From Nitrososphaerota archaeon (GTDB taxonomy: Archaea > Thermoproteota > Nitrososphaeria > Nitrososphaerales > Nitrososphaeraceae): DNA of 40,022 nt. Position 1 is the stretch's first letter. Each line of letters opens with the position of its first letter. The notes beneath the pieces are model-generated. The model was not told where the DNA came from. It did no database searches and saw only the letters and a program-made list of their open reading frames with translations. Below are positions 1 to 40,022 of this stretch, piece after piece. The position numbers and the translations under genes were made by a program. The stretch covers positions 1 through 40,022 of the forward strand of contig VBPX01000057.1 in the NCBI GenBank assembly GCA_005877075.1, written 5' to 3'.

Positions 1-517
1 CGCATTTTTTGTGGGCTTATCGATTCTCACAATAGGAACCTCTATTTTGGCTTTGGAAAGCAAGGAGCTTATCTATGGAGGTATAGCTCTAGCAATTTCT
101 ATGCTGGGCATAGCAGGTTTCTTTCTAATTCTGGATTCTCCATTTGTAGCAATGTTCCAAATTACTGTTTATGTTGGTGCTGTAGCTGTACTAATCATAT
201 TTACAGTCATGCTGGTCAGAACACAAGATCTCTTTTCAGCGAAAGATGATAAAGGTAGAAAAGCAGGCGGTATTATGTTGATGCTCTTGACTATGGGTGG
301 TATTGGTGCTATTTTCCTTGCCTCTGGAATCAACAATCCTATGTTTGGTAATCCAAAGTCAAATCCAATTGATATTGTTGAAATCGGTAAATCCATGCTT
401 ACATATTATTCACCTGCTCTAATAGTACTTGGACTAACATTAGCAGGTTCTGTCATAGGTGCGTTGGCACTAGCAAGGAGAGAGGGATTGGTAAAAGAAA
501 ATGAACCAACTAATTGA
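1..517 (+). CDS. nuoJ: NADH-quinone oxidoreductase subunit J (5' partial)
   Basis: Membrane subunit J of complex I, part of the proton-translocating arm in the cytoplasmic membrane. The visible part has five hydrophobic segments. The third carries the family pattern QITVYVGAVAVLIIFTVML, which matches the conserved helix 3 of NuoJ/ND6. The reading frame is open to the left edge (codons from position 2 read Ala-Phe-Phe-Val), and the helix already under way at position 11 corresponds to the first NuoJ helix. The GTG at position 11 is therefore unlikely to be the real start, and the gene begins just outside the window. Its last 17 bases overlap nuoK, typical of a tight operon. The assignment rests on family pattern and on nuoK, M, L and N following in order. 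Confidence 0.93.
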   Translation, partial: AFFVGLSILTIGTSILALESKELIYGGIALAISMLGIAGFFLILDSPFVAMFQITVYVGAVAVLIIFTVMLVRTQDLFSAKDDKGRKAGGIMLMLLTMGGIGAIFLASGINNPMFGNPKSNPIDIVEIGKSMLTYYSPALIVLGLTLAGSVIGALALARREGLVKENEPTN

Positions 518-803
518 CTTTGTATTAGTTTCAGTAGTACTGTTTTCGATTGGTATATATGGTCTTGTTGTCAAGCGAAACGCAATACGCATGATATTTT
601 CAATTGAGATTATTGCAAATGCGGCCAATCTAAATCTTATCGCCTTTGCAAGAAATATACACAATGTACAGGGTCAGGTTTTTGCCCTCTTCTCTATAGC
701 AATTGCTGCTGCTGAAGTAGCTGTGGCTTTGGGAATTATCATTATTGCTTATCGATTGTATAAGGAAATAGATGTACATGAATTTAGGAGTTTAAAGGGA
801 TAG
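501..803 (+). CDS. nuoK: NADH-quinone oxidoreductase subunit K
   Basis: A 100-residue protein with three membrane helices, the normal length for NuoK/ND4L. The two buried glutamates known to matter for proton transfer in the family are visible: one in FSIEIIANAANLNLIAFA (helix 2) and one in AAAEVAVALGIIII (helix 3). It begins at an ATG 17 bases before the nuoJ stop, so translation is probably coupled to nuoJ. The next gene, nuoM, follows after 24 bases. The identification is secure from length, helix pattern and position. Confidence 0.95.
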   Translation: MNQLIDFVLVSVVLFSIGIYGLVVKRNAIRMIFSIEIIANAANLNLIAFARNIHNVQGQVFALFSIAIAAAEVAVALGIIIIAYRLYKEIDVHEFRSLKG

Positions 804-827
804 TTAATTTAGCAAGTGTGATAATAT

Positions 828-2555
828 ATGGCAGATTCATATTACCTACTATTAGCAACATTCCTTCCATTAGTACTTTCTCCAGTTGCGTACGTTATAG
901 CAAAAAAAAGGGGAACAAATGCTACTACTTGGTTCTCTTTTGGTGTGTTGGCCATTTCGACAACCTCACTATTTATTTCTTCACTTACCTTACAAGGTGG
1001 AAGATCGGCTTACATAGAATCTTATCCATGGAGCCAATTTGGAAATTTCGGATTAAGAATTGATGGGTTGAGTCTACCCTTTGCAATTATTATAAATATT
1101 CTATGCACTGTTCTAGCTCTTTATTCAAAACCATACATGTTACATAAGATTAAAGAATCCTTTCATGAGAACATTAGTGAATTTAAAAAAGATATCAAAT
1201 CCGATTCAACGGATTTCAATCCTGGATCAGATACCATAGCAAATGAAGCTGGAACTCAAGTGACACTATCTAAGGCAAATGAGGAACAATATGTCAATCA
1301 CCATATGGGACTTTATTTTGCTCTTTATTTGACTTTCTCAATGGGAATGCTTGGAACAGTCCTTGCTACAAATCTAATAGAATTTTATGTGTTCTTTGAA
1401 TTAATGCTTGTCCCATCATTCTTTCTCATAGCATTTTATGGATACGGCGAAAGGCGAAGAATTGCGCTCATGTTTTTTTTCTGGACACACGTGGGAGCAG
1501 TAGTTTTGCTTTTGGGTCTCCTTGCTATGGGATTCTTTGCGGGAGGTTTCGATTATGATACAGTTAGGGCTAATGTAAGCAAGATTCCAAATGAGTGGCT
1601 AGTGCTAATAGTATTTGCTCTGGTAATTGGACTTGGTGTAAAATTAGCAGCCTTTATTCTGCATATATGGCTTCCCTATGCTCACTCTGAAGCACCTACT
1701 CCAGTGTCAGCCTTATTATCTCCAGCCATGATCGGAATTGGGGCTTATGGGTTACTGAGACTTTGGTTAGAATTACTAGTTGGCGATTATTCTCAATACA
1801 GCATTTACATCAATCTTTGGGGTCTGGCTACAATGATCTATGGTGGCGCCATGGCTATGATGCAAGACGATATCAAAAGGGTTCTGGCATATTCAAGTAT
1901 AAGTCAGATGGGTTATATTTTATTTGGGATTGGTTCTGATAGCGTTCTTGGGGTAACGGGTGGTACACTTATGTATGTGAGTCATGGATTAGGAAAGGCT
2001 ATACTCTTCATGATGGCTGGATCCATTATTCTGCAAACAGGAACAAGAAGTATGTCGAAGCTGGGAGGTCTTGCTGGGAAGATGCCTTATACAGCAGTAA
2101 TATCGATGATTGGAGCACTCACAATTATGGGGATACCTCCAACTAGTGGTTTTATGTCTGAGTGGATTTTGTTTAACGGAGTTTTACAAACAGGGATAAC
2201 TAATTCAGACATGCTTAGGATAGTAGCATTCGGTCTTGGAATACTTGCGACAGTGCTGTCTGCAGCATATATCTTGTGGATGTACAAGAGAATATTTTTT
2301 GGAAAAATTCCAGAACAATATGCAAATATCAGGGACTCCGATAGGTACGTTATTGTTACCATGGCAGTACTTGCTGCAATAACTTTGATTTTGGGGGTCT
2401 ATCCAAACCCTCTACTAAATCCAATAACGGATTACGTGCAGAATATGTTTTCAAACGATAGCACTGTACATAAAATTAGTAACATACATACTGTTAATTT
2501 GATCCACCAAAATGATCAAAACAACACAGTAATGGTTGTTGGAGGAGGTTCATAA
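828..2555 (+). CDS. nuoM: NADH-quinone oxidoreductase subunit M
   Basis: Antiporter-like subunit of complex I, 575 residues with about 14 membrane helices. It has the key glutamate in EFYVFFELMLVPSFF and the central lysine helix GVKLAAFILHIWLPYAHSE followed by APTPVSALLSP, all diagnostic of NuoM/ND4. The start at ATG 828 gives a normal N-terminus; a competing out-of-frame ATG at 818 only opens a shadow frame. Unusual is a strongly hydrophilic, charged stretch at about residues 105-158, between the segment ending LYSKPYM and the helix beginning GLYFALY. This loop is short in bacterial homologues as I know them. The last codons, Gly-Gly-Gly, create a purine-rich GGAGGAGG just before a small ORF starting at 2558. 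Confidence 0.95.
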   Translation: MADSYYLLLATFLPLVLSPVAYVIAKKRGTNATTWFSFGVLAISTTSLFISSLTLQGGRSAYIESYPWSQFGNFGLRIDGLSLPFAIIINILCTVLALYSKPYMLHKIKESFHENISEFKKDIKSDSTDFNPGSDTIANEAGTQVTLSKANEEQYVNHHMGLYFALYLTFSMGMLGTVLATNLIEFYVFFELMLVPSFFLIAFYGYGERRRIALMFFFWTHVGAVVLLLGLLAMGFFAGGFDYDTVRANVSKIPNEWLVLIVFALVIGLGVKLAAFILHIWLPYAHSEAPTPVSALLSPAMIGIGAYGLLRLWLELLVGDYSQYSIYINLWGLATMIYGGAMAMMQDDIKRVLAYSSISQMGYILFGIGSDSVLGVTGGTLMYVSHGLGKAILFMMAGSIILQTGTRSMSKLGGLAGKMPYTAVISMIGALTIMGIPPTSGFMSEWILFNGVLQTGITNSDMLRIVAFGLGILATVLSAAYILWMYKRIFFGKIPEQYANIRDSDRYVIVTMAVLAAITLILGVYPNPLLNPITDYVQNMFSNDSTVHKISNIHTVNLIHQNDQNNTVMVVGGGS

Positions 2556-2557
2556 TT

Positions 2558-2674
2558 ATGAAGATCAACATGAGTGTCATTGTACATGAGAATATCAAAA
2601 CTATTCAGAGTCTTTACAATTCTAATTGGAATTTGCTCGGTGGATTTCAAATTTGGAGAGATGAAATAAGATGA
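2558..2674 (+). CDS. Small ORF between nuoM and nuoL (38 aa, unknown)
   Basis: This 38-codon ATG frame starts two bases after the nuoM stop. Its TGA overlaps the nuoL ATG as ATGA (2671-2674). A strong Shine-Dalgarno-like GGAGGAGG at 2541-2548, formed by the last glycine codons of nuoM, lies nine bases before the ATG. The predicted peptide begins MKINMSVIVHEN and ends FQIWRDEIR; it has no clear membrane segment and I do not recognise it. The 115-base gap between nuoM and nuoL is much larger than the other junctions of the operon (-17, 24 and 14 bases), which fits an extra gene. The alternative is a leader whose translation only feeds ribosomes to nuoL. Spacing and coupling are seen directly; function is unknown. 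Confidence 0.55.
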   Translation: MKINMSVIVHENIKTIQSLYNSNWNLLGGFQIWRDEIR

Positions 2675-4749
2675 CTGACATTCAAGGAATTATTGGATTT
2701 GAAGGTATGGGAATAAATGCTTGGATGGTATGGATTCTGCCCTTTATTGGAGCTTCATTGATCCCTGCAATAGCAAAGGCAGGAAACCGTGCACGGGATT
2801 ATATCGCAGTCGGCTTTGCTTTATCTAGTGCAGTAGCGGCTGCAACACTATTGCCCCTCGGAATCGGAGGGGAGCAAGTTCATAGTCAGGTAAGTTGGAT
2901 ACCCATTTTAAAACTCCAAGCAGGAACATTGGCAGATCCTTTGTCTATTGTTATGGCTAATATCGTTGCATGGATCTCATTTCTGATCTTTATTTATTCA
3001 GTAGGATACATGCATGGCGATAAAAATCTCACAAGATACTGGTTTTTCATGCTTTTCTTTATTGGCTCTATGCAATTGATAGTTCTTTCTGATAATCTAT
3101 TAATGCTATTCTTTGGTTGGGAAGGTGTTGGACTAGCTTCTTTTGCACTTATTGGTTTCTGGTATCATGACAAGAAAAAGGACTTTGTAGGAACTCCGGG
3201 CCATTATGCAGGAGGTATACAAATGTGGGCATCCCCCTCACACGCAGGACTTAAAGCATTCCTTATGACCAAAGCAGGCGATATCATGATGCTATCAGGA
3301 ATGCTATTGATCTTTACATATGCGGGTACTTTTGGTTTTACTGAATTATTGCAAGATCAAAGCTGGGCTTTGGAGATGGCAAAGAGTAATTTGCTTGTTC
3401 CCGCTGCAGTTCTTATTTTTGGTGGGGCTATAGGAAAGTCTGCACAATTCCCACTAAATGAGTGGTTACTTGAGGCAATGACTGGACCAACACCAGTATC
3501 TGCACTTATTCATGCTGCAACAATGGTAAAAGCAGGTGTCTTTCTTGTTGCAAGAATTGGTCCTCTTTTCTTTGCAGTGGCGGCATTAAATTCCTCCCAA
3601 TTTTTTGAGGTTGTCGCATGGGTGGGAGCAATAACAGCATTCTTACTTGCAACACAAGCTATGGTTAATCCCGAAATAAAGAAGGTTCTGGCATACTCTA
3701 CTGGTTCTCAGATAGGACTAATGATGATGGGTTTGGGAATTGCTGGACTTTCTACATCATTCGTAGATGGTTTTACTGCTGGATTCTTTCATTTGATGAG
3801 TCATGCAATGTTTAAGGCATCATTGTTTATGGGTGCAGGCGCTGTGTTACACGCTGTTGGTTCCAGATTCATGACAGATATGGGTGGGCTTAGAAGTAAA
3901 ATGAAGAAGACGTTCATATTTATGATGATGTCAGGTCTCTCCCTTGCTGCAGCTCCATTTATCACTTCTGGTTTTTGGAGTAAGGATGCTATCCTTGCTT
4001 CTGTTCTCGAATCGGGATATCATTACTCGTGGGTTCTCTTTGGTATTGCAGTGACAGTATCATTCATGACTGCCTTTTACACTTTTAGGATGCTCGGTAT
4101 GACTTTCTTTGGAAATAAAAGTAAATTTGTACAAGAAACGGAACACCATCACCCTGTTCATGAAGTTGGAAGTGTAATGTGGATTCCATTTGCTATACTG
4201 GCAATTGCTAGCATTGCGGTAGGTTTAATTGGATTTGCATTTGAACATCAGCTCCATGAAATGTTCTCGGCATACCTCGCAAATACCTTTAATATCCATG
4301 CGCCTGTTCCCGGAGGAGAAGGGATCGAAGCTAAGAGCGGAGCCGAATTTTTGGATTTGCAAGGACTTAATCCAATTGCCGTCAGCGCCTCAGTTGGAGC
4401 ATTTGCGTTAGGTGCGATTATTGGAGGAGTTGTATATATGGGAAGAGTCATAAATCCGGAGATTGTGTCACGAAATATCATATCAAGGGCAGTATGGAAA
4501 TTCTTCTTCAATAGATGGTACCTTAATACTGCATTATACTGGGTAGCCGTTATAGGACCATTGGCTTTATATCGTATCGTTTGGAGATACTTTGAAAGTA
4601 CAATAATTGATGGAATCAATCCTGGACTTCAGGGAACAATGACATATTTCTCAAAGGTAATAAAGGCTGGACAGACCGGAATTGCACAGACCTATCTTTA
4701 TGTTTTCGCTGCAGGCATATTAATAATCGTCATGTTACTGTTTTTATAG
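2671..4749 (+). CDS. nuoL: NADH-quinone oxidoreductase subunit L
   Basis: Largest antiporter-like subunit of complex I, 692 residues, with the NuoL/ND5 signatures FFGWEGVGLASFALIGFWY (conserved glutamate), GKSAQFPLNEWLLEAMTGPT and PVSALIHAATMVKAGVFLVAR (lysine and histidine helix). The C-terminal half contains the long lateral-helix region and a last membrane segment near the end. It starts at an ATG overlapping the stop of the upstream small ORF and ends 14 bases before nuoN. It would conduct one of the pumped protons. The length is within the usual range for the family. Confidence 0.95.
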   Translation: MTDIQGIIGFEGMGINAWMVWILPFIGASLIPAIAKAGNRARDYIAVGFALSSAVAAATLLPLGIGGEQVHSQVSWIPILKLQAGTLADPLSIVMANIVAWISFLIFIYSVGYMHGDKNLTRYWFFMLFFIGSMQLIVLSDNLLMLFFGWEGVGLASFALIGFWYHDKKKDFVGTPGHYAGGIQMWASPSHAGLKAFLMTKAGDIMMLSGMLLIFTYAGTFGFTELLQDQSWALEMAKSNLLVPAAVLIFGGAIGKSAQFPLNEWLLEAMTGPTPVSALIHAATMVKAGVFLVARIGPLFFAVAALNSSQFFEVVAWVGAITAFLLATQAMVNPEIKKVLAYSTGSQIGLMMMGLGIAGLSTSFVDGFTAGFFHLMSHAMFKASLFMGAGAVLHAVGSRFMTDMGGLRSKMKKTFIFMMMSGLSLAAAPFITSGFWSKDAILASVLESGYHYSWVLFGIAVTVSFMTAFYTFRMLGMTFFGNKSKFVQETEHHHPVHEVGSVMWIPFAILAIASIAVGLIGFAFEHQLHEMFSAYLANTFNIHAPVPGGEGIEAKSGAEFLDLQGLNPIAVSASVGAFALGAIIGGVVYMGRVINPEIVSRNIISRAVWKFFFNRWYLNTALYWVAVIGPLALYRIVWRYFESTIIDGINPGLQGTMTYFSKVIKAGQTGIAQTYLYVFAAGILIIVMLLFL

Positions 4750-4763
4750 GAGTAAAATAGAAC

Positions 4764-6272
4764 ATGGATTTTCTATCAACTCCATTATTAGTAACGGTAA
4801 TACTAGGTTCAGTCGGGCTTGCTATTCCGATTATTGATTCATTAAAAAAGGAAAGGGGCTCTAATAACAAACTATACTGTGGCATATCAGTCGGTGCAAT
4901 ATTACTCATCATTGGTATCATTATTTTTAGAATAATATCTGGAGAACAGATCCCAACCATCGAATTTGGTAAGGGTATGCTTGCAGATGATATGTTTGGC
5001 TCTTTCTTCGCAATATCATTGTTGATTGTATCCATAATGGTAACTGCATCCTCATGGAATTTCATGAAAAATAAAAGTAATCCTGCGGCGTATTATTCCT
5101 TGATCCTAATATCTAGTATTGGAATGATCCTCATTGCCTATTCTACAGATCTTGTAATGCTTTTTGTTTCTTGGGAGCTCATGTCAATTCCCACATATGC
5201 ATTGGCCGCATTTTCAAAACGCGATCCTATCTCAAATGAAGCAGCAATCAAATATTTCCTATTTGGCGCTCTTTCTTCAGCAATACTAGTACTTGCTATA
5301 GGATTAGTATACGGAATAACTGGAACCACAAATATTGGACAGGCAATAATTTCAATGGTAAACTTACAACAAGATCTTGTTCCTATCAGTTTGTTTGCTC
5401 TGGCATTATTCATAGCTGGGTTTGGATTTAAAATGGGTCTTGTTCCGTTTCATATGTGGCTTCCAGATGCATACGAGGGCGCACCGACAACAATCGGAGC
5501 GTTACTGGCTGCAGGTACAAAAAAGGCAGGTTTTGCTGCTGCAATTCGTGTAATAATTCTCGCTATTTTTGTATTACACCTTGAATGGTCTATGACTCTG
5601 GCGATAATAGCTATCTTTACGATGACGTTGGGTAATCTGGGAGCACTTATCCAAAAGAGCGTTCCTCGAATATTGGCTTATTCAAGCATCGCTCAGGCAG
5701 GGTATATAATGATAGGTCTTGCGTTGGCTCCTTATAATGATCAAGCTCTTGCTGGTTCTCTCTTCCATATTATTAATCACGCTGTTATGAAGGCTGCCGC
5801 TTTCATAGCAGTTGCCGCAGTAGCACTCACACTTACAAGTTATAGTATTGAAAAGTACAGAGGACTTGCAAAACGTATGCCTCTGACGGCAATAGCCTTA
5901 TCAATATCATTGTTGGCATTGGCAGGAGTTCCGCCCCTTAATGGATTTTGGAGCAAGCTGGTACTATTTAGTGTGGCTATAAATACCGGACCGGAAGTTT
6001 GGTGGGGACCATATTTGGCAATTGCTGGGGTTCTTAATAGCGCACTCTCGCTTGGATACTATGCATGGATTATGAGAAAAATGTACATGGAAGATTCACC
6101 TGATACTTCTAAAGTCAAAGAACCAAGGGCAATAGTTGCAGTACTTATCTTTGCTATGATATTCATGGTAGGCTTTGGTATATGGCATGCGCCAATCCTA
6201 CAATTTGCTACAAATTCGGTACCAAATCTATCACAGCTCACTGCCATACTACCTTCGATACCCTTAAAATAG
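4764..6272 (+). CDS. nuoN: NADH-quinone oxidoreductase subunit N
   Basis: Third antiporter-like subunit, 502 residues with about 14 membrane helices. Visible signatures are FVSWELMSIPTYALAAFSK (conserved glutamate) and GFKMGLVPFHMWLPDAYEG followed by APTTIGALLAAGTKKAGF (lysine helices), matching NuoN/ND2. The start at ATG 4764 is preceded by a GGAG within the nuoL-nuoN junction. It is the last gene of the complex I run; the next gene is on the opposite strand, so the operon ends here. I see no clear hairpin terminator in the 6273-6351 gap. Confidence 0.95.
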   Translation: MDFLSTPLLVTVILGSVGLAIPIIDSLKKERGSNNKLYCGISVGAILLIIGIIIFRIISGEQIPTIEFGKGMLADDMFGSFFAISLLIVSIMVTASSWNFMKNKSNPAAYYSLILISSIGMILIAYSTDLVMLFVSWELMSIPTYALAAFSKRDPISNEAAIKYFLFGALSSAILVLAIGLVYGITGTTNIGQAIISMVNLQQDLVPISLFALALFIAGFGFKMGLVPFHMWLPDAYEGAPTTIGALLAAGTKKAGFAAAIRVIILAIFVLHLEWSMTLAIIAIFTMTLGNLGALIQKSVPRILAYSSIAQAGYIMIGLALAPYNDQALAGSLFHIINHAVMKAAAFIAVAAVALTLTSYSIEKYRGLAKRMPLTAIALSISLLALAGVPPLNGFWSKLVLFSVAINTGPEVWWGPYLAIAGVLNSALSLGYYAWIMRKMYMEDSPDTSKVKEPRAIVAVLIFAMIFMVGFGIWHAPILQFATNSVPNLSQLTAILPSIPLK

Positions 6273-6351
6273 AATATTACATTGAAAAGTTACAATAATC
6301 ATGAGAATAAGTGGCAAGTCATAATTTAGGATCAGATAGTACTAGCAAGTC

Positions 6352-7035
6352 CTATTTTCGATTTATTTCCTTCATAATTTTTACCACTTTATCATCCGTA
6401 ATTTCTTCAAAATTGTCATAAAATTGGGCAACAGAGGTAAAATTACTTGTTGCTGGTATCAATATCGTTACCACTTGATCTACTTCGTTTTTCAATAGTT
6501 CAACAGTCTCATTAGGGGCCACTGGTATCGATATCACAATTTTTTTCGGTTTCCTTTTTTTTATCCATCTTGCAGAAACCAAAAGTGTCGCCCCTGTGGC
6601 GGCCCCATCATCAACAAGTATAATTGCTTTATTTTTAATATTGTATTCAACGGGGTAAAGTCTATAAAGTAACGTTCTACGTCCAATTTCACGCAACTGG
6701 GCCATTTTTTCATTTTCTATATAATCTTCATGGACTTTCAAAGCTCGAACGACATATTCATTGAGATAAACTGTGTCCTTATCCATTATTGCTCCAATGC
6801 CAAGTTCTTTGTTGTTAGGGGCCCCCATTTTGCGAGGTATTACAATATCAAAATAATTTGCATACTTATTCTTATAAATCGTGTACGCCAGGATTACTCC
6901 GCCACGTGGAATTCCAAAAACTGCAATTTCTTTGGGAGATTCATCTAAAAGTTCTTTCTCAAGTTTAGATATGAGAAGACTTGCTGCATGTTCTCTGTCC
7001 TTAAATCTGGTGACTGAATTATTTTCTTTTGACAT
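6352..7035 (-). CDS. Phosphoribosyltransferase-family protein
   Basis: A type I phosphoribosyltransferase fold of about 227 residues. The PRPP-binding signature IILVDDGAATGATLLVSA lies near residues 135-152, and FGIPRGGVILAYTI near the N-terminus matches the usual fold entry. Such proteins of about 220 residues are often annotated as a phosphoribosyltransferase of unknown substrate and sit beside varied genes. I cannot name the base. The reading frame can be extended to a TTG at 7086, but the ATG at 7035 places the start just before the conserved FKDREHAASLL segment. A TATA-like box near 7128 would fit the longer form, so the start is uncertain. It is convergent with nuoN and not part of that operon. 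Confidence 0.8.
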   Translation of the reverse strand: MSKENNSVTRFKDREHAASLLISKLEKELLDESPKEIAVFGIPRGGVILAYTIYKNKYANYFDIVIPRKMGAPNNKELGIGAIMDKDTVYLNEYVVRALKVHEDYIENEKMAQLREIGRRTLLYRLYPVEYNIKNKAIILVDDGAATGATLLVSARWIKKRKPKKIVISIPVAPNETVELLKNEVDQVVTILIPATSNFTSVAQFYDNFEEITDDKVVKIMKEINRK

Positions 7036-7257
7036 AGAAAATATGTGTTTATACACTAGGTATTTTCCTATAAGTCTTTTCAACAATATTCTAAATAATT
7101 GAATAGGTCGAATGTTATTATCTATTTTTATACTAAAATCCTATATAGAGTAACGTATTGAAATATAAAGCACGTCATTGTGATTATCTTACAATTGCGA
7201 ATAAATTCAATAAGGTACAAGTTGAATTATAATCCTGCTAAATATGACTATAAAACT

Positions 7258-7398
7258 ATGATGTATGTAAAGGAAGATATGAAATATGATAATTTCACAA
7301 AGGCCAAGGAACATCAATGGGAATGCGATAAATGCAAATGTACATTTTCAAAATATCCTGCTCTTAAAGAACACAAGACTGAAAAACATTCTTACTAA
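7258..7398 (+). CDS. Small single C2H2 zinc-finger protein
   Basis: A short protein of about 46 residues from ATG 7258, or about 39 residues from ATG 7279; the open frame itself reaches back to a GTG at 7180. The C-terminal half is one classical zinc finger, Cys-x2-Cys-x12-His-x4-His, in WECDKCKCTFSKYPALKEH followed by KTEKH. One-finger proteins of this size are frequent in Nitrososphaerota and are presumed nucleic-acid or protein binders. The start is not settled because no ribosome binding site or well-placed TATA box picks out one codon. The finger is certain; the role is unknown. Confidence 0.75.
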   Translation: MMYVKEDMKYDNFTKAKEHQWECDKCKCTFSKYPALKEHKTEKHSY

Positions 7399-7602
7399 AA
7401 TAGTTTCTCAATTTAACATAGTATTTAGTTAGAACAATTTCATGGGTTTAAGGTTTTAACATATAAGACAAGTATAATAACGATGAGAGTATCCATCTTT
7501 TTTATCCCTGATTGCTCAAGTATTATCCAATTACCTTTATCTTTTTATCTATCAAATAGGACTGGCGGGACAGTAACTTTTGATAATTTTCTCACATGTC
7601 AT

Positions 7603-7630
7603 ACTTCGATATGTATATTAGATTCGAAGT
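7603..7630. promoter_or_regulatory. Inverted repeat flanking the TATA region of the sugar dehydrogenase gene
   Basis: Perfect 7-base arms ACTTCGA (7603-7609) and TCGAAGT (7624-7630) are separated by 14 AT-rich bases containing TATGTATATTA. The centre lies about 22-25 bases before the TTG start codons at 7637/7640, where a TATA box would sit for a leaderless transcript. A protein bound here would cover the TBP site, so an operator is a reasonable inference. A similar TTCGA...TCGAA pair brackets the promoter of the gene at 22776. Confidence 0.45.
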
Positions 7631-7636
7631 CAATGA

Positions 7637-8947
7637 TTGTTGCAAGCCTTGGTTAGTATCTTAATCGCATCCGCACTGATTTCATTTTTTATCCTCGCAT
7701 CTATAATACCTCATCTATTTGTTAATGCTCAACAAAAGTTTGCAGAAACCGAGTTTCAGGAAGAAGGAAAACCAAAAATTGTTGATTCAAAGCTGAACAT
7801 TAAGACAATTGCAGAGGGATTAACAACTCCTACAACTATGGCTTTTGTAGGACAAAATGACATCTTGGTACTCGAAAAAGATACCGGTATGATTAAAAGA
7901 ATAGTCAATGGCAAGGTACTTCCAAAACCTGTTCTTGATGTAAATGTGGCTAATTCCATTGAAAGATGCATGTGTGGAATAGCCGTATCAAAACATGGTT
8001 CAACTACATTTGTATTTGTTTACTATACTGAAATCAATGGAAAAGATGGTGAGGATAAATCCGGAAAACAACCCATAGGAAATAGAGTCTACAGGTATGA
8101 ATTATCTGGCGACTCTTTAATTAATCCATTACTTTTGATGGATCTACCTGCTAATCCTGGACCACGACATAATGGAGGTAACATTATGATCGGACCTGAC
8201 AATAATCTTTACGTTGGCATAGGCGATGTAGATGGTTCTTTTAAGGTGGTGTCAAGTACAGAGACCAAGACTCAAAATTACAGGAATGGCATTGATCCGG
8301 ATGGAAGAGCAGGGATATTGAGGATTACCCAAGATGGTCAACCCACCGACAGACATGGCATTCTCGGTGATTCTATTCCATTGCGTTTGTACTATGCCTA
8401 TGGGATTCGCAATACGTTTGGTATGGACTTCGATCCTGTGTCAGGTAATCTATGGGACACAGAAAATGGTCCCGGAAATGGAGATGAAATAAACTTGGTT
8501 GAACCTGGATTCAATAGCGGATGGCAACAAGTTCAGGGCATGGCATCATTGGAGAAAACTTTCAGCGAATCTGACTTGGAAGACTTTGATGGAAAAGGTC
8601 ACTATAGTGATCCTGAATTAGTCTGGGTGAACACGGCTGGACCTACGGCCTTGAAATTTTTCAATTCTGCTAAACTTGGTACAAATTACGAAAACGATAT
8701 GTTTGTAGGAGACGTTCATAATGGAAGAATTTATCATTTTGATCTTACTCAAGATAGAAAGGATATTATTCTTCCAACAGAGTTATCATCTAGAGTAATA
8801 GAAAAACCATCATCACCAGGAGTAAATAATATTGTATTTGGTGAGGGCTTTGGAGGCATTACTGATTTAGAAGTTGGTCCTGATGGATATTTGTATGTAG
8901 TCTCAATCGGATTGGGCAGTATATATCAGATCAGCTTGGCACCTTGA
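7637..8947 (+). CDS. Secreted PQQ-type sugar dehydrogenase-like propeller protein
   Basis: A 436-residue exported protein of the soluble glucose/sorbosone dehydrogenase family, a six-bladed beta-propeller that oxidises sugars with PQQ in characterised members. Family segments are visible: GPRHNGGNIMIGPDNNLYVG (the RHNGG/GPDG region), YGIRNTFGMDFDPVSGNLW, and ENGPGNGDEINLVEPGFNSG. The N-terminus is a hydrophobic signal sequence. No ATG exists in frame; an in-frame stop at 7634 forces a TTG start at 7637 or 7640. The substrate is unknown, and the protein may use another cofactor or act as a lactonase-like enzyme. It stands alone and is convergent with the ferritin-like gene. Confidence 0.82.
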   Translation: MLQALVSILIASALISFFILASIIPHLFVNAQQKFAETEFQEEGKPKIVDSKLNIKTIAEGLTTPTTMAFVGQNDILVLEKDTGMIKRIVNGKVLPKPVLDVNVANSIERCMCGIAVSKHGSTTFVFVYYTEINGKDGEDKSGKQPIGNRVYRYELSGDSLINPLLLMDLPANPGPRHNGGNIMIGPDNNLYVGIGDVDGSFKVVSSTETKTQNYRNGIDPDGRAGILRITQDGQPTDRHGILGDSIPLRLYYAYGIRNTFGMDFDPVSGNLWDTENGPGNGDEINLVEPGFNSGWQQVQGMASLEKTFSESDLEDFDGKGHYSDPELVWVNTAGPTALKFFNSAKLGTNYENDMFVGDVHNGRIYHFDLTQDRKDIILPTELSSRVIEKPSSPGVNNIVFGEGFGGITDLEVGPDGYLYVVSIGLGSIYQISLAP

Positions 8948-8971
8948 TAGAATAATTTCAGAAAAATTCTA
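8948..8971. terminator. Candidate terminator hairpin between convergent genes
   Basis: TAGAAT (8948-8953) and ATTCTA (8966-8971) can pair around a 12-base loop immediately after the sugar dehydrogenase stop codon. T-rich tracts follow at about 8996-9011. It lies between two genes that converge, where a terminator is expected. The stem is short, so the T tracts may matter more. Confidence 0.35.
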
Positions 8972-9037
8972 GGAAATAAATCAGTTAAAAGGGATTATTT
9001 TATTTTTCTACGAACAAAAGAAGAAAATAGACATACT

Positions 9038-9628
9038 CTAAAGATGGATTAATCCACCTTGTTGTCCAACATGCGGGGATTGCCCAACATATCTTCTTCT
9101 AAAGTGTCCAGAAGGTCTCTTCGAAAGCAATTCGATAAACCATGCTTCATGTTCTACTTCTTCTTGCATGATCCTTTGGGCGACATCATATGTGCGGGGA
9201 TCTTTTCCTGCAGTCATATCGCATACTTCTCCCCATGAGCGTATTGCACATTGCTCTGCGCCAAGTAATACTTCGATTATAGAAGTAAGATTTTCCCAAT
9301 TATCAGGAAGATATGCATCAGGACAACCTGCCTGATCTGCAAATTTTCTAATGTCCCTTGGTAGATTACCTCCAAGTTCATACAACCTTGGCACCATTGC
9401 TTCAAAATGATTTCTGTCTTCAATCCTTGCTTCTTCTACTATTTCTTTTATTCCTTCACCATCAAGTCCAGTACAATGCATCCTCAAAATTGTATAATAA
9501 TAATATGTAGTAAATTCAGCACCAACGCCCTTGGTTATTAATTCCTTTAATTTTTCAACATCAACTCCGTTTTTCTTTATAACATCAATCGCAACTATAT
9601 TTGGAACCTTTCCCTTTGTATCACTCAT
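9038..9628 (-). CDS. Dps-like ferritin-family protein (DPSL)
   Basis: A 196-residue four-helix protein of the archaeal Dps-like type, whose characterised member in Sulfolobus mineralises iron using peroxide and protects DNA. Ferritin-type ligand patterns are seen: [32 protein letters not shown] (E-x2-D-x2-H) and [16 protein letters not shown] (E-x2-H). Conserved cysteines occur at about residues 102 (AGCPDAYL) and 128 (GAEQCAIR), fitting the cysteine pair reported for DPSL or 'thioferritin' proteins. A TATA-like TATAAAAG near 9652-9659 lies about 27 bases before the ATG, so the mRNA is probably leaderless. Induction by oxidative stress or iron is expected from the family, not shown by the sequence. 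Confidence 0.88.
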
Positions 9629-9781
9629 AACAAAAAAAATAGATAATATTCTATAAAAGTCTTATTATGGCCCTCTCCTTGAATAATGCCTATTGCACTA
9701 TTTAATTTCTGAATAGGACGATTTTTGATTGATCTTTATGGTTAGAAGTAATTTTATATCACAAGATACCGTTAGCTTTCT

Positions 9782-10066
9782 ATGTGTTTTATTGATAAAG
9801 ACGGAAATATTCTTGTACCTAAAACAGTTAGGCCTGTAATGGATTATGAACCAACGATACTTGGAGAAAAAAAAGGGTCAAAAAAACAATATAGGCATGG
9901 AAACTTGCACATACGGGAATATGATAGTTTTTACAGCATTCATTATGACAAAATAGATCCTCGCATCGATCCTTTTGGGCACATATTGGTTGACGCCTCA
10001 AAATATTTATCTGGTCTTATCCTTCTTTCTGCTTTTTCTGACTTTCTTATAAGTAGAGATAAATGA
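9782..10066 (+). CDS. Conserved-looking small protein of unknown function (94 aa)
   Basis: A 94-residue soluble protein without signal peptide, beginning MCFIDKDGNILVPKTVRP. It is rich in charged and aromatic residues, with HGNLHIREYDSFYSIHYDKI in the middle, and ends in a hydrophobic helix YLSGLILLSAFSDFLI. A TATA-like TTTTATATC at 9752-9760 lies about 27 bases before the ATG, supporting a real leaderless gene. The ABC1 kinase gene follows after 100 bases on the same strand and may be co-transcribed. I do not recognise a family. Confidence 0.7.
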   Translation: MCFIDKDGNILVPKTVRPVMDYEPTILGEKKGSKKQYRHGNLHIREYDSFYSIHYDKIDPRIDPFGHILVDASKYLSGLILLSAFSDFLISRDK

Positions 10067-10166
10067 AATAACTTGATTGTTAACTTGTTTGATTTGATTC
10101 TAGTATATTCTGGATCTTGTAAACCTGGTATTTTTTCCAATATTTTGACAGGGCGAAAAAGGAATT

Positions 10167-11807
10167 TTGATAGAAGATAGCAAAGAAATACTGGAATCTG
10201 CCATAGAGGGTGAAAACAAGAAACTTATCATTGATTTCAAAAAGCCTTCAATTTGGCTTATAGTCAGGACAATTTTGAAACTAATTCCAGTTATTATTTA
10301 TCTTAGGAAGGACAGAAAGGAATGGGTCAAAAAAGAAGGCAGAAATGTCAATGAGGAAAAATTCAGAAAACATGCAGAAACCGCGTTAAAGACTTTTGTA
10401 TCGCTTGGACCATCATACATAAAACTCGGTCAATGGTTGTCTTCAAGAGCAGATCTATTACCTCAACCATACTTGGATGTGCTAGAAAAACTTCAAGATG
10501 ATGTTCAACCAGCCCCATTTTCAGACGTCAGACCAATTCTTGAAAAAGAGCTTGGAATGCCCGAAGATATTTTCGAACATTTTGACACTTCAGCAATTTC
10601 TGGCGCAAGTTTAGGTCAAGTATATCGTGCGAAGTACAAGGAAAGGGACGTAGTCGTAAAGATAAGCAGACCCAACATTGAAGAAACAATTGGGAAAAAC
10701 ATCTATATATTGAAAAAACTGCTTCCGATAGCCACCAGATTTATTGATGAAAATCTAAGATTTTCAGCTGAAGGCATGCTCTCTCAATTTATTGAAACAG
10801 TATATGAAGAAATGGATTACAAAATCGAAGCGAAAAATTTACTTGACATCAAAGATAATCTGAAAGAGGATAGATCGGTCATTATCCCAAAAGTTTATCT
10901 TGATAGAACTTCTCGACATGTGATTACACTAGAGTACCTGCCTGGGACAAAAATAACAGATATCAGAACACTGAATCAGCAAAACATTGATAGAGCAAAA
11001 TTAGTGTATCGAATACATAGACTTTTTTTTAAAATGTTACTACGCCACAGCATATTTCACGCCGATCCACATCCTGGTAATATTTCAGTAAGTAACGACG
11101 GAAAAATAATACTTTATGATTTCGGAATGGTTGGAAGACTTGATGACGAAACAAGAAGAAGATTGGTTAGACTATATCTCGGTCTCGTGGATAAAGATTC
11201 GGTAAGAACTACAGATGTGTTGATAGAACTAGGAACACTTGAGCCTTCTGTTGACAGAAGACTAGTAGAAAAGGGCCTGGATCTAAGTATTCAATCACTG
11301 CATGGTAAAAAGGTAGATAGAATGGAGGTAAAAGCTCTTCAAGACTTGGCAAATAAAACTCTGAGTAGATTCCCTTTTCGTTTGCCTAAAAATCTTGCAC
11401 TGTATATGCGAATGGCATCAATACTTGAAGGTATTTATCATCATCATCATGTAAGATTTCAATTTGTTCGGGTATTGGTAAACCTGCTTGAAGAAGAAGG
11501 ATTAATTAAGGAAGCTTATATTGAAGAATTTAAGAGATACGTGGTCAGATTTGCAAAGGGTATAGAAGTATCGAGCGAACTTGCACCGATGATAAAACAA
11601 TATTTGACTGACCAAAAAACAACTGGCAAAAGTAAAATGAATTCAAACGTTCTTCCCATTAGTATTATCTCGTCTTCCATTATTATTGGCTCAACACTAC
11701 TCTTTCCTTATGAAAGGAATTTCTCGTGCCTAGGATTTGCTTTATCTGCTGTTTTACTGTTTGGAACTTTAATATTTAATAAAATCAATAAAAATAAGCA
11801 ATATTAA
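10167..11807 (+). CDS. ABC1/UbiB-family atypical protein kinase
   Basis: A 546-residue UbiB/ABC1 family protein. In other organisms these ATP-binding proteins support isoprenoid quinone synthesis or lipid homeostasis at the membrane. Diagnostic segments are the KxGQ motif in SYIKLGQWLSSRADLLP (Lys and Gln near residues 86-89), ASLGQVYRAKYKERDVVVKI (nucleotide loop and catalytic lysine), HADPHPGNI (near 298-306) and YDFGMVG (near 317-323). Two hydrophobic helices at the C-terminus (about 495-540) should anchor it in the membrane, as in bacterial UbiB. The only usable start is TTG 10167, since an in-frame TGA lies at 10146. Its substrate is unknown; a role in archaeal menaquinone-type metabolism is inference. 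Confidence 0.88.
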   Translation: MIEDSKEILESAIEGENKKLIIDFKKPSIWLIVRTILKLIPVIIYLRKDRKEWVKKEGRNVNEEKFRKHAETALKTFVSLGPSYIKLGQWLSSRADLLPQPYLDVLEKLQDDVQPAPFSDVRPILEKELGMPEDIFEHFDTSAISGASLGQVYRAKYKERDVVVKISRPNIEETIGKNIYILKKLLPIATRFIDENLRFSAEGMLSQFIETVYEEMDYKIEAKNLLDIKDNLKEDRSVIIPKVYLDRTSRHVITLEYLPGTKITDIRTLNQQNIDRAKLVYRIHRLFFKMLLRHSIFHADPHPGNISVSNDGKIILYDFGMVGRLDDETRRRLVRLYLGLVDKDSVRTTDVLIELGTLEPSVDRRLVEKGLDLSIQSLHGKKVDRMEVKALQDLANKTLSRFPFRLPKNLALYMRMASILEGIYHHHHVRFQFVRVLVNLLEEEGLIKEAYIEEFKRYVVRFAKGIEVSSELAPMIKQYLTDQKTTGKSKMNSNVLPISIISSSIIIGSTLLFPYERNFSCLGFALSAVLLFGTLIFNKINKNKQY

Positions 11808-12106
11808 AAATTTCATAGAATAAGAAATGTAATTTGATGTGAATTTTCTATTATCCAAGCTGTATTTTATGATAGTAACAAGAACTACACGTTGTGATTC
11901 TAATATTATTATTTGAAATATAAATCATTTTGATCGTAAGTCAACTCCTATATTCTATATGATTTTACTAGATCATTTTTACTAACTTTAGTATGTCACA
12001 TCATTCAGTCAGATTTAATTGAAAAGAATGCAGAATCTATATACACAATAATCTTAGGATATCATCCATCCTAGTTCATATAAATCAAAACTTCTGTAAG
12101 AAGTCG
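11808..12106. other. Intergenic region, no gene seen
   Basis: About 300 AT-rich bases between the kinase and a secreted protein gene. I see no convincing ORF or structured RNA. Only the last 55 bases hold recognisable signals: a short inverted repeat and a TATA box, described separately. Confidence 0.5.
12055..12086 (+). promoter_or_regulatory. Promoter with upstream inverted repeat for the secreted repeat protein
   Basis: TAGGAT (12055-12060) and ATCCTA (12068-12073) form an inverted repeat with a 7-base spacer. It sits directly upstream of a TATA-like TCATATAAATC around 12076-12086. The ATG at 12107 lies about 26 bases after the box centre, so the transcript is probably leaderless. The repeat position suits an activator or a TFB-recognition variant; this is inference. 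Confidence 0.45.
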
Positions 12107-12472
12107 ATGAATCTAAGTTCAAAAGCTATACTGCTTCCGGCAATAGCATTATTGATCGGCGCAGTAACTAGTACAGGTTTCGCAAGCAGTGCGTACGCCG
12201 ACGATCCAGAGGATAACAAAGTAAAGCAAGACATTGATCTGAAACACACAAACTCTTGTGACGAGAGAGGAAATGGAGATAATTCAGCAGATTGCTCCTT
12301 CAAAGATAACACAAATGTTGACAATATCAACGTCAAGGGTCAAGAGAATCATGTATATCAATCTGTTGATTCAAAACACAAGAATGATTGTGACGAGAGG
12401 GGTGACGGAGATAACAAGGCCAAATGCTCAGATGATTCGACTCTGAATATCGGAAAAATCAACATTGACTAG
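12107..12472 (+). CDS. Secreted protein with two cysteine-containing repeats
   Basis: A 121-residue exported protein. The signal peptide runs to about residue 31 and ends in SSAYA before an acidic mature start. The mature part consists of two related units of about 36 residues: the first has KHTNSCDERGNGDNSADCS, the second KHKNDCDERGDGDNKAKCS, each followed by a T/N/I-rich strand pattern. Two cysteines per unit suggest one disulfide each, and the Asp/Asn/Gly runs could bind a divalent cation. A well-placed TATA box supports this ATG. I do not recognise a named family; it looks like a small surface protein of these archaea. Confidence 0.75.
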   Translation: MNLSSKAILLPAIALLIGAVTSTGFASSAYADDPEDNKVKQDIDLKHTNSCDERGNGDNSADCSFKDNTNVDNINVKGQENHVYQSVDSKHKNDCDERGDGDNKAKCSDDSTLNIGKINID

Positions 12473-12617
12473 ACCTTAAAATTACAAGTTAAGAGTAAGA
12501 ACCAACCAATTCCCTATTTTATTTTTTTAATCTTCTATCTGCTAGTGCGTCTCTAATTTTGAACAAGGAAATAAAAGTAATTATCTTTATATCATATATT
12601 GAACATCCAGTTTACGT

Positions 12618-13091
12618 ATGAAATTATTACACGGAAATCCTGGATTTGGTGTTCAGCTAACCGAAAAAGAGATAAGAAAATTTCTGTCAGATAGCAAGCT
12701 AAACCTTCATCTTGGAACCGTTGATGCAGAGCTATATCCAAACATCCATCCTACATGGTATATTTATGATGAATCTAAAGATACCATATTTGTTGAAACC
12801 AGTAAACATTCAAAAAAGATCAATAACTTAAAGAGGAACGATAAAATTTATTTTTGTGTAGATGATGGAAATCCACCATATAAAGGAATAAGAGGCAAAG
12901 GAAATGTTAGAATTTTGACCGATCCTGATGCAAATTTTCCAATCGCAAAGAAAATTATGTTAAAGTATCTAGGCAGTACCGATCATCCTATGGCAAAAAC
13001 ATTGCTTGAAAATGTAAGAAATGGAAATTCGGTCGTTTTGGAAATTATGCCAAAATATTACTCCACATGGGACTATAGCAGGAATAGTTAA
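12618..13091 (+). CDS. PPOX-type flavin/F420-binding protein
   Basis: A 157-residue split-barrel protein of the pyridoxamine 5'-phosphate oxidase-like superfamily. The barrel is recognised by LNLHLGTVDAELYPNIHPTW and YIYDESKDTIFVETSKHSKK, the typical phosphate-binding segment, then KIYFCVDDGNPPYKGIRGKG. Members bind FMN or the deazaflavin F420 and catalyse varied redox reactions; which cofactor applies here cannot be told. A TATA-like CTTTATATC at 12585-12593 lies 28 bases before the ATG, supporting a leaderless start. It stands alone between two secreted-protein genes. Confidence 0.82.
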   Translation: MKLLHGNPGFGVQLTEKEIRKFLSDSKLNLHLGTVDAELYPNIHPTWYIYDESKDTIFVETSKHSKKINNLKRNDKIYFCVDDGNPPYKGIRGKGNVRILTDPDANFPIAKKIMLKYLGSTDHPMAKTLLENVRNGNSVVLEIMPKYYSTWDYSRNS

Positions 13092-13259
13092 TTATATACT
13101 TGGGAATCTATTTTGTGATATTAATAGAGTTTTTTAAAAAAAGCAAAAATTTAAACAAATTTACCATTTTTAGTAATTAGTATTATTGTAGTCATTGTAC
13201 TTTTTAATCTATTTATATCTGCAAATTAAAAACGATTAACTAAATATATTTTCTGAACC

Positions 13260-13817
13260 TTATTTGATTTCACAGTCACCAAACTCATGATCGCCGTCAA
13301 GCGGATTAAAAGTACCTATTGTGTCAACGCCAGGTCCACATCTAAAGTAGTCGCCACCAGGACCTCCTCTCAACGTGTCGTTACCGGGGCCGCCATACAG
13401 ACGATCGTCACCTGGGCCGCCATCTATAACATCATTTCCCAAAGCGCCGTACAATATATCGTTCTCTGTTCCTCCAAATAATTTGTCACGGCCATCACCC
13501 CCATTCAATTCATCATTTCCCGGACCTCCATTCAGCGTATCAAATCCATCACCGCCTGATAGATAGTCATTGCCCTCCGATCCATTCAAAATGTCATTTC
13601 CCTGTTCACCTTGGATTACATCGTTACCTTGCAATCCATCCAAAATATCATTGCCATTATGTCCTCTAATGTCATCATCATTTACAGTTCCTTTGATATT
13701 ATCGGTTCCTGGAGTGCCCTTAATGTCAATAGCCCATAAAATTGAAAAATTAGGTAATGTTAATAAAAATAATAAGATAAATGTTGCAAAGATTAATCTA
13801 TTAATTCCTTTATTCAT
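13260..13817 (-). CDS. Secreted RTX-type calcium-binding repeat protein
   Basis: A 185-residue exported protein with a signal peptide (about residues 1-30) followed by roughly a dozen glycine/aspartate nonapeptide repeats of the form GGxGxDxLx, for example [20 protein letters not shown]. Such RTX repeats fold into a parallel beta-roll that binds calcium. The end, [11 protein letters not shown], together with a cysteine in YFRCGPG, may close the roll with a disulfide. It is short and consists almost only of the roll, so it lacks a toxin or enzyme domain. A TATA-like GATATAAAT at 13844-13852 fits a near-leaderless start. Open frames on the other strand here are by-products of the repeats. Confidence 0.85.
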
Positions 13818-14105
13818 ATTATTCCACTCAAATTGATCGATATGATATAAATGTCTATACTATACAAGGTATCTTCTATTATTTAGTGTTGGATCGGCAG
13901 GTAGGCAAGATCTTATATGATACTCCATGATCTCTTATTCTCATTGATTTTTAGTTTTATCAATTGTGCTTGATGAACGAGCTTTTTATCATCGGTATTT
14001 TTCTGTAGCGATTTTGTAAAATTGAAAAATAGTACATAATTTTATTAGGAATGTGATATATACTAAGTTAATTTATTTATATATAAATTGACAATTAGCC
14101 ATGGC

Positions 14106-14501
14106 ATGATTGCAAATCAAATGACTGTCGTGGGAATATCATTATGTTTATGGGGCTTGCTGATGTTAGAACCATTGAATTTGTATCCTTATTCGTCTTT
14201 GAGGAATTTGCCATTGCAAGCACTTGAAAACGATAAGTCCAAAACTAATGATGATTTGAAGACTTTAACAGCATCCAATTCTTCTGCTAATACCTCTGGT
14301 AAAACACCTGAATCGCGAGGTGTTGAGTTTACAATTTCATGCAGCGACTTTAAGAAATTATTTGACGCACTAATGGCACTAAACATTGACAATGAAGTCG
14401 CAAAAGGAAGCGTAAATCAGTCGACGCTAGATGATGTCGAAAATATCTTTAATACCTATGCTGGGAATTGTTCTCAACTTGATGAATACGAATTTGAATA
14501 G
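14106..14501 (+). CDS. Membrane-anchored extracytoplasmic protein, unknown
   Basis: About 131 residues from ATG 14106. One hydrophobic segment, TVVGISLCLWGLLMLEPLNL, serves as signal anchor or signal peptide. A Ser/Thr/Asn-rich linker follows, then a helical domain with FTISCSDFKKLFDALMALN and a second cysteine near the end (YAGNCSQLDEYEFE), which could form a disulfide. The frame could begin at TTG 14088, but a strong TATA-like TTATTTATATATAAA at 14072-14086 puts the expected transcription start near 14106, so I prefer the leaderless ATG. Convergent with the next gene. No family recognised. Confidence 0.65.
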   Translation: MIANQMTVVGISLCLWGLLMLEPLNLYPYSSLRNLPLQALENDKSKTNDDLKTLTASNSSANTSGKTPESRGVEFTISCSDFKKLFDALMALNIDNEVAKGSVNQSTLDDVENIFNTYAGNCSQLDEYEFE

Positions 14502-14545
14502 GTTCATAGTATCAAAATTATTGCCTTTACTACTGAAATTCTATT

Positions 14546-15088
14546 TTAAAACGCTCTTTTAAGATTCTTAAATTTCTTCATAAATACTATAGCTATAACC
14601 GAACCCATTGCAGCGGCCGTGATGGGAATGGTTAATGATGTTAATTCTGCCGAAACTGGTCCTGATACATTTAAGGGAAAGTCAAAAGTAAGTAGAGTAT
14701 TAGAATCATTAGAACCCTCAGTGTCAAGATTGGCTAAAATATCAATACTAAAAAGAAAAACACCCGCTTTATTGAATATATAATAATAAGTGTAGTGTCC
14801 ACTTGATAAAAGTATGGGATGTGTTTTTGTTAATTCCTTTTTTTCATCGGATATTCTCAACACAATAGGGGTATCTGTTATTGGATTGTTACTAACTGTT
14901 GTTATTCTTATGTTAACCTTGGTTTCTTTTCCCGAAATAGGAATTGAGGGCACAGTGTTGATTTGAATATCATAATCTCCAATACGTTGTCGCAAAGAAT
15001 TACTTAATACATCTGCAAATATAAAATTGAATGAAAATAATGAATAGATGATAATTATGACAAATGAAAAAAAAATTAAGCTTTCCAA
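14546..15088 (-). CDS. Membrane-anchored Ig-like extracytoplasmic protein
   Basis: A 180-residue protein with an N-terminal signal sequence ending FIFA, a beta-rich Ig-like domain (about 30-140) and a C-terminal membrane helix with a basic tail MKKFKNLKRAF. It resembles in order and pattern the frameshifted gene at 17794-18371: both read FIFA, then IG(D/N)Y, a proline-rich turn, an Ig-like core and a final helix. The histidine that follows FIFA in the other copy is aspartate here. The only start is TTG 15088, because an in-frame stop precedes it closely. The fold suggests CopC/YtkA-like ligand or metal handling outside the membrane, but this is inference. Confidence 0.65.
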   Translation of the reverse strand: MESLIFFSFVIIIIYSLFSFNFIFADVLSNSLRQRIGDYDIQINTVPSIPISGKETKVNIRITTVSNNPITDTPIVLRISDEKKELTKTHPILLSSGHYTYYYIFNKAGVFLFSIDILANLDTEGSNDSNTLLTFDFPLNVSGPVSAELTSLTIPITAAAMGSVIAIVFMKKFKNLKRAF

Positions 15089-15214
15089 GTCTTTACTTCA
15101 GCATTATTCTTATTGGATACAAAGAATTTTATATTTTTAGAAGTCATTTTGAAAAATAATAGAGTAAAGGTTGTTAGTCAATTAAAACACCAGGCAGAAC
15201 GCATAGTCATTTAA

Positions 15215-16354
15215 CTATTGATTTTCATATGATTGGCATGTTTTTTTTGCTCTAAAGTGAACATTACCACTGTCAGAAACATAGATATTTCCAGAAGAAT
15301 CAATTGCAATGTCATGTGGAATCAGGAATTGATCATCTCGACATCCAAGTGAGCCCCACTTTGTAATAAAATTACCCTGACTGTCAAATTTCTGGATTCG
15401 AACATTCCTTGTATCTACGACATACACATTGCCTGACTTATCAGTCACAATCCCATGATCTTCTATAAAGTGGCCGTTACCATACCCAAAAGCTCCCCAC
15501 TTTGCAATAAAATTACCCTGACTGTCAAATTTTGCAACACGAGAATTGTTCCTGCCATCAGTAACATAAACAGAATCTTTTGAATCTATCGTTATATCAT
15601 GTAAATGAACAAATCGCATACCTAGCGAATAAGAATTCCATCTAGTTAAGAATTTGCCATCATTATTGAATTTTTGAACTTGGGGATTATCCTGGTCAGT
15701 TGTATAAACATTGTCCTTTGAATCAACAGCAATTCCCCATGGCTTAATAAATTGACCATCTGCTCTTCCCTTGGATCCCCACATTGTAATGAATTTACCA
15801 TCACTACTAAATTTCTGAATACGTTGGGCAGCGTAATCGGCAACAAAAACATCTCCTTTAGAATCTATGCCCATACTCTCAGGTTGTAAAAATTGTCCCG
15901 GACCTGTTCCTTTAGTTCCCCACATTGTAATGAATTTACCATTAATGTCGAATTTTTGTATGTTGCATTTTTCTGCATCACTCACATAGACATTACCGCT
16001 AGAGTCAACTGCAATTCCATGAGCATGCAAAAATTGTCCCGCACCTGTTCCTTTAGTACCCCAGGCAGAAATCAGAGTGCCATTACTATCAAATTTCTTA
16101 ACATAATGAAATCCAGGAAGGTCATTTGTAATGGGACCTGTTCCATTAGAATTATTGGTCAAGGCAACATTACTAACATATTGAGATTGATCTTTGTTAT
16201 CCTTGCAATTTAGACTCTTGGCATCTTCTGAACTTTGAGAATAAATTAAATGAAAATTTAAAAATGACAAGCTTGAAAATATAAGAGCTAACGATAGAAT
16301 AATAGAAAACAGCTTCAAATTAATATCCAATTGTCTTAATCTAAAAATTTTCAT
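15215..16354 (-). CDS. Secreted NHL-repeat beta-propeller protein
   Basis: A 379-residue exported protein. The signal peptide covers about residues 1-40, and the mature part holds six NHL repeats of about 47 residues. Each repeat has the shape FDSNGxFITxWGTKGTGxGQF followed by xxPxGIAVDSSGNVYVSD and xNxRIQKF, giving a six-bladed propeller. NHL propellers bind proteins or small ligands and some are enzymes; the sequence does not say which. Lone cysteines near the mature start and in SLGCRDDQF may pair. Overlapping inverted repeats lie 20-42 bases before the start. A second propeller in the region is fused to CopC/CopD at 19477. Confidence 0.85.
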   Translation of the reverse strand: MKIFRLRQLDINLKLFSIILSLALIFSSLSFLNFHLIYSQSSEDAKSLNCKDNKDQSQYVSNVALTNNSNGTGPITNDLPGFHYVKKFDSNGTLISAWGTKGTGAGQFLHAHGIAVDSSGNVYVSDAEKCNIQKFDINGKFITMWGTKGTGPGQFLQPESMGIDSKGDVFVADYAAQRIQKFSSDGKFITMWGSKGRADGQFIKPWGIAVDSKDNVYTTDQDNPQVQKFNNDGKFLTRWNSYSLGMRFVHLHDITIDSKDSVYVTDGRNNSRVAKFDSQGNFIAKWGAFGYGNGHFIEDHGIVTDKSGNVYVVDTRNVRIQKFDSQGNFITKWGSLGCRDDQFLIPHDIAIDSSGNIYVSDSGNVHFRAKKTCQSYENQ

Positions 16355-16373
16355 AGTATGCTTACTTTTCCCC

Positions 16374-16396
16374 AGACTAAAGTCTTAACGTAAGAC
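16374..16396. promoter_or_regulatory. Overlapping inverted repeats upstream of the NHL gene
   Basis: AGACT (16374-16378) pairs with AGTCT (16381-16385), and GTCTTA (16382-16387) pairs with TAAGAC (16391-16396). The two symmetric elements share bases, so as RNA only one could form at a time, and as DNA they could hold two adjacent dimers. A TATA-like AAATATAAATTTA lies further upstream near 16420-16433, which would place these repeats in the 5' leader of the NHL gene. Confidence 0.4.
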
Positions 16397-16485
16397 ATTA
16401 CTAAGGACTCCTTAATCACCAAATATAAATTTAAATCTAAATAAATGTGAAGTGGACGAGGCACAAAAAAGGATTTTATCCAGTA

Positions 16486-17382
16486 CTATCCTTTTGCATC
16501 TGTCACGTGGGTTTCGTTCTTTGACGAATCATGGGATGGTTCTCCTCCATGAACCTCTCCTTCTCCATGGTGATCTCCCTCTTCTTGAACCAAGCCTAGC
16601 TTGAAAATGTCATTAAGTAAGGGTGTAATCTTTTCATCTACTATTTTGTCAATTTCATCAAACGGGCTTTTATTATCTATCTTTCCTTTTAATGAACTTA
16701 ATGAATCTGCTAAATCAGTTGAATTAGCATTTGAATTTGGTTTAATTACATTATAGATGTCTATTGCTAGCAACACAGCTGCCTGCGAACTCTGATAATC
16801 AGCTTCGTCTACTATATTAGTAGTTTCATTTTTGTCTTTTTCTGTCGAATTTGAGATGGAGGTATTATTTTCATCCTGACTATCCATACCAAGGGAACTA
16901 TTATAGTGTTCCAGACCTTCACTTACCAGATCATTTAGTACCAGGGCTTTGACTGTTACATTATTTAGTTGTTCTTTGTCTATCCTAGCACTCAAAACTT
17001 CAGACAATACATCACTGATATTGCTAACTTTGTCTTTCACTTCTGATTGTGAGGGTGATCCAGATTCAAAAGTTTTAATAAAATCTGTCAAGGTGTCATT
17101 AAGTTCCGTTGCAAGCCGAGGGTTTCTTTCAGTAATTTCTTTGGTATCATTTGTGGTTATATGTTCGGTCAAGTGTTCCGCATGCTCCTTTGCAACGGTA
17201 GCGTTAGACGATAGCTGTTTTTGTGCTAATTGATATTCTATTTTCATCATTTCAACTTTGGTCAAAAAAGAAGCACTCTCATCACCTGAAAAAGTGTGAC
17301 CAAAAACGAAGTTGTTTAGATTCGAACCAAATGCAAGTAATAATACGATTCCTGGTAACGAAAAATTTAGTACTCTATTCAT
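16486..17382 (-). CDS. Secreted helical protein with histidine-rich tail
   Basis: A 298-residue exported protein. The signal peptide ends NNFVFG and the predicted mature chain starts with His-Thr-Phe. The body is acidic, mostly alpha-helical, rich in Asn/Ser/Thr with many N-glycosylation-like sequons, and the C-terminus is metal-binding in look: EEGDHHGEGEVHGGEPSHD. The N-terminal histidine plus the histidine tail suggest copper or other metal binding outside the cell. No enzyme motif is visible and I do not recognise a family. It has its own promoter-like AT-rich region at about 17385-17420. Neighbours include the NHL protein and the CopC-related genes. Confidence 0.7.
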   Translation of the reverse strand: MNRVLNFSLPGIVLLLAFGSNLNNFVFGHTFSGDESASFLTKVEMMKIEYQLAQKQLSSNATVAKEHAEHLTEHITTNDTKEITERNPRLATELNDTLTDFIKTFESGSPSQSEVKDKVSNISDVLSEVLSARIDKEQLNNVTVKALVLNDLVSEGLEHYNSSLGMDSQDENNTSISNSTEKDKNETTNIVDEADYQSSQAAVLLAIDIYNVIKPNSNANSTDLADSLSSLKGKIDNKSPFDEIDKIVDEKITPLLNDIFKLGLVQEEGDHHGEGEVHGGEPSHDSSKNETHVTDAKG

Positions 17383-17550
17383 CCAATAATTTTATAATTC
17401 ATGATAATAATAGTATTATGGTACATCAATCGAATCCAGATATCTACTTTAGCAGGTCTGTAAAGCATCATGAATCTGAACTCATCTATTCAATACTCGA
17501 TGTTTTGCTATAAAGTATAATTTTAACCAGATTATTTATTTCTGGAGTAT

Positions 17551-17663
17551 ATGAAATATAAAAAACAGCAATTATCATTGCGATAATTATTATTCTTTTA
17601 ATCGTCATCCTATACGGTGCCGATTACTATAAGCATGTTTTCAGGGAATGTTACCGGTGCTAA
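17551..17663 (+). pseudogene. Tiny membrane protein with apparent one-base frameshift
   Basis: ATG 17551, preceded by GGAG six bases upstream, opens MKYKKQQL and stops after twelve codons. If the six-A run at 17560-17565 had one more A, the frame would read MKYKKTAIIIAIIIILLIV, continue as LYGADYYKHVFRECYRC, and stop at 17661-17663. That would be a 37-residue single-helix membrane protein ending in a CxxC pair. The match of start, ribosome site, hydrophobic helix and clean stop makes a lost base more likely than chance. It could be a sequencing error, a true mutation or translational slippage. Function unknown. Confidence 0.4.
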
Positions 17664-17793
17664 TAACATTGTATTACCTTTAATTGGGTGAACTCATTAC
17701 CGTATAATATCTCACTAAAATGAATATACGAATACACTAAGTATTCGTTTGAATATCTATTCCTAATTAAGACAAAGCTTATTGCAATTGCAA

Positions 17794-18371
17794 TCAGATC
17801 TTGTTTTTTCGTCTTAGATACACTACAATGCAAGCTATTACAGCTAATGCAGGCATCGCATAATATATTATAAGCTCATCAGTAGGTATTATCTGATTTG
17901 GGTTTGTGGCTGATAGATCAAAATCAACAGAAATTGGAGTTTGAGAATATGTTGGATCACCATTTATTTTGATTAATAGTGATACCTGATAATCTCCAAT
18001 TTCTTTAAATGTATATGGAAAGGTAATATCACTGAATTCATAAAACTTAAGCGGAAAATTTTGGACGATGGATCCATTTATTTTATTTTTATAATAAGTG
18101 AAGCAAAAATGTTATTGACATTATGATTATTCTTATCAAGAATACTAAAATTCAGTAAAGTTGAATTGTCACCAGCAAGAGGAAGAGCTGGATATGGCGC
18201 AAAAACTAATTGATAATTTCCAATATTCTTTGTTGCTCCAAAAAAGTGAGCGAAAATAAACTGTGGAGATTCATATTCATCAAAAAATACAATAGAAAAC
18301 AAAATTAAAAGAAAAACTATTCTGCAGTAGACTATTTTTTGGAAAGATATCAAAAACAAGGTAATGTGCAA
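17794..18371 (-). pseudogene. Frameshifted Ig-like membrane-anchored protein (CopC/YtkA-like)
   Basis: Two frames together encode one protein of about 192 residues. The first part (18371 down to about 18080) has a signal sequence ending QFIFA, a mature start His-Phe-Phe, and IGNYQLVFAPYPALPLAG, an Ig-like beginning. It stops at TAA 18078. Adding one A to the five-T run on the plus strand (18086-18090) joins it to the second part. This reads KNKINGSIVQNFPLKFYEFS, continues the Ig-like fold through IGDYQVSLLIKINGDPTYSQ, and ends with a membrane helix and the basic tail YLRRKNKI, with a stop at 17794. The order matches the intact gene at 14546. Whether the gene is dead, misread or uses slippage is open. 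Confidence 0.7.
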
Positions 18372-18575
18372 AAGGCATTTACATGAACTTGTTTTTAATT
18401 CATTCCTTTTACACTTTGAAACAACTTATTTTTGGGAGCCAAGTCCGCGACTAATCCGAGTGGTCTGTACTTAAGATGCTGACATTAATGGTGCCACAAC
18501 TTGAGTTTAGGAATAAGTACAATATCACAATTTGAGTGATTATTATTATTTCAGATACACTGTTTGGGGACCTAA

Positions 18576-18599
18576 TTTGGTACAATATTATGTACCAAA
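18576..18599. promoter_or_regulatory. Perfect 9-base inverted repeat
   Basis: TTTGGTACA (18576-18584) and TGTACCAAA (18591-18599) are exact reverse complements with a six-base spacer ATATTA. It lies in the 264-base gap between the gene at 18636, whose stop is 37 bases away, and the frameshifted gene starting at 18371. It could be an operator for the latter or a processed hairpin downstream of the former; no T-run follows on the relevant strand, so a simple terminator is less likely. Confidence 0.5.
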
Positions 18600-18635
18600 A
18601 TGAGTTCTTAACTGTTACCATATTGGAAACTTATT

Positions 18636-19358
18636 CTATACGCCTTCCAGCATTCCTTTCTTGAACCGTAGTATGTTAAATAAATAGGCTGCCAAAACAA
18701 TTCCCGCAATACTTATTCCAACTGCAGTTAACAATATTAAATAAGAACTATTCAAATTTCCTTGTAACCCACTAACGGATTTTTGAATTTCAGTAATTTC
18801 TGTCTGTGACATATTCAAATCATTTCTATTATTTTGAATATCGTTTGATAACTTGCTTATCGCATCCTGGACGTTTTCGTTCATGTTATTTGAATTAGCG
18901 GTATCAACAGTTTTGTCGGGAAAGGAAAGTGTGCCCTTTGATTCTACATCTTCGATCTTAAATTCGCCATCAACTTTTTGTCCCTTTACGTCACCTTGGA
19001 GTAATACAATATATGGCCCTATTCTAGTTGGAATTATCTTACCCTCATATCCACCATCCGTTGTCGGTGAAGGTTCAAAATCTAATTGTTTTGTTATTGT
19101 TCCGTATTTCACAGACAAAGAAAGATTCGCTAGTGCGTTAAGAACCGGTGTTTGGTTATTGCTACTTCCTTTACTTACCTGTAGAGTAATACTATTTAAA
19201 TCAGAAACAAGTGGAGGTTCAGATAACCACCCAACTTCAATAGTGGTATTGCCAAAAGTTTTACTAGTATGTCCAAAGGAAACATTGAGGTAACTTGCAA
19301 AAACTAAGAATGATATAAAAAAGAATCCGACACCAACAACAACTTTCGTCTTTTCCAT
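18636..19358 (-). CDS. Membrane-anchored extracytoplasmic protein with N-terminal His and coiled coil
   Basis: A 240-residue protein: signal peptide ending NVSFG, mature start His-Thr-Ser, a beta-rich domain with TIEVGWLSEPPLVSDLNSIT and GGYEGKIIPTRIGPYIVLLQG (about 35-135), a coiled-coil stretch (about 160-205), and a C-terminal membrane helix with a basic end. The WxxEPPLVxxxNxI pattern occurs in extracytoplasmic Ig-like domains found next to copper proteins in archaea and actinobacteria, as far as I know. It is transcribed divergently from the CopC/CopD fusion through a 118-base shared promoter region, which suggests a joint role. A TATA-like CATTATATCC at 19384-19393 fits a near-leaderless start. 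Confidence 0.75.
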   Translation of the reverse strand: MEKTKVVVGVGFFFISFLVFASYLNVSFGHTSKTFGNTTIEVGWLSEPPLVSDLNSITLQVSKGSSNNQTPVLNALANLSLSVKYGTITKQLDFEPSPTTDGGYEGKIIPTRIGPYIVLLQGDVKGQKVDGEFKIEDVESKGTLSFPDKTVDTANSNNMNENVQDAISKLSNDIQNNRNDLNMSQTEITEIQKSVSGLQGNLNSSYLILLTAVGISIAGIVLAAYLFNILRFKKGMLEGV

Positions 19359-19476
19359 ATAGGCTAAATTAGATCCTTATACACATTATATCCTTTGTCC
19401 TCTTATTTCGATTGTTGTACTAGAAAAAAAAGCAATAGTAAAATAATCAAATCAATATAGATTATTTTGAGAAGTA
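19359..19476. promoter_or_regulatory. Shared divergent promoter region
   Basis: This 118-base region separates the start codons of the coiled-coil anchored protein (minus) and the CopC-CopD fusion (plus). TATA-like boxes face each way: around 19384-19393 for the minus gene and around 19453-19465 (AATCAATATAGAT) for the plus gene. The arrangement allows one regulator to control both. I see no long inverted repeat in it. Confidence 0.5.
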
Positions 19477-22400
19477 TTGATTCTTAAATTTAGTTTCTAT
19501 TATTTGGGATCTAATAGAAATTTACTTTTCTTTTCAATAACATGTTTGATGTTGGTATTAGGTTTTGGCTCGATACAGACCTCATTTGGACATGCATTTG
19601 TAATCAACAGTACTCCTGCTCAGTCAGCGGCTCTACCATCTTCTCCACAACAGGTAAATGTATTATTTAGTGAGCCAGTTGATTTACGCTACAGTCATTT
19701 GAAGGTCCTAGATTCAAATGGGAAGCAAGTTGATGATAAGGATGTTCATTATCTAAACAACGATGAATCCTCATTGACTGTTTCTGTACCATTATTAAAA
19801 GATGGAATTTATACAGTATCAACAAATGTTCTATCTCAAACTGATGGTCATGTAACAGATAATGCCTTTGTATTTGCTGTTGGACAAGCGATAATACCTT
19901 CAAATGTAGCAAGTATTGCAACATCATCAAAACTATATCTACCGGAAGCATTAGCTAGGTTCCCTACTCTTTTAGCACAAGTAATGATAGTAGGAGCCGC
20001 ATTTGGAACTTTTTGGATGTGGGGGCCACTATCGAAAATTGCTTTTCTTACTGAATCCATTTCTCAAGTTAGGAGCAAGGTAAACAAAAGACTTGCAGTT
20101 TATTATGTAATTGCGTCAATAATATTGGTAGCCTCAAATTTTGCTATACTTTTTTTTCAGGCAATAGCAATTAACGGGAACATAATTGATGTACTTGGAA
20201 CAAAATTTGGTACTATAGTAATCGAACGATCAATCATATCATTCATATTTCTTGGCCTGTCAATATTTGTATTAAGACAGTATAGGAAAAAACAATCGTA
20301 CACATTTTCTAGAATGGAGAGCGTAGGTTTTTTAATAATAGGAATGCTTTTACTTGTTACAACAAGCTTGATTGGACACGGTGCATCTAATAAACAATTA
20401 GTTCCAATAATTATTGATTTCATACATAATTTAGTAGCTTCTCTTTGGATTGGTGGTACCTTTTATCTTGCTTTTGTCCTAATTCCAAAATTAAAAGAAT
20501 CTCCAATAAATTGGCATTACAAATTAGCAACACTTTCAGTATGGATACCAAGATACAGTACATTTGCAGTAACAGCCCTAGGAATAATAATGGTTACAGG
20601 ACCATTTTTACTATACATACTTGAAAATAATTTGAATTTGGTTATTGGTTCTCTATATGGTACCTTTTTAATCGCCAAGCTTACGATTGCGGGAATAATG
20701 GTTATTGTGGGAGGGTATAGCAATGTGTTTATTCATAAACAGGTGGTCGCTTCTCTGAGGATAGGGCAAGTTATAAAAAGCAAATCGCAAGACTCCAAAA
20801 TTGCAAAGGAAGAATCAGAAAATGTAGGAAATGCAGGATCGATAATTTCTAAATTTGGAAGGGCACTTTTAATTGAAGCTTTCCTTGGAATTGCATTGCT
20901 AGTTAGCGTAGGTTTGTTGGTAAATACTGGGGTTCCAGCAAGCGAAATTCAAAATCAGGCGCAAACAGTAGGGGCGCAAACAGTAGGTCAAGTAAAAATC
21001 CAAAATCAAAATTTTGAAACAACTAGATTTCTAGATAATGATACCAAAGTTGAATTGTCAATATTACCCTTTGAAGTAGGAAATAATAATTTTAAAGTCT
21101 CATTTTCGGACATGAATGATGAACCTATTGATATAAGCTCGGCTGAAATAAAATACACACAAACTGAAAAATCGATTGGACCAATTACTGCAGAGCTAGA
21201 AAAACAGTCAAGAGGAATATACACTGTCAATGCATCGTTCGGAATACCGGGACTTTGGAATATGGAAGTACAAGCTGTCCCAGTAAAACAGAATATGTCA
21301 GGAATTGATGCCTCATTTGATAACTTGGTTGTAAAGCCAAACTTTGATCAGCTTAGATTCAATGTTACTAAATATCCTCTATCGAATACCACTATACAAC
21401 CACTATACCCAATTTATGATAAAAGTAGAAATTACATCTGGTTTGGAGACACTATAATTGGCAGTGGTCGGCTTTTTGCATTTGATATAGGTAAAGAAAA
21501 ATATATTGAACACAAAATTAATGGAACAAATATTATTACCTTAATGGCTCTGGATTCAAAAAATAATTTGTGGTATGTAGATCCCCTTACTAAAGTAATA
21601 GGATTTTATGATCCTGATAACAATACTAGTAAATTATACAATTTTCCAGGTGATGTTACTCCATCAGGTATTACAATAGATTCAAATGATAGTGTATGGA
21701 TTACTTCACCAATCACAGGCGAGGTATTAAGATTTGATACTAATACAGGCAACAATAGCTTAAAACTACATCCTAAAGATAAAGACGCGCGTCCATTTGC
21801 AATAGTGTCAGATCCTGTCAACAATTTAATATGGACAAGTGATGAAGCAGGTAAATTAGTAAAAATCGATCCTAACACAAACTATTCTATGACTGAATAT
21901 TCGCCAAAGGGTAACGATTCATTGTCAAGTCCTACTGCATTATTAATTGATAAAGTCAGCGGTCAAATTTATATTTCACAGCATGATGGTTACAAAATAA
22001 CTGTTTTTGACCCTCTGACAAAGATATTTACTGACTTACCAGTAATAAATAAGGCAGGGCTTCCATTTGGAATGGCGTTTGACAAATATAGCAATTTGTG
22101 GGTAGCCGAACATACAATAAACAAGATTGCAGTAATGGACCCTCAAACCTCAAAGATTAGAGAAGTAACTGTTCCAACACCTTCACCTTTTATCCAATGG
22201 ATTACTTCTGATTCAAACGGAAACATATGGTTCGCCGAACAACGTGGCAATTCAATTGGAATGATAGAACCAAGCGTAGGATCTATTGCTCAACAAAAAA
22301 TTCAAGAAATCAATAAGAACAGTGTTCCAAACCCTAACTCCATTTTTGGATTAAATCTCAGTTACCAGAATTTCATTGCACCTGCTATATTAGTTGGGAT

Positions 22401-22482
22401 TGTGGTTACTGCTTTTATGTATGCTAGAAGCATGACAGATCTTAAATTAAACATTTCAAAGGTAATGCAGAACCATAAATAA
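19477..22482 (+). CDS. CopC-CopD-YtkA-like-beta-propeller fusion protein
   Basis: A 1001-residue membrane protein with four parts. Residues 1-38 are a signal sequence ending QTSFG. The CopC domain (39 to about 137) begins with mature histidine 39 and carries TDGH (Asp123, His125), matching the His1/Asp/His copper(II) brace known for CopC. About 160-488 is the CopD multi-helix domain (eight helices, including LIGHGAS and IHNLVASLWIGGTFYLAF). About 505-620 is a YtkA-like Ig domain, as in Bacillus YcnJ. About 638-938 is a Vgb-type propeller with repeats such as GITIDSNDSVWITSP, followed by a last membrane helix (about 965-985). The likely role is copper binding and import, or sensing. No in-frame ATG precedes the signal; TTG 19477 is the longest start. 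The propeller fusion is unusual. Confidence 0.87.
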   Translation: MILKFSFYYLGSNRNLLFFSITCLMLVLGFGSIQTSFGHAFVINSTPAQSAALPSSPQQVNVLFSEPVDLRYSHLKVLDSNGKQVDDKDVHYLNNDESSLTVSVPLLKDGIYTVSTNVLSQTDGHVTDNAFVFAVGQAIIPSNVASIATSSKLYLPEALARFPTLLAQVMIVGAAFGTFWMWGPLSKIAFLTESISQVRSKVNKRLAVYYVIASIILVASNFAILFFQAIAINGNIIDVLGTKFGTIVIERSIISFIFLGLSIFVLRQYRKKQSYTFSRMESVGFLIIGMLLLVTTSLIGHGASNKQLVPIIIDFIHNLVASLWIGGTFYLAFVLIPKLKESPINWHYKLATLSVWIPRYSTFAVTALGIIMVTGPFLLYILENNLNLVIGSLYGTFLIAKLTIAGIMVIVGGYSNVFIHKQVVASLRIGQVIKSKSQDSKIAKEESENVGNAGSIISKFGRALLIEAFLGIALLVSVGLLVNTGVPASEIQNQAQTVGAQTVGQVKIQNQNFETTRFLDNDTKVELSILPFEVGNNNFKVSFSDMNDEPIDISSAEIKYTQTEKSIGPITAELEKQSRGIYTVNASFGIPGLWNMEVQAVPVKQNMSGIDASFDNLVVKPNFDQLRFNVTKYPLSNTTIQPLYPIYDKSRNYIWFGDTIIGSGRLFAFDIGKEKYIEHKINGTNIITLMALDSKNNLWYVDPLTKVIGFYDPDNNTSKLYNFPGDVTPSGITIDSNDSVWITSPITGEVLRFDTNTGNNSLKLHPKDKDARPFAIVSDPVNNLIWTSDEAGKLVKIDPNTNYSMTEYSPKGNDSLSSPTALLIDKVSGQIYISQHDGYKITVFDPLTKIFTDLPVINKAGLPFGMAFDKYSNLWVAEHTINKIAVMDPQTSKIREVTVPTPSPFIQWITSDSNGNIWFAEQRGNSIGMIEPSVGSIAQQKIQEINKNSVPNPNSIFGLNLSYQNFIAPAILVGIVVTAFMYARSMTDLKLNISKVMQNHK

Positions 22483-22505
22483 GGACGTGTCTGTCAGGTG
22501 TCCTC
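22483..22505 (+). terminator. Candidate terminator after the CopC-CopD fusion
   Basis: AGGAC (22482-22486) can pair with GTCCT (22499-22503), and CTTTTT follows directly. It starts at the stop codon of the fusion gene. The stem is short but the T-run is in the right place. Confidence 0.4.
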
Positions 22506-22650
22506 TTTTTGACCTTCAGCGACGTTAGTACGTTCGTGGTTGTACCATAATGTTCAATAACCTTGTGTGCTAAAATTATCTGTGTTTATTACAGACACCG
22601 ATTCAGACTGTCCGACCGGAAATTTAGACCCGGCCCAGAACTGGCCGGTC
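22487..22650. repeat. GC-rich intergenic segment with inverted repeats
   Basis: This stretch is clearly richer in G and C than its surroundings. GTGTCTGT (22487-22494) is repeated inverted as ACAGACAC (22591-22598). CCGGCC (22630-22635) pairs with GGCCGG (22643-22648) around a 7-base loop. GACCGG (22614-22619) can compete for the same partner through CCGGTC (22645-22650). It may be a decayed mobile-element end, a structured leader RNA of the next two genes, or both. I found no ORF in it and no tRNA fold. Confidence 0.45.
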
Positions 22651-22724
22651 CACTTGGTAAAATATGATAACTAACACAAGTTCATAAGTTGTTCATAAAC
22701 AAAATAAAGAGGAAAAGAGCCAGA

Positions 22725-22757
22725 TTCGATATATGTACCAATTAATTTAAATTCGAA
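22725..22757 (+). promoter_or_regulatory. Promoter of the membrane protein/regulator pair
   Basis: A TATA-like TAATTTAAATTC at about 22742-22753 lies about 29 bases before the GTG start at 22776. It is bracketed by TTCGA (22725-22729) and TCGAA (22753-22757). The same five-base pair brackets the promoter at 7603-7630, where the arms are closer together. Confidence 0.4.
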
Positions 22758-22775
22758 ACCAATGATATTCTTCTT

Positions 22776-23171
22776 GTGCAATTGCAAAGAAGATCTGGGG
22801 TATTGGATAATAAACTTAAATTTTTCGCGCTTACGACGGTTATAGTTTCTTCCTTGATAATACCATTAGTAGTACCTCATATTTTGCACCAATCAATGAT
22901 ATACCATATTGCTATTCATATAGTCAGCTTAGATATTTCGATTTTCCTTGGATTGGTGTCAATATTTGCGTTTGTAAAAAATAGCAATAAAAGAATGTTT
23001 TTTATGGCACTAGGGTTTGTAACACTTGCAATTGTAGAGGTAATTATGTTATTATCATCAACAGGTAACTTAAATAACGTTGTTTTACCTGCAGTTAATA
23101 TTGAGTTACCACATATAGTACTACTAGTAATGATAACGCTGTTTGGTTTGGGGATTCTTAAGGCAAGGTGA
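22776..23171 (+). CDS. Four-helix membrane protein coupled to a regulator
   Basis: A 131-residue integral membrane protein with four predicted helices: FFALTTVIVSSLIIPLVVPH, IAIHIVSLDISIFLGLVSIF, MFFMALGFVTLAIVEVIMLL and HIVLLVMITLFGLGIL. Conserved-looking histidines (HILHQ, YHIAIH, LPH) lie near helix ends and could bind metal or haem. The start is GTG 22776, placed well for the TATA box, although TTG codons at 22782 and 22803 are possible. Its TGA overlaps the GTG of the next gene as GTGA, so the two are translated together. Such pairs suggest the membrane protein senses or sequesters the regulator; this is inference. Not a family I can name. Confidence 0.7.
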   Translation: MQLQRRSGVLDNKLKFFALTTVIVSSLIIPLVVPHILHQSMIYHIAIHIVSLDISIFLGLVSIFAFVKNSNKRMFFMALGFVTLAIVEVIMLLSSTGNLNNVVLPAVNIELPHIVLLVMITLFGLGILKAR

Positions 23172-23776
23172 GCTATAAGTTGGATTCAATCAATATGAAT
23201 TCATCGAATATGTATTTGGTTAAGACACTGCCTAAATTACAGCAGGAGTTACTATTATGTATCGATGAAAATCCTGGAATCAGGTATAGAGAACTATTGA
23301 GATTGCTTAATTTTTCTAATGGAGTTTTGTCATTTCATGTTAATAGACTAGAAAAATTGGATCTTCTTAACGTAGAGAGACGAACCAGAATAACGAGGTT
23401 TTTTCCAAGAAATATTTCAAATGACATAATGGGGATTATAGGAAATTTGAGAAATCAAACTTCATATGAAATTATTAAATTACTTTATGATAGAGGACCA
23501 ATCACTCAACAGGAAATAATAAAATACACAAGAAAGGCGGCGTCTACAGTTTCATGGAATATGAAAAAACTTTTAGAGGATAATATAGTCTACCTAAAAA
23601 ATAGAAATAATATTTATGAGGATGATCACTATGCTGCTGACGGCAGGTTTCAATATAAAAGAGTAAACCTATATGACCTGTTAAACAGAAATTTAGTAAA
23701 TGATCTTATTTATATGCCCAATAAATACATTGATGGTACAATAAATAATTATTCAGAAATTATGGATTCGCTATAA
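23168..23776 (+). CDS. Double winged-helix transcriptional regulator
   Basis: A 202-residue protein with two winged helix-turn-helix domains. The first covers about residues 10-80 (LQQELLLCIDENPGIRYREL, then LSFHVNRLEKLDLLNVERR with a basic wing). The second covers about 90-150 (IIKLLYDRGPITQQEIIKYT, then TVSWNMKKLLEDNIVYLKNR). This tandem layout is common among archaeal MarR/ArsR-like regulators. It starts at GTG 23168 within the stop of the membrane protein gene, so the two should be made in fixed proportion. Location after the CopC/CopD locus suggests it may regulate copper or envelope genes, but nothing in the sequence proves the signal. Confidence 0.8.
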   Translation: MSYKLDSINMNSSNMYLVKTLPKLQQELLLCIDENPGIRYRELLRLLNFSNGVLSFHVNRLEKLDLLNVERRTRITRFFPRNISNDIMGIIGNLRNQTSYEIIKLLYDRGPITQQEIIKYTRKAASTVSWNMKKLLEDNIVYLKNRNNIYEDDHYAADGRFQYKRVNLYDLLNRNLVNDLIYMPNKYIDGTINNYSEIMDSL

Positions 23777-23925
23777 ATAATCCATTTTGATGTATCGCTT
23801 GCAAAAATATTAATTCTTCATATAATGAAATAGATGCACAAAAGTATTATTCTATGAACAAAATATAATATTATATTTTTATGATTATATGCAATAAATA
23901 AATATGAAAAAGAATATCCTATACC

Positions 23926-24205
23926 ATGGATCCCTTAGTTGAGAAACCTGAAAGAATAGCTTTTATCGCATACAATATTGGAATCTATGAATCAATTCAA
24001 AAATTTGCATCTTTGATTTTAAGTGGCAAAAGAAATAATAATATTGATACTAACAAAATCGCACAATTGCTGTCTGGAAATGATTTCACAAATTATTAAT
24101 GTACTCATAAACACTAATCCAAAATCCTCCATAGAGAGAACTGATACCAATGAAGTGCGATATGTAATCAATCAACTAAAAGCATGTGGAGTTTCCTTAC
24201 CGTAA
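23926..24205 (+). pseudogene. Possible small gene split by a frameshift
   Basis: ATG 23926 opens a 57-codon frame (MDPLVEKPERIAFIAYNIGI onward) that ends at TAA 24097. A second frame overlaps it and runs to TAA 24203-24205 with a normal-looking protein end, VRYVINQLKACGVSLP. Skipping one base near 24073 (in GCTGTCTGG) would join them as NKIAQLLLEMISQIINV, giving about 92 residues with continuous helical pattern. A TATA-like CAATAAATAAAT at about 23891-23902 fits a leaderless start. No homopolymer explains the shift, so the first frame could also be a complete gene by itself. No family recognised. Confidence 0.35.
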
Positions 24206-24341
24206 ATCGCTTGTTTGCCTATTTTTGGCTCGGTCAAGTTTATGAGTTACTTGGACTTGTTATTCATAAAAAAATTATGATTTTGACTGAAATGATTTTT
24301 TACATCTCATTAAGATTTTTCATAATGATAGCTTAGTCTTT

Positions 24342-24353
24342 TTTAAATATAAT
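24342..24353 (+). promoter_or_regulatory. TATA box for the 50-residue small gene
   Basis: TTTAAATATAAT, preceded by a T-run, is centred about 25 bases before ATG 24372. This is the spacing seen at other leaderless genes of the window. Confidence 0.5.
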
Positions 24354-24371
24354 TCGGTGACTATGTAAATT

Positions 24372-24524
24372 ATGGAATCATTTGGAATAATTGAAATGTT
24401 GGAATGGTATGTAGTGGGTTTTTCAGTGACATTGGGATCGCTCCAATTATTGTCAAAACTGAACATTTTGGGGAGGAGAGTAAGGAAAGCAGTGTATGTC
24501 AAACCATACGATCTCAGTACTTGA
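24372..24524 (+). CDS. Small membrane-associated protein (50 aa)
   Basis: A 50-codon ORF from ATG 24372, too short for common gene-finding cut-offs. The N-terminal half holds a hydrophobic helix, WYVVGFSVTLGSLQLLSKL, and the C-terminal half is basic, NILGRRVRKAVYVKPYDLST, the arrangement of a small inner-membrane protein with a cytoplasmic tail. A TATA-like TTTAAATATAAT sits at the leaderless distance. The region is otherwise empty on both strands. No family recognised; I am moderately confident it is expressed. Confidence 0.5.
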   Translation: MESFGIIEMLEWYVVGFSVTLGSLQLLSKLNILGRRVRKAVYVKPYDLST

Positions 24525-24563
24525 CGACATTGAGAGGTCTTTATTCAAACATATAGATGCAAT

Positions 24564-24782
24564 ATGGATGCCTCAAAAAGGCTACTAAAATTATGTAGTG
24601 CGGAAGATGCCAAAATTACCAGATATCCTGATCGACCTCGATTAATGGATAATGGAGTACACCACTATTTTGTAGAGGTGACTAGCAAAGATGGGATTCA
24701 ATATGGATTACAGGCGTTTGGGGAAGAAGCCATTGCACTATACAAAGAAACCATGAAGACTCTTGGAAAGAATATTCAATAA
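24564..24782 (+). CDS. Small protein of unknown function (72 aa)
   Basis: A 72-residue soluble protein, MDASKRLLKLCSAEDAKITR at the start, then HHYFVEVTSKDGIQYGLQAF and a C-terminal helix EEAIALYKETMKTLGK. The alternation of strands and a closing helix looks like a compact alpha/beta domain. It starts 39 bases after the stop of the 50-residue ORF and may share its transcript; a weak TATA-like TCTTTATTC lies near 24538. It is convergent with msrB. I do not recognise the family. Confidence 0.6.
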   Translation: MDASKRLLKLCSAEDAKITRYPDRPRLMDNGVHHYFVEVTSKDGIQYGLQAFGEEAIALYKETMKTLGKNIQ

Positions 24783-24798
24783 TGAAAAAAAATTTTCA
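24783..24798. terminator. Bidirectional terminator between convergent genes
   Basis: TGAAAA (24783-24788) and TTTTCA (24793-24798) pair around AAAA, followed by a seven-T run at 24801-24807. It fills the 26-base gap between two convergent genes, so it may serve both strands. Confidence 0.55.
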
Positions 24799-24808
24799 CC
24801 TTTTTTTC

Positions 24809-25228
24809 TTACTTATCCTCATCTTTTGCCAAATTCAATGAAACAGAATTTATACAGTAACGTTTGTTGGTAGGCAGTGGACCATCGTCAAACACATGTC
24901 CAAGATGCGAACCACATTTCTTACACATGATTTCAATTCTCTTCATTCCGTAACTACTATCCACATGATATTCTACATTATCTTGATTTATCGGTGCGAA
25001 GAAACTTGGCCAACCAGTACCTGAATCAAACTTTGTATCTGATTTGAATAACTCATTTCCACAGCAAACGCATTTGTAAATTCCCTTATCTTTGGAGTAA
25101 TAGTATTTTCCTGAAAAGGGCAATTCCGTTGCTTTTCTTCTACATACTTCATATTGCTCTGGTGTAAGTTTTTGCTTCCAATCTTTCTCTGTCATGCCTT
25201 GAAGTTCATTATCATTGTTATCAACCAT
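24809..25228 (-). CDS. msrB: Peptide-methionine (R)-S-oxide reductase
   Basis: A 139-residue MsrB, which reduces methionine-R-sulfoxide in oxidised proteins. The zinc site is complete: CVCC (Cys53 and Cys56) and CKKC (Cys102 and Cys105). The family core [11 protein letters not shown] is present, as is [12 protein letters not shown]. The catalytic cysteine is Cys125 in [11 protein letters not shown]. The length is normal and there is no MsrA fusion or signal peptide, so it acts in the cytoplasm. A TATA-like TTTTTATACC near 25247-25256 is 25 bases before the ATG, suggesting a leaderless mRNA. It lies near a tRNA gene without obvious functional link. Confidence 0.95.
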
Positions 25229-25426
25229 ACTCTATTTTTGTGAATATTGGTATAAAAAATAATTGCCTTTTAGGATTTCTCCATTATTTTTAATTGATAT
25301 AATTATTGTGAAACGACATCGTTTTGTCAAGGATACGCTCATTTTGTTCAAATCATGTAAATTATATTTGTAAAAGAAAAAATCAATCGAGACATTTTAT
25401 ATCAGGGTTTCAGATCAAAAATTATG

Positions 25427-25499
25427 GGGCTGGTAGTTCAGGGGTACGAATGTTTGCTTCGCAAGCAAAAGGTCGTGGGTTCAAATCCCACCCAGTCCA
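25427..25499 (+). tRNA. tRNA-Ala (anticodon CGC)
   Basis: A full cloverleaf can be drawn: acceptor GGGCTGG with CCAGTCC, D stem GTTC/GAAT, anticodon stem TTTGC/GCAAA with loop TTCGCAA (anticodon CGC, reading GCG), and T stem GTGGG/CCCAC with loop TTCAAAT. The G3-U70 wobble pair that identifies alanine tRNAs is present. The discriminator base is A, and CCA is not encoded. No intron is seen. Confidence 0.95.
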
Positions 25500-25653
25500 T
25501 AGTTTTATTCAAGACGTTCCAGATTGAATATTTTTACTTTAAGTTGATAGCAAGGATTAAGTTAAATAATTTCCCAAAAATGTAAGGAAGAATTAGTATA
25601 CAGGCATGAAATAGTTTGTAAATGTAATAATGCGATATGTACTAATATGATCA

Positions 25654-26388
25654 ATGATATCAAACAATACAATGAGCGTTGCATACGATTTTTCAAATAA
25701 AGTTGTATTAGTTACAGGAGGAACAGGTGCGTTGGGAAGGGCATTGGTTAATAAATTCATCAATTCAAGTGCTATAACTATTTCGTCTTATCGTGATGAT
25801 AAAGAAGCCGAGAATCTGAAATCAGAGAATGTTAAAGTTGAGCTAATAAAAATGGATATCACTAATGAGGAACAGATACTAAAAACGATACCAACATTAG
25901 TTGAGAGATTTGGTACTGTTAACATTCTTGTCAATGTGGTCGGAGGATATTTGGGCGGCAAGAATATCACAGAACTTGGGCTAAGTGATTGGGAGACTAT
26001 GATGAACCTGAACTTAAAATCTGCTTTTTTGATAACTAAGCATGTAATTCCAGTTATGAAATCCTCAGGAAATGGTGGAAAAATGGTTCATATATCATCC
26101 AGAACCGGATTAAAATCAGAAGGTTCTGATTCTGCGTACGCTGCGTCAAAGGCAGGACTGATAAGGTTTGTAGAATCAACTTCCCAGGAATTCAAAGAAT
26201 ATAATATTAATGTAAACTGTATATTGCCCAGCATAATTGACACCGGGGCCAATAGAAAGGCTATGCCAAAAGCAGACTTTAGCAAATGGCTATCTACTGA
26301 TGATCTCGCTAATGTTGTTCTATTCCTTTGCTCTGCCGATAGCAAGGTAATAAATGGAGCTGCTATTCCTACCTATGGGTTGTCTTGA
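25654..26388 (+). CDS. Short-chain dehydrogenase/reductase
   Basis: A 244-residue classical SDR enzyme using NAD(P)H. The Rossmann signature is VVLVTGGTGALGRAL (near residues 17-31). The catalytic residues are Ser148 or Ser149 in VHISSRTG, and Tyr162 and Lys166 in AYAASKAG. The usual NAG motif reads NVVGGY. The C-terminal INCxLP-type segment NVNCILPSIIDTGANR is typical of FabG-like members. The substrate cannot be told. ATG 25654 and ATG 25672 are both possible starts; the second leaves the shorter, more usual lead into the Rossmann strand. It is a single gene following the tRNA. Confidence 0.9.
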   Translation: MISNNTMSVAYDFSNKVVLVTGGTGALGRALVNKFINSSAITISSYRDDKEAENLKSENVKVELIKMDITNEEQILKTIPTLVERFGTVNILVNVVGGYLGGKNITELGLSDWETMMNLNLKSAFLITKHVIPVMKSSGNGGKMVHISSRTGLKSEGSDSAYAASKAGLIRFVESTSQEFKEYNINVNCILPSIIDTGANRKAMPKADFSKWLSTDDLANVVLFLCSADSKVINGAAIPTYGLS

Positions 26389-26980
26389 ACAAATTTGGTA
26401 TTCTCTTGTTAAAACGAATATTTCTAACAACGAAAACATCATGTTTTAGTGGAGATAAGTAACCTGATTACAAATCGATAATTTGTTCCTGAATTTTAAC
26501 AAAGAAGGACACAAGTTACCAAAAATCTAAACATATTACATTTTTCAAGATAACATCAATTGTTCAAAGTTGATGCTTATCAAATTCTGCAGCTTTATCG
26601 TCCTACGAATCTAAGGTTATTCTCACTCAATCTGCATAAAACCCAACTATTTCGTTGTCTAGAGTATCATTCCCCTAAGGTTTTATTTCTTGCTGAAGTT
26701 TTGATTCAAAGCCTCTAAACACTGTCAACTCGTGGGTTAGACTAATCACTATTTAGTATAAGTGGTTTCCATTCATCCCACCAGCTGGCATTACTTTTTT
26801 GATATGTAAATAGAAATAACTGTCAAAAATATGCCTATTCCATCTATATTTTGAAATTAGTAAATTAGTTATTCAAGAATCTAGACTCAAATGATACATA
26901 TCTCATAATATGTAATTCATTTATGGAAGAAAATAAAAAGTAATGAAAATAAAAAGTACCGTAATTCAGTGCTCAATCAA
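26389..26980. other. Long intergenic region without recognised gene
   Basis: About 590 bases with no convincing ORF on either strand. Two small hairpins are visible: ACAAAT (26470-26475) with ATTTGT (26481-26486), possibly the SDR terminator, and CATCAA (26554-26559) with TTGATG (26570-26575), whose loop contains a further TTG/CAA pairing. A non-coding RNA is possible but nothing identifies one. Confidence 0.4.
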
Positions 26981-27598
26981 TCAATATCCTTTATCCGAGC
27001 TTGCTTTATCCGAGCTTGCTTTATCCGAGCTTGCTTTATCAGATTCTCCGCTAGATTTGCTGAAATGATCCATTTGTACTTCTCCTGCTGATAACTGACC
27101 ACGAATAGCTCCATTTGGATTATCTGCAGTGTGTACGTTTACATATGCACTTCCATTGTTTATTAGATTGGCCAGGTCCGAAATTTCCTTACCTTTTAGA
27201 GGGCCTTGCAGATCGCTACTTTGTATGTTTCCGGCAAACCATATTGCAGGATTGTCCTTATTTTTAGATGATTTTTCCTTTGATAGAGCCACTACTACAT
27301 CACCATTCACACCTTGGGTTCCATTGTGAATGTGAGCACCTGTTATTTTCTCAAATCCAGTTGTATTTACGAAATACGATGCTTGTGAACTGTCGTTATT
27401 AAAGAGGATTTCAGCTGTCCCTGTTGCATTAGACTCAGTTGGTGGTACTTCGTCCTTTCCTGTAAGGTCTGCTTTGAATCCCTCACCTCCTTGTGCTTGT
27501 GCTTGAGCTTGGTTTGATGCAGAAATCGAGAATCCAAACAATGCCAATGAGATAGTTATTGCTGTCAGACAGATTGTTGCTAATTTACTACTTTTCAT
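26981..27598 (-). CDS. Secreted CHRD-domain protein with repeat tail
   Basis: An exported protein of about 205 residues. The signal peptide ends ASNQAQAQA. A CHRD domain follows, with FKADLTGKDEVPPTESNATG at its start, ITGAHIHNGTQGVNGDVVV in the middle and VNVHTADNPNGAIRGQL at its end, the standard family landmarks. CHRD domains occur in chordin and in many microbial secreted proteins, function mostly unknown. The tail repeats SDKAS several times and is encoded by 15-base DNA repeats. A frame extension to 27655 exists, but a TATA-like TTTATACTA near 27619-27628 lies 26 bases from ATG 27598, supporting that leaderless start. Confidence 0.85.
   Translation of the reverse strand: MKSSKLATICLTAITISLALFGFSISASNQAQAQAQGGEGFKADLTGKDEVPPTESNATGTAEILFNNDSSQASYFVNTTGFEKITGAHIHNGTQGVNGDVVVALSKEKSSKNKDNPAIWFAGNIQSSDLQGPLKGKEISDLANLINNGSAYVNVHTADNPNGAIRGQLSAGEVQMDHFSKSSGESDKASSDKASSDKASSDKGY
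26990..27034. repeat. Three 15-base tandem repeats in the CHRD gene
   Basis: TTTATCCGAGCTTGC occurs three times without mismatch at 26990-27004, 27005-27019 and 27020-27034, and a fourth partial copy TTTATC follows. It keeps the reading frame and encodes the SDKAS tail of the CHRD protein, so copy number may vary among strains. Confidence 0.9.
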
Positions 27599-27691
27599 CA
27601 AGCTAGCTGACACAACATAGTATAAATAAGAATTGCTAGTCGGATAAAAATTCAATATTACTCCCGGGGCACATAATGGACGAGATAGTTT

Positions 27692-27817
27692 ATGAAATGT
27701 ATTTTTGTATTTGTTGATTATGAATCTTTCAGGGGGAATAAGTCACTGGTGGAAGATTATCCTGAGCGTAGTACGGATTCTGCTTTCCACTGGGTTTTAG
27801 ATAACTGGCAGCTTTAA
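27692..27817 (+). CDS. Possible 41-residue ORF
   Basis: ATG 27692 opens a 41-codon frame beginning MKCIFVFVDYESF and ending FHWVLDNWQL, rich in acidic and aromatic residues. A weak AT-rich box lies near 27648-27658, a little far for a leaderless start. It fills much of the 27656-27851 gap. It may be a small gene, the remnant of a larger one, or chance; the composition is protein-like but evidence is thin. Confidence 0.25.
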   Translation: MKCIFVFVDYESFRGNKSLVEDYPERSTDSAFHWVLDNWQL

Positions 27818-27851
27818 CTCGACCCACGAAATGAATTGGTTTTTGATAATG

Positions 27852-28487
27852 TCAGTGTGTCATCACCTGAACATTCCTAATAAATTCTTCAAGATTCATG
27901 ACCAATCCGTAGTAATTTCGGATGTTGTCAAGCGTGGAATTGTAGTGATCCAGGTTATTAGAGGCCGTAGCATCGGAGATGAGTACTATATCGTATCCAT
28001 GATTGAATGCGTCTCGGAGAGAAGATTCAACACATATTGAAGTATCAATTCCAGAAAAAATTATTGAATCTATTCCAAGACTTCTTAACCAGACTTCAAC
28101 TTCTGTGTCCTGAAAAACAGAATCTCTTCTCTTTATAACAATATGGTCTTCTAAAGCAGGCTTCAGTTCAACAACAATTTCAGCATCCCAACTTCCCCTA
28201 ATACAAATGGGACGTTTCTTTATTCTCTCCTCTCTGGATTTTGGGAGTATACGGTGAGATCTAGTCAACAAGTCAATCCCAGATTCCTCTCTGACTGCCT
28301 GAGAATAAAAAATTGGTATCTTAAGCGTCCTACAAGCCGCAATAAGGCGTTTAAGATGTGGAACTACTTCTCTATATCTTGAAACGTTTAACCCCATCAA
28401 ATCATACGATCCTCCCTTGCTTACAAATCCATTTTGCATATCAATCACTAACAGTGCGGGATTAATATCGTGGTTTCTTATTTTCAC
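27852..28487 (-). CDS. Isochorismatase-like cysteine hydrolase
   Basis: A 211-residue enzyme of the isochorismatase/nicotinamidase superfamily. The catalytic triad is visible: Asp16 in LLVIDMQNGF, Lys119 in HIVIKRRDSVF, and Cys152 in FSGIDTSICVESSLRDAF. Members hydrolyse C-N or vinyl-ether bonds in nicotinamide, isochorismate, ureides or biuret; the substrate here is not readable from sequence. The start codon is GTG 28487, supported by a TATA-like TATTATAAAATTA at about 28507-28519 at the leaderless distance. It stands alone. Confidence 0.88.
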   Translation of the reverse strand: MKIRNHDINPALLVIDMQNGFVSKGGSYDLMGLNVSRYREVVPHLKRLIAACRTLKIPIFYSQAVREESGIDLLTRSHRILPKSREERIKKRPICIRGSWDAEIVVELKPALEDHIVIKRRDSVFQDTEVEVWLRSLGIDSIIFSGIDTSICVESSLRDAFNHGYDIVLISDATASNNLDHYNSTLDNIRNYYGLVMNLEEFIRNVQVMTH

Positions 28488-28633
28488 AAAGACAGATTAT
28501 CTGGGGTATTATAAAATTATTTGATTATTTCGACAACATATGATCTGAAAACTCTATACTGTACAGTATCTAAATGTAAATAATGATCATTCAATAATTT
28601 TGGAGATTCCAACATTTACACGAAAGCAACGTG

Positions 28634-29203
28634 CTAGGTACTAATCTGTAGCTTGACGGAAGATTCAGTAAGCTCAAATGTACTATCTAAATCAAGTGTA
28701 TTTTTTAATGTTGATTTAAGATAGCCATGAAGAAATTGGGAACCTTTTTTTCCAAGTCGATGTCTTATTACAATAATACGCTTTCCATTTTGATTCGTTT
28801 CATCATACGTTCCCAAAAATCCATATCGGCAGATTATTTTTTCAATATATTCCAAGACTGTTTCGAATGTTAATGTTTTTTTCCAAAATAGAATTGTATC
28901 ACGCGGAATAATACCTCCAGACATAACTCCAAGACCATATATATCATCATCAGGGTAAGAATCAATAAATGACTTCAGCATTTCTCTGTTTACGACCACC
29001 AAATCAATTTTAGAAAGAAAACGGGTGAATTCTGAATAACGTTTGAGAATCATGTTTACTAAAGCGTTCACAGAAACACCCATCCTCTCGGACTCTTCAT
29101 CCAGTATTTTTGATAACTCTGTGTCAACACGAAATGACCGTGTAGTGGATGTCGGCACAGTTTTGAATACATATCTCTCAAACTTAAACGTGTTGCTTTG
29201 CAA
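28634..29203 (-). CDS. Ribbon-helix-helix-like DNA-binding protein, unknown C-terminal domain
   Basis: A 189-residue protein. Residues about 20-55 (TRSFRVDTELSKILDEESER then MGVSVNALVNMILKRY) have the strand-helix-helix pattern of ribbon-helix-helix repressors. The remaining 130 residues form an alpha/beta domain I do not recognise. The start is TTG 29203, since an in-frame stop lies just upstream; a GTG fifteen codons on is an alternative. It is divergent from the TFIIB gene across an 88-base region holding a GTGTTACAC palindrome that may be its own operator. RHH proteins usually repress their own genes. Confidence 0.65.
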   Translation of the reverse strand: MQSNTFKFERYVFKTVPTSTTRSFRVDTELSKILDEESERMGVSVNALVNMILKRYSEFTRFLSKIDLVVVNREMLKSFIDSYPDDDIYGLGVMSGGIIPRDTILFWKKTLTFETVLEYIEKIICRYGFLGTYDETNQNGKRIIVIRHRLGKKGSQFLHGYLKSTLKNTLDLDSTFELTESSVKLQIST

Positions 29204-29209
29204 CCAAGT

Positions 29210-29218
29210 GTGTTACAC
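29210..29218. promoter_or_regulatory. Palindrome in the RHH/TFIIB divergent promoter
   Basis: GTGTTACAC is a perfect 4+1+4 palindrome located between the TATA-like GCAATATAATTA (29219-29230) and the TTG start of the RHH-like gene. Its position suits an autoregulatory operator; this is inference from location and protein type. Confidence 0.35.
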
Positions 29219-29291
29219 CGCAATATAATTAAGAAATATTTTGAATGTGTATACTTAGTTTTTATTAAGAAAAAATACGCTGCATTTGGTT

Positions 29292-30257
29292 ATGAGTTCT
29301 GTATTGAATGAGTTCAAAAGAAATCAAGAAATAGATATAAGCAATGAAGGAAATTTGGAATGTGAACATTGTAAGAGTGGAAATACAATTTTTGACCATG
29401 CTACTGGAGAGAAAATTTGTAGTAGCTGCGGGATTGTTATTTCAGTAGAGAGGGAATACATTGATCCTACATTAAATAGTAATACCAATGTAAGTAACAT
29501 GAATTTAGGTACTCCATCATCATTGGCCCATCATGATAGAAATCTATCTACCATGATTTCATACTCAAACGTAGACGCTGACGGAGTTGCAATAAGCGCA
29601 GATCAGCGATCCGCCATTCAGAGGATGAGACGCTGGAACAAGATTTCTAATAACAATAGAAGCTATCATAGAAATCTTAAGAATGCTTTTGCAATTCTCA
29701 TAAGAATAAAGGACAAGCTTTCCTTAAGTGATACCATTGTGGAAAAATCAGCATACTATTACAGAAAGATATTGGACCAGAACCTGATAAAAGGAAGATC
29801 AATAAAGGGTTTTGTTGTTGCCTGTGTATACGCATCATGTAGAGAATTGAATATACCCAGGACTATTGAAGAAATTGCCGAGATATCTAATGCAGACAAG
29901 ATTTTTGCTGGAAAATGTTATCGTCTACTAGTAAGAAGCCTCAAGATTCGACTCCCATCAATAGACTCTACATTTCATTTGGCAAGAATAGCTAATAATG
30001 CAAGGATCAGTGAGAAGACATTAAGACACGGCCTTCATATGATGTCTTTGATAAAAGATGATCCTATTTCCTTTGGAAAGGATCCATGTGCGATGGCAGT
30101 CGCAGTATTATATGGAGCATGTCTGGAAAAAGGTGAAAAGACAAGTCAATCTCGAATATCAATGGCAGGCAATGTAAGCGTAGTAACACTGAGAAAAAGA
30201 TTTTTAGACATTAAAAAAATCTTTCCGGATATCCCGAGCGGACCCTACGATAAATGA
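29292..30257 (+). CDS. tfb: Transcription initiation factor IIB
   Basis: An archaeal TFIIB of about 321 residues, which bridges TBP-bound promoters and RNA polymerase. The N-terminal zinc ribbon has four cysteines: CEHC (24, 27) and CSSC (43, 46). Two cyclin folds follow (about 115-205 and 215-305), with RNLKNAFAILIRIKDKLSLS and KGFVVACVYASCRELNIPRT typical of the first. The B-finger region is rather divergent (NLGTPSSLAHHDRNLSTMIS), so this may be one of several TFB paralogues that these archaea carry. ATG 29292 is preferred over the TTG two codons earlier. Confidence 0.93.
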   Translation: MSSVLNEFKRNQEIDISNEGNLECEHCKSGNTIFDHATGEKICSSCGIVISVEREYIDPTLNSNTNVSNMNLGTPSSLAHHDRNLSTMISYSNVDADGVAISADQRSAIQRMRRWNKISNNNRSYHRNLKNAFAILIRIKDKLSLSDTIVEKSAYYYRKILDQNLIKGRSIKGFVVACVYASCRELNIPRTIEEIAEISNADKIFAGKCYRLLVRSLKIRLPSIDSTFHLARIANNARISEKTLRHGLHMMSLIKDDPISFGKDPCAMAVAVLYGACLEKGEKTSQSRISMAGNVSVVTLRKRFLDIKKIFPDIPSGPYDK

Positions 30258-30460
30258 GGTTGAACTGCTTATTTACAATTTAGAGGATTTCGCTTGGGCA
30301 GTGAATAAATTTTTGAACATTCCGATTCTTGGTTTCGTATAATGATATTCGGTTGTTGTTTATTTCAATGTGAATAGAACAGCACGATCACATTTGGACG
30401 CAATATTTTACTATGGTATCGACAAAGTAATATTATGCCTGTTACAACGGTAACGTACAA

Positions 30461-30859
30461 ATGCCTAAAAAAGAAAAAAAACAATTCCGCATAATGATTG
30501 TTGAAGATGAACAAGATATCCTTTTGCTCTACAAAGATTACCTTTTAAGTAGAGGGCATAAAGTTGTAGCCACTTCCACCACTGCGAATGAAATCATATC
30601 AGATTATGATAGAATGCGACCTGATGTTGCAATAGTAGACTACAAGTTACCTAACAACAAGAATGGAATTGATGCCGCAGCTCAGATCTTGGATAAATAT
30701 CCATCTGCAGCAATTCTCATAGTTACCGCGTATGAAACTGTAAAGAAAGAGATTGCAAAAATTTCCATATTTGACAATAAGCGTGTAGAAGTTTTGATAA
30801 AGCCTTTACGTCTTGCTCAACTGGAAAGTTCGATTCTCGATATTGTGAACAAAAACTAG
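30461..30859 (+). CDS. Response regulator receiver protein
   Basis: A 132-residue stand-alone CheY-like receiver domain with no output domain. The acidic pocket is Glu15-Asp16 in IMIVEDEQDI, the phospho-acceptor is Asp60 in VAIVDYKLP, the switch threonine lies in ILIVTAYE, and the conserved lysine in VLIKPLRL. It starts at ATG 30461. A small inverted repeat GTTAC/GTAAC (30441-30454) lies just upstream. It may work with the histidine kinase at 34384 or another one; no kinase is directly adjacent. Confidence 0.9.
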   Translation: MPKKEKKQFRIMIVEDEQDILLLYKDYLLSRGHKVVATSTTANEIISDYDRMRPDVAIVDYKLPNNKNGIDAAAQILDKYPSAAILIVTAYETVKKEIAKISIFDNKRVEVLIKPLRLAQLESSILDIVNKN

Positions 30860-30885
30860 TAGTAACATTCAATTTTTTTTGCGCG

Positions 30886-32613
30886 CTAAATCTTTTTAAT
30901 TATTCTATTGGTTAGCAAGTTGAGTTCATCAGAGGTATCGATAAATGTACTTGATTTTCCAAATACGTTTTCAAATATCCTATCCAAGTATATTTGGATA
31001 TGTGGAGAAGTAAGCCATAGATCTTTATTTCCATATTTAAATCCGTATCGTTGTGAACTTCCTAATAGTTCTCTATTCTCAAGATCTTCTAAATAACGGG
31101 ACGAGATTCTACTTTCATCAAAATTGTTTTCTCTAGCTATCTCATCAATAACAAAATGTATGCCAGATCCGTGTTGGGCGGCTGCTTTGTTTCTGTATGC
31201 TATTTCCTTTGGAATGCCCAATTGCTCTGCTAACTTTCTGTGAACATGTTTTCCAAGCTGATCATTTGCTCCTTTAACATTTAGTCTTGGACTGATATTA
31301 AAAGCAGTTTTGATGACTTGTTTGTCCAAATAAGGCTCCCTCATTTCTATTCCATGTGCCATAGTAGTCTTATCCTCTCTTTCTAGTGTTTCCTTATACA
31401 GTAAGAAAAGATCTTCTATCATATGATCGCGTAGCGAAGAATATCCTTCACTTGCAACTATATTAGGATACCAAGAATAACCTCCAAAAATTTCATCTGC
31501 ACCTTGGCCAGAGAGTACTACATTAACATGATCTTTTTTTGCCAAAGCCATAGCCGAATAGATAGGCAATGCAACTTCAACTTGTACTGCGTTTCTTTCT
31601 TCAATTGCATGTATTATTTTTGGTAACATTTCCTGAGTACTACGTTTCGTTATTGTGTTTACTTTAAGTGTCAATTGAAGCTCCTTTGCTACTTTATCTG
31701 CAAATAGAATATCCGAAGAGTCGGGTGTGCCCGCATTATAACAAATCACTTCCTTAACCATTTTCTTGGCTAGCCATGCAACTAGGACACTGTCTATTCC
31801 ACCTGAAAATATGATTCCTATTCTATCAAGCCCCTCTGTACGCTTCTTCATAGAGAGCGTTAATGCTCTCTTATATGCTCTTATAGCCTCTTCAAAAGTG
31901 TTGTATCGAAAATTTTTCGTATTGGAATTCAGTGTCTTTGGGGGTTCTGCAATTCTATACTCTCTTAAATTACCCTTATTATTTATTATAACGGCATGAC
32001 CCGGCATAACTCTCTTGACTGATTTATTTCCTCCTAATAGCCAAATTGCTTTTTGTTCAGAGGCAAATGTTACTTGTTGAGGATCCTCACTATAGTAAAG
32101 CTGTCTGACCCCCAATAAATCTCTAACAAGAGCTATTTCGCCTGTTTTGTTATCTTTTACCGCAATACTATATACTCCATCCAAAATTCTTGCCATCTTT
32201 CTTAATGCTTCAAGCAAGTTTCTTGATTGGGTTAACTTTTCTTCTAGTAAATGAAGTATGACTTCACTATCTGAACTACTCACAAAATCATGAACCTTCT
32301 GCAATCTATTTCTTATTTGTTTATAATTATATATCTCGCCGTTGTGTTCTAATGTTATTCTTCCATCACAGCTTGTGAAGGGTTGTCTTCCAAATTTACC
32401 CCCAACAATTGCCAGCCTAACATGACCTAGGCCAAATTTTCCATCGACATACGGCATTGATAGTTCAGACGACTCCAAACAATTTGGTTTATTTTGCCCG
32501 ACCTGTATTGCAACACCATCAGGGCCACGGTTATGCATGCAGGATAACATCAGGATAAGATCTTCTGTAACCCCAAGGTTATTTTTATTTAAAATACCTG
32601 CTATTCCACACAT
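30886..32613 (-). CDS. asnB: Asparagine synthase (glutamine-hydrolysing)
   Basis: A 575-residue class II glutamine amidotransferase that makes asparagine from aspartate, glutamine and ATP. The protein must start Met-Cys-Gly, because cysteine 2 is the glutaminase nucleophile. MCGIAGIL begins at ATG 32613, although the frame runs on to 32625. A strong GGAGG (32618-32622 on the complement) six to nine bases upstream confirms this start. RGPDG (glutaminase) and the ATP loop FSGGIDS (near 268-274) are intact, as is SGQGADEIFGGY. Unlike most neighbours, the gene has a long leader: its TATA-like box is near 32731-32742. AsnB or a related amidotransferase are both possible; AsnB fits best. Confidence 0.9.
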   Translation of the reverse strand: MCGIAGILNKNNLGVTEDLILMLSCMHNRGPDGVAIQVGQNKPNCLESSELSMPYVDGKFGLGHVRLAIVGGKFGRQPFTSCDGRITLEHNGEIYNYKQIRNRLQKVHDFVSSSDSEVILHLLEEKLTQSRNLLEALRKMARILDGVYSIAVKDNKTGEIALVRDLLGVRQLYYSEDPQQVTFASEQKAIWLLGGNKSVKRVMPGHAVIINNKGNLREYRIAEPPKTLNSNTKNFRYNTFEEAIRAYKRALTLSMKKRTEGLDRIGIIFSGGIDSVLVAWLAKKMVKEVICYNAGTPDSSDILFADKVAKELQLTLKVNTITKRSTQEMLPKIIHAIEERNAVQVEVALPIYSAMALAKKDHVNVVLSGQGADEIFGGYSWYPNIVASEGYSSLRDHMIEDLFLLYKETLEREDKTTMAHGIEMREPYLDKQVIKTAFNISPRLNVKGANDQLGKHVHRKLAEQLGIPKEIAYRNKAAAQHGSGIHFVIDEIARENNFDESRISSRYLEDLENRELLGSSQRYGFKYGNKDLWLTSPHIQIYLDRIFENVFGKSSTFIDTSDELNLLTNRIIKKI

Positions 32614-33056
32614 TTTTTCCTCCAACTAACGTTATCAAATAGATTATAATTCAAAACTTGACCCCTTACTAATTATTCCCTCAACATGATTTATCAGTGT
32701 TATGTTTTCATTCAAGCTTTCCATTCCATCCATATATATAAGCTGTCTAAAGCCAAATATTAATCATTAATAAAGTGAGCGTCGATAACATTTTTTTACA
32801 CAAATAATTCACAATTCAATCTGTGCACTTCAATATACACAATATTCATTAAAGTGTATTTTTATTCCAGTATATTACAAGATTAGATTGTATTAGTTAA
32901 AAAAAAGTTTATTTCGATACTTTAAGACAGTAAATATGTTCCTGATAAGTTCAGGCAAGAATATAATACCATAAATTGGAAACAAATATACTTCTATTTC
33001 ATTGAAAAAATAAGATTGTTTGTATGGGTATTTTTTTAACAACCTGATTAGCTTGT
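32614..33056. other. Intergenic region holding the asnB promoter
   Basis: About 440 AT-rich bases without a convincing ORF. The left part is the asnB leader and promoter; the remainder, up to the stop of the small gene at 33057, shows no feature I can name. Confidence 0.4.
32731..32772 (-). promoter_or_regulatory. asnB promoter with upstream palindrome
   Basis: CATATATATAAGC (32731-32743) is a TATA-like box for the minus strand, about 120 bases from the asnB start. Directly upstream lies TATTAAT-C-ATTAATA (32758-32772), a perfect 7+1+7 palindrome. Position upstream of the TATA box fits an activator or a modified BRE site. The leader ends with a strong ribosome binding site. Confidence 0.45.
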
Positions 33057-33263
33057 CTAATTACTTGTTTTTTTTGCCGAGTTGTAAATTAATAGGGCCA
33101 CATAATCATCTATTTGAAGAGTTTCGGCCAAGTTACTTATTGTTGAATTAAGTATTTTATCTATTGTAAAGCCACGAATTGTTAACATCTCCTTTATACC
33201 ATCAGCAATACTCAAGTCATAAATATCATGTTTCTTTTCTTTACCCACTAATGATTGAGCCAT
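33057..33263 (-). CDS. Small helical protein, helix-hairpin-helix-like
   Basis: A 68-residue helical protein with no signal peptide. The segment MLTIRGFTIDKILNSTISNL followed by AETLQIDDYVALLIYNSAKK resembles the two-helix hairpin repeats found in DNA-binding and Rad51 N-terminal-like domains. A TATA-like CCTATAAATAAT (33285-33296 on the plus strand) is about 27 bases before the ATG, supporting a leaderless gene. Divergent from the 108-residue ORF at 33409. The family is uncertain. Confidence 0.6.
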   Translation of the reverse strand: MAQSLVGKEKKHDIYDLSIADGIKEMLTIRGFTIDKILNSTISNLAETLQIDDYVALLIYNSAKKTSN

Positions 33264-33408
33264 TCAATGCTCAGTGTGCAACAAATTATTTATAGGTGTA
33301 GCATTTATGGGGCTGATACTTAGAACCCAATTTTAAAGCTAAGAATTTCTGAATATTTCATGATTTTAAAGTGCCAAGGTTTAAAGACCATGTGAGCATA
33401 TAAAGAAT

Positions 33409-33735
33409 ATGCCTAGAGATAATTTCAGGCCTGCTGAAAAGCATTCTTCTATGCATTACAAAAATAACGGTCAAATTCTTAAACGAATCGTTGAACCAAC
33501 CAAACTAACCCATTTAATCGCCTTTAATATAAAAGAAAATAACAATCTAATATCAGGAATTCTGACGATAGAATTCGATTATTATTCATCGGATGGTAGG
33601 ATAAAATACAGTCATATACAATACAGTGATCCCAGACTAATAAAACATATAGAAGGGAACCCAATTGTAATGAAAAACATCGATTCCTATATAAGAAAAA
33701 ATCTTTTGGAATCCGAATACGGGTTTAAACTCTAG
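33409..33735 (+). CDS. Small protein of unknown function (108 aa)
   Basis: A 108-residue soluble protein. After a polar start it has a probable beta-sheet core (LIAFNIKENNNLISGILTIE, FDYYSSDGRIKYSHIQYSDP) and a basic, helical C-terminus. TTTAAAG at about 33380-33386 could serve as TATA box for ATG 33409; a second ATG at 33451 is possible given the ATATAAAG at 33397-33404. It lies convergent to a response regulator and may be linked to the signalling genes. No family recognised. Confidence 0.55.
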   Translation: MPRDNFRPAEKHSSMHYKNNGQILKRIVEPTKLTHLIAFNIKENNNLISGILTIEFDYYSSDGRIKYSHIQYSDPRLIKHIEGNPIVMKNIDSYIRKNLLESEYGFKL

Positions 33736-33765
33736 CATTTTTTGCTATTTATTTAATATATTAAT

Positions 33766-34131
33766 CTAGCCAACATATTTTTTCACAACGCGAACTAAAT
33801 CATTTATCCTAATTGGCTTGTTGAAGAATTCATCAGAATGGATCTCCTTAAGCTGATTGCCTTCTATTTCAAATGCTGTCATTAAAATTGTTTTTATGTC
33901 AGAATCAATTTCTTGAACTTTTTTGATAAATTCTATGCCAGACATTGGTTTCATTCGAATATCTGATATCACCAAATTATAAGATTCGTGATTGTGCCTA
34001 AATTCTTTTAATGCTTCTTCGGGATTTGAAAATGCTCGAACACCAATACCATTCGTCTCTAAAACTTCGGTAAATAAGCTTATAATGTCTGCTTCATCAT
34101 CTATCAACATTACAAGATTACGCTTCAACAT
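33766..34131 (-). CDS. Response regulator receiver protein
   Basis: A 121-residue single receiver domain. Acidic pocket Asp11-Asp12 in VMLIDDEADII, phospho-acceptor Asp57 in LVISDIRMKPMSG, switch Thr in ILMTAFE, lysine in FFNKPIRI. It lies 252 bases downstream of the histidine kinase gene on the same strand and is its likely partner. As it has no output domain, it would act through protein contacts. The normal IRM-P-MSG motif shows a one-residue spacing typical of CheY-like proteins. Confidence 0.9.
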   Translation of the reverse strand: MLKRNLVMLIDDEADIISLFTEVLETNGIGVRAFSNPEEALKEFRHNHESYNLVISDIRMKPMSGIEFIKKVQEIDSDIKTILMTAFEIEGNQLKEIHSDEFFNKPIRINDLVRVVKKYVG

Positions 34132-34383
34132 AACTATTGAGAAATTCGCCCATAAAATACTTTATCGACATCTTAACAAAAATTTCCAATTGAATGTATT
34201 TTATTACTCAAATGGATTTACTTGAAAATTATTGATATAAAACACATTCCTAACTATTTGACTATTTGACCATCATAGTGCAGTTAATCAATTATAATGA
34301 TTTTCTTATGTTTGTTTCAGGTAAGAATTTGAACTTCGCAATAAAATTTTATTTTCTAAGAAGGATTGGTAGACAAAATTTTT

Positions 34384-36219
34384 CTATTTTTTTCCCTTCT
34401 TTTGATTAATTGGTAGTGTAAAAGTAAAAGTTGCACCCTTTTCATCTCGATTATTATATGCCCATATTTTGCCTCCATGGCTATCTATAATGCTTTTTGA
34501 AATATATAGCCCCAAACCTGTCCCAGACTCTGATCTTGTTGCAAATTTTTCAAACAATCGTGAAACCATTTCCGGGCTTATGCCTGTTCCAGCATCTTTT
34601 ATTTCTACAACAATAGACTCTTTATCACGTTCTTCACTATTAGCATCGATGTCAACTTGAGCATTATAGACTGTTATAGTAACAGTCCCATTATTGGTAA
34701 AATTAATCGCATTGGACAGCAGGTTATTAATAACCTGCTGTAGTCTTGCCTCATCTGCATAGATCGTGGTGGGAACGTTCTTTTTTGCTTCAAAAACTAT
34801 CTTTACAGATTTCTCCAAAGCCTCCTTTTGATGATCCTCGATAACATTCTGTATTGTTTGATTTAGATCAAAATCCGATAAGGACAATTGCAAATTTTTA
34901 CCTTCAATCCTGGACACATCAAGTATATCTTCTGTTAACTTTTCCAATCTCCTTGCATTCCTGATTATTTTATCAAAATATTGGTCAAAGTTTTTGAGAC
35001 TTGAATGAATCATTTCCGAGTACCCAAGTACAGATTGAATTGGAGTTCTAAATTCATGAGCTGCTATATCTATAAATTCTTTCTGTACTTTATCATGATA
35101 TGTAAGCCTTTTAGTAGTTTCTTGTAATTCTTTAGTCTGGATATATACTACCTTTCTTAATCTCCTGTTCCAATAAGTAATCACAAAAAAGATCCCAAGT
35201 GAACTTAATGCAATGATTGCCATAGCGGCTATACCAAAATTTCTCTGCTGCACTACAAGATCTTCTAGTGAGGAAGCTAGGGTGTGTGGTAAAATCAGTA
35301 TCATTGTAAAATAGCGTATTCCATTTGATACAACAGGGGCGTAAGAAATTGTAAGATCTTTGCCCTCTGATACCACATCAGTTGAACCTGATTTCGGATT
35401 CAACACTGCAGATCTCATGACATCTATCATTGCTCTTTCTTTTCTGTTTTCAGGAAGCGATCGTTCTGTCAATGAGTTGAATTTTTTATCAAATATGTTA
35501 GCATCAACTAATCTAGGGATCCCAGTAGTGATCATCAGACCAGTTGAATCAACAAGTGATATGTTTGCTGAAGACAGAGGAGATATTTGGTTCTCTAAAA
35601 ATCGATTTAAATTACTGGAGCTAATTCCAGCCAATATGGCACCCTTGAATTTTTCATTTGTATTATTACTATTAATTGGAATTTGATTCCGAGTATCAAT
35701 AATGGGATAGATTATCAATATTCCCAACTGACCGTCTATCAATCTAAGTTTATTAATATAAGCTGGCGCTTGTGTATCTTTGACTCTAGCAAAGTAGAGC
35801 TGTGATGCGGTAGAAAATTCCCTAAATCTATCTTGCTTTGTATTATTCGTATATGAGCTTGACCAAATATTTGTTCCATTGCTATCCACCCAGTTGTAAA
35901 AGTCCACTATATTTTGGGTTGTGTTTTGAGCAACATTCAACAAGATTTTACCTAAATCTACCTGTTGATCTATTAAACCCGGAGACGATGAAAGTATTTT
36001 AAGGTTTGAAGTAACTACATCTAGCTTATTTCCAAGCAGACGCGATAGATCTGAAACCTTCACTAAAGTAGTATTTTGAATATTTTCTCTAGCAATATTT
36101 TGCACCTCATTTGAATTTTCCGTATAGTATTGGTATGTCAGTACAGAAAATATTATGGCAGCTACCACGATAGCAGAAATCATGATTACTATTCTTCTTT
36201 CCAAGGGTCGCTGTGACAA
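34384..36219 (-). CDS. Membrane-bound sensor histidine kinase
   Basis: A 611-residue sensor kinase. Membrane helix 1 is near residues 12-29 and helix 2 near 328-350, with an extracytoplasmic domain between them of about 300 residues whose pattern (FYNWVDSNGTNIWSSSY, GAILAGISSSNLNRFL) fits a double Cache sensor. The HisKA dimerisation box has the phospho-histidine near 387 in IDIAAHEFRTPIQSVLGY. The ATPase domain shows N box NLLSNAINF, G1 DAGTGIS and G2 GTGLGLYISKSII. A HAMP domain is not obvious. The divergent small zinc protein at 36334 lies 114 bases away. The ligand is unknown; Cache domains bind small metabolites such as amino acids. Confidence 0.92.
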   Translation of the reverse strand: MSQRPLERRIVIMISAIVVAAIIFSVLTYQYYTENSNEVQNIARENIQNTTLVKVSDLSRLLGNKLDVVTSNLKILSSSPGLIDQQVDLGKILLNVAQNTTQNIVDFYNWVDSNGTNIWSSSYTNNTKQDRFREFSTASQLYFARVKDTQAPAYINKLRLIDGQLGILIIYPIIDTRNQIPINSNNTNEKFKGAILAGISSSNLNRFLENQISPLSSANISLVDSTGLMITTGIPRLVDANIFDKKFNSLTERSLPENRKERAMIDVMRSAVLNPKSGSTDVVSEGKDLTISYAPVVSNGIRYFTMILILPHTLASSLEDLVVQQRNFGIAAMAIIALSSLGIFFVITYWNRRLRKVVYIQTKELQETTKRLTYHDKVQKEFIDIAAHEFRTPIQSVLGYSEMIHSSLKNFDQYFDKIIRNARRLEKLTEDILDVSRIEGKNLQLSLSDFDLNQTIQNVIEDHQKEALEKSVKIVFEAKKNVPTTIYADEARLQQVINNLLSNAINFTNNGTVTITVYNAQVDIDANSEERDKESIVVEIKDAGTGISPEMVSRLFEKFATRSESGTGLGLYISKSIIDSHGGKIWAYNNRDEKGATFTFTLPINQKKGKK

Positions 36220-36333
36220 TCACAAAGTAAATAGTTCTGACATCTTAAATATATTGCATAAATTTATTTAAAGGATAGCCACTCTGCACTTTGTACACAA
36301 CTCTTTTATACAGTTTTACCAATCAGTAGGTAG

Positions 36334-36492
36334 ATGCCCAATAGATGCGCATTGTGTAAAAAACAAATTAGCAATCCTGCAGAACGTATCATTTATGACG
36401 GGCATCCCTTTGATCGATCCATATGCGCGGATATTTTCAAAAAATTGAGATTCATTTACGGTTCGTCAATTGTAGATATAATTGAATCATAA
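36334..36492 (+). CDS. Small zinc-binding protein (52 aa)
   Basis: A 52-codon gene below common size limits. The sequence MPNRCALCKKQISNP opens with Cys-x2-Cys (5, 8), followed by His24 in YDGHPFDRSIC and Cys31, a C-x2-C-x15-H-x6-C arrangement that suits one zinc ion. The C-terminus is helical. A TATA-like CTTTTATAC at 36302-36310 is about 27 bases before the ATG, so the mRNA should be leaderless. It is divergent from the histidine kinase gene. Similar tiny zinc proteins are frequent in these archaea; the precise family and function are unknown. Confidence 0.65.
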   Translation: MPNRCALCKKQISNPAERIIYDGHPFDRSICADIFKKLRFIYGSSIVDIIES

Positions 36493-36729
36493 ACTAACCT
36501 AGTTAAACAACAACGTTTCCAATGTTGCATACTAGGAGTAAAAAAAATCTACATTAGTACAGATTAGATAATAATACACAGATAAATTGATAAATCTGGT
36601 TTGCTGTGTTTTAGAGGAATTTTCATTATTAAATTAGCTTTCCTCTTTTTATTAATTGCAGATAAATGCACCTTCCATCGGCAGAAGTGATTTTTAAATA
36701 TTATGTATGTGTAATAAATGTGATGTTCT

Positions 36730-39000
36730 TTGGGTAATAATAGAAAAGATTCGTCAAATTATGATAATATTGTAAGCCTAAGGGTAGCGGAGGCAGAACA
36801 AACAGATGTGGGAAGAAAGATTGCTAGATTAGATCCAGAAATTGCTCATAAACTGAAGTTATCTGCAGGTGACGCACTGGAAATTTCTTCTATGGGAAAA
36901 AAAACAACTGTTCTAAGCTGGCCTGCTAGAGAAAAAGATAGTGGGAAGGGTCTTGTAAGGATTGACGGTTATCTTAGAAACAAACTGGATGTAGGAATTA
37001 ATGACTCTGTTGAAATAAAGAAGGTTGAATCAAAAAGTGCGCACAATGTAAGGCTCGCACCCACAGAACCTCTTCGAATTGTGGGGGCCGAGTCATATCT
37101 AAAAGAGTATCTCTTAGGCAGTCTGCTAAGTACAGGGGATATTCTTCCTTTGAGTATAATGGGACAAAGGGTAGACCTTGTGGTTATTTCTACAAAACCG
37201 TCAGGTCCGGTTTTGATTGAGGACTCTACTGAATTAACTGTCTCAGAAGAAAGTCAAAAAGCGGTACAAGTTGCAAAGGAAGGTGGAACTCCGTCAATAT
37301 CATATGAAGACATTGGTGGAATAAAAAACGCAGTTTCACGCTTAAGGGAAATGATAGAGCTTCCTCTGAGACATCCTGAGCTTTTTAAGAGGTTGGGGGT
37401 TGAAGCGCCAAAAGGAGTCTTATTGCACGGGCCTCCTGGCACAGGTAAGACATTGCTTGCAAAAGCTGTGGCACATGAGACTAACGCAAATTTCTATACA
37501 ATTGGAGGTCCTGAGATAATGAGTAAATACTACGGTGAATCTGAAGAGAGATTAAGGGAGATATTTAAGAACGCTGAAGAAAAAGCACCTGCAATAATTT
37601 TTATAGATGAAATTGATTCGATTGCCCCAAAAAGAGAGGAAGTCTCCGGGGAGGTAGAAAGGAGGGTTGTAGCCCAGCTTTTATCATTGATGGATGGAAT
37701 GTCATCAAGGGGCAAGGTAGTTGTAATAGGGGCTACAAACAGAGTAAATGCAATAGATCCTGCGCTCAGAAGGCCAGGTAGGTTCGATAGGGAAATTGAG
37801 ATTGGTGTACCCGACAAAGAAGGGCGATTGGAAATTCTACAGATACATACCAGAGGAATGCCTTTGGAGAAAGATGTAGACCTTGGAATTATTGCTGACA
37901 TGTCACATGGATTTGTTGGAGCCGACTTGCAAGCCGTTGCAAAGGAAGCTGCGATAAGGGCTCTTAGAAAGGTGTTGCCTGAAATTGATCTTACTGCAGA
38001 AAATATCCCATCTGACACATTGAAGAAAATTGTAGTTACAATGGATGACTTTCTGAATGTAATAAAGGAAATAGAACCTTCGGCACTTCGTGAAGTTTTT
38101 GTTGAAGTCCCAAATGTAAATTGGAATGACATTGGAGGACTTGCAGATGTAAAACAGGAACTTCAAGAAGCGGTGGAATGGCCACTAAAATATCACGGAT
38201 TATTTGTACATTCTGACGCAATACCGCCTAAAGGCATACTTTTGTATGGGCCGCCCGGCACGGGTAAAACTTTGATAGCAAAGGCAGCGGCTCATGAGAG
38301 CGAAGCGAATTTTATTAGCATAAAAGGTCCAGAATTGCTCTCAAAATGGGTAGGAGAATCAGAAAAGGGCGTTCGTGAGATTTTTAGAAAAGCAAGACAG
38401 GCAGCTCCTTGTATAGTATTTTTTGATGAAGTTGACGCCATTGCTCCGACAAGGGGAGCTCTCGGAAGCGATTCACATGTTACTGAAAGGGTTATCAGTC
38501 AATTGCTTACTGAGCTTGATGGACTGGAAGTATTATCCAACGTAATTATTATTGCAGCTACAAACCGACCTGACATAATTGATGCTGCGTTACTGAGACC
38601 AGGAAGATTTGACAGGTTACTTTATGTCCCTCCGCCAGATAAAGAATCAAGAATTCAAATTTTTAAAATACATACTTCAAAAAAACCTCTAGCCGCCGAT
38701 ATCAATATTGAAGCACTTGCAGGTCATACTGAAGGCTATACTGGGGCCGACATTGCCGCCCTTGCATCTGCAGCAGTAATGCTTGCCCTTAGAGAACATA
38801 TCGAAAAATATAAAGATCCAAAAAAAGCAGACGAGGCAAAAGACGAGCTAAAGATACATATGAAAAATTTTGAAGAAGCAATGAAGAAAATCCGTCCATT
38901 ATCAAAACATGAAATAGAAAGCTACAAAAACATAGCCGAACAATTTGGCAAGCCCAACATGACAAAAGAAGTAATAGATAAAGAAACGGCCATAAAATAA
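36730..39000 (+). CDS. cdc48: CDC48/VCP-family AAA ATPase
   Basis: A 756-residue double-ring AAA+ unfoldase, homologous to archaeal VAT and eukaryotic p97, which extracts or unfolds proteins for the proteasome. The N domain (about 15-190, double-psi barrel plus second lobe) begins [21 protein letters not shown]1 has Walker A GPPGTGKT near 234-241 and Walker B FIDEID near 292; D2 has GPPGTGKT near 507-514 and FFDEVD near 563. Arginine fingers in RRPGRFDRE and LRPGRFDR are present. The start is TTG 36730, because a TGA lies in frame at 36721; a TATA-like TTTTTAAATATTA at 36692-36704 suits it. Confidence 0.95.
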
Positions 39001-39249
39001 TCGTTGGATTGTCACGGGTTAGGTTAAATTCCCTAAATGATTCATCGATACTTAATATCCGGGTCACATAATTGGTACTAAAACCATGTTCAGGCAAAAA
39101 AGTGAATTAAAGTCTACGATGATATATCGTTTAAGTTAAATCTTTTTTTCCAAACTTCAAGTGATTATAAACCGTTGATTACACTGCAGATTGAAACAGT
39201 GAGCATGTTATCACGTCACATAAATTAATATTTTAGGTCAGTTCTGGCT

Positions 39250-40022
39250 TTATTTGATAATTAATGATGAAATCATTTCCATAAGAATTCTAGATGCATG
39301 ATTAGCTGTATTTTGATTAAGATCGTAATCAGGTGACAGTTCCACAATATCCATTCCAACTATTGGTAGATTTTCAGTGATTTTTTTTATCATGTATATT
39401 AAATCCAGAGGTAAAAGTCCACCCGGAGCAGGAACAGAAACTCCAGGAGCTACACCAGGATCCATACAATCCAAGTCAATAGAAAGGTACACTCTACTTT
39501 TACTTTCTTTACATTTTGAAATAATTTTCTTGACAATAGAGTTTAAACCTACTTCAAGGATATCTAATGGAGTAATGATTTCCAATTTTTGCTTTGATGC
39601 GTTTTCTAATTCTTCTGACTCTGCAGCTCGAGTCCCTACGAGAACACTCTTTGTAAATTTGATATAATCGGACGAATCTGTGATTACGGATCCATAATAG
39701 TTTCTTGTTGAGGAAACGAAATCTGGATGTGCATCAAAATATAATAGAGAAATTTTCGAGTCACATGCATCGTAAACTGCCTGGAGAATAATCGTAGTGA
39801 TTGAATGGTCTCCACCTATAATTATCGGGATTTTTTTAGCACTTACTATATCAAATACTAACCTGTAAAGATCGTCTCTAGTAACGTTACCAAAGTCCAA
39901 TATTTTCTTATTCTCAAGTGTTCCACTCATCGGACAAATAGGAATTATTTTACCATCTCTTTCAAAAAATTCGTAGTAATTTGATGCAGTCCTTAAACTA
40001 TCAGGACCTTTGCTTGCACCTT
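39250..40022 (-). CDS. Agmatinase/arginase-family protein (5' partial)
   Basis: A ureohydrolase-fold protein, cut by the right window edge. The frame is open past ATG 39930 to the edge and adds GASKGPDSLRTASNYYEFF, matching the GAxxGPxAIR start of the family, so the ATG is internal. Manganese ligands are seen in IIGGDHSIT, YFDAHPDF and SIDLDCMDPGVAPG. The HGT loop that usually follows DxHxD in agmatinases is not evident; the sequence there is NYYGSVITDSSDY. Agmatinase would make putrescine for polyamines, but guanidino- or formimino-glutamate hydrolases are alternatives. The C-terminus is complete. Confidence 0.85.
   Translation of the reverse strand, partial: GASKGPDSLRTASNYYEFFERDGKIIPICPMSGTLENKKILDFGNVTRDDLYRLVFDIVSAKKIPIIIGGDHSITTIILQAVYDACDSKISLLYFDAHPDFVSSTRNYYGSVITDSSDYIKFTKSVLVGTRAAESEELENASKQKLEIITPLDILEVGLNSIVKKIISKCKESKSRVYLSIDLDCMDPGVAPGVSVPAPGGLLPLDLIYMIKKITENLPIVGMDIVELSPDYDLNQNTANHASRILMEMISSLIIK

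Follow-up and report, generated by a model that had tools for sequence, protein, structure and literature searches.

A 38-codon open frame between nuoM and nuoL, conserved within a genus of Nitrososphaeraceae, as a probable translational bridge

The window, i.e., the whole stretch of 40,022 nt that was analysed, belongs to a member of the Nitrososphaeraceae, a family of soil ammonia oxidisers, and begins within a complex I operon in which nuoJ, nuoK, nuoM, nuoL, and nuoN (4764–6272) follow in succession. On the forward strand, nuoM (828–2555, 575 aa), assigned by the NCBIfam model TIGR01972 (334.6 bits, cut-off 263.8), ends with the stop codon TAA at 2553–2555, and nuoL (2671–4749, 692 aa), assigned by the NCBIfam model TIGR01974 (475.3 bits, cut-off 407.5), begins with the ATG at 2671–2673. 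The products of these two genes are antiporter-like subunits of one complex. The gap of 115 nt that separates the upstream from the downstream partner is spanned by a small ORF of 38 sense codons (2558–2674, forward strand), whose ATG lies 2 nt past the nuoM stop, with TT in between, and whose stop codon TGA (2672–2674) overlaps the nuoL start in an ATGA (2671–2674). The junctions are accordingly +2 nt from nuoM to the ORF and −4 nt from the ORF to nuoL, both within a spacing of about 20 nt, and, by coordinates, each step, from nuoM to the ORF and from the ORF to nuoL, shifts the reading frame by −1. Duplex energies were calculated with the 16S 3' end of the same genome (...ATCACCTCCTT), with which the Shine-Dalgarno sequence of the small ORF, GGAGGAGGTT (2541–2550, forward strand), located inside the last nuoM codons, pairs at −12.6 kcal/mol with a spacing of 7 nt. 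In addition, nuoL has a weaker Shine-Dalgarno region of its own, GGAGAGATGA (2655–2664, forward strand), within the 3' end of the small ORF (−7.1 kcal/mol, spacing 6). Thus, the anatomy given in the preliminary description, namely a ribosome site made from nuoM glycine codons, a start two bases after the nuoM stop, and a 38-codon ORF ending in an ATGA overlap with nuoL, was confirmed.

Twelve genomes of the genus, fragmentary MAGs, were compared, among which six (including that of the window) yielded a nuoL match and the other six none. The nuoM–nuoL junction was present in all six genomes with a match, with gap lengths of 115, 115, 115, 115, 111, and 58 nt, and in each of them an ATG behind nuoM opens a frame (38, 38, 38, 38, 35, and 20 codons, respectively) that leads to the nuoL start and ends −1 to +7 nt from it. 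Four of the six species additionally have an in-frame ATG that forms an ATGA with the nuoM stop. Counted over the six species from behind the ATG to 3 nt before nuoL, the ORF frame contained no stop codon, whereas the other two forward frames contained 24 and 18 and the reverse frames 7, 12, and 8. The comparison of this gap in related genomes, which the preliminary description had proposed as a check, therefore revealed a conserved open frame in every congener with the junction, and not stops or frameshifts throughout. The indels in the gap alignment (+3 and −3 in G005, −57 in G008) all keep the frame, the last having removed half of the ORF and left 20 codons in G008; the sole frame-shifting indel is a 4-column gap near the 3' end in G004, readable as a shared −3 plus a −1, which puts a TAG a single base ahead of nuoL. 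The adjacent spacers, by comparison, differ by single bases (23 or 24 nt between nuoK and nuoM, and 12, 13, or 14 nt between nuoL and nuoN). Moreover, the start block, which runs from the GGAGG past the nuoM stop up to the ATG, was invariant at 14 of 20 positions in the six species, while the ORF body was not conserved, and nuoL kept its own Shine-Dalgarno sequence in all six congeners (−7.1 to −10.9 kcal/mol). The nuoL start codon is TTG in two of them, L035 (G002) and L034 (G008), and these TTG starts might accompany a dependence on coupling. The possibility that the gap is a repeat or mobile element was dropped because it is single-copy in its genome: a search of the 12 genomes gave only the self match at length, and the next matches were short (E 0.026 or worse). 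A query from a congener (L012:1355–1503), which lacked the first 13 nt of the gap at that locus and included the nuoL start, likewise gave no sign of a repeat or mobile element.

The preliminary description had also regarded so precise a fit of the ORF as unusual for a chance frame, a claim that proved weak within the one genome and well founded across species. Among dinucleotide-shuffled versions of the gap of the window, 3% contained an ATG-started bridge, and 8% were open downstream of the ATG when it was kept in place. A census of the window and 19 further stretches (together 308 kb, 16% of the 1.97-Mb genome) found bridges, with ATG, GTG, or TTG starts, in 5 of 74 co-directional gaps of 50–300 nt against 1.45 expected, but only two of the five start with ATG, namely the nuoM–nuoL ORF and a 62-aa ORF. 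The latter looks by eye like Spt4/RpoE'', a small protein associated with RNA polymerase, and would thus be a real small gene overlooked by the crude gene caller. Within the window, a TTG-started ORF of 35 codons (10066–10180) crosses a 100-nt gap between gene calls of 285 and 1641 nt and is probably due to chance, its shuffle figure being 14%. Considering these single-genome figures, the TTG-started bridges at other gaps, and the inflation of apparent conservation by shared ancestry, the nuoM–nuoL frame could be read as a functionless chance frame inherited in an AT-rich spacer. However, nucleotide identity in the gap body (39–76%) is near that at the fourfold-degenerate sites of nuoL in the same species pairs (40–57%), indicating that the openness does not merely reflect recent ancestry, and despite this near-saturated divergence no stop was found in six species and the indels are mostly in threes. 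Furthermore, in neutral simulations on a tree with the topology of nuoL, fitted to the few sites of the gap under a single substitution model (HKY), all six sequences stayed open in 0.058% of 204,148 runs from an open root, and the other five in 0.065% of 150,000 runs from the real sequence of the window; with branches scaled by 0.7 and 0.5, the latter figure rose to 0.27% and 0.79%, so that the simulated probability is 0.0006 to 0.008 depending on branch scale. An inherited chance frame is thus an unlikely explanation.

The conserved frame, start, and Shine-Dalgarno sequence would also be expected of a genuine, fast-evolving small protein, e.g., a genus-specific accessory complex I subunit or assembly factor, and complex I often acquires small supernumerary subunits. 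Against this reading, the codon model (36 codons, six species, with the last nine codons of G004 masked because of its frameshift) gave an omega of 1.19 for the ORF, not better than 1 (2dlnL 0.42), and an omega of 0.5 fitted worse by 5.5 lnL, so that values of 0.5 or below were rejected; seven 36-codon windows of nuoL gave 0.02–0.15, and even the variable nuoM tail gave 0.49. The Ka/Ks comparison suggested in the preliminary description thus showed a peptide that is not constrained. Differences were flat across codon positions (0.38, 0.48, and 0.40), no coding-like codon usage was seen over the six species (z 0.94), and no conserved peptide motif was found across the six congeners. The small peptides had no match in Pfam, NCBIfam, PHROGs, or PDB sequences (a set of searches that omitted the peptide of G021 and, for PHROGs, that of G008), and no relative of the ORF was found within its own genome. 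Although an omega near 1 could mask constraint at a few positions, or positive selection, a product of 20–38 aa, of which G008 keeps only 20 codons, and which is absent from most other genera, including those in which nuoL abuts nuoM, is improbable as a subunit. Of the two roles that the preliminary description had offered, accessory subunit and translational bridge, the former is therefore disfavoured, and the latter is favoured by the frame kept in six of six congeners and by the near absence of a gap in most relatives. As a further alternative, the ORF might act as a regulatory leader similar to mgtQ, its translation opening or closing an RNA structure that masks the start of nuoL. Salmonella (PMC8092293) provides a precedent in a similar position, between mgtC and mgtB; however, besides the missing peptide motif, no consensus RNA structure was recovered across the gap (six weak pairs, −2.1 kcal/mol, no compensatory changes), making such a leader very unlikely. 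The succession of −1 frames from nuoM through the ORF to nuoL would likewise permit a −1 frameshifted extension, with the ORF as a tail at the C-terminus of NuoM or at the N-terminus of NuoL, but a strong Shine-Dalgarno sequence and an ATG are conserved instead, the amino acids are unconstrained, and no conserved slippery heptamer was seen by eye in the alignment, and hence this reading deserves hardly any credence.

The nuoM–nuoL junction was also surveyed across the order (150 loci, seven of them skipped for want of an adjacent gene, and 129 distinct junctions, identical ones being counted once; the 80 named loci overlap in species with some of the genomes numbered with G). The nuoL start lay no more than 20 nt from the nuoM stop in 112 of the 129 junctions, 21–50 nt in 6, and more than 50 nt in 11. 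The start closest to nuoM was picked each time, a choice biased towards short gaps, and in five rows a codon that is not a start had to be used. An ORF of this kind is absent from most other genera. The nuoM end in genera g9 and g12 is similarly rich in GGAGG and stands directly before the nuoL start (for example in G084, with a 1-nt gap, and G059), suggesting that the ATG of the small ORF occupies the place that the nuoL ATG holds elsewhere and that about 113 nt of extra sequence lies behind it. Two other genera also have a long gap with an ATG-started bridge: in G016 (L150, another genus), 147 nt are bridged by a lysine-rich ORF of 47 codons that shares a TAATG with nuoL (shuffle chance 0.0045), and in G021 (L149), whose three congeners have gaps of 8–21 nt, 111 nt are bridged by 40 codons (shuffle chance 0.064). 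A loose alignment hints that the G021 gap might once have belonged to the nuoM tail. Long gaps also occur without a bridge, i.e., in G014 (L010), which has the longest nuoM–nuoL gap seen (259 nt), and in G031/L030 (57 nt), and in the 67-nt gap of G055 a 16-codon ORF stops 14 nt short of nuoL; bridging of long nuoM–nuoL gaps is thus not compulsory. Under a bridge rule that was fixed after the data had been seen, 9 of 12 junctions longer than 50 nt qualified (the six of the genus, G016, G021, and L017, the last just reaching the cut-off and having a nuoL start that is uncertain) and G014, G055, and L030 failed, G060 having been left out of the count because a run of N/X made its nuoM end spurious. 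The argument from the wider lineage is consequently weaker than that from the genus. Among shorter gaps, those of 40–45 nt in genus g7 (L127/G054, L129/G058, and L011/G017) carry a near-identical mini-ORF of nine codons in three of four readable members, ending 6–7 nt before nuoL. In L025 (G034:C33:14584–16464), from another family, the nuoL match contains one in-frame TGA, which reflects a pseudogene, an assembly error, or recoding.

On these grounds, the 38-codon frame probably serves as a translational bridge that couples nuoM and nuoL through two termination–reinitiation steps, a reading to which we assign a probability of about 0.66. Ancestrally, nuoL would have stood directly behind nuoM and been served by the GGAGG at the nuoM 3' end, until, in the ancestor of the genus, about 113 nt was presumably inserted between the initiation site and nuoL. 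The old initiation site would now open a filler ORF with a stop that overlaps the start of nuoL. After finishing nuoM, a ribosome would reinitiate 2 nt further on, or at the overlapping ATGA in the four species that have it, read some 38 unimportant codons, stop on the nuoL start, and reinitiate there, and selection would hold the openness of the frame, the positions of its ends, and the initiation signal, leaving the amino acids free. From the sequence comparison we infer that the ORF is translated, that reinitiation takes place, and that coupling is the benefit. Reporter work in Haloferax and E. coli (Huber et al., 2023, PMC10666635) found reinitiation almost lost once stop and start are about 20 nt apart, implying that a gap of 115 nt should uncouple nuoM from nuoL; it also found that 15 nt of an upstream gene can suffice for reinitiation. 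A bridge would account together for a frame that stays open, ends and a start signal that are preserved, indels mostly in multiples of three, and a peptide free to drift, whereas a subunit would account for all but the last. On the other hand, nuoL has its own Shine-Dalgarno sequence and could be initiated independently, which counts against a bridge, as do the unbridged gaps of G014 and G031, the short-falling ORF of G055, the frameshift in G004, and the restriction of the evidence to six species.

It is conceivable, though somewhat doubtful, that relay ORFs occur in nature as a general means of repair, of which the nuoM–nuoL junction may provide examples in three archaeal genera. In that case, spacer DNA that enters a junction whose two genes have to be read by the same ribosomes would survive only with a through-going frame, after which only the frame and its ends would come under selection. 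Such ORFs would make up a class that is translated and conserved and yet irrelevant as protein, which surveys of microproteins would either miscount as genes or discard as noise. In addition, the junction offers comparative evidence on an open dispute, i.e., whether ribosomes that have terminated scan across long spacers or require an adjacent stop and start, since a frame kept open for the sake of distance alone would favour the latter view on an evolutionary timescale. More generally, 'conserved small ORF' and 'small protein' are separate claims, which can be distinguished by openness without amino-acid constraint.

A published account of the nuoM–nuoL ORF was not found in the open-licence literature searched, but several known systems resemble it in part. 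Archaeal examples of ATGA overlaps and Shine-Dalgarno sequences in coupled gene pairs appear in two reports (Huber et al. 2019, PMC6728339; PMC10666635), and the present junction shares with such termination–reinitiation pairs the ATGA overlap, the Shine-Dalgarno sequence at the junction, the membership of both products in one complex, and the need for very short distances; it differs in that the real partners, nuoM and nuoL, lie 115 nt apart and a third, apparently functionless ORF would restore two short distances. Mycobacterial interspersed repetitive units (MIRUs), as portrayed in the review PMC12548453, are start-codon inserts that can be tolerated because they carry an ORF coupled at −4 nt to the gene behind it, and the present ORF similarly overlaps the host genes at the insertion site; unlike these repeated and apparently mobile units, the nuoM–nuoL gap is single-copy and has diverged vertically across six species. 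Similar to mgtQ, a short intergenic operon ORF in Salmonella that promotes downstream translation, the ORF lies between two genes of an operon, but mgtQ is reported to work by way of acidic codons and alternative stem-loops (PMC8092293), and neither was seen here. The same review (PMC12548453) also covers short upstream ORFs with no role beyond ribosome delivery, as well as the synthetic bicistronic design; in both, as would hold here, the peptide is irrelevant and the stop lies near or overlaps the downstream start, whereas the nuoM–nuoL ORF would be fed from an upstream gene and hence be a relay rather than a leader. The present candidate would work like known delivery ORFs, but it is archaeal, single-copy, and apparently upstream-fed, and the sequence comparison indicates that its frame, and not its peptide, has been kept.

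Follow-up and report, generated by a model that had tools for sequence, protein, structure and literature searches.

Domain architecture of the fusion protein

The analysed DNA, a stretch of 40,022 nucleotides referred to as the window, belongs to an AmoA-positive genome from the family of Nitrososphaera-like genomes. Its forward strand carries an open reading frame (19477-22482), which starts with TTG, is open throughout and codes for a protein of 1001 residues combining the CopC, CopD and YtkA-like domains of a YcnJ-type copper importer with a β-propeller. The hydrophobic N-terminus (residues 1-38; 19477-19590), followed by SFG/H, is predicted to be a signal peptide, the removal of which would leave His39 as the first residue of the mature protein. 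The CopC domain (residues 39-135; 19591-19881) is identified by Pfam (CopC, 1.8e-17) and by a profile match to YcnJ CopC (9c14), with which it aligns from residue 1. The CopD domain (residues 155-484; 19939-20928) and the YtkA-like β-domain (residues 513-602; 21013-21282) score under the Pfam cut-offs, the former at 3.5e-6 (residues 357-481; 27.8 versus 32.1 bits) and the latter just under it at 4.5e-5 (residues 521-598; 24.5 versus 25.9 bits). The NCBIfam profile copper_CopD likewise scores under its cut-off (4e-17), and the predicted fold supports both domains. They are followed by the propeller (residues 626-934; 21352-22278), recognised as Vgb_lyase by Pfam (3.1e-22, best stretch 829-940) and supported by AlphaFold2 and Foldseek, and by a ninth membrane helix (residues 963-1000; 22363-22476), whose hydrophobic stretch is kept across the alignment.

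The AlphaFold2 model of the fusion, calculated from 74 sequences, has a mean pLDDT of 86 and a pTM of 0.59, the latter implying that the placement of the domains relative to each other is uncertain. It comprises a CopC sandwich, eight transmembrane helices (155-482), a second β-domain (513-602), a propeller of seven four-stranded blades (642-934), whose ring is closed by the strand 626-634, and the last helix (963-1000). On the basis of the signal peptide and the eight transmembrane helices, the YtkA-like domain and the propeller are predicted to be extracytoplasmic, the propeller being tethered to the membrane at both ends. The entire architecture forms a single open frame in 73 orthologues aligned with the window protein, down to about 32% identity, which argues against a chance fusion. 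A preliminary description, made from the sequence of the window, had proposed the four-part architecture, an additional membrane helix after the propeller and a propeller position outside the membrane; all three are borne out, the last as a predicted topology.

Copper-site residues and relation to YcnJ

His39, Asp123 and His125, which make up the CopC His brace (N-terminal His, Asp, His) at the Cu(II) site, and His301, Asp314 and His317 of CopD are each present in all 74 aligned sequences. These invariant residues make the fusion a YcnJ-type copper importer, import itself being assigned by analogy. YcnJ of Bacillus subtilis supports growth under copper starvation (PMC13344008), for which His24 and His110 of its CopC His brace and His295 of CopD are needed (PMC12362106, PMC13344008); His301 and His317 of the fusion are likened to YcnJ His295 by residue kind only. 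The likeness to YcnJ claimed in the preliminary description is thus confirmed by the CopC Cu(II)-site residues and by the order of CopC, CopD and YtkA in one chain, with CopC and YtkA on the predicted outside. It extends to the locus, as ycnJ is also accompanied by the gene of a membrane-anchored partner with N-terminal His, Glu and Trp (YcnI) and by a nearby regulator gene (YcnK) and is induced when copper is short (PMC12362106, PMC13344008, PMC8424229). In contrast to the fusion, YcnJ possesses neither a propeller nor a ninth helix.

The divergent partner and the copper cassette

Directly upstream, on the reverse strand, an exported protein of 240 residues (18636-19358) is encoded, for which AlphaFold2 predicts a β-sandwich, a coiled coil and a C-terminal transmembrane helix (203-238) as membrane anchor. 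Of 100 loci, 91 contain a member of its family close to the fusion, 81 of them in an upstream and divergent position, several of the nine loci without it lying at contig ends and a few genomes occurring twice among the 100 because two collections were used (e.g. L034/L148, L044/L121, L052/L129). The preliminary description had linked this gene product to the fusion, and the frequent neighbourhood agrees with this link. The sequence distances of partner and fusion are also correlated (r = 0.97). Within the family (84 members) His30, the first residue past the signal peptide, is invariant (84/84), and Glu47 (99%) and Trp44 (96%) are nearly so. The partner shows the residue types of the monohistidine brace of YcnI, a protein which has the N-terminal His, a Glu and a Trp as copper ligands, is held in the membrane by its C-terminal helix as well, and takes part in Cu(II) exchange with YcnJ (PMC8424229, PMC12362106).

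Nevertheless, the partner is not a YcnI by sequence: DUF1775, the Pfam family of YcnI, does not match the window protein at E-values up to 1 and does not appear in the list of the 25 families with the most matches to 54 proteins of the partner family, no YcnI was matched among the PDB sequences, and the β-domain is covered by no Pfam family. Structurally, the model resembles filamin-like sandwiches and the copper-resistance protein CrdA of Helicobacter pylori (TM 0.69). Judged from its sequence features, the partner is likely to be YcnI-like in function without being a YcnI.

Further genes complete the cassette. On the same strand as the partner, an exported, mainly helical protein of 298 residues with a conserved mature N-terminal His (His29, 97%) is encoded at 16486-17382; its assignment to the fusion in the preliminary description is supported by the presence of its family in 31 of the 100 loci. 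Between these two genes, another exported protein with an N-terminal His is encoded (17794-18371, reverse strand), its frame being shifted near 18081, either by an assembly error or by real decay. The listed open reading frame has only 97 residues, and continuing in the alternative frame recovers a protein ending in a transmembrane segment; homologues near the fusion span 167-237 residues, relatives about 186. Four adjacent genes here encode proteins with a His directly behind the signal peptide, compared to 2 of 65 proteins with an N-terminal hydrophobic stretch in a sample of the genome, as judged by a crude signal-peptide rule. Downstream of the fusion follows a small His-rich membrane protein (22776-23171, forward strand), whose family is present in 43 loci, has no Pfam family and keeps Pro34, His35, His44, His48 and His113 in more than 90% of its 44 members. 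Its gene overlaps by 4 bases with that of a winged-helix (MarR/ArsR-like) regulator (23168-23776, forward strand; Pfam HTH_24, 5.4e-16; family in 45 loci), a double winged-helix protein which, unlike the regulator of the B. subtilis system, is not identified as YcnK-type.

The copper-limitation motif

The motif TTCSGSMTTTGWACYANT was reported in front of genes of Nitrososphaera viennensis induced by copper limitation (Reyes et al., PMC7785015). With at most 3 mismatches, it is found no more than 150 bases away from 44% of the 94 fusion genes considered, compared to 0.6% of shuffled sequences, and its position 35-70 bases before the gene places the fusion in the copper-limitation regulon of ammonia-oxidizing archaea (AOA). 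The published motif precedes the cassette in soil and marine AOA. A relaxed form, TTC[GT]N5TG[AT]AC[CT]A, stands in front of 57/94 fusions and 40/94 partners and in front of 28/42 genes in the 22776 and 24/34 in the 16486 family, whereas among the remaining genes of these loci it precedes 23 of 949; as this form was picked after hits had been seen and the loci are related, the percentages are descriptive. It is as frequent in the marine (21/32) as in the soil lineages (27/42). It precedes none of 46 regulator genes, which are located inside the operon behind the 22776-type gene.

In the window the motif has diverged, differing from the published consensus at 3 to 6 positions; the strict motif yields 3-mismatch matches at chance level only, and a lineage-specific form, TTCGATNNWTGTACYA, was found instead. 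It is located in the divergent promoter that serves both the fusion and its partner (TTCGATTGTTGTACTA, 19407-19422, forward strand), in front of the 22776 gene (TTCGATATATGTACCA, 22725-22740, forward strand) and in front of the 16486 gene (TTCGATTGATGTACCA, 17419-17434, reverse strand), and nowhere else in 1.97 Mb; since the pattern was drawn from these three sites, its uniqueness is informative and the match itself is not. An inverted repeat, TTGGTAC-N8-GTACCAA, between the partner and the frameshifted gene (18577-18598) shares the motif core GTACCAA.

Distribution among ammonia-oxidizing archaea

A match to the fusion is present in 185 of 250 genomes of the class, and full-length matches (about residues 20-990) occur in all AmoA-bearing families seen among them. 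A scan of named genomes revealed 80 loci, every one of them thaumarchaeal, with Nitrosotalea, Nitrososphaera, Nitrosopumilus and Nitrosarchaeum among them. Full-length orthologues are thus near universal in the sampled AOA except for a Nitrosocosmicus-like genus, which excludes a rare or lineage-specific fusion. No fusion was found in 250 genomes of other classes, where only loose propellers occur, or on plasmids, by which bacteria were covered and where matches span CopC/CopD or the propeller and never reach 80%.

In the Nitrosocosmicus-like genus, mostly split genes for CopC-YtkA and CopD are present, with the same copper domains as in the window but unfused, with a gene of the 18636 family between or beside them and without a fused propeller in the locus. 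This organization fits the report of separate copC and copD genes in N. franklandianus (PMC12448741). One genome of this genus (G223; 3% contamination) carries a fusion of 1147 residues (L058, 580-4020, reverse strand), which represents either contamination or a real exception.

The same architecture (992 residues) in the same gene company is found in an AmoA-negative genome of 96% completeness (G165). Its cassette (L205, 7363-12106) consists of genes of the 22776 and 23168 types followed by an 18636-type gene that overlaps the fusion on the same strand, and contains copper-type motifs at 7813 and 8413.

The probable orthologue of N. viennensis

A "CopC/D fusion conserved across the phylum" was reported to be induced by copper limitation in N. 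viennensis, where two motif copies precede copC/D_b (NVIE_014310) and one, on the opposite strand, the gene of an induced exported protein (NVIE_014340); N. maritimus was reported to raise CopD rather than CopC/D (PMC7785015). An N. viennensis-like genome (G132) has the same neighbours and a matching motif layout, with two copies before a full-length match of 988 residues including the propeller and one opposite-strand copy before the partner gene. From this agreement it is very probable that copC/D_b and the "exported protein of unknown function", both induced, correspond to the propeller fusion and to its partner, respectively; the 22776 product is probably the "putative cation channel" NVIE_014290. 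G132 also contains a second CopC-CopD-YtkA gene without propeller, which follows the fusion (L033, 5933-7969, reverse strand; 679 residues), with its own 18636-family gene between the two. Since the partner family is kept beside this paralogue and with CopC/CopD in the propeller-less Nitrosocosmicus-like loci, the partner does not need the propeller.

Neither the CopC/D fusion nor its response to copper is new in itself. The published text on NVIE_014310 covers CopC and CopD only, and in the literature searched (mainly open-access papers) we found neither a mention of the propeller in papers on the CopC/D fusion, nor the near-universal partner with its His/Glu/Trp set, nor the motif for marine lineages and for an AmoA-negative relative, which constitute the new aspects of this work. 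The preliminary description had regarded the architecture as little described, which holds for the propeller; the domain search across relatives that it had suggested revealed a common architecture, published as "CopC/D fusion".

Fold and conserved residues of the propeller

In a Foldseek search against the PDB, the propeller fits best onto the streptogramin B (virginiamycin B) lyases Vgb (2qc5, 2z2o; target TM-score 0.89, rmsd 2.2-2.4), which share the seven-bladed fold. The catalytic His residues of Vgb are not kept in the AOA propeller, which in addition is fused to a membrane copper transporter: the positions equivalent to the catalytic His228 and His270, at the starts of A strands, lack a His in 74/74 sequences and are aligned with Phe774 and Thr820. 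The H270A variant of Vgb is inactive according to the title of entry 2z2p. The invariant Gln907 is the sole conserved residue comparable to them, and the NCBIfam profiles VgbA and VgbB score 51.5 and 53.1 bits, far from their cut-off of 600. Judged from these residues, a Vgb-type lyase activity is unlikely.

His836, His879, Gln907 and Asp702 are invariant (74/74), and Asp658 (73/74) and Glu921 (68/74) nearly so. His836 and His879 each come right after the end of a B strand, in blades 5 and 6, respectively, and Gln907 lies before the A strand of blade 7; according to the strand order of the AlphaFold2 model, these residues and Asp702 would share one propeller face. Averaged over all its loops, the B-C/D-A face shows no higher conservation than the other side of the propeller (Mann-Whitney p = 0.59), which limits the argument for a pocket to the few invariant residues, and a His or Glu at this position is also found in Vgb-like propellers. 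As a whole, the propeller is conserved like the copper domains (mean pairwise distance 0.56 and 0.54), and its divergence parallels that of CopC+CopD (r = 0.97).

Functional implications

We consider it reasonably probable that the fusion is a copper-limitation-induced YcnJ-type copper-acquisition protein extended by an outer propeller module that binds a metal, a ligand or a partner. The sequences themselves show the domains, the invariant residues, the pairing of the genes and the motif, and published expression in N. viennensis shows the induction; the transport steps are modelled on YcnJ by analogy, and the role of the propeller is deduced throughout. In this scenario, copper limitation would switch on the cassette through the conserved motif. 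Cu(II) might be captured outside by CopC via the N-terminal His39, Asp123 and His125, CopC possibly being loaded from the 18636 protein, which with its N-terminal His, Glu and Trp would be a likely YcnI-like copper donor or partner. The copper would then be handed to the outer side of CopD (His301, Asp314 and His317) and transferred across the membrane. The YtkA-like domain might act as a second outer β-domain, linked to the delivery to copper enzymes by analogy with YcnJ. The doubly tethered propeller would supply or regulate CopC through a candidate pocket on its B-C/D-A loop face, formed by His836, His879 and Gln907 with Asp658, Asp702 and Glu921, in which a metal, a ligand with bound copper or a partner carrying copper would bind. 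Not all copper uptake depends on the propeller, given the propeller-less Nitrosocosmicus-like genus and the paralogue of the N. viennensis-like genome; the response reported for N. maritimus, with CopD raised instead of CopC/D, also counts against this scenario.

How the propeller would contribute can be envisaged in several ways, among them the docking surface, ligand sensor or enzyme domain put forward in the preliminary description. As a dedicated second site for copper or a copper chelate at His836, His879 and Gln907, it would take copper from natural ligands or from the partner with the N-terminal His and pass it to CopC; this assignment is tentative and rather unlikely, but if true it would reveal an archaeal copper-scavenging receptor inside the importer of almost all AOA, which already existed in an AmoA-negative relative. 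NHL/Vgb-type propellers are common docking domains, and the propeller is possibly, although on balance not probably, a platform that binds no metal and holds a copper donor such as the 18636 protein, a multicopper oxidase or cytochrome oxidase/AMO subunits near CopC and YtkA. The nearly constant pairing with the partner gene and the correlated sequence distances agree with such docking; however, shared ancestry also yields correlated distances, the partner family persists where the propeller is missing, and the invariant His, Gln and Asp residues are more in keeping with a ligand site than with a loose docking surface. A purely structural spacer free of a specific ligand might explain the loss of the propeller in one genus and one paralogue and the lack of an overall face bias, but it appears improbable in view of several invariant polar residues and a conservation matching that of the copper domains.

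An enzymatic function, by which a Vgb-like lyase, lactonase or hydrolase would free copper from organic ligands, is suggested by the closest fold and by conserved residues near the equivalent of the Vgb active-site face; the missing catalytic His residues and the low VgbA/VgbB scores render it quite improbable. That the entire fusion serves copper export or resistance instead of import, as the frequent naming of CopC/CopD as copper-resistance proteins might imply, is highly unlikely, because the N. viennensis CopC/D genes are induced under copper limitation (PMC7785015), the limitation motif is conserved and YcnJ sustains copper-starved growth (PMC13344008).

Under the favoured reading as a copper-acquisition protein, the cassette becomes relevant for ammonia oxidation in AOA, a process that requires copper enzymes and for which copper is limiting in nature. 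A near-universal cassette emerges with a proposed division of labour between an importer with propeller, a partner with N-terminal His, a small membrane protein and a regulator. The motif, for which only terrestrial conservation had previously been reported, reaches marine lineages, and the picture of a "CopC/D fusion" is corrected by a propeller that accounts for about one third of the protein.

Foldseek also matched the propeller to an extracytoplasmic copper protein, a Cu/Zn superoxide dismutase with propeller from Deinococcus radiodurans (9m58/9m59; E 1e-12), which is an enzyme and not a transporter; the match is long and loose (rmsd 19), and homology is not claimed. Adjoining the copper cluster of the window, a secreted stand-alone NHL propeller protein of 379 residues with six NHL stretches is encoded at 15215-16354 on the reverse strand and is kept in the closest relatives (L103, L106 and L144).
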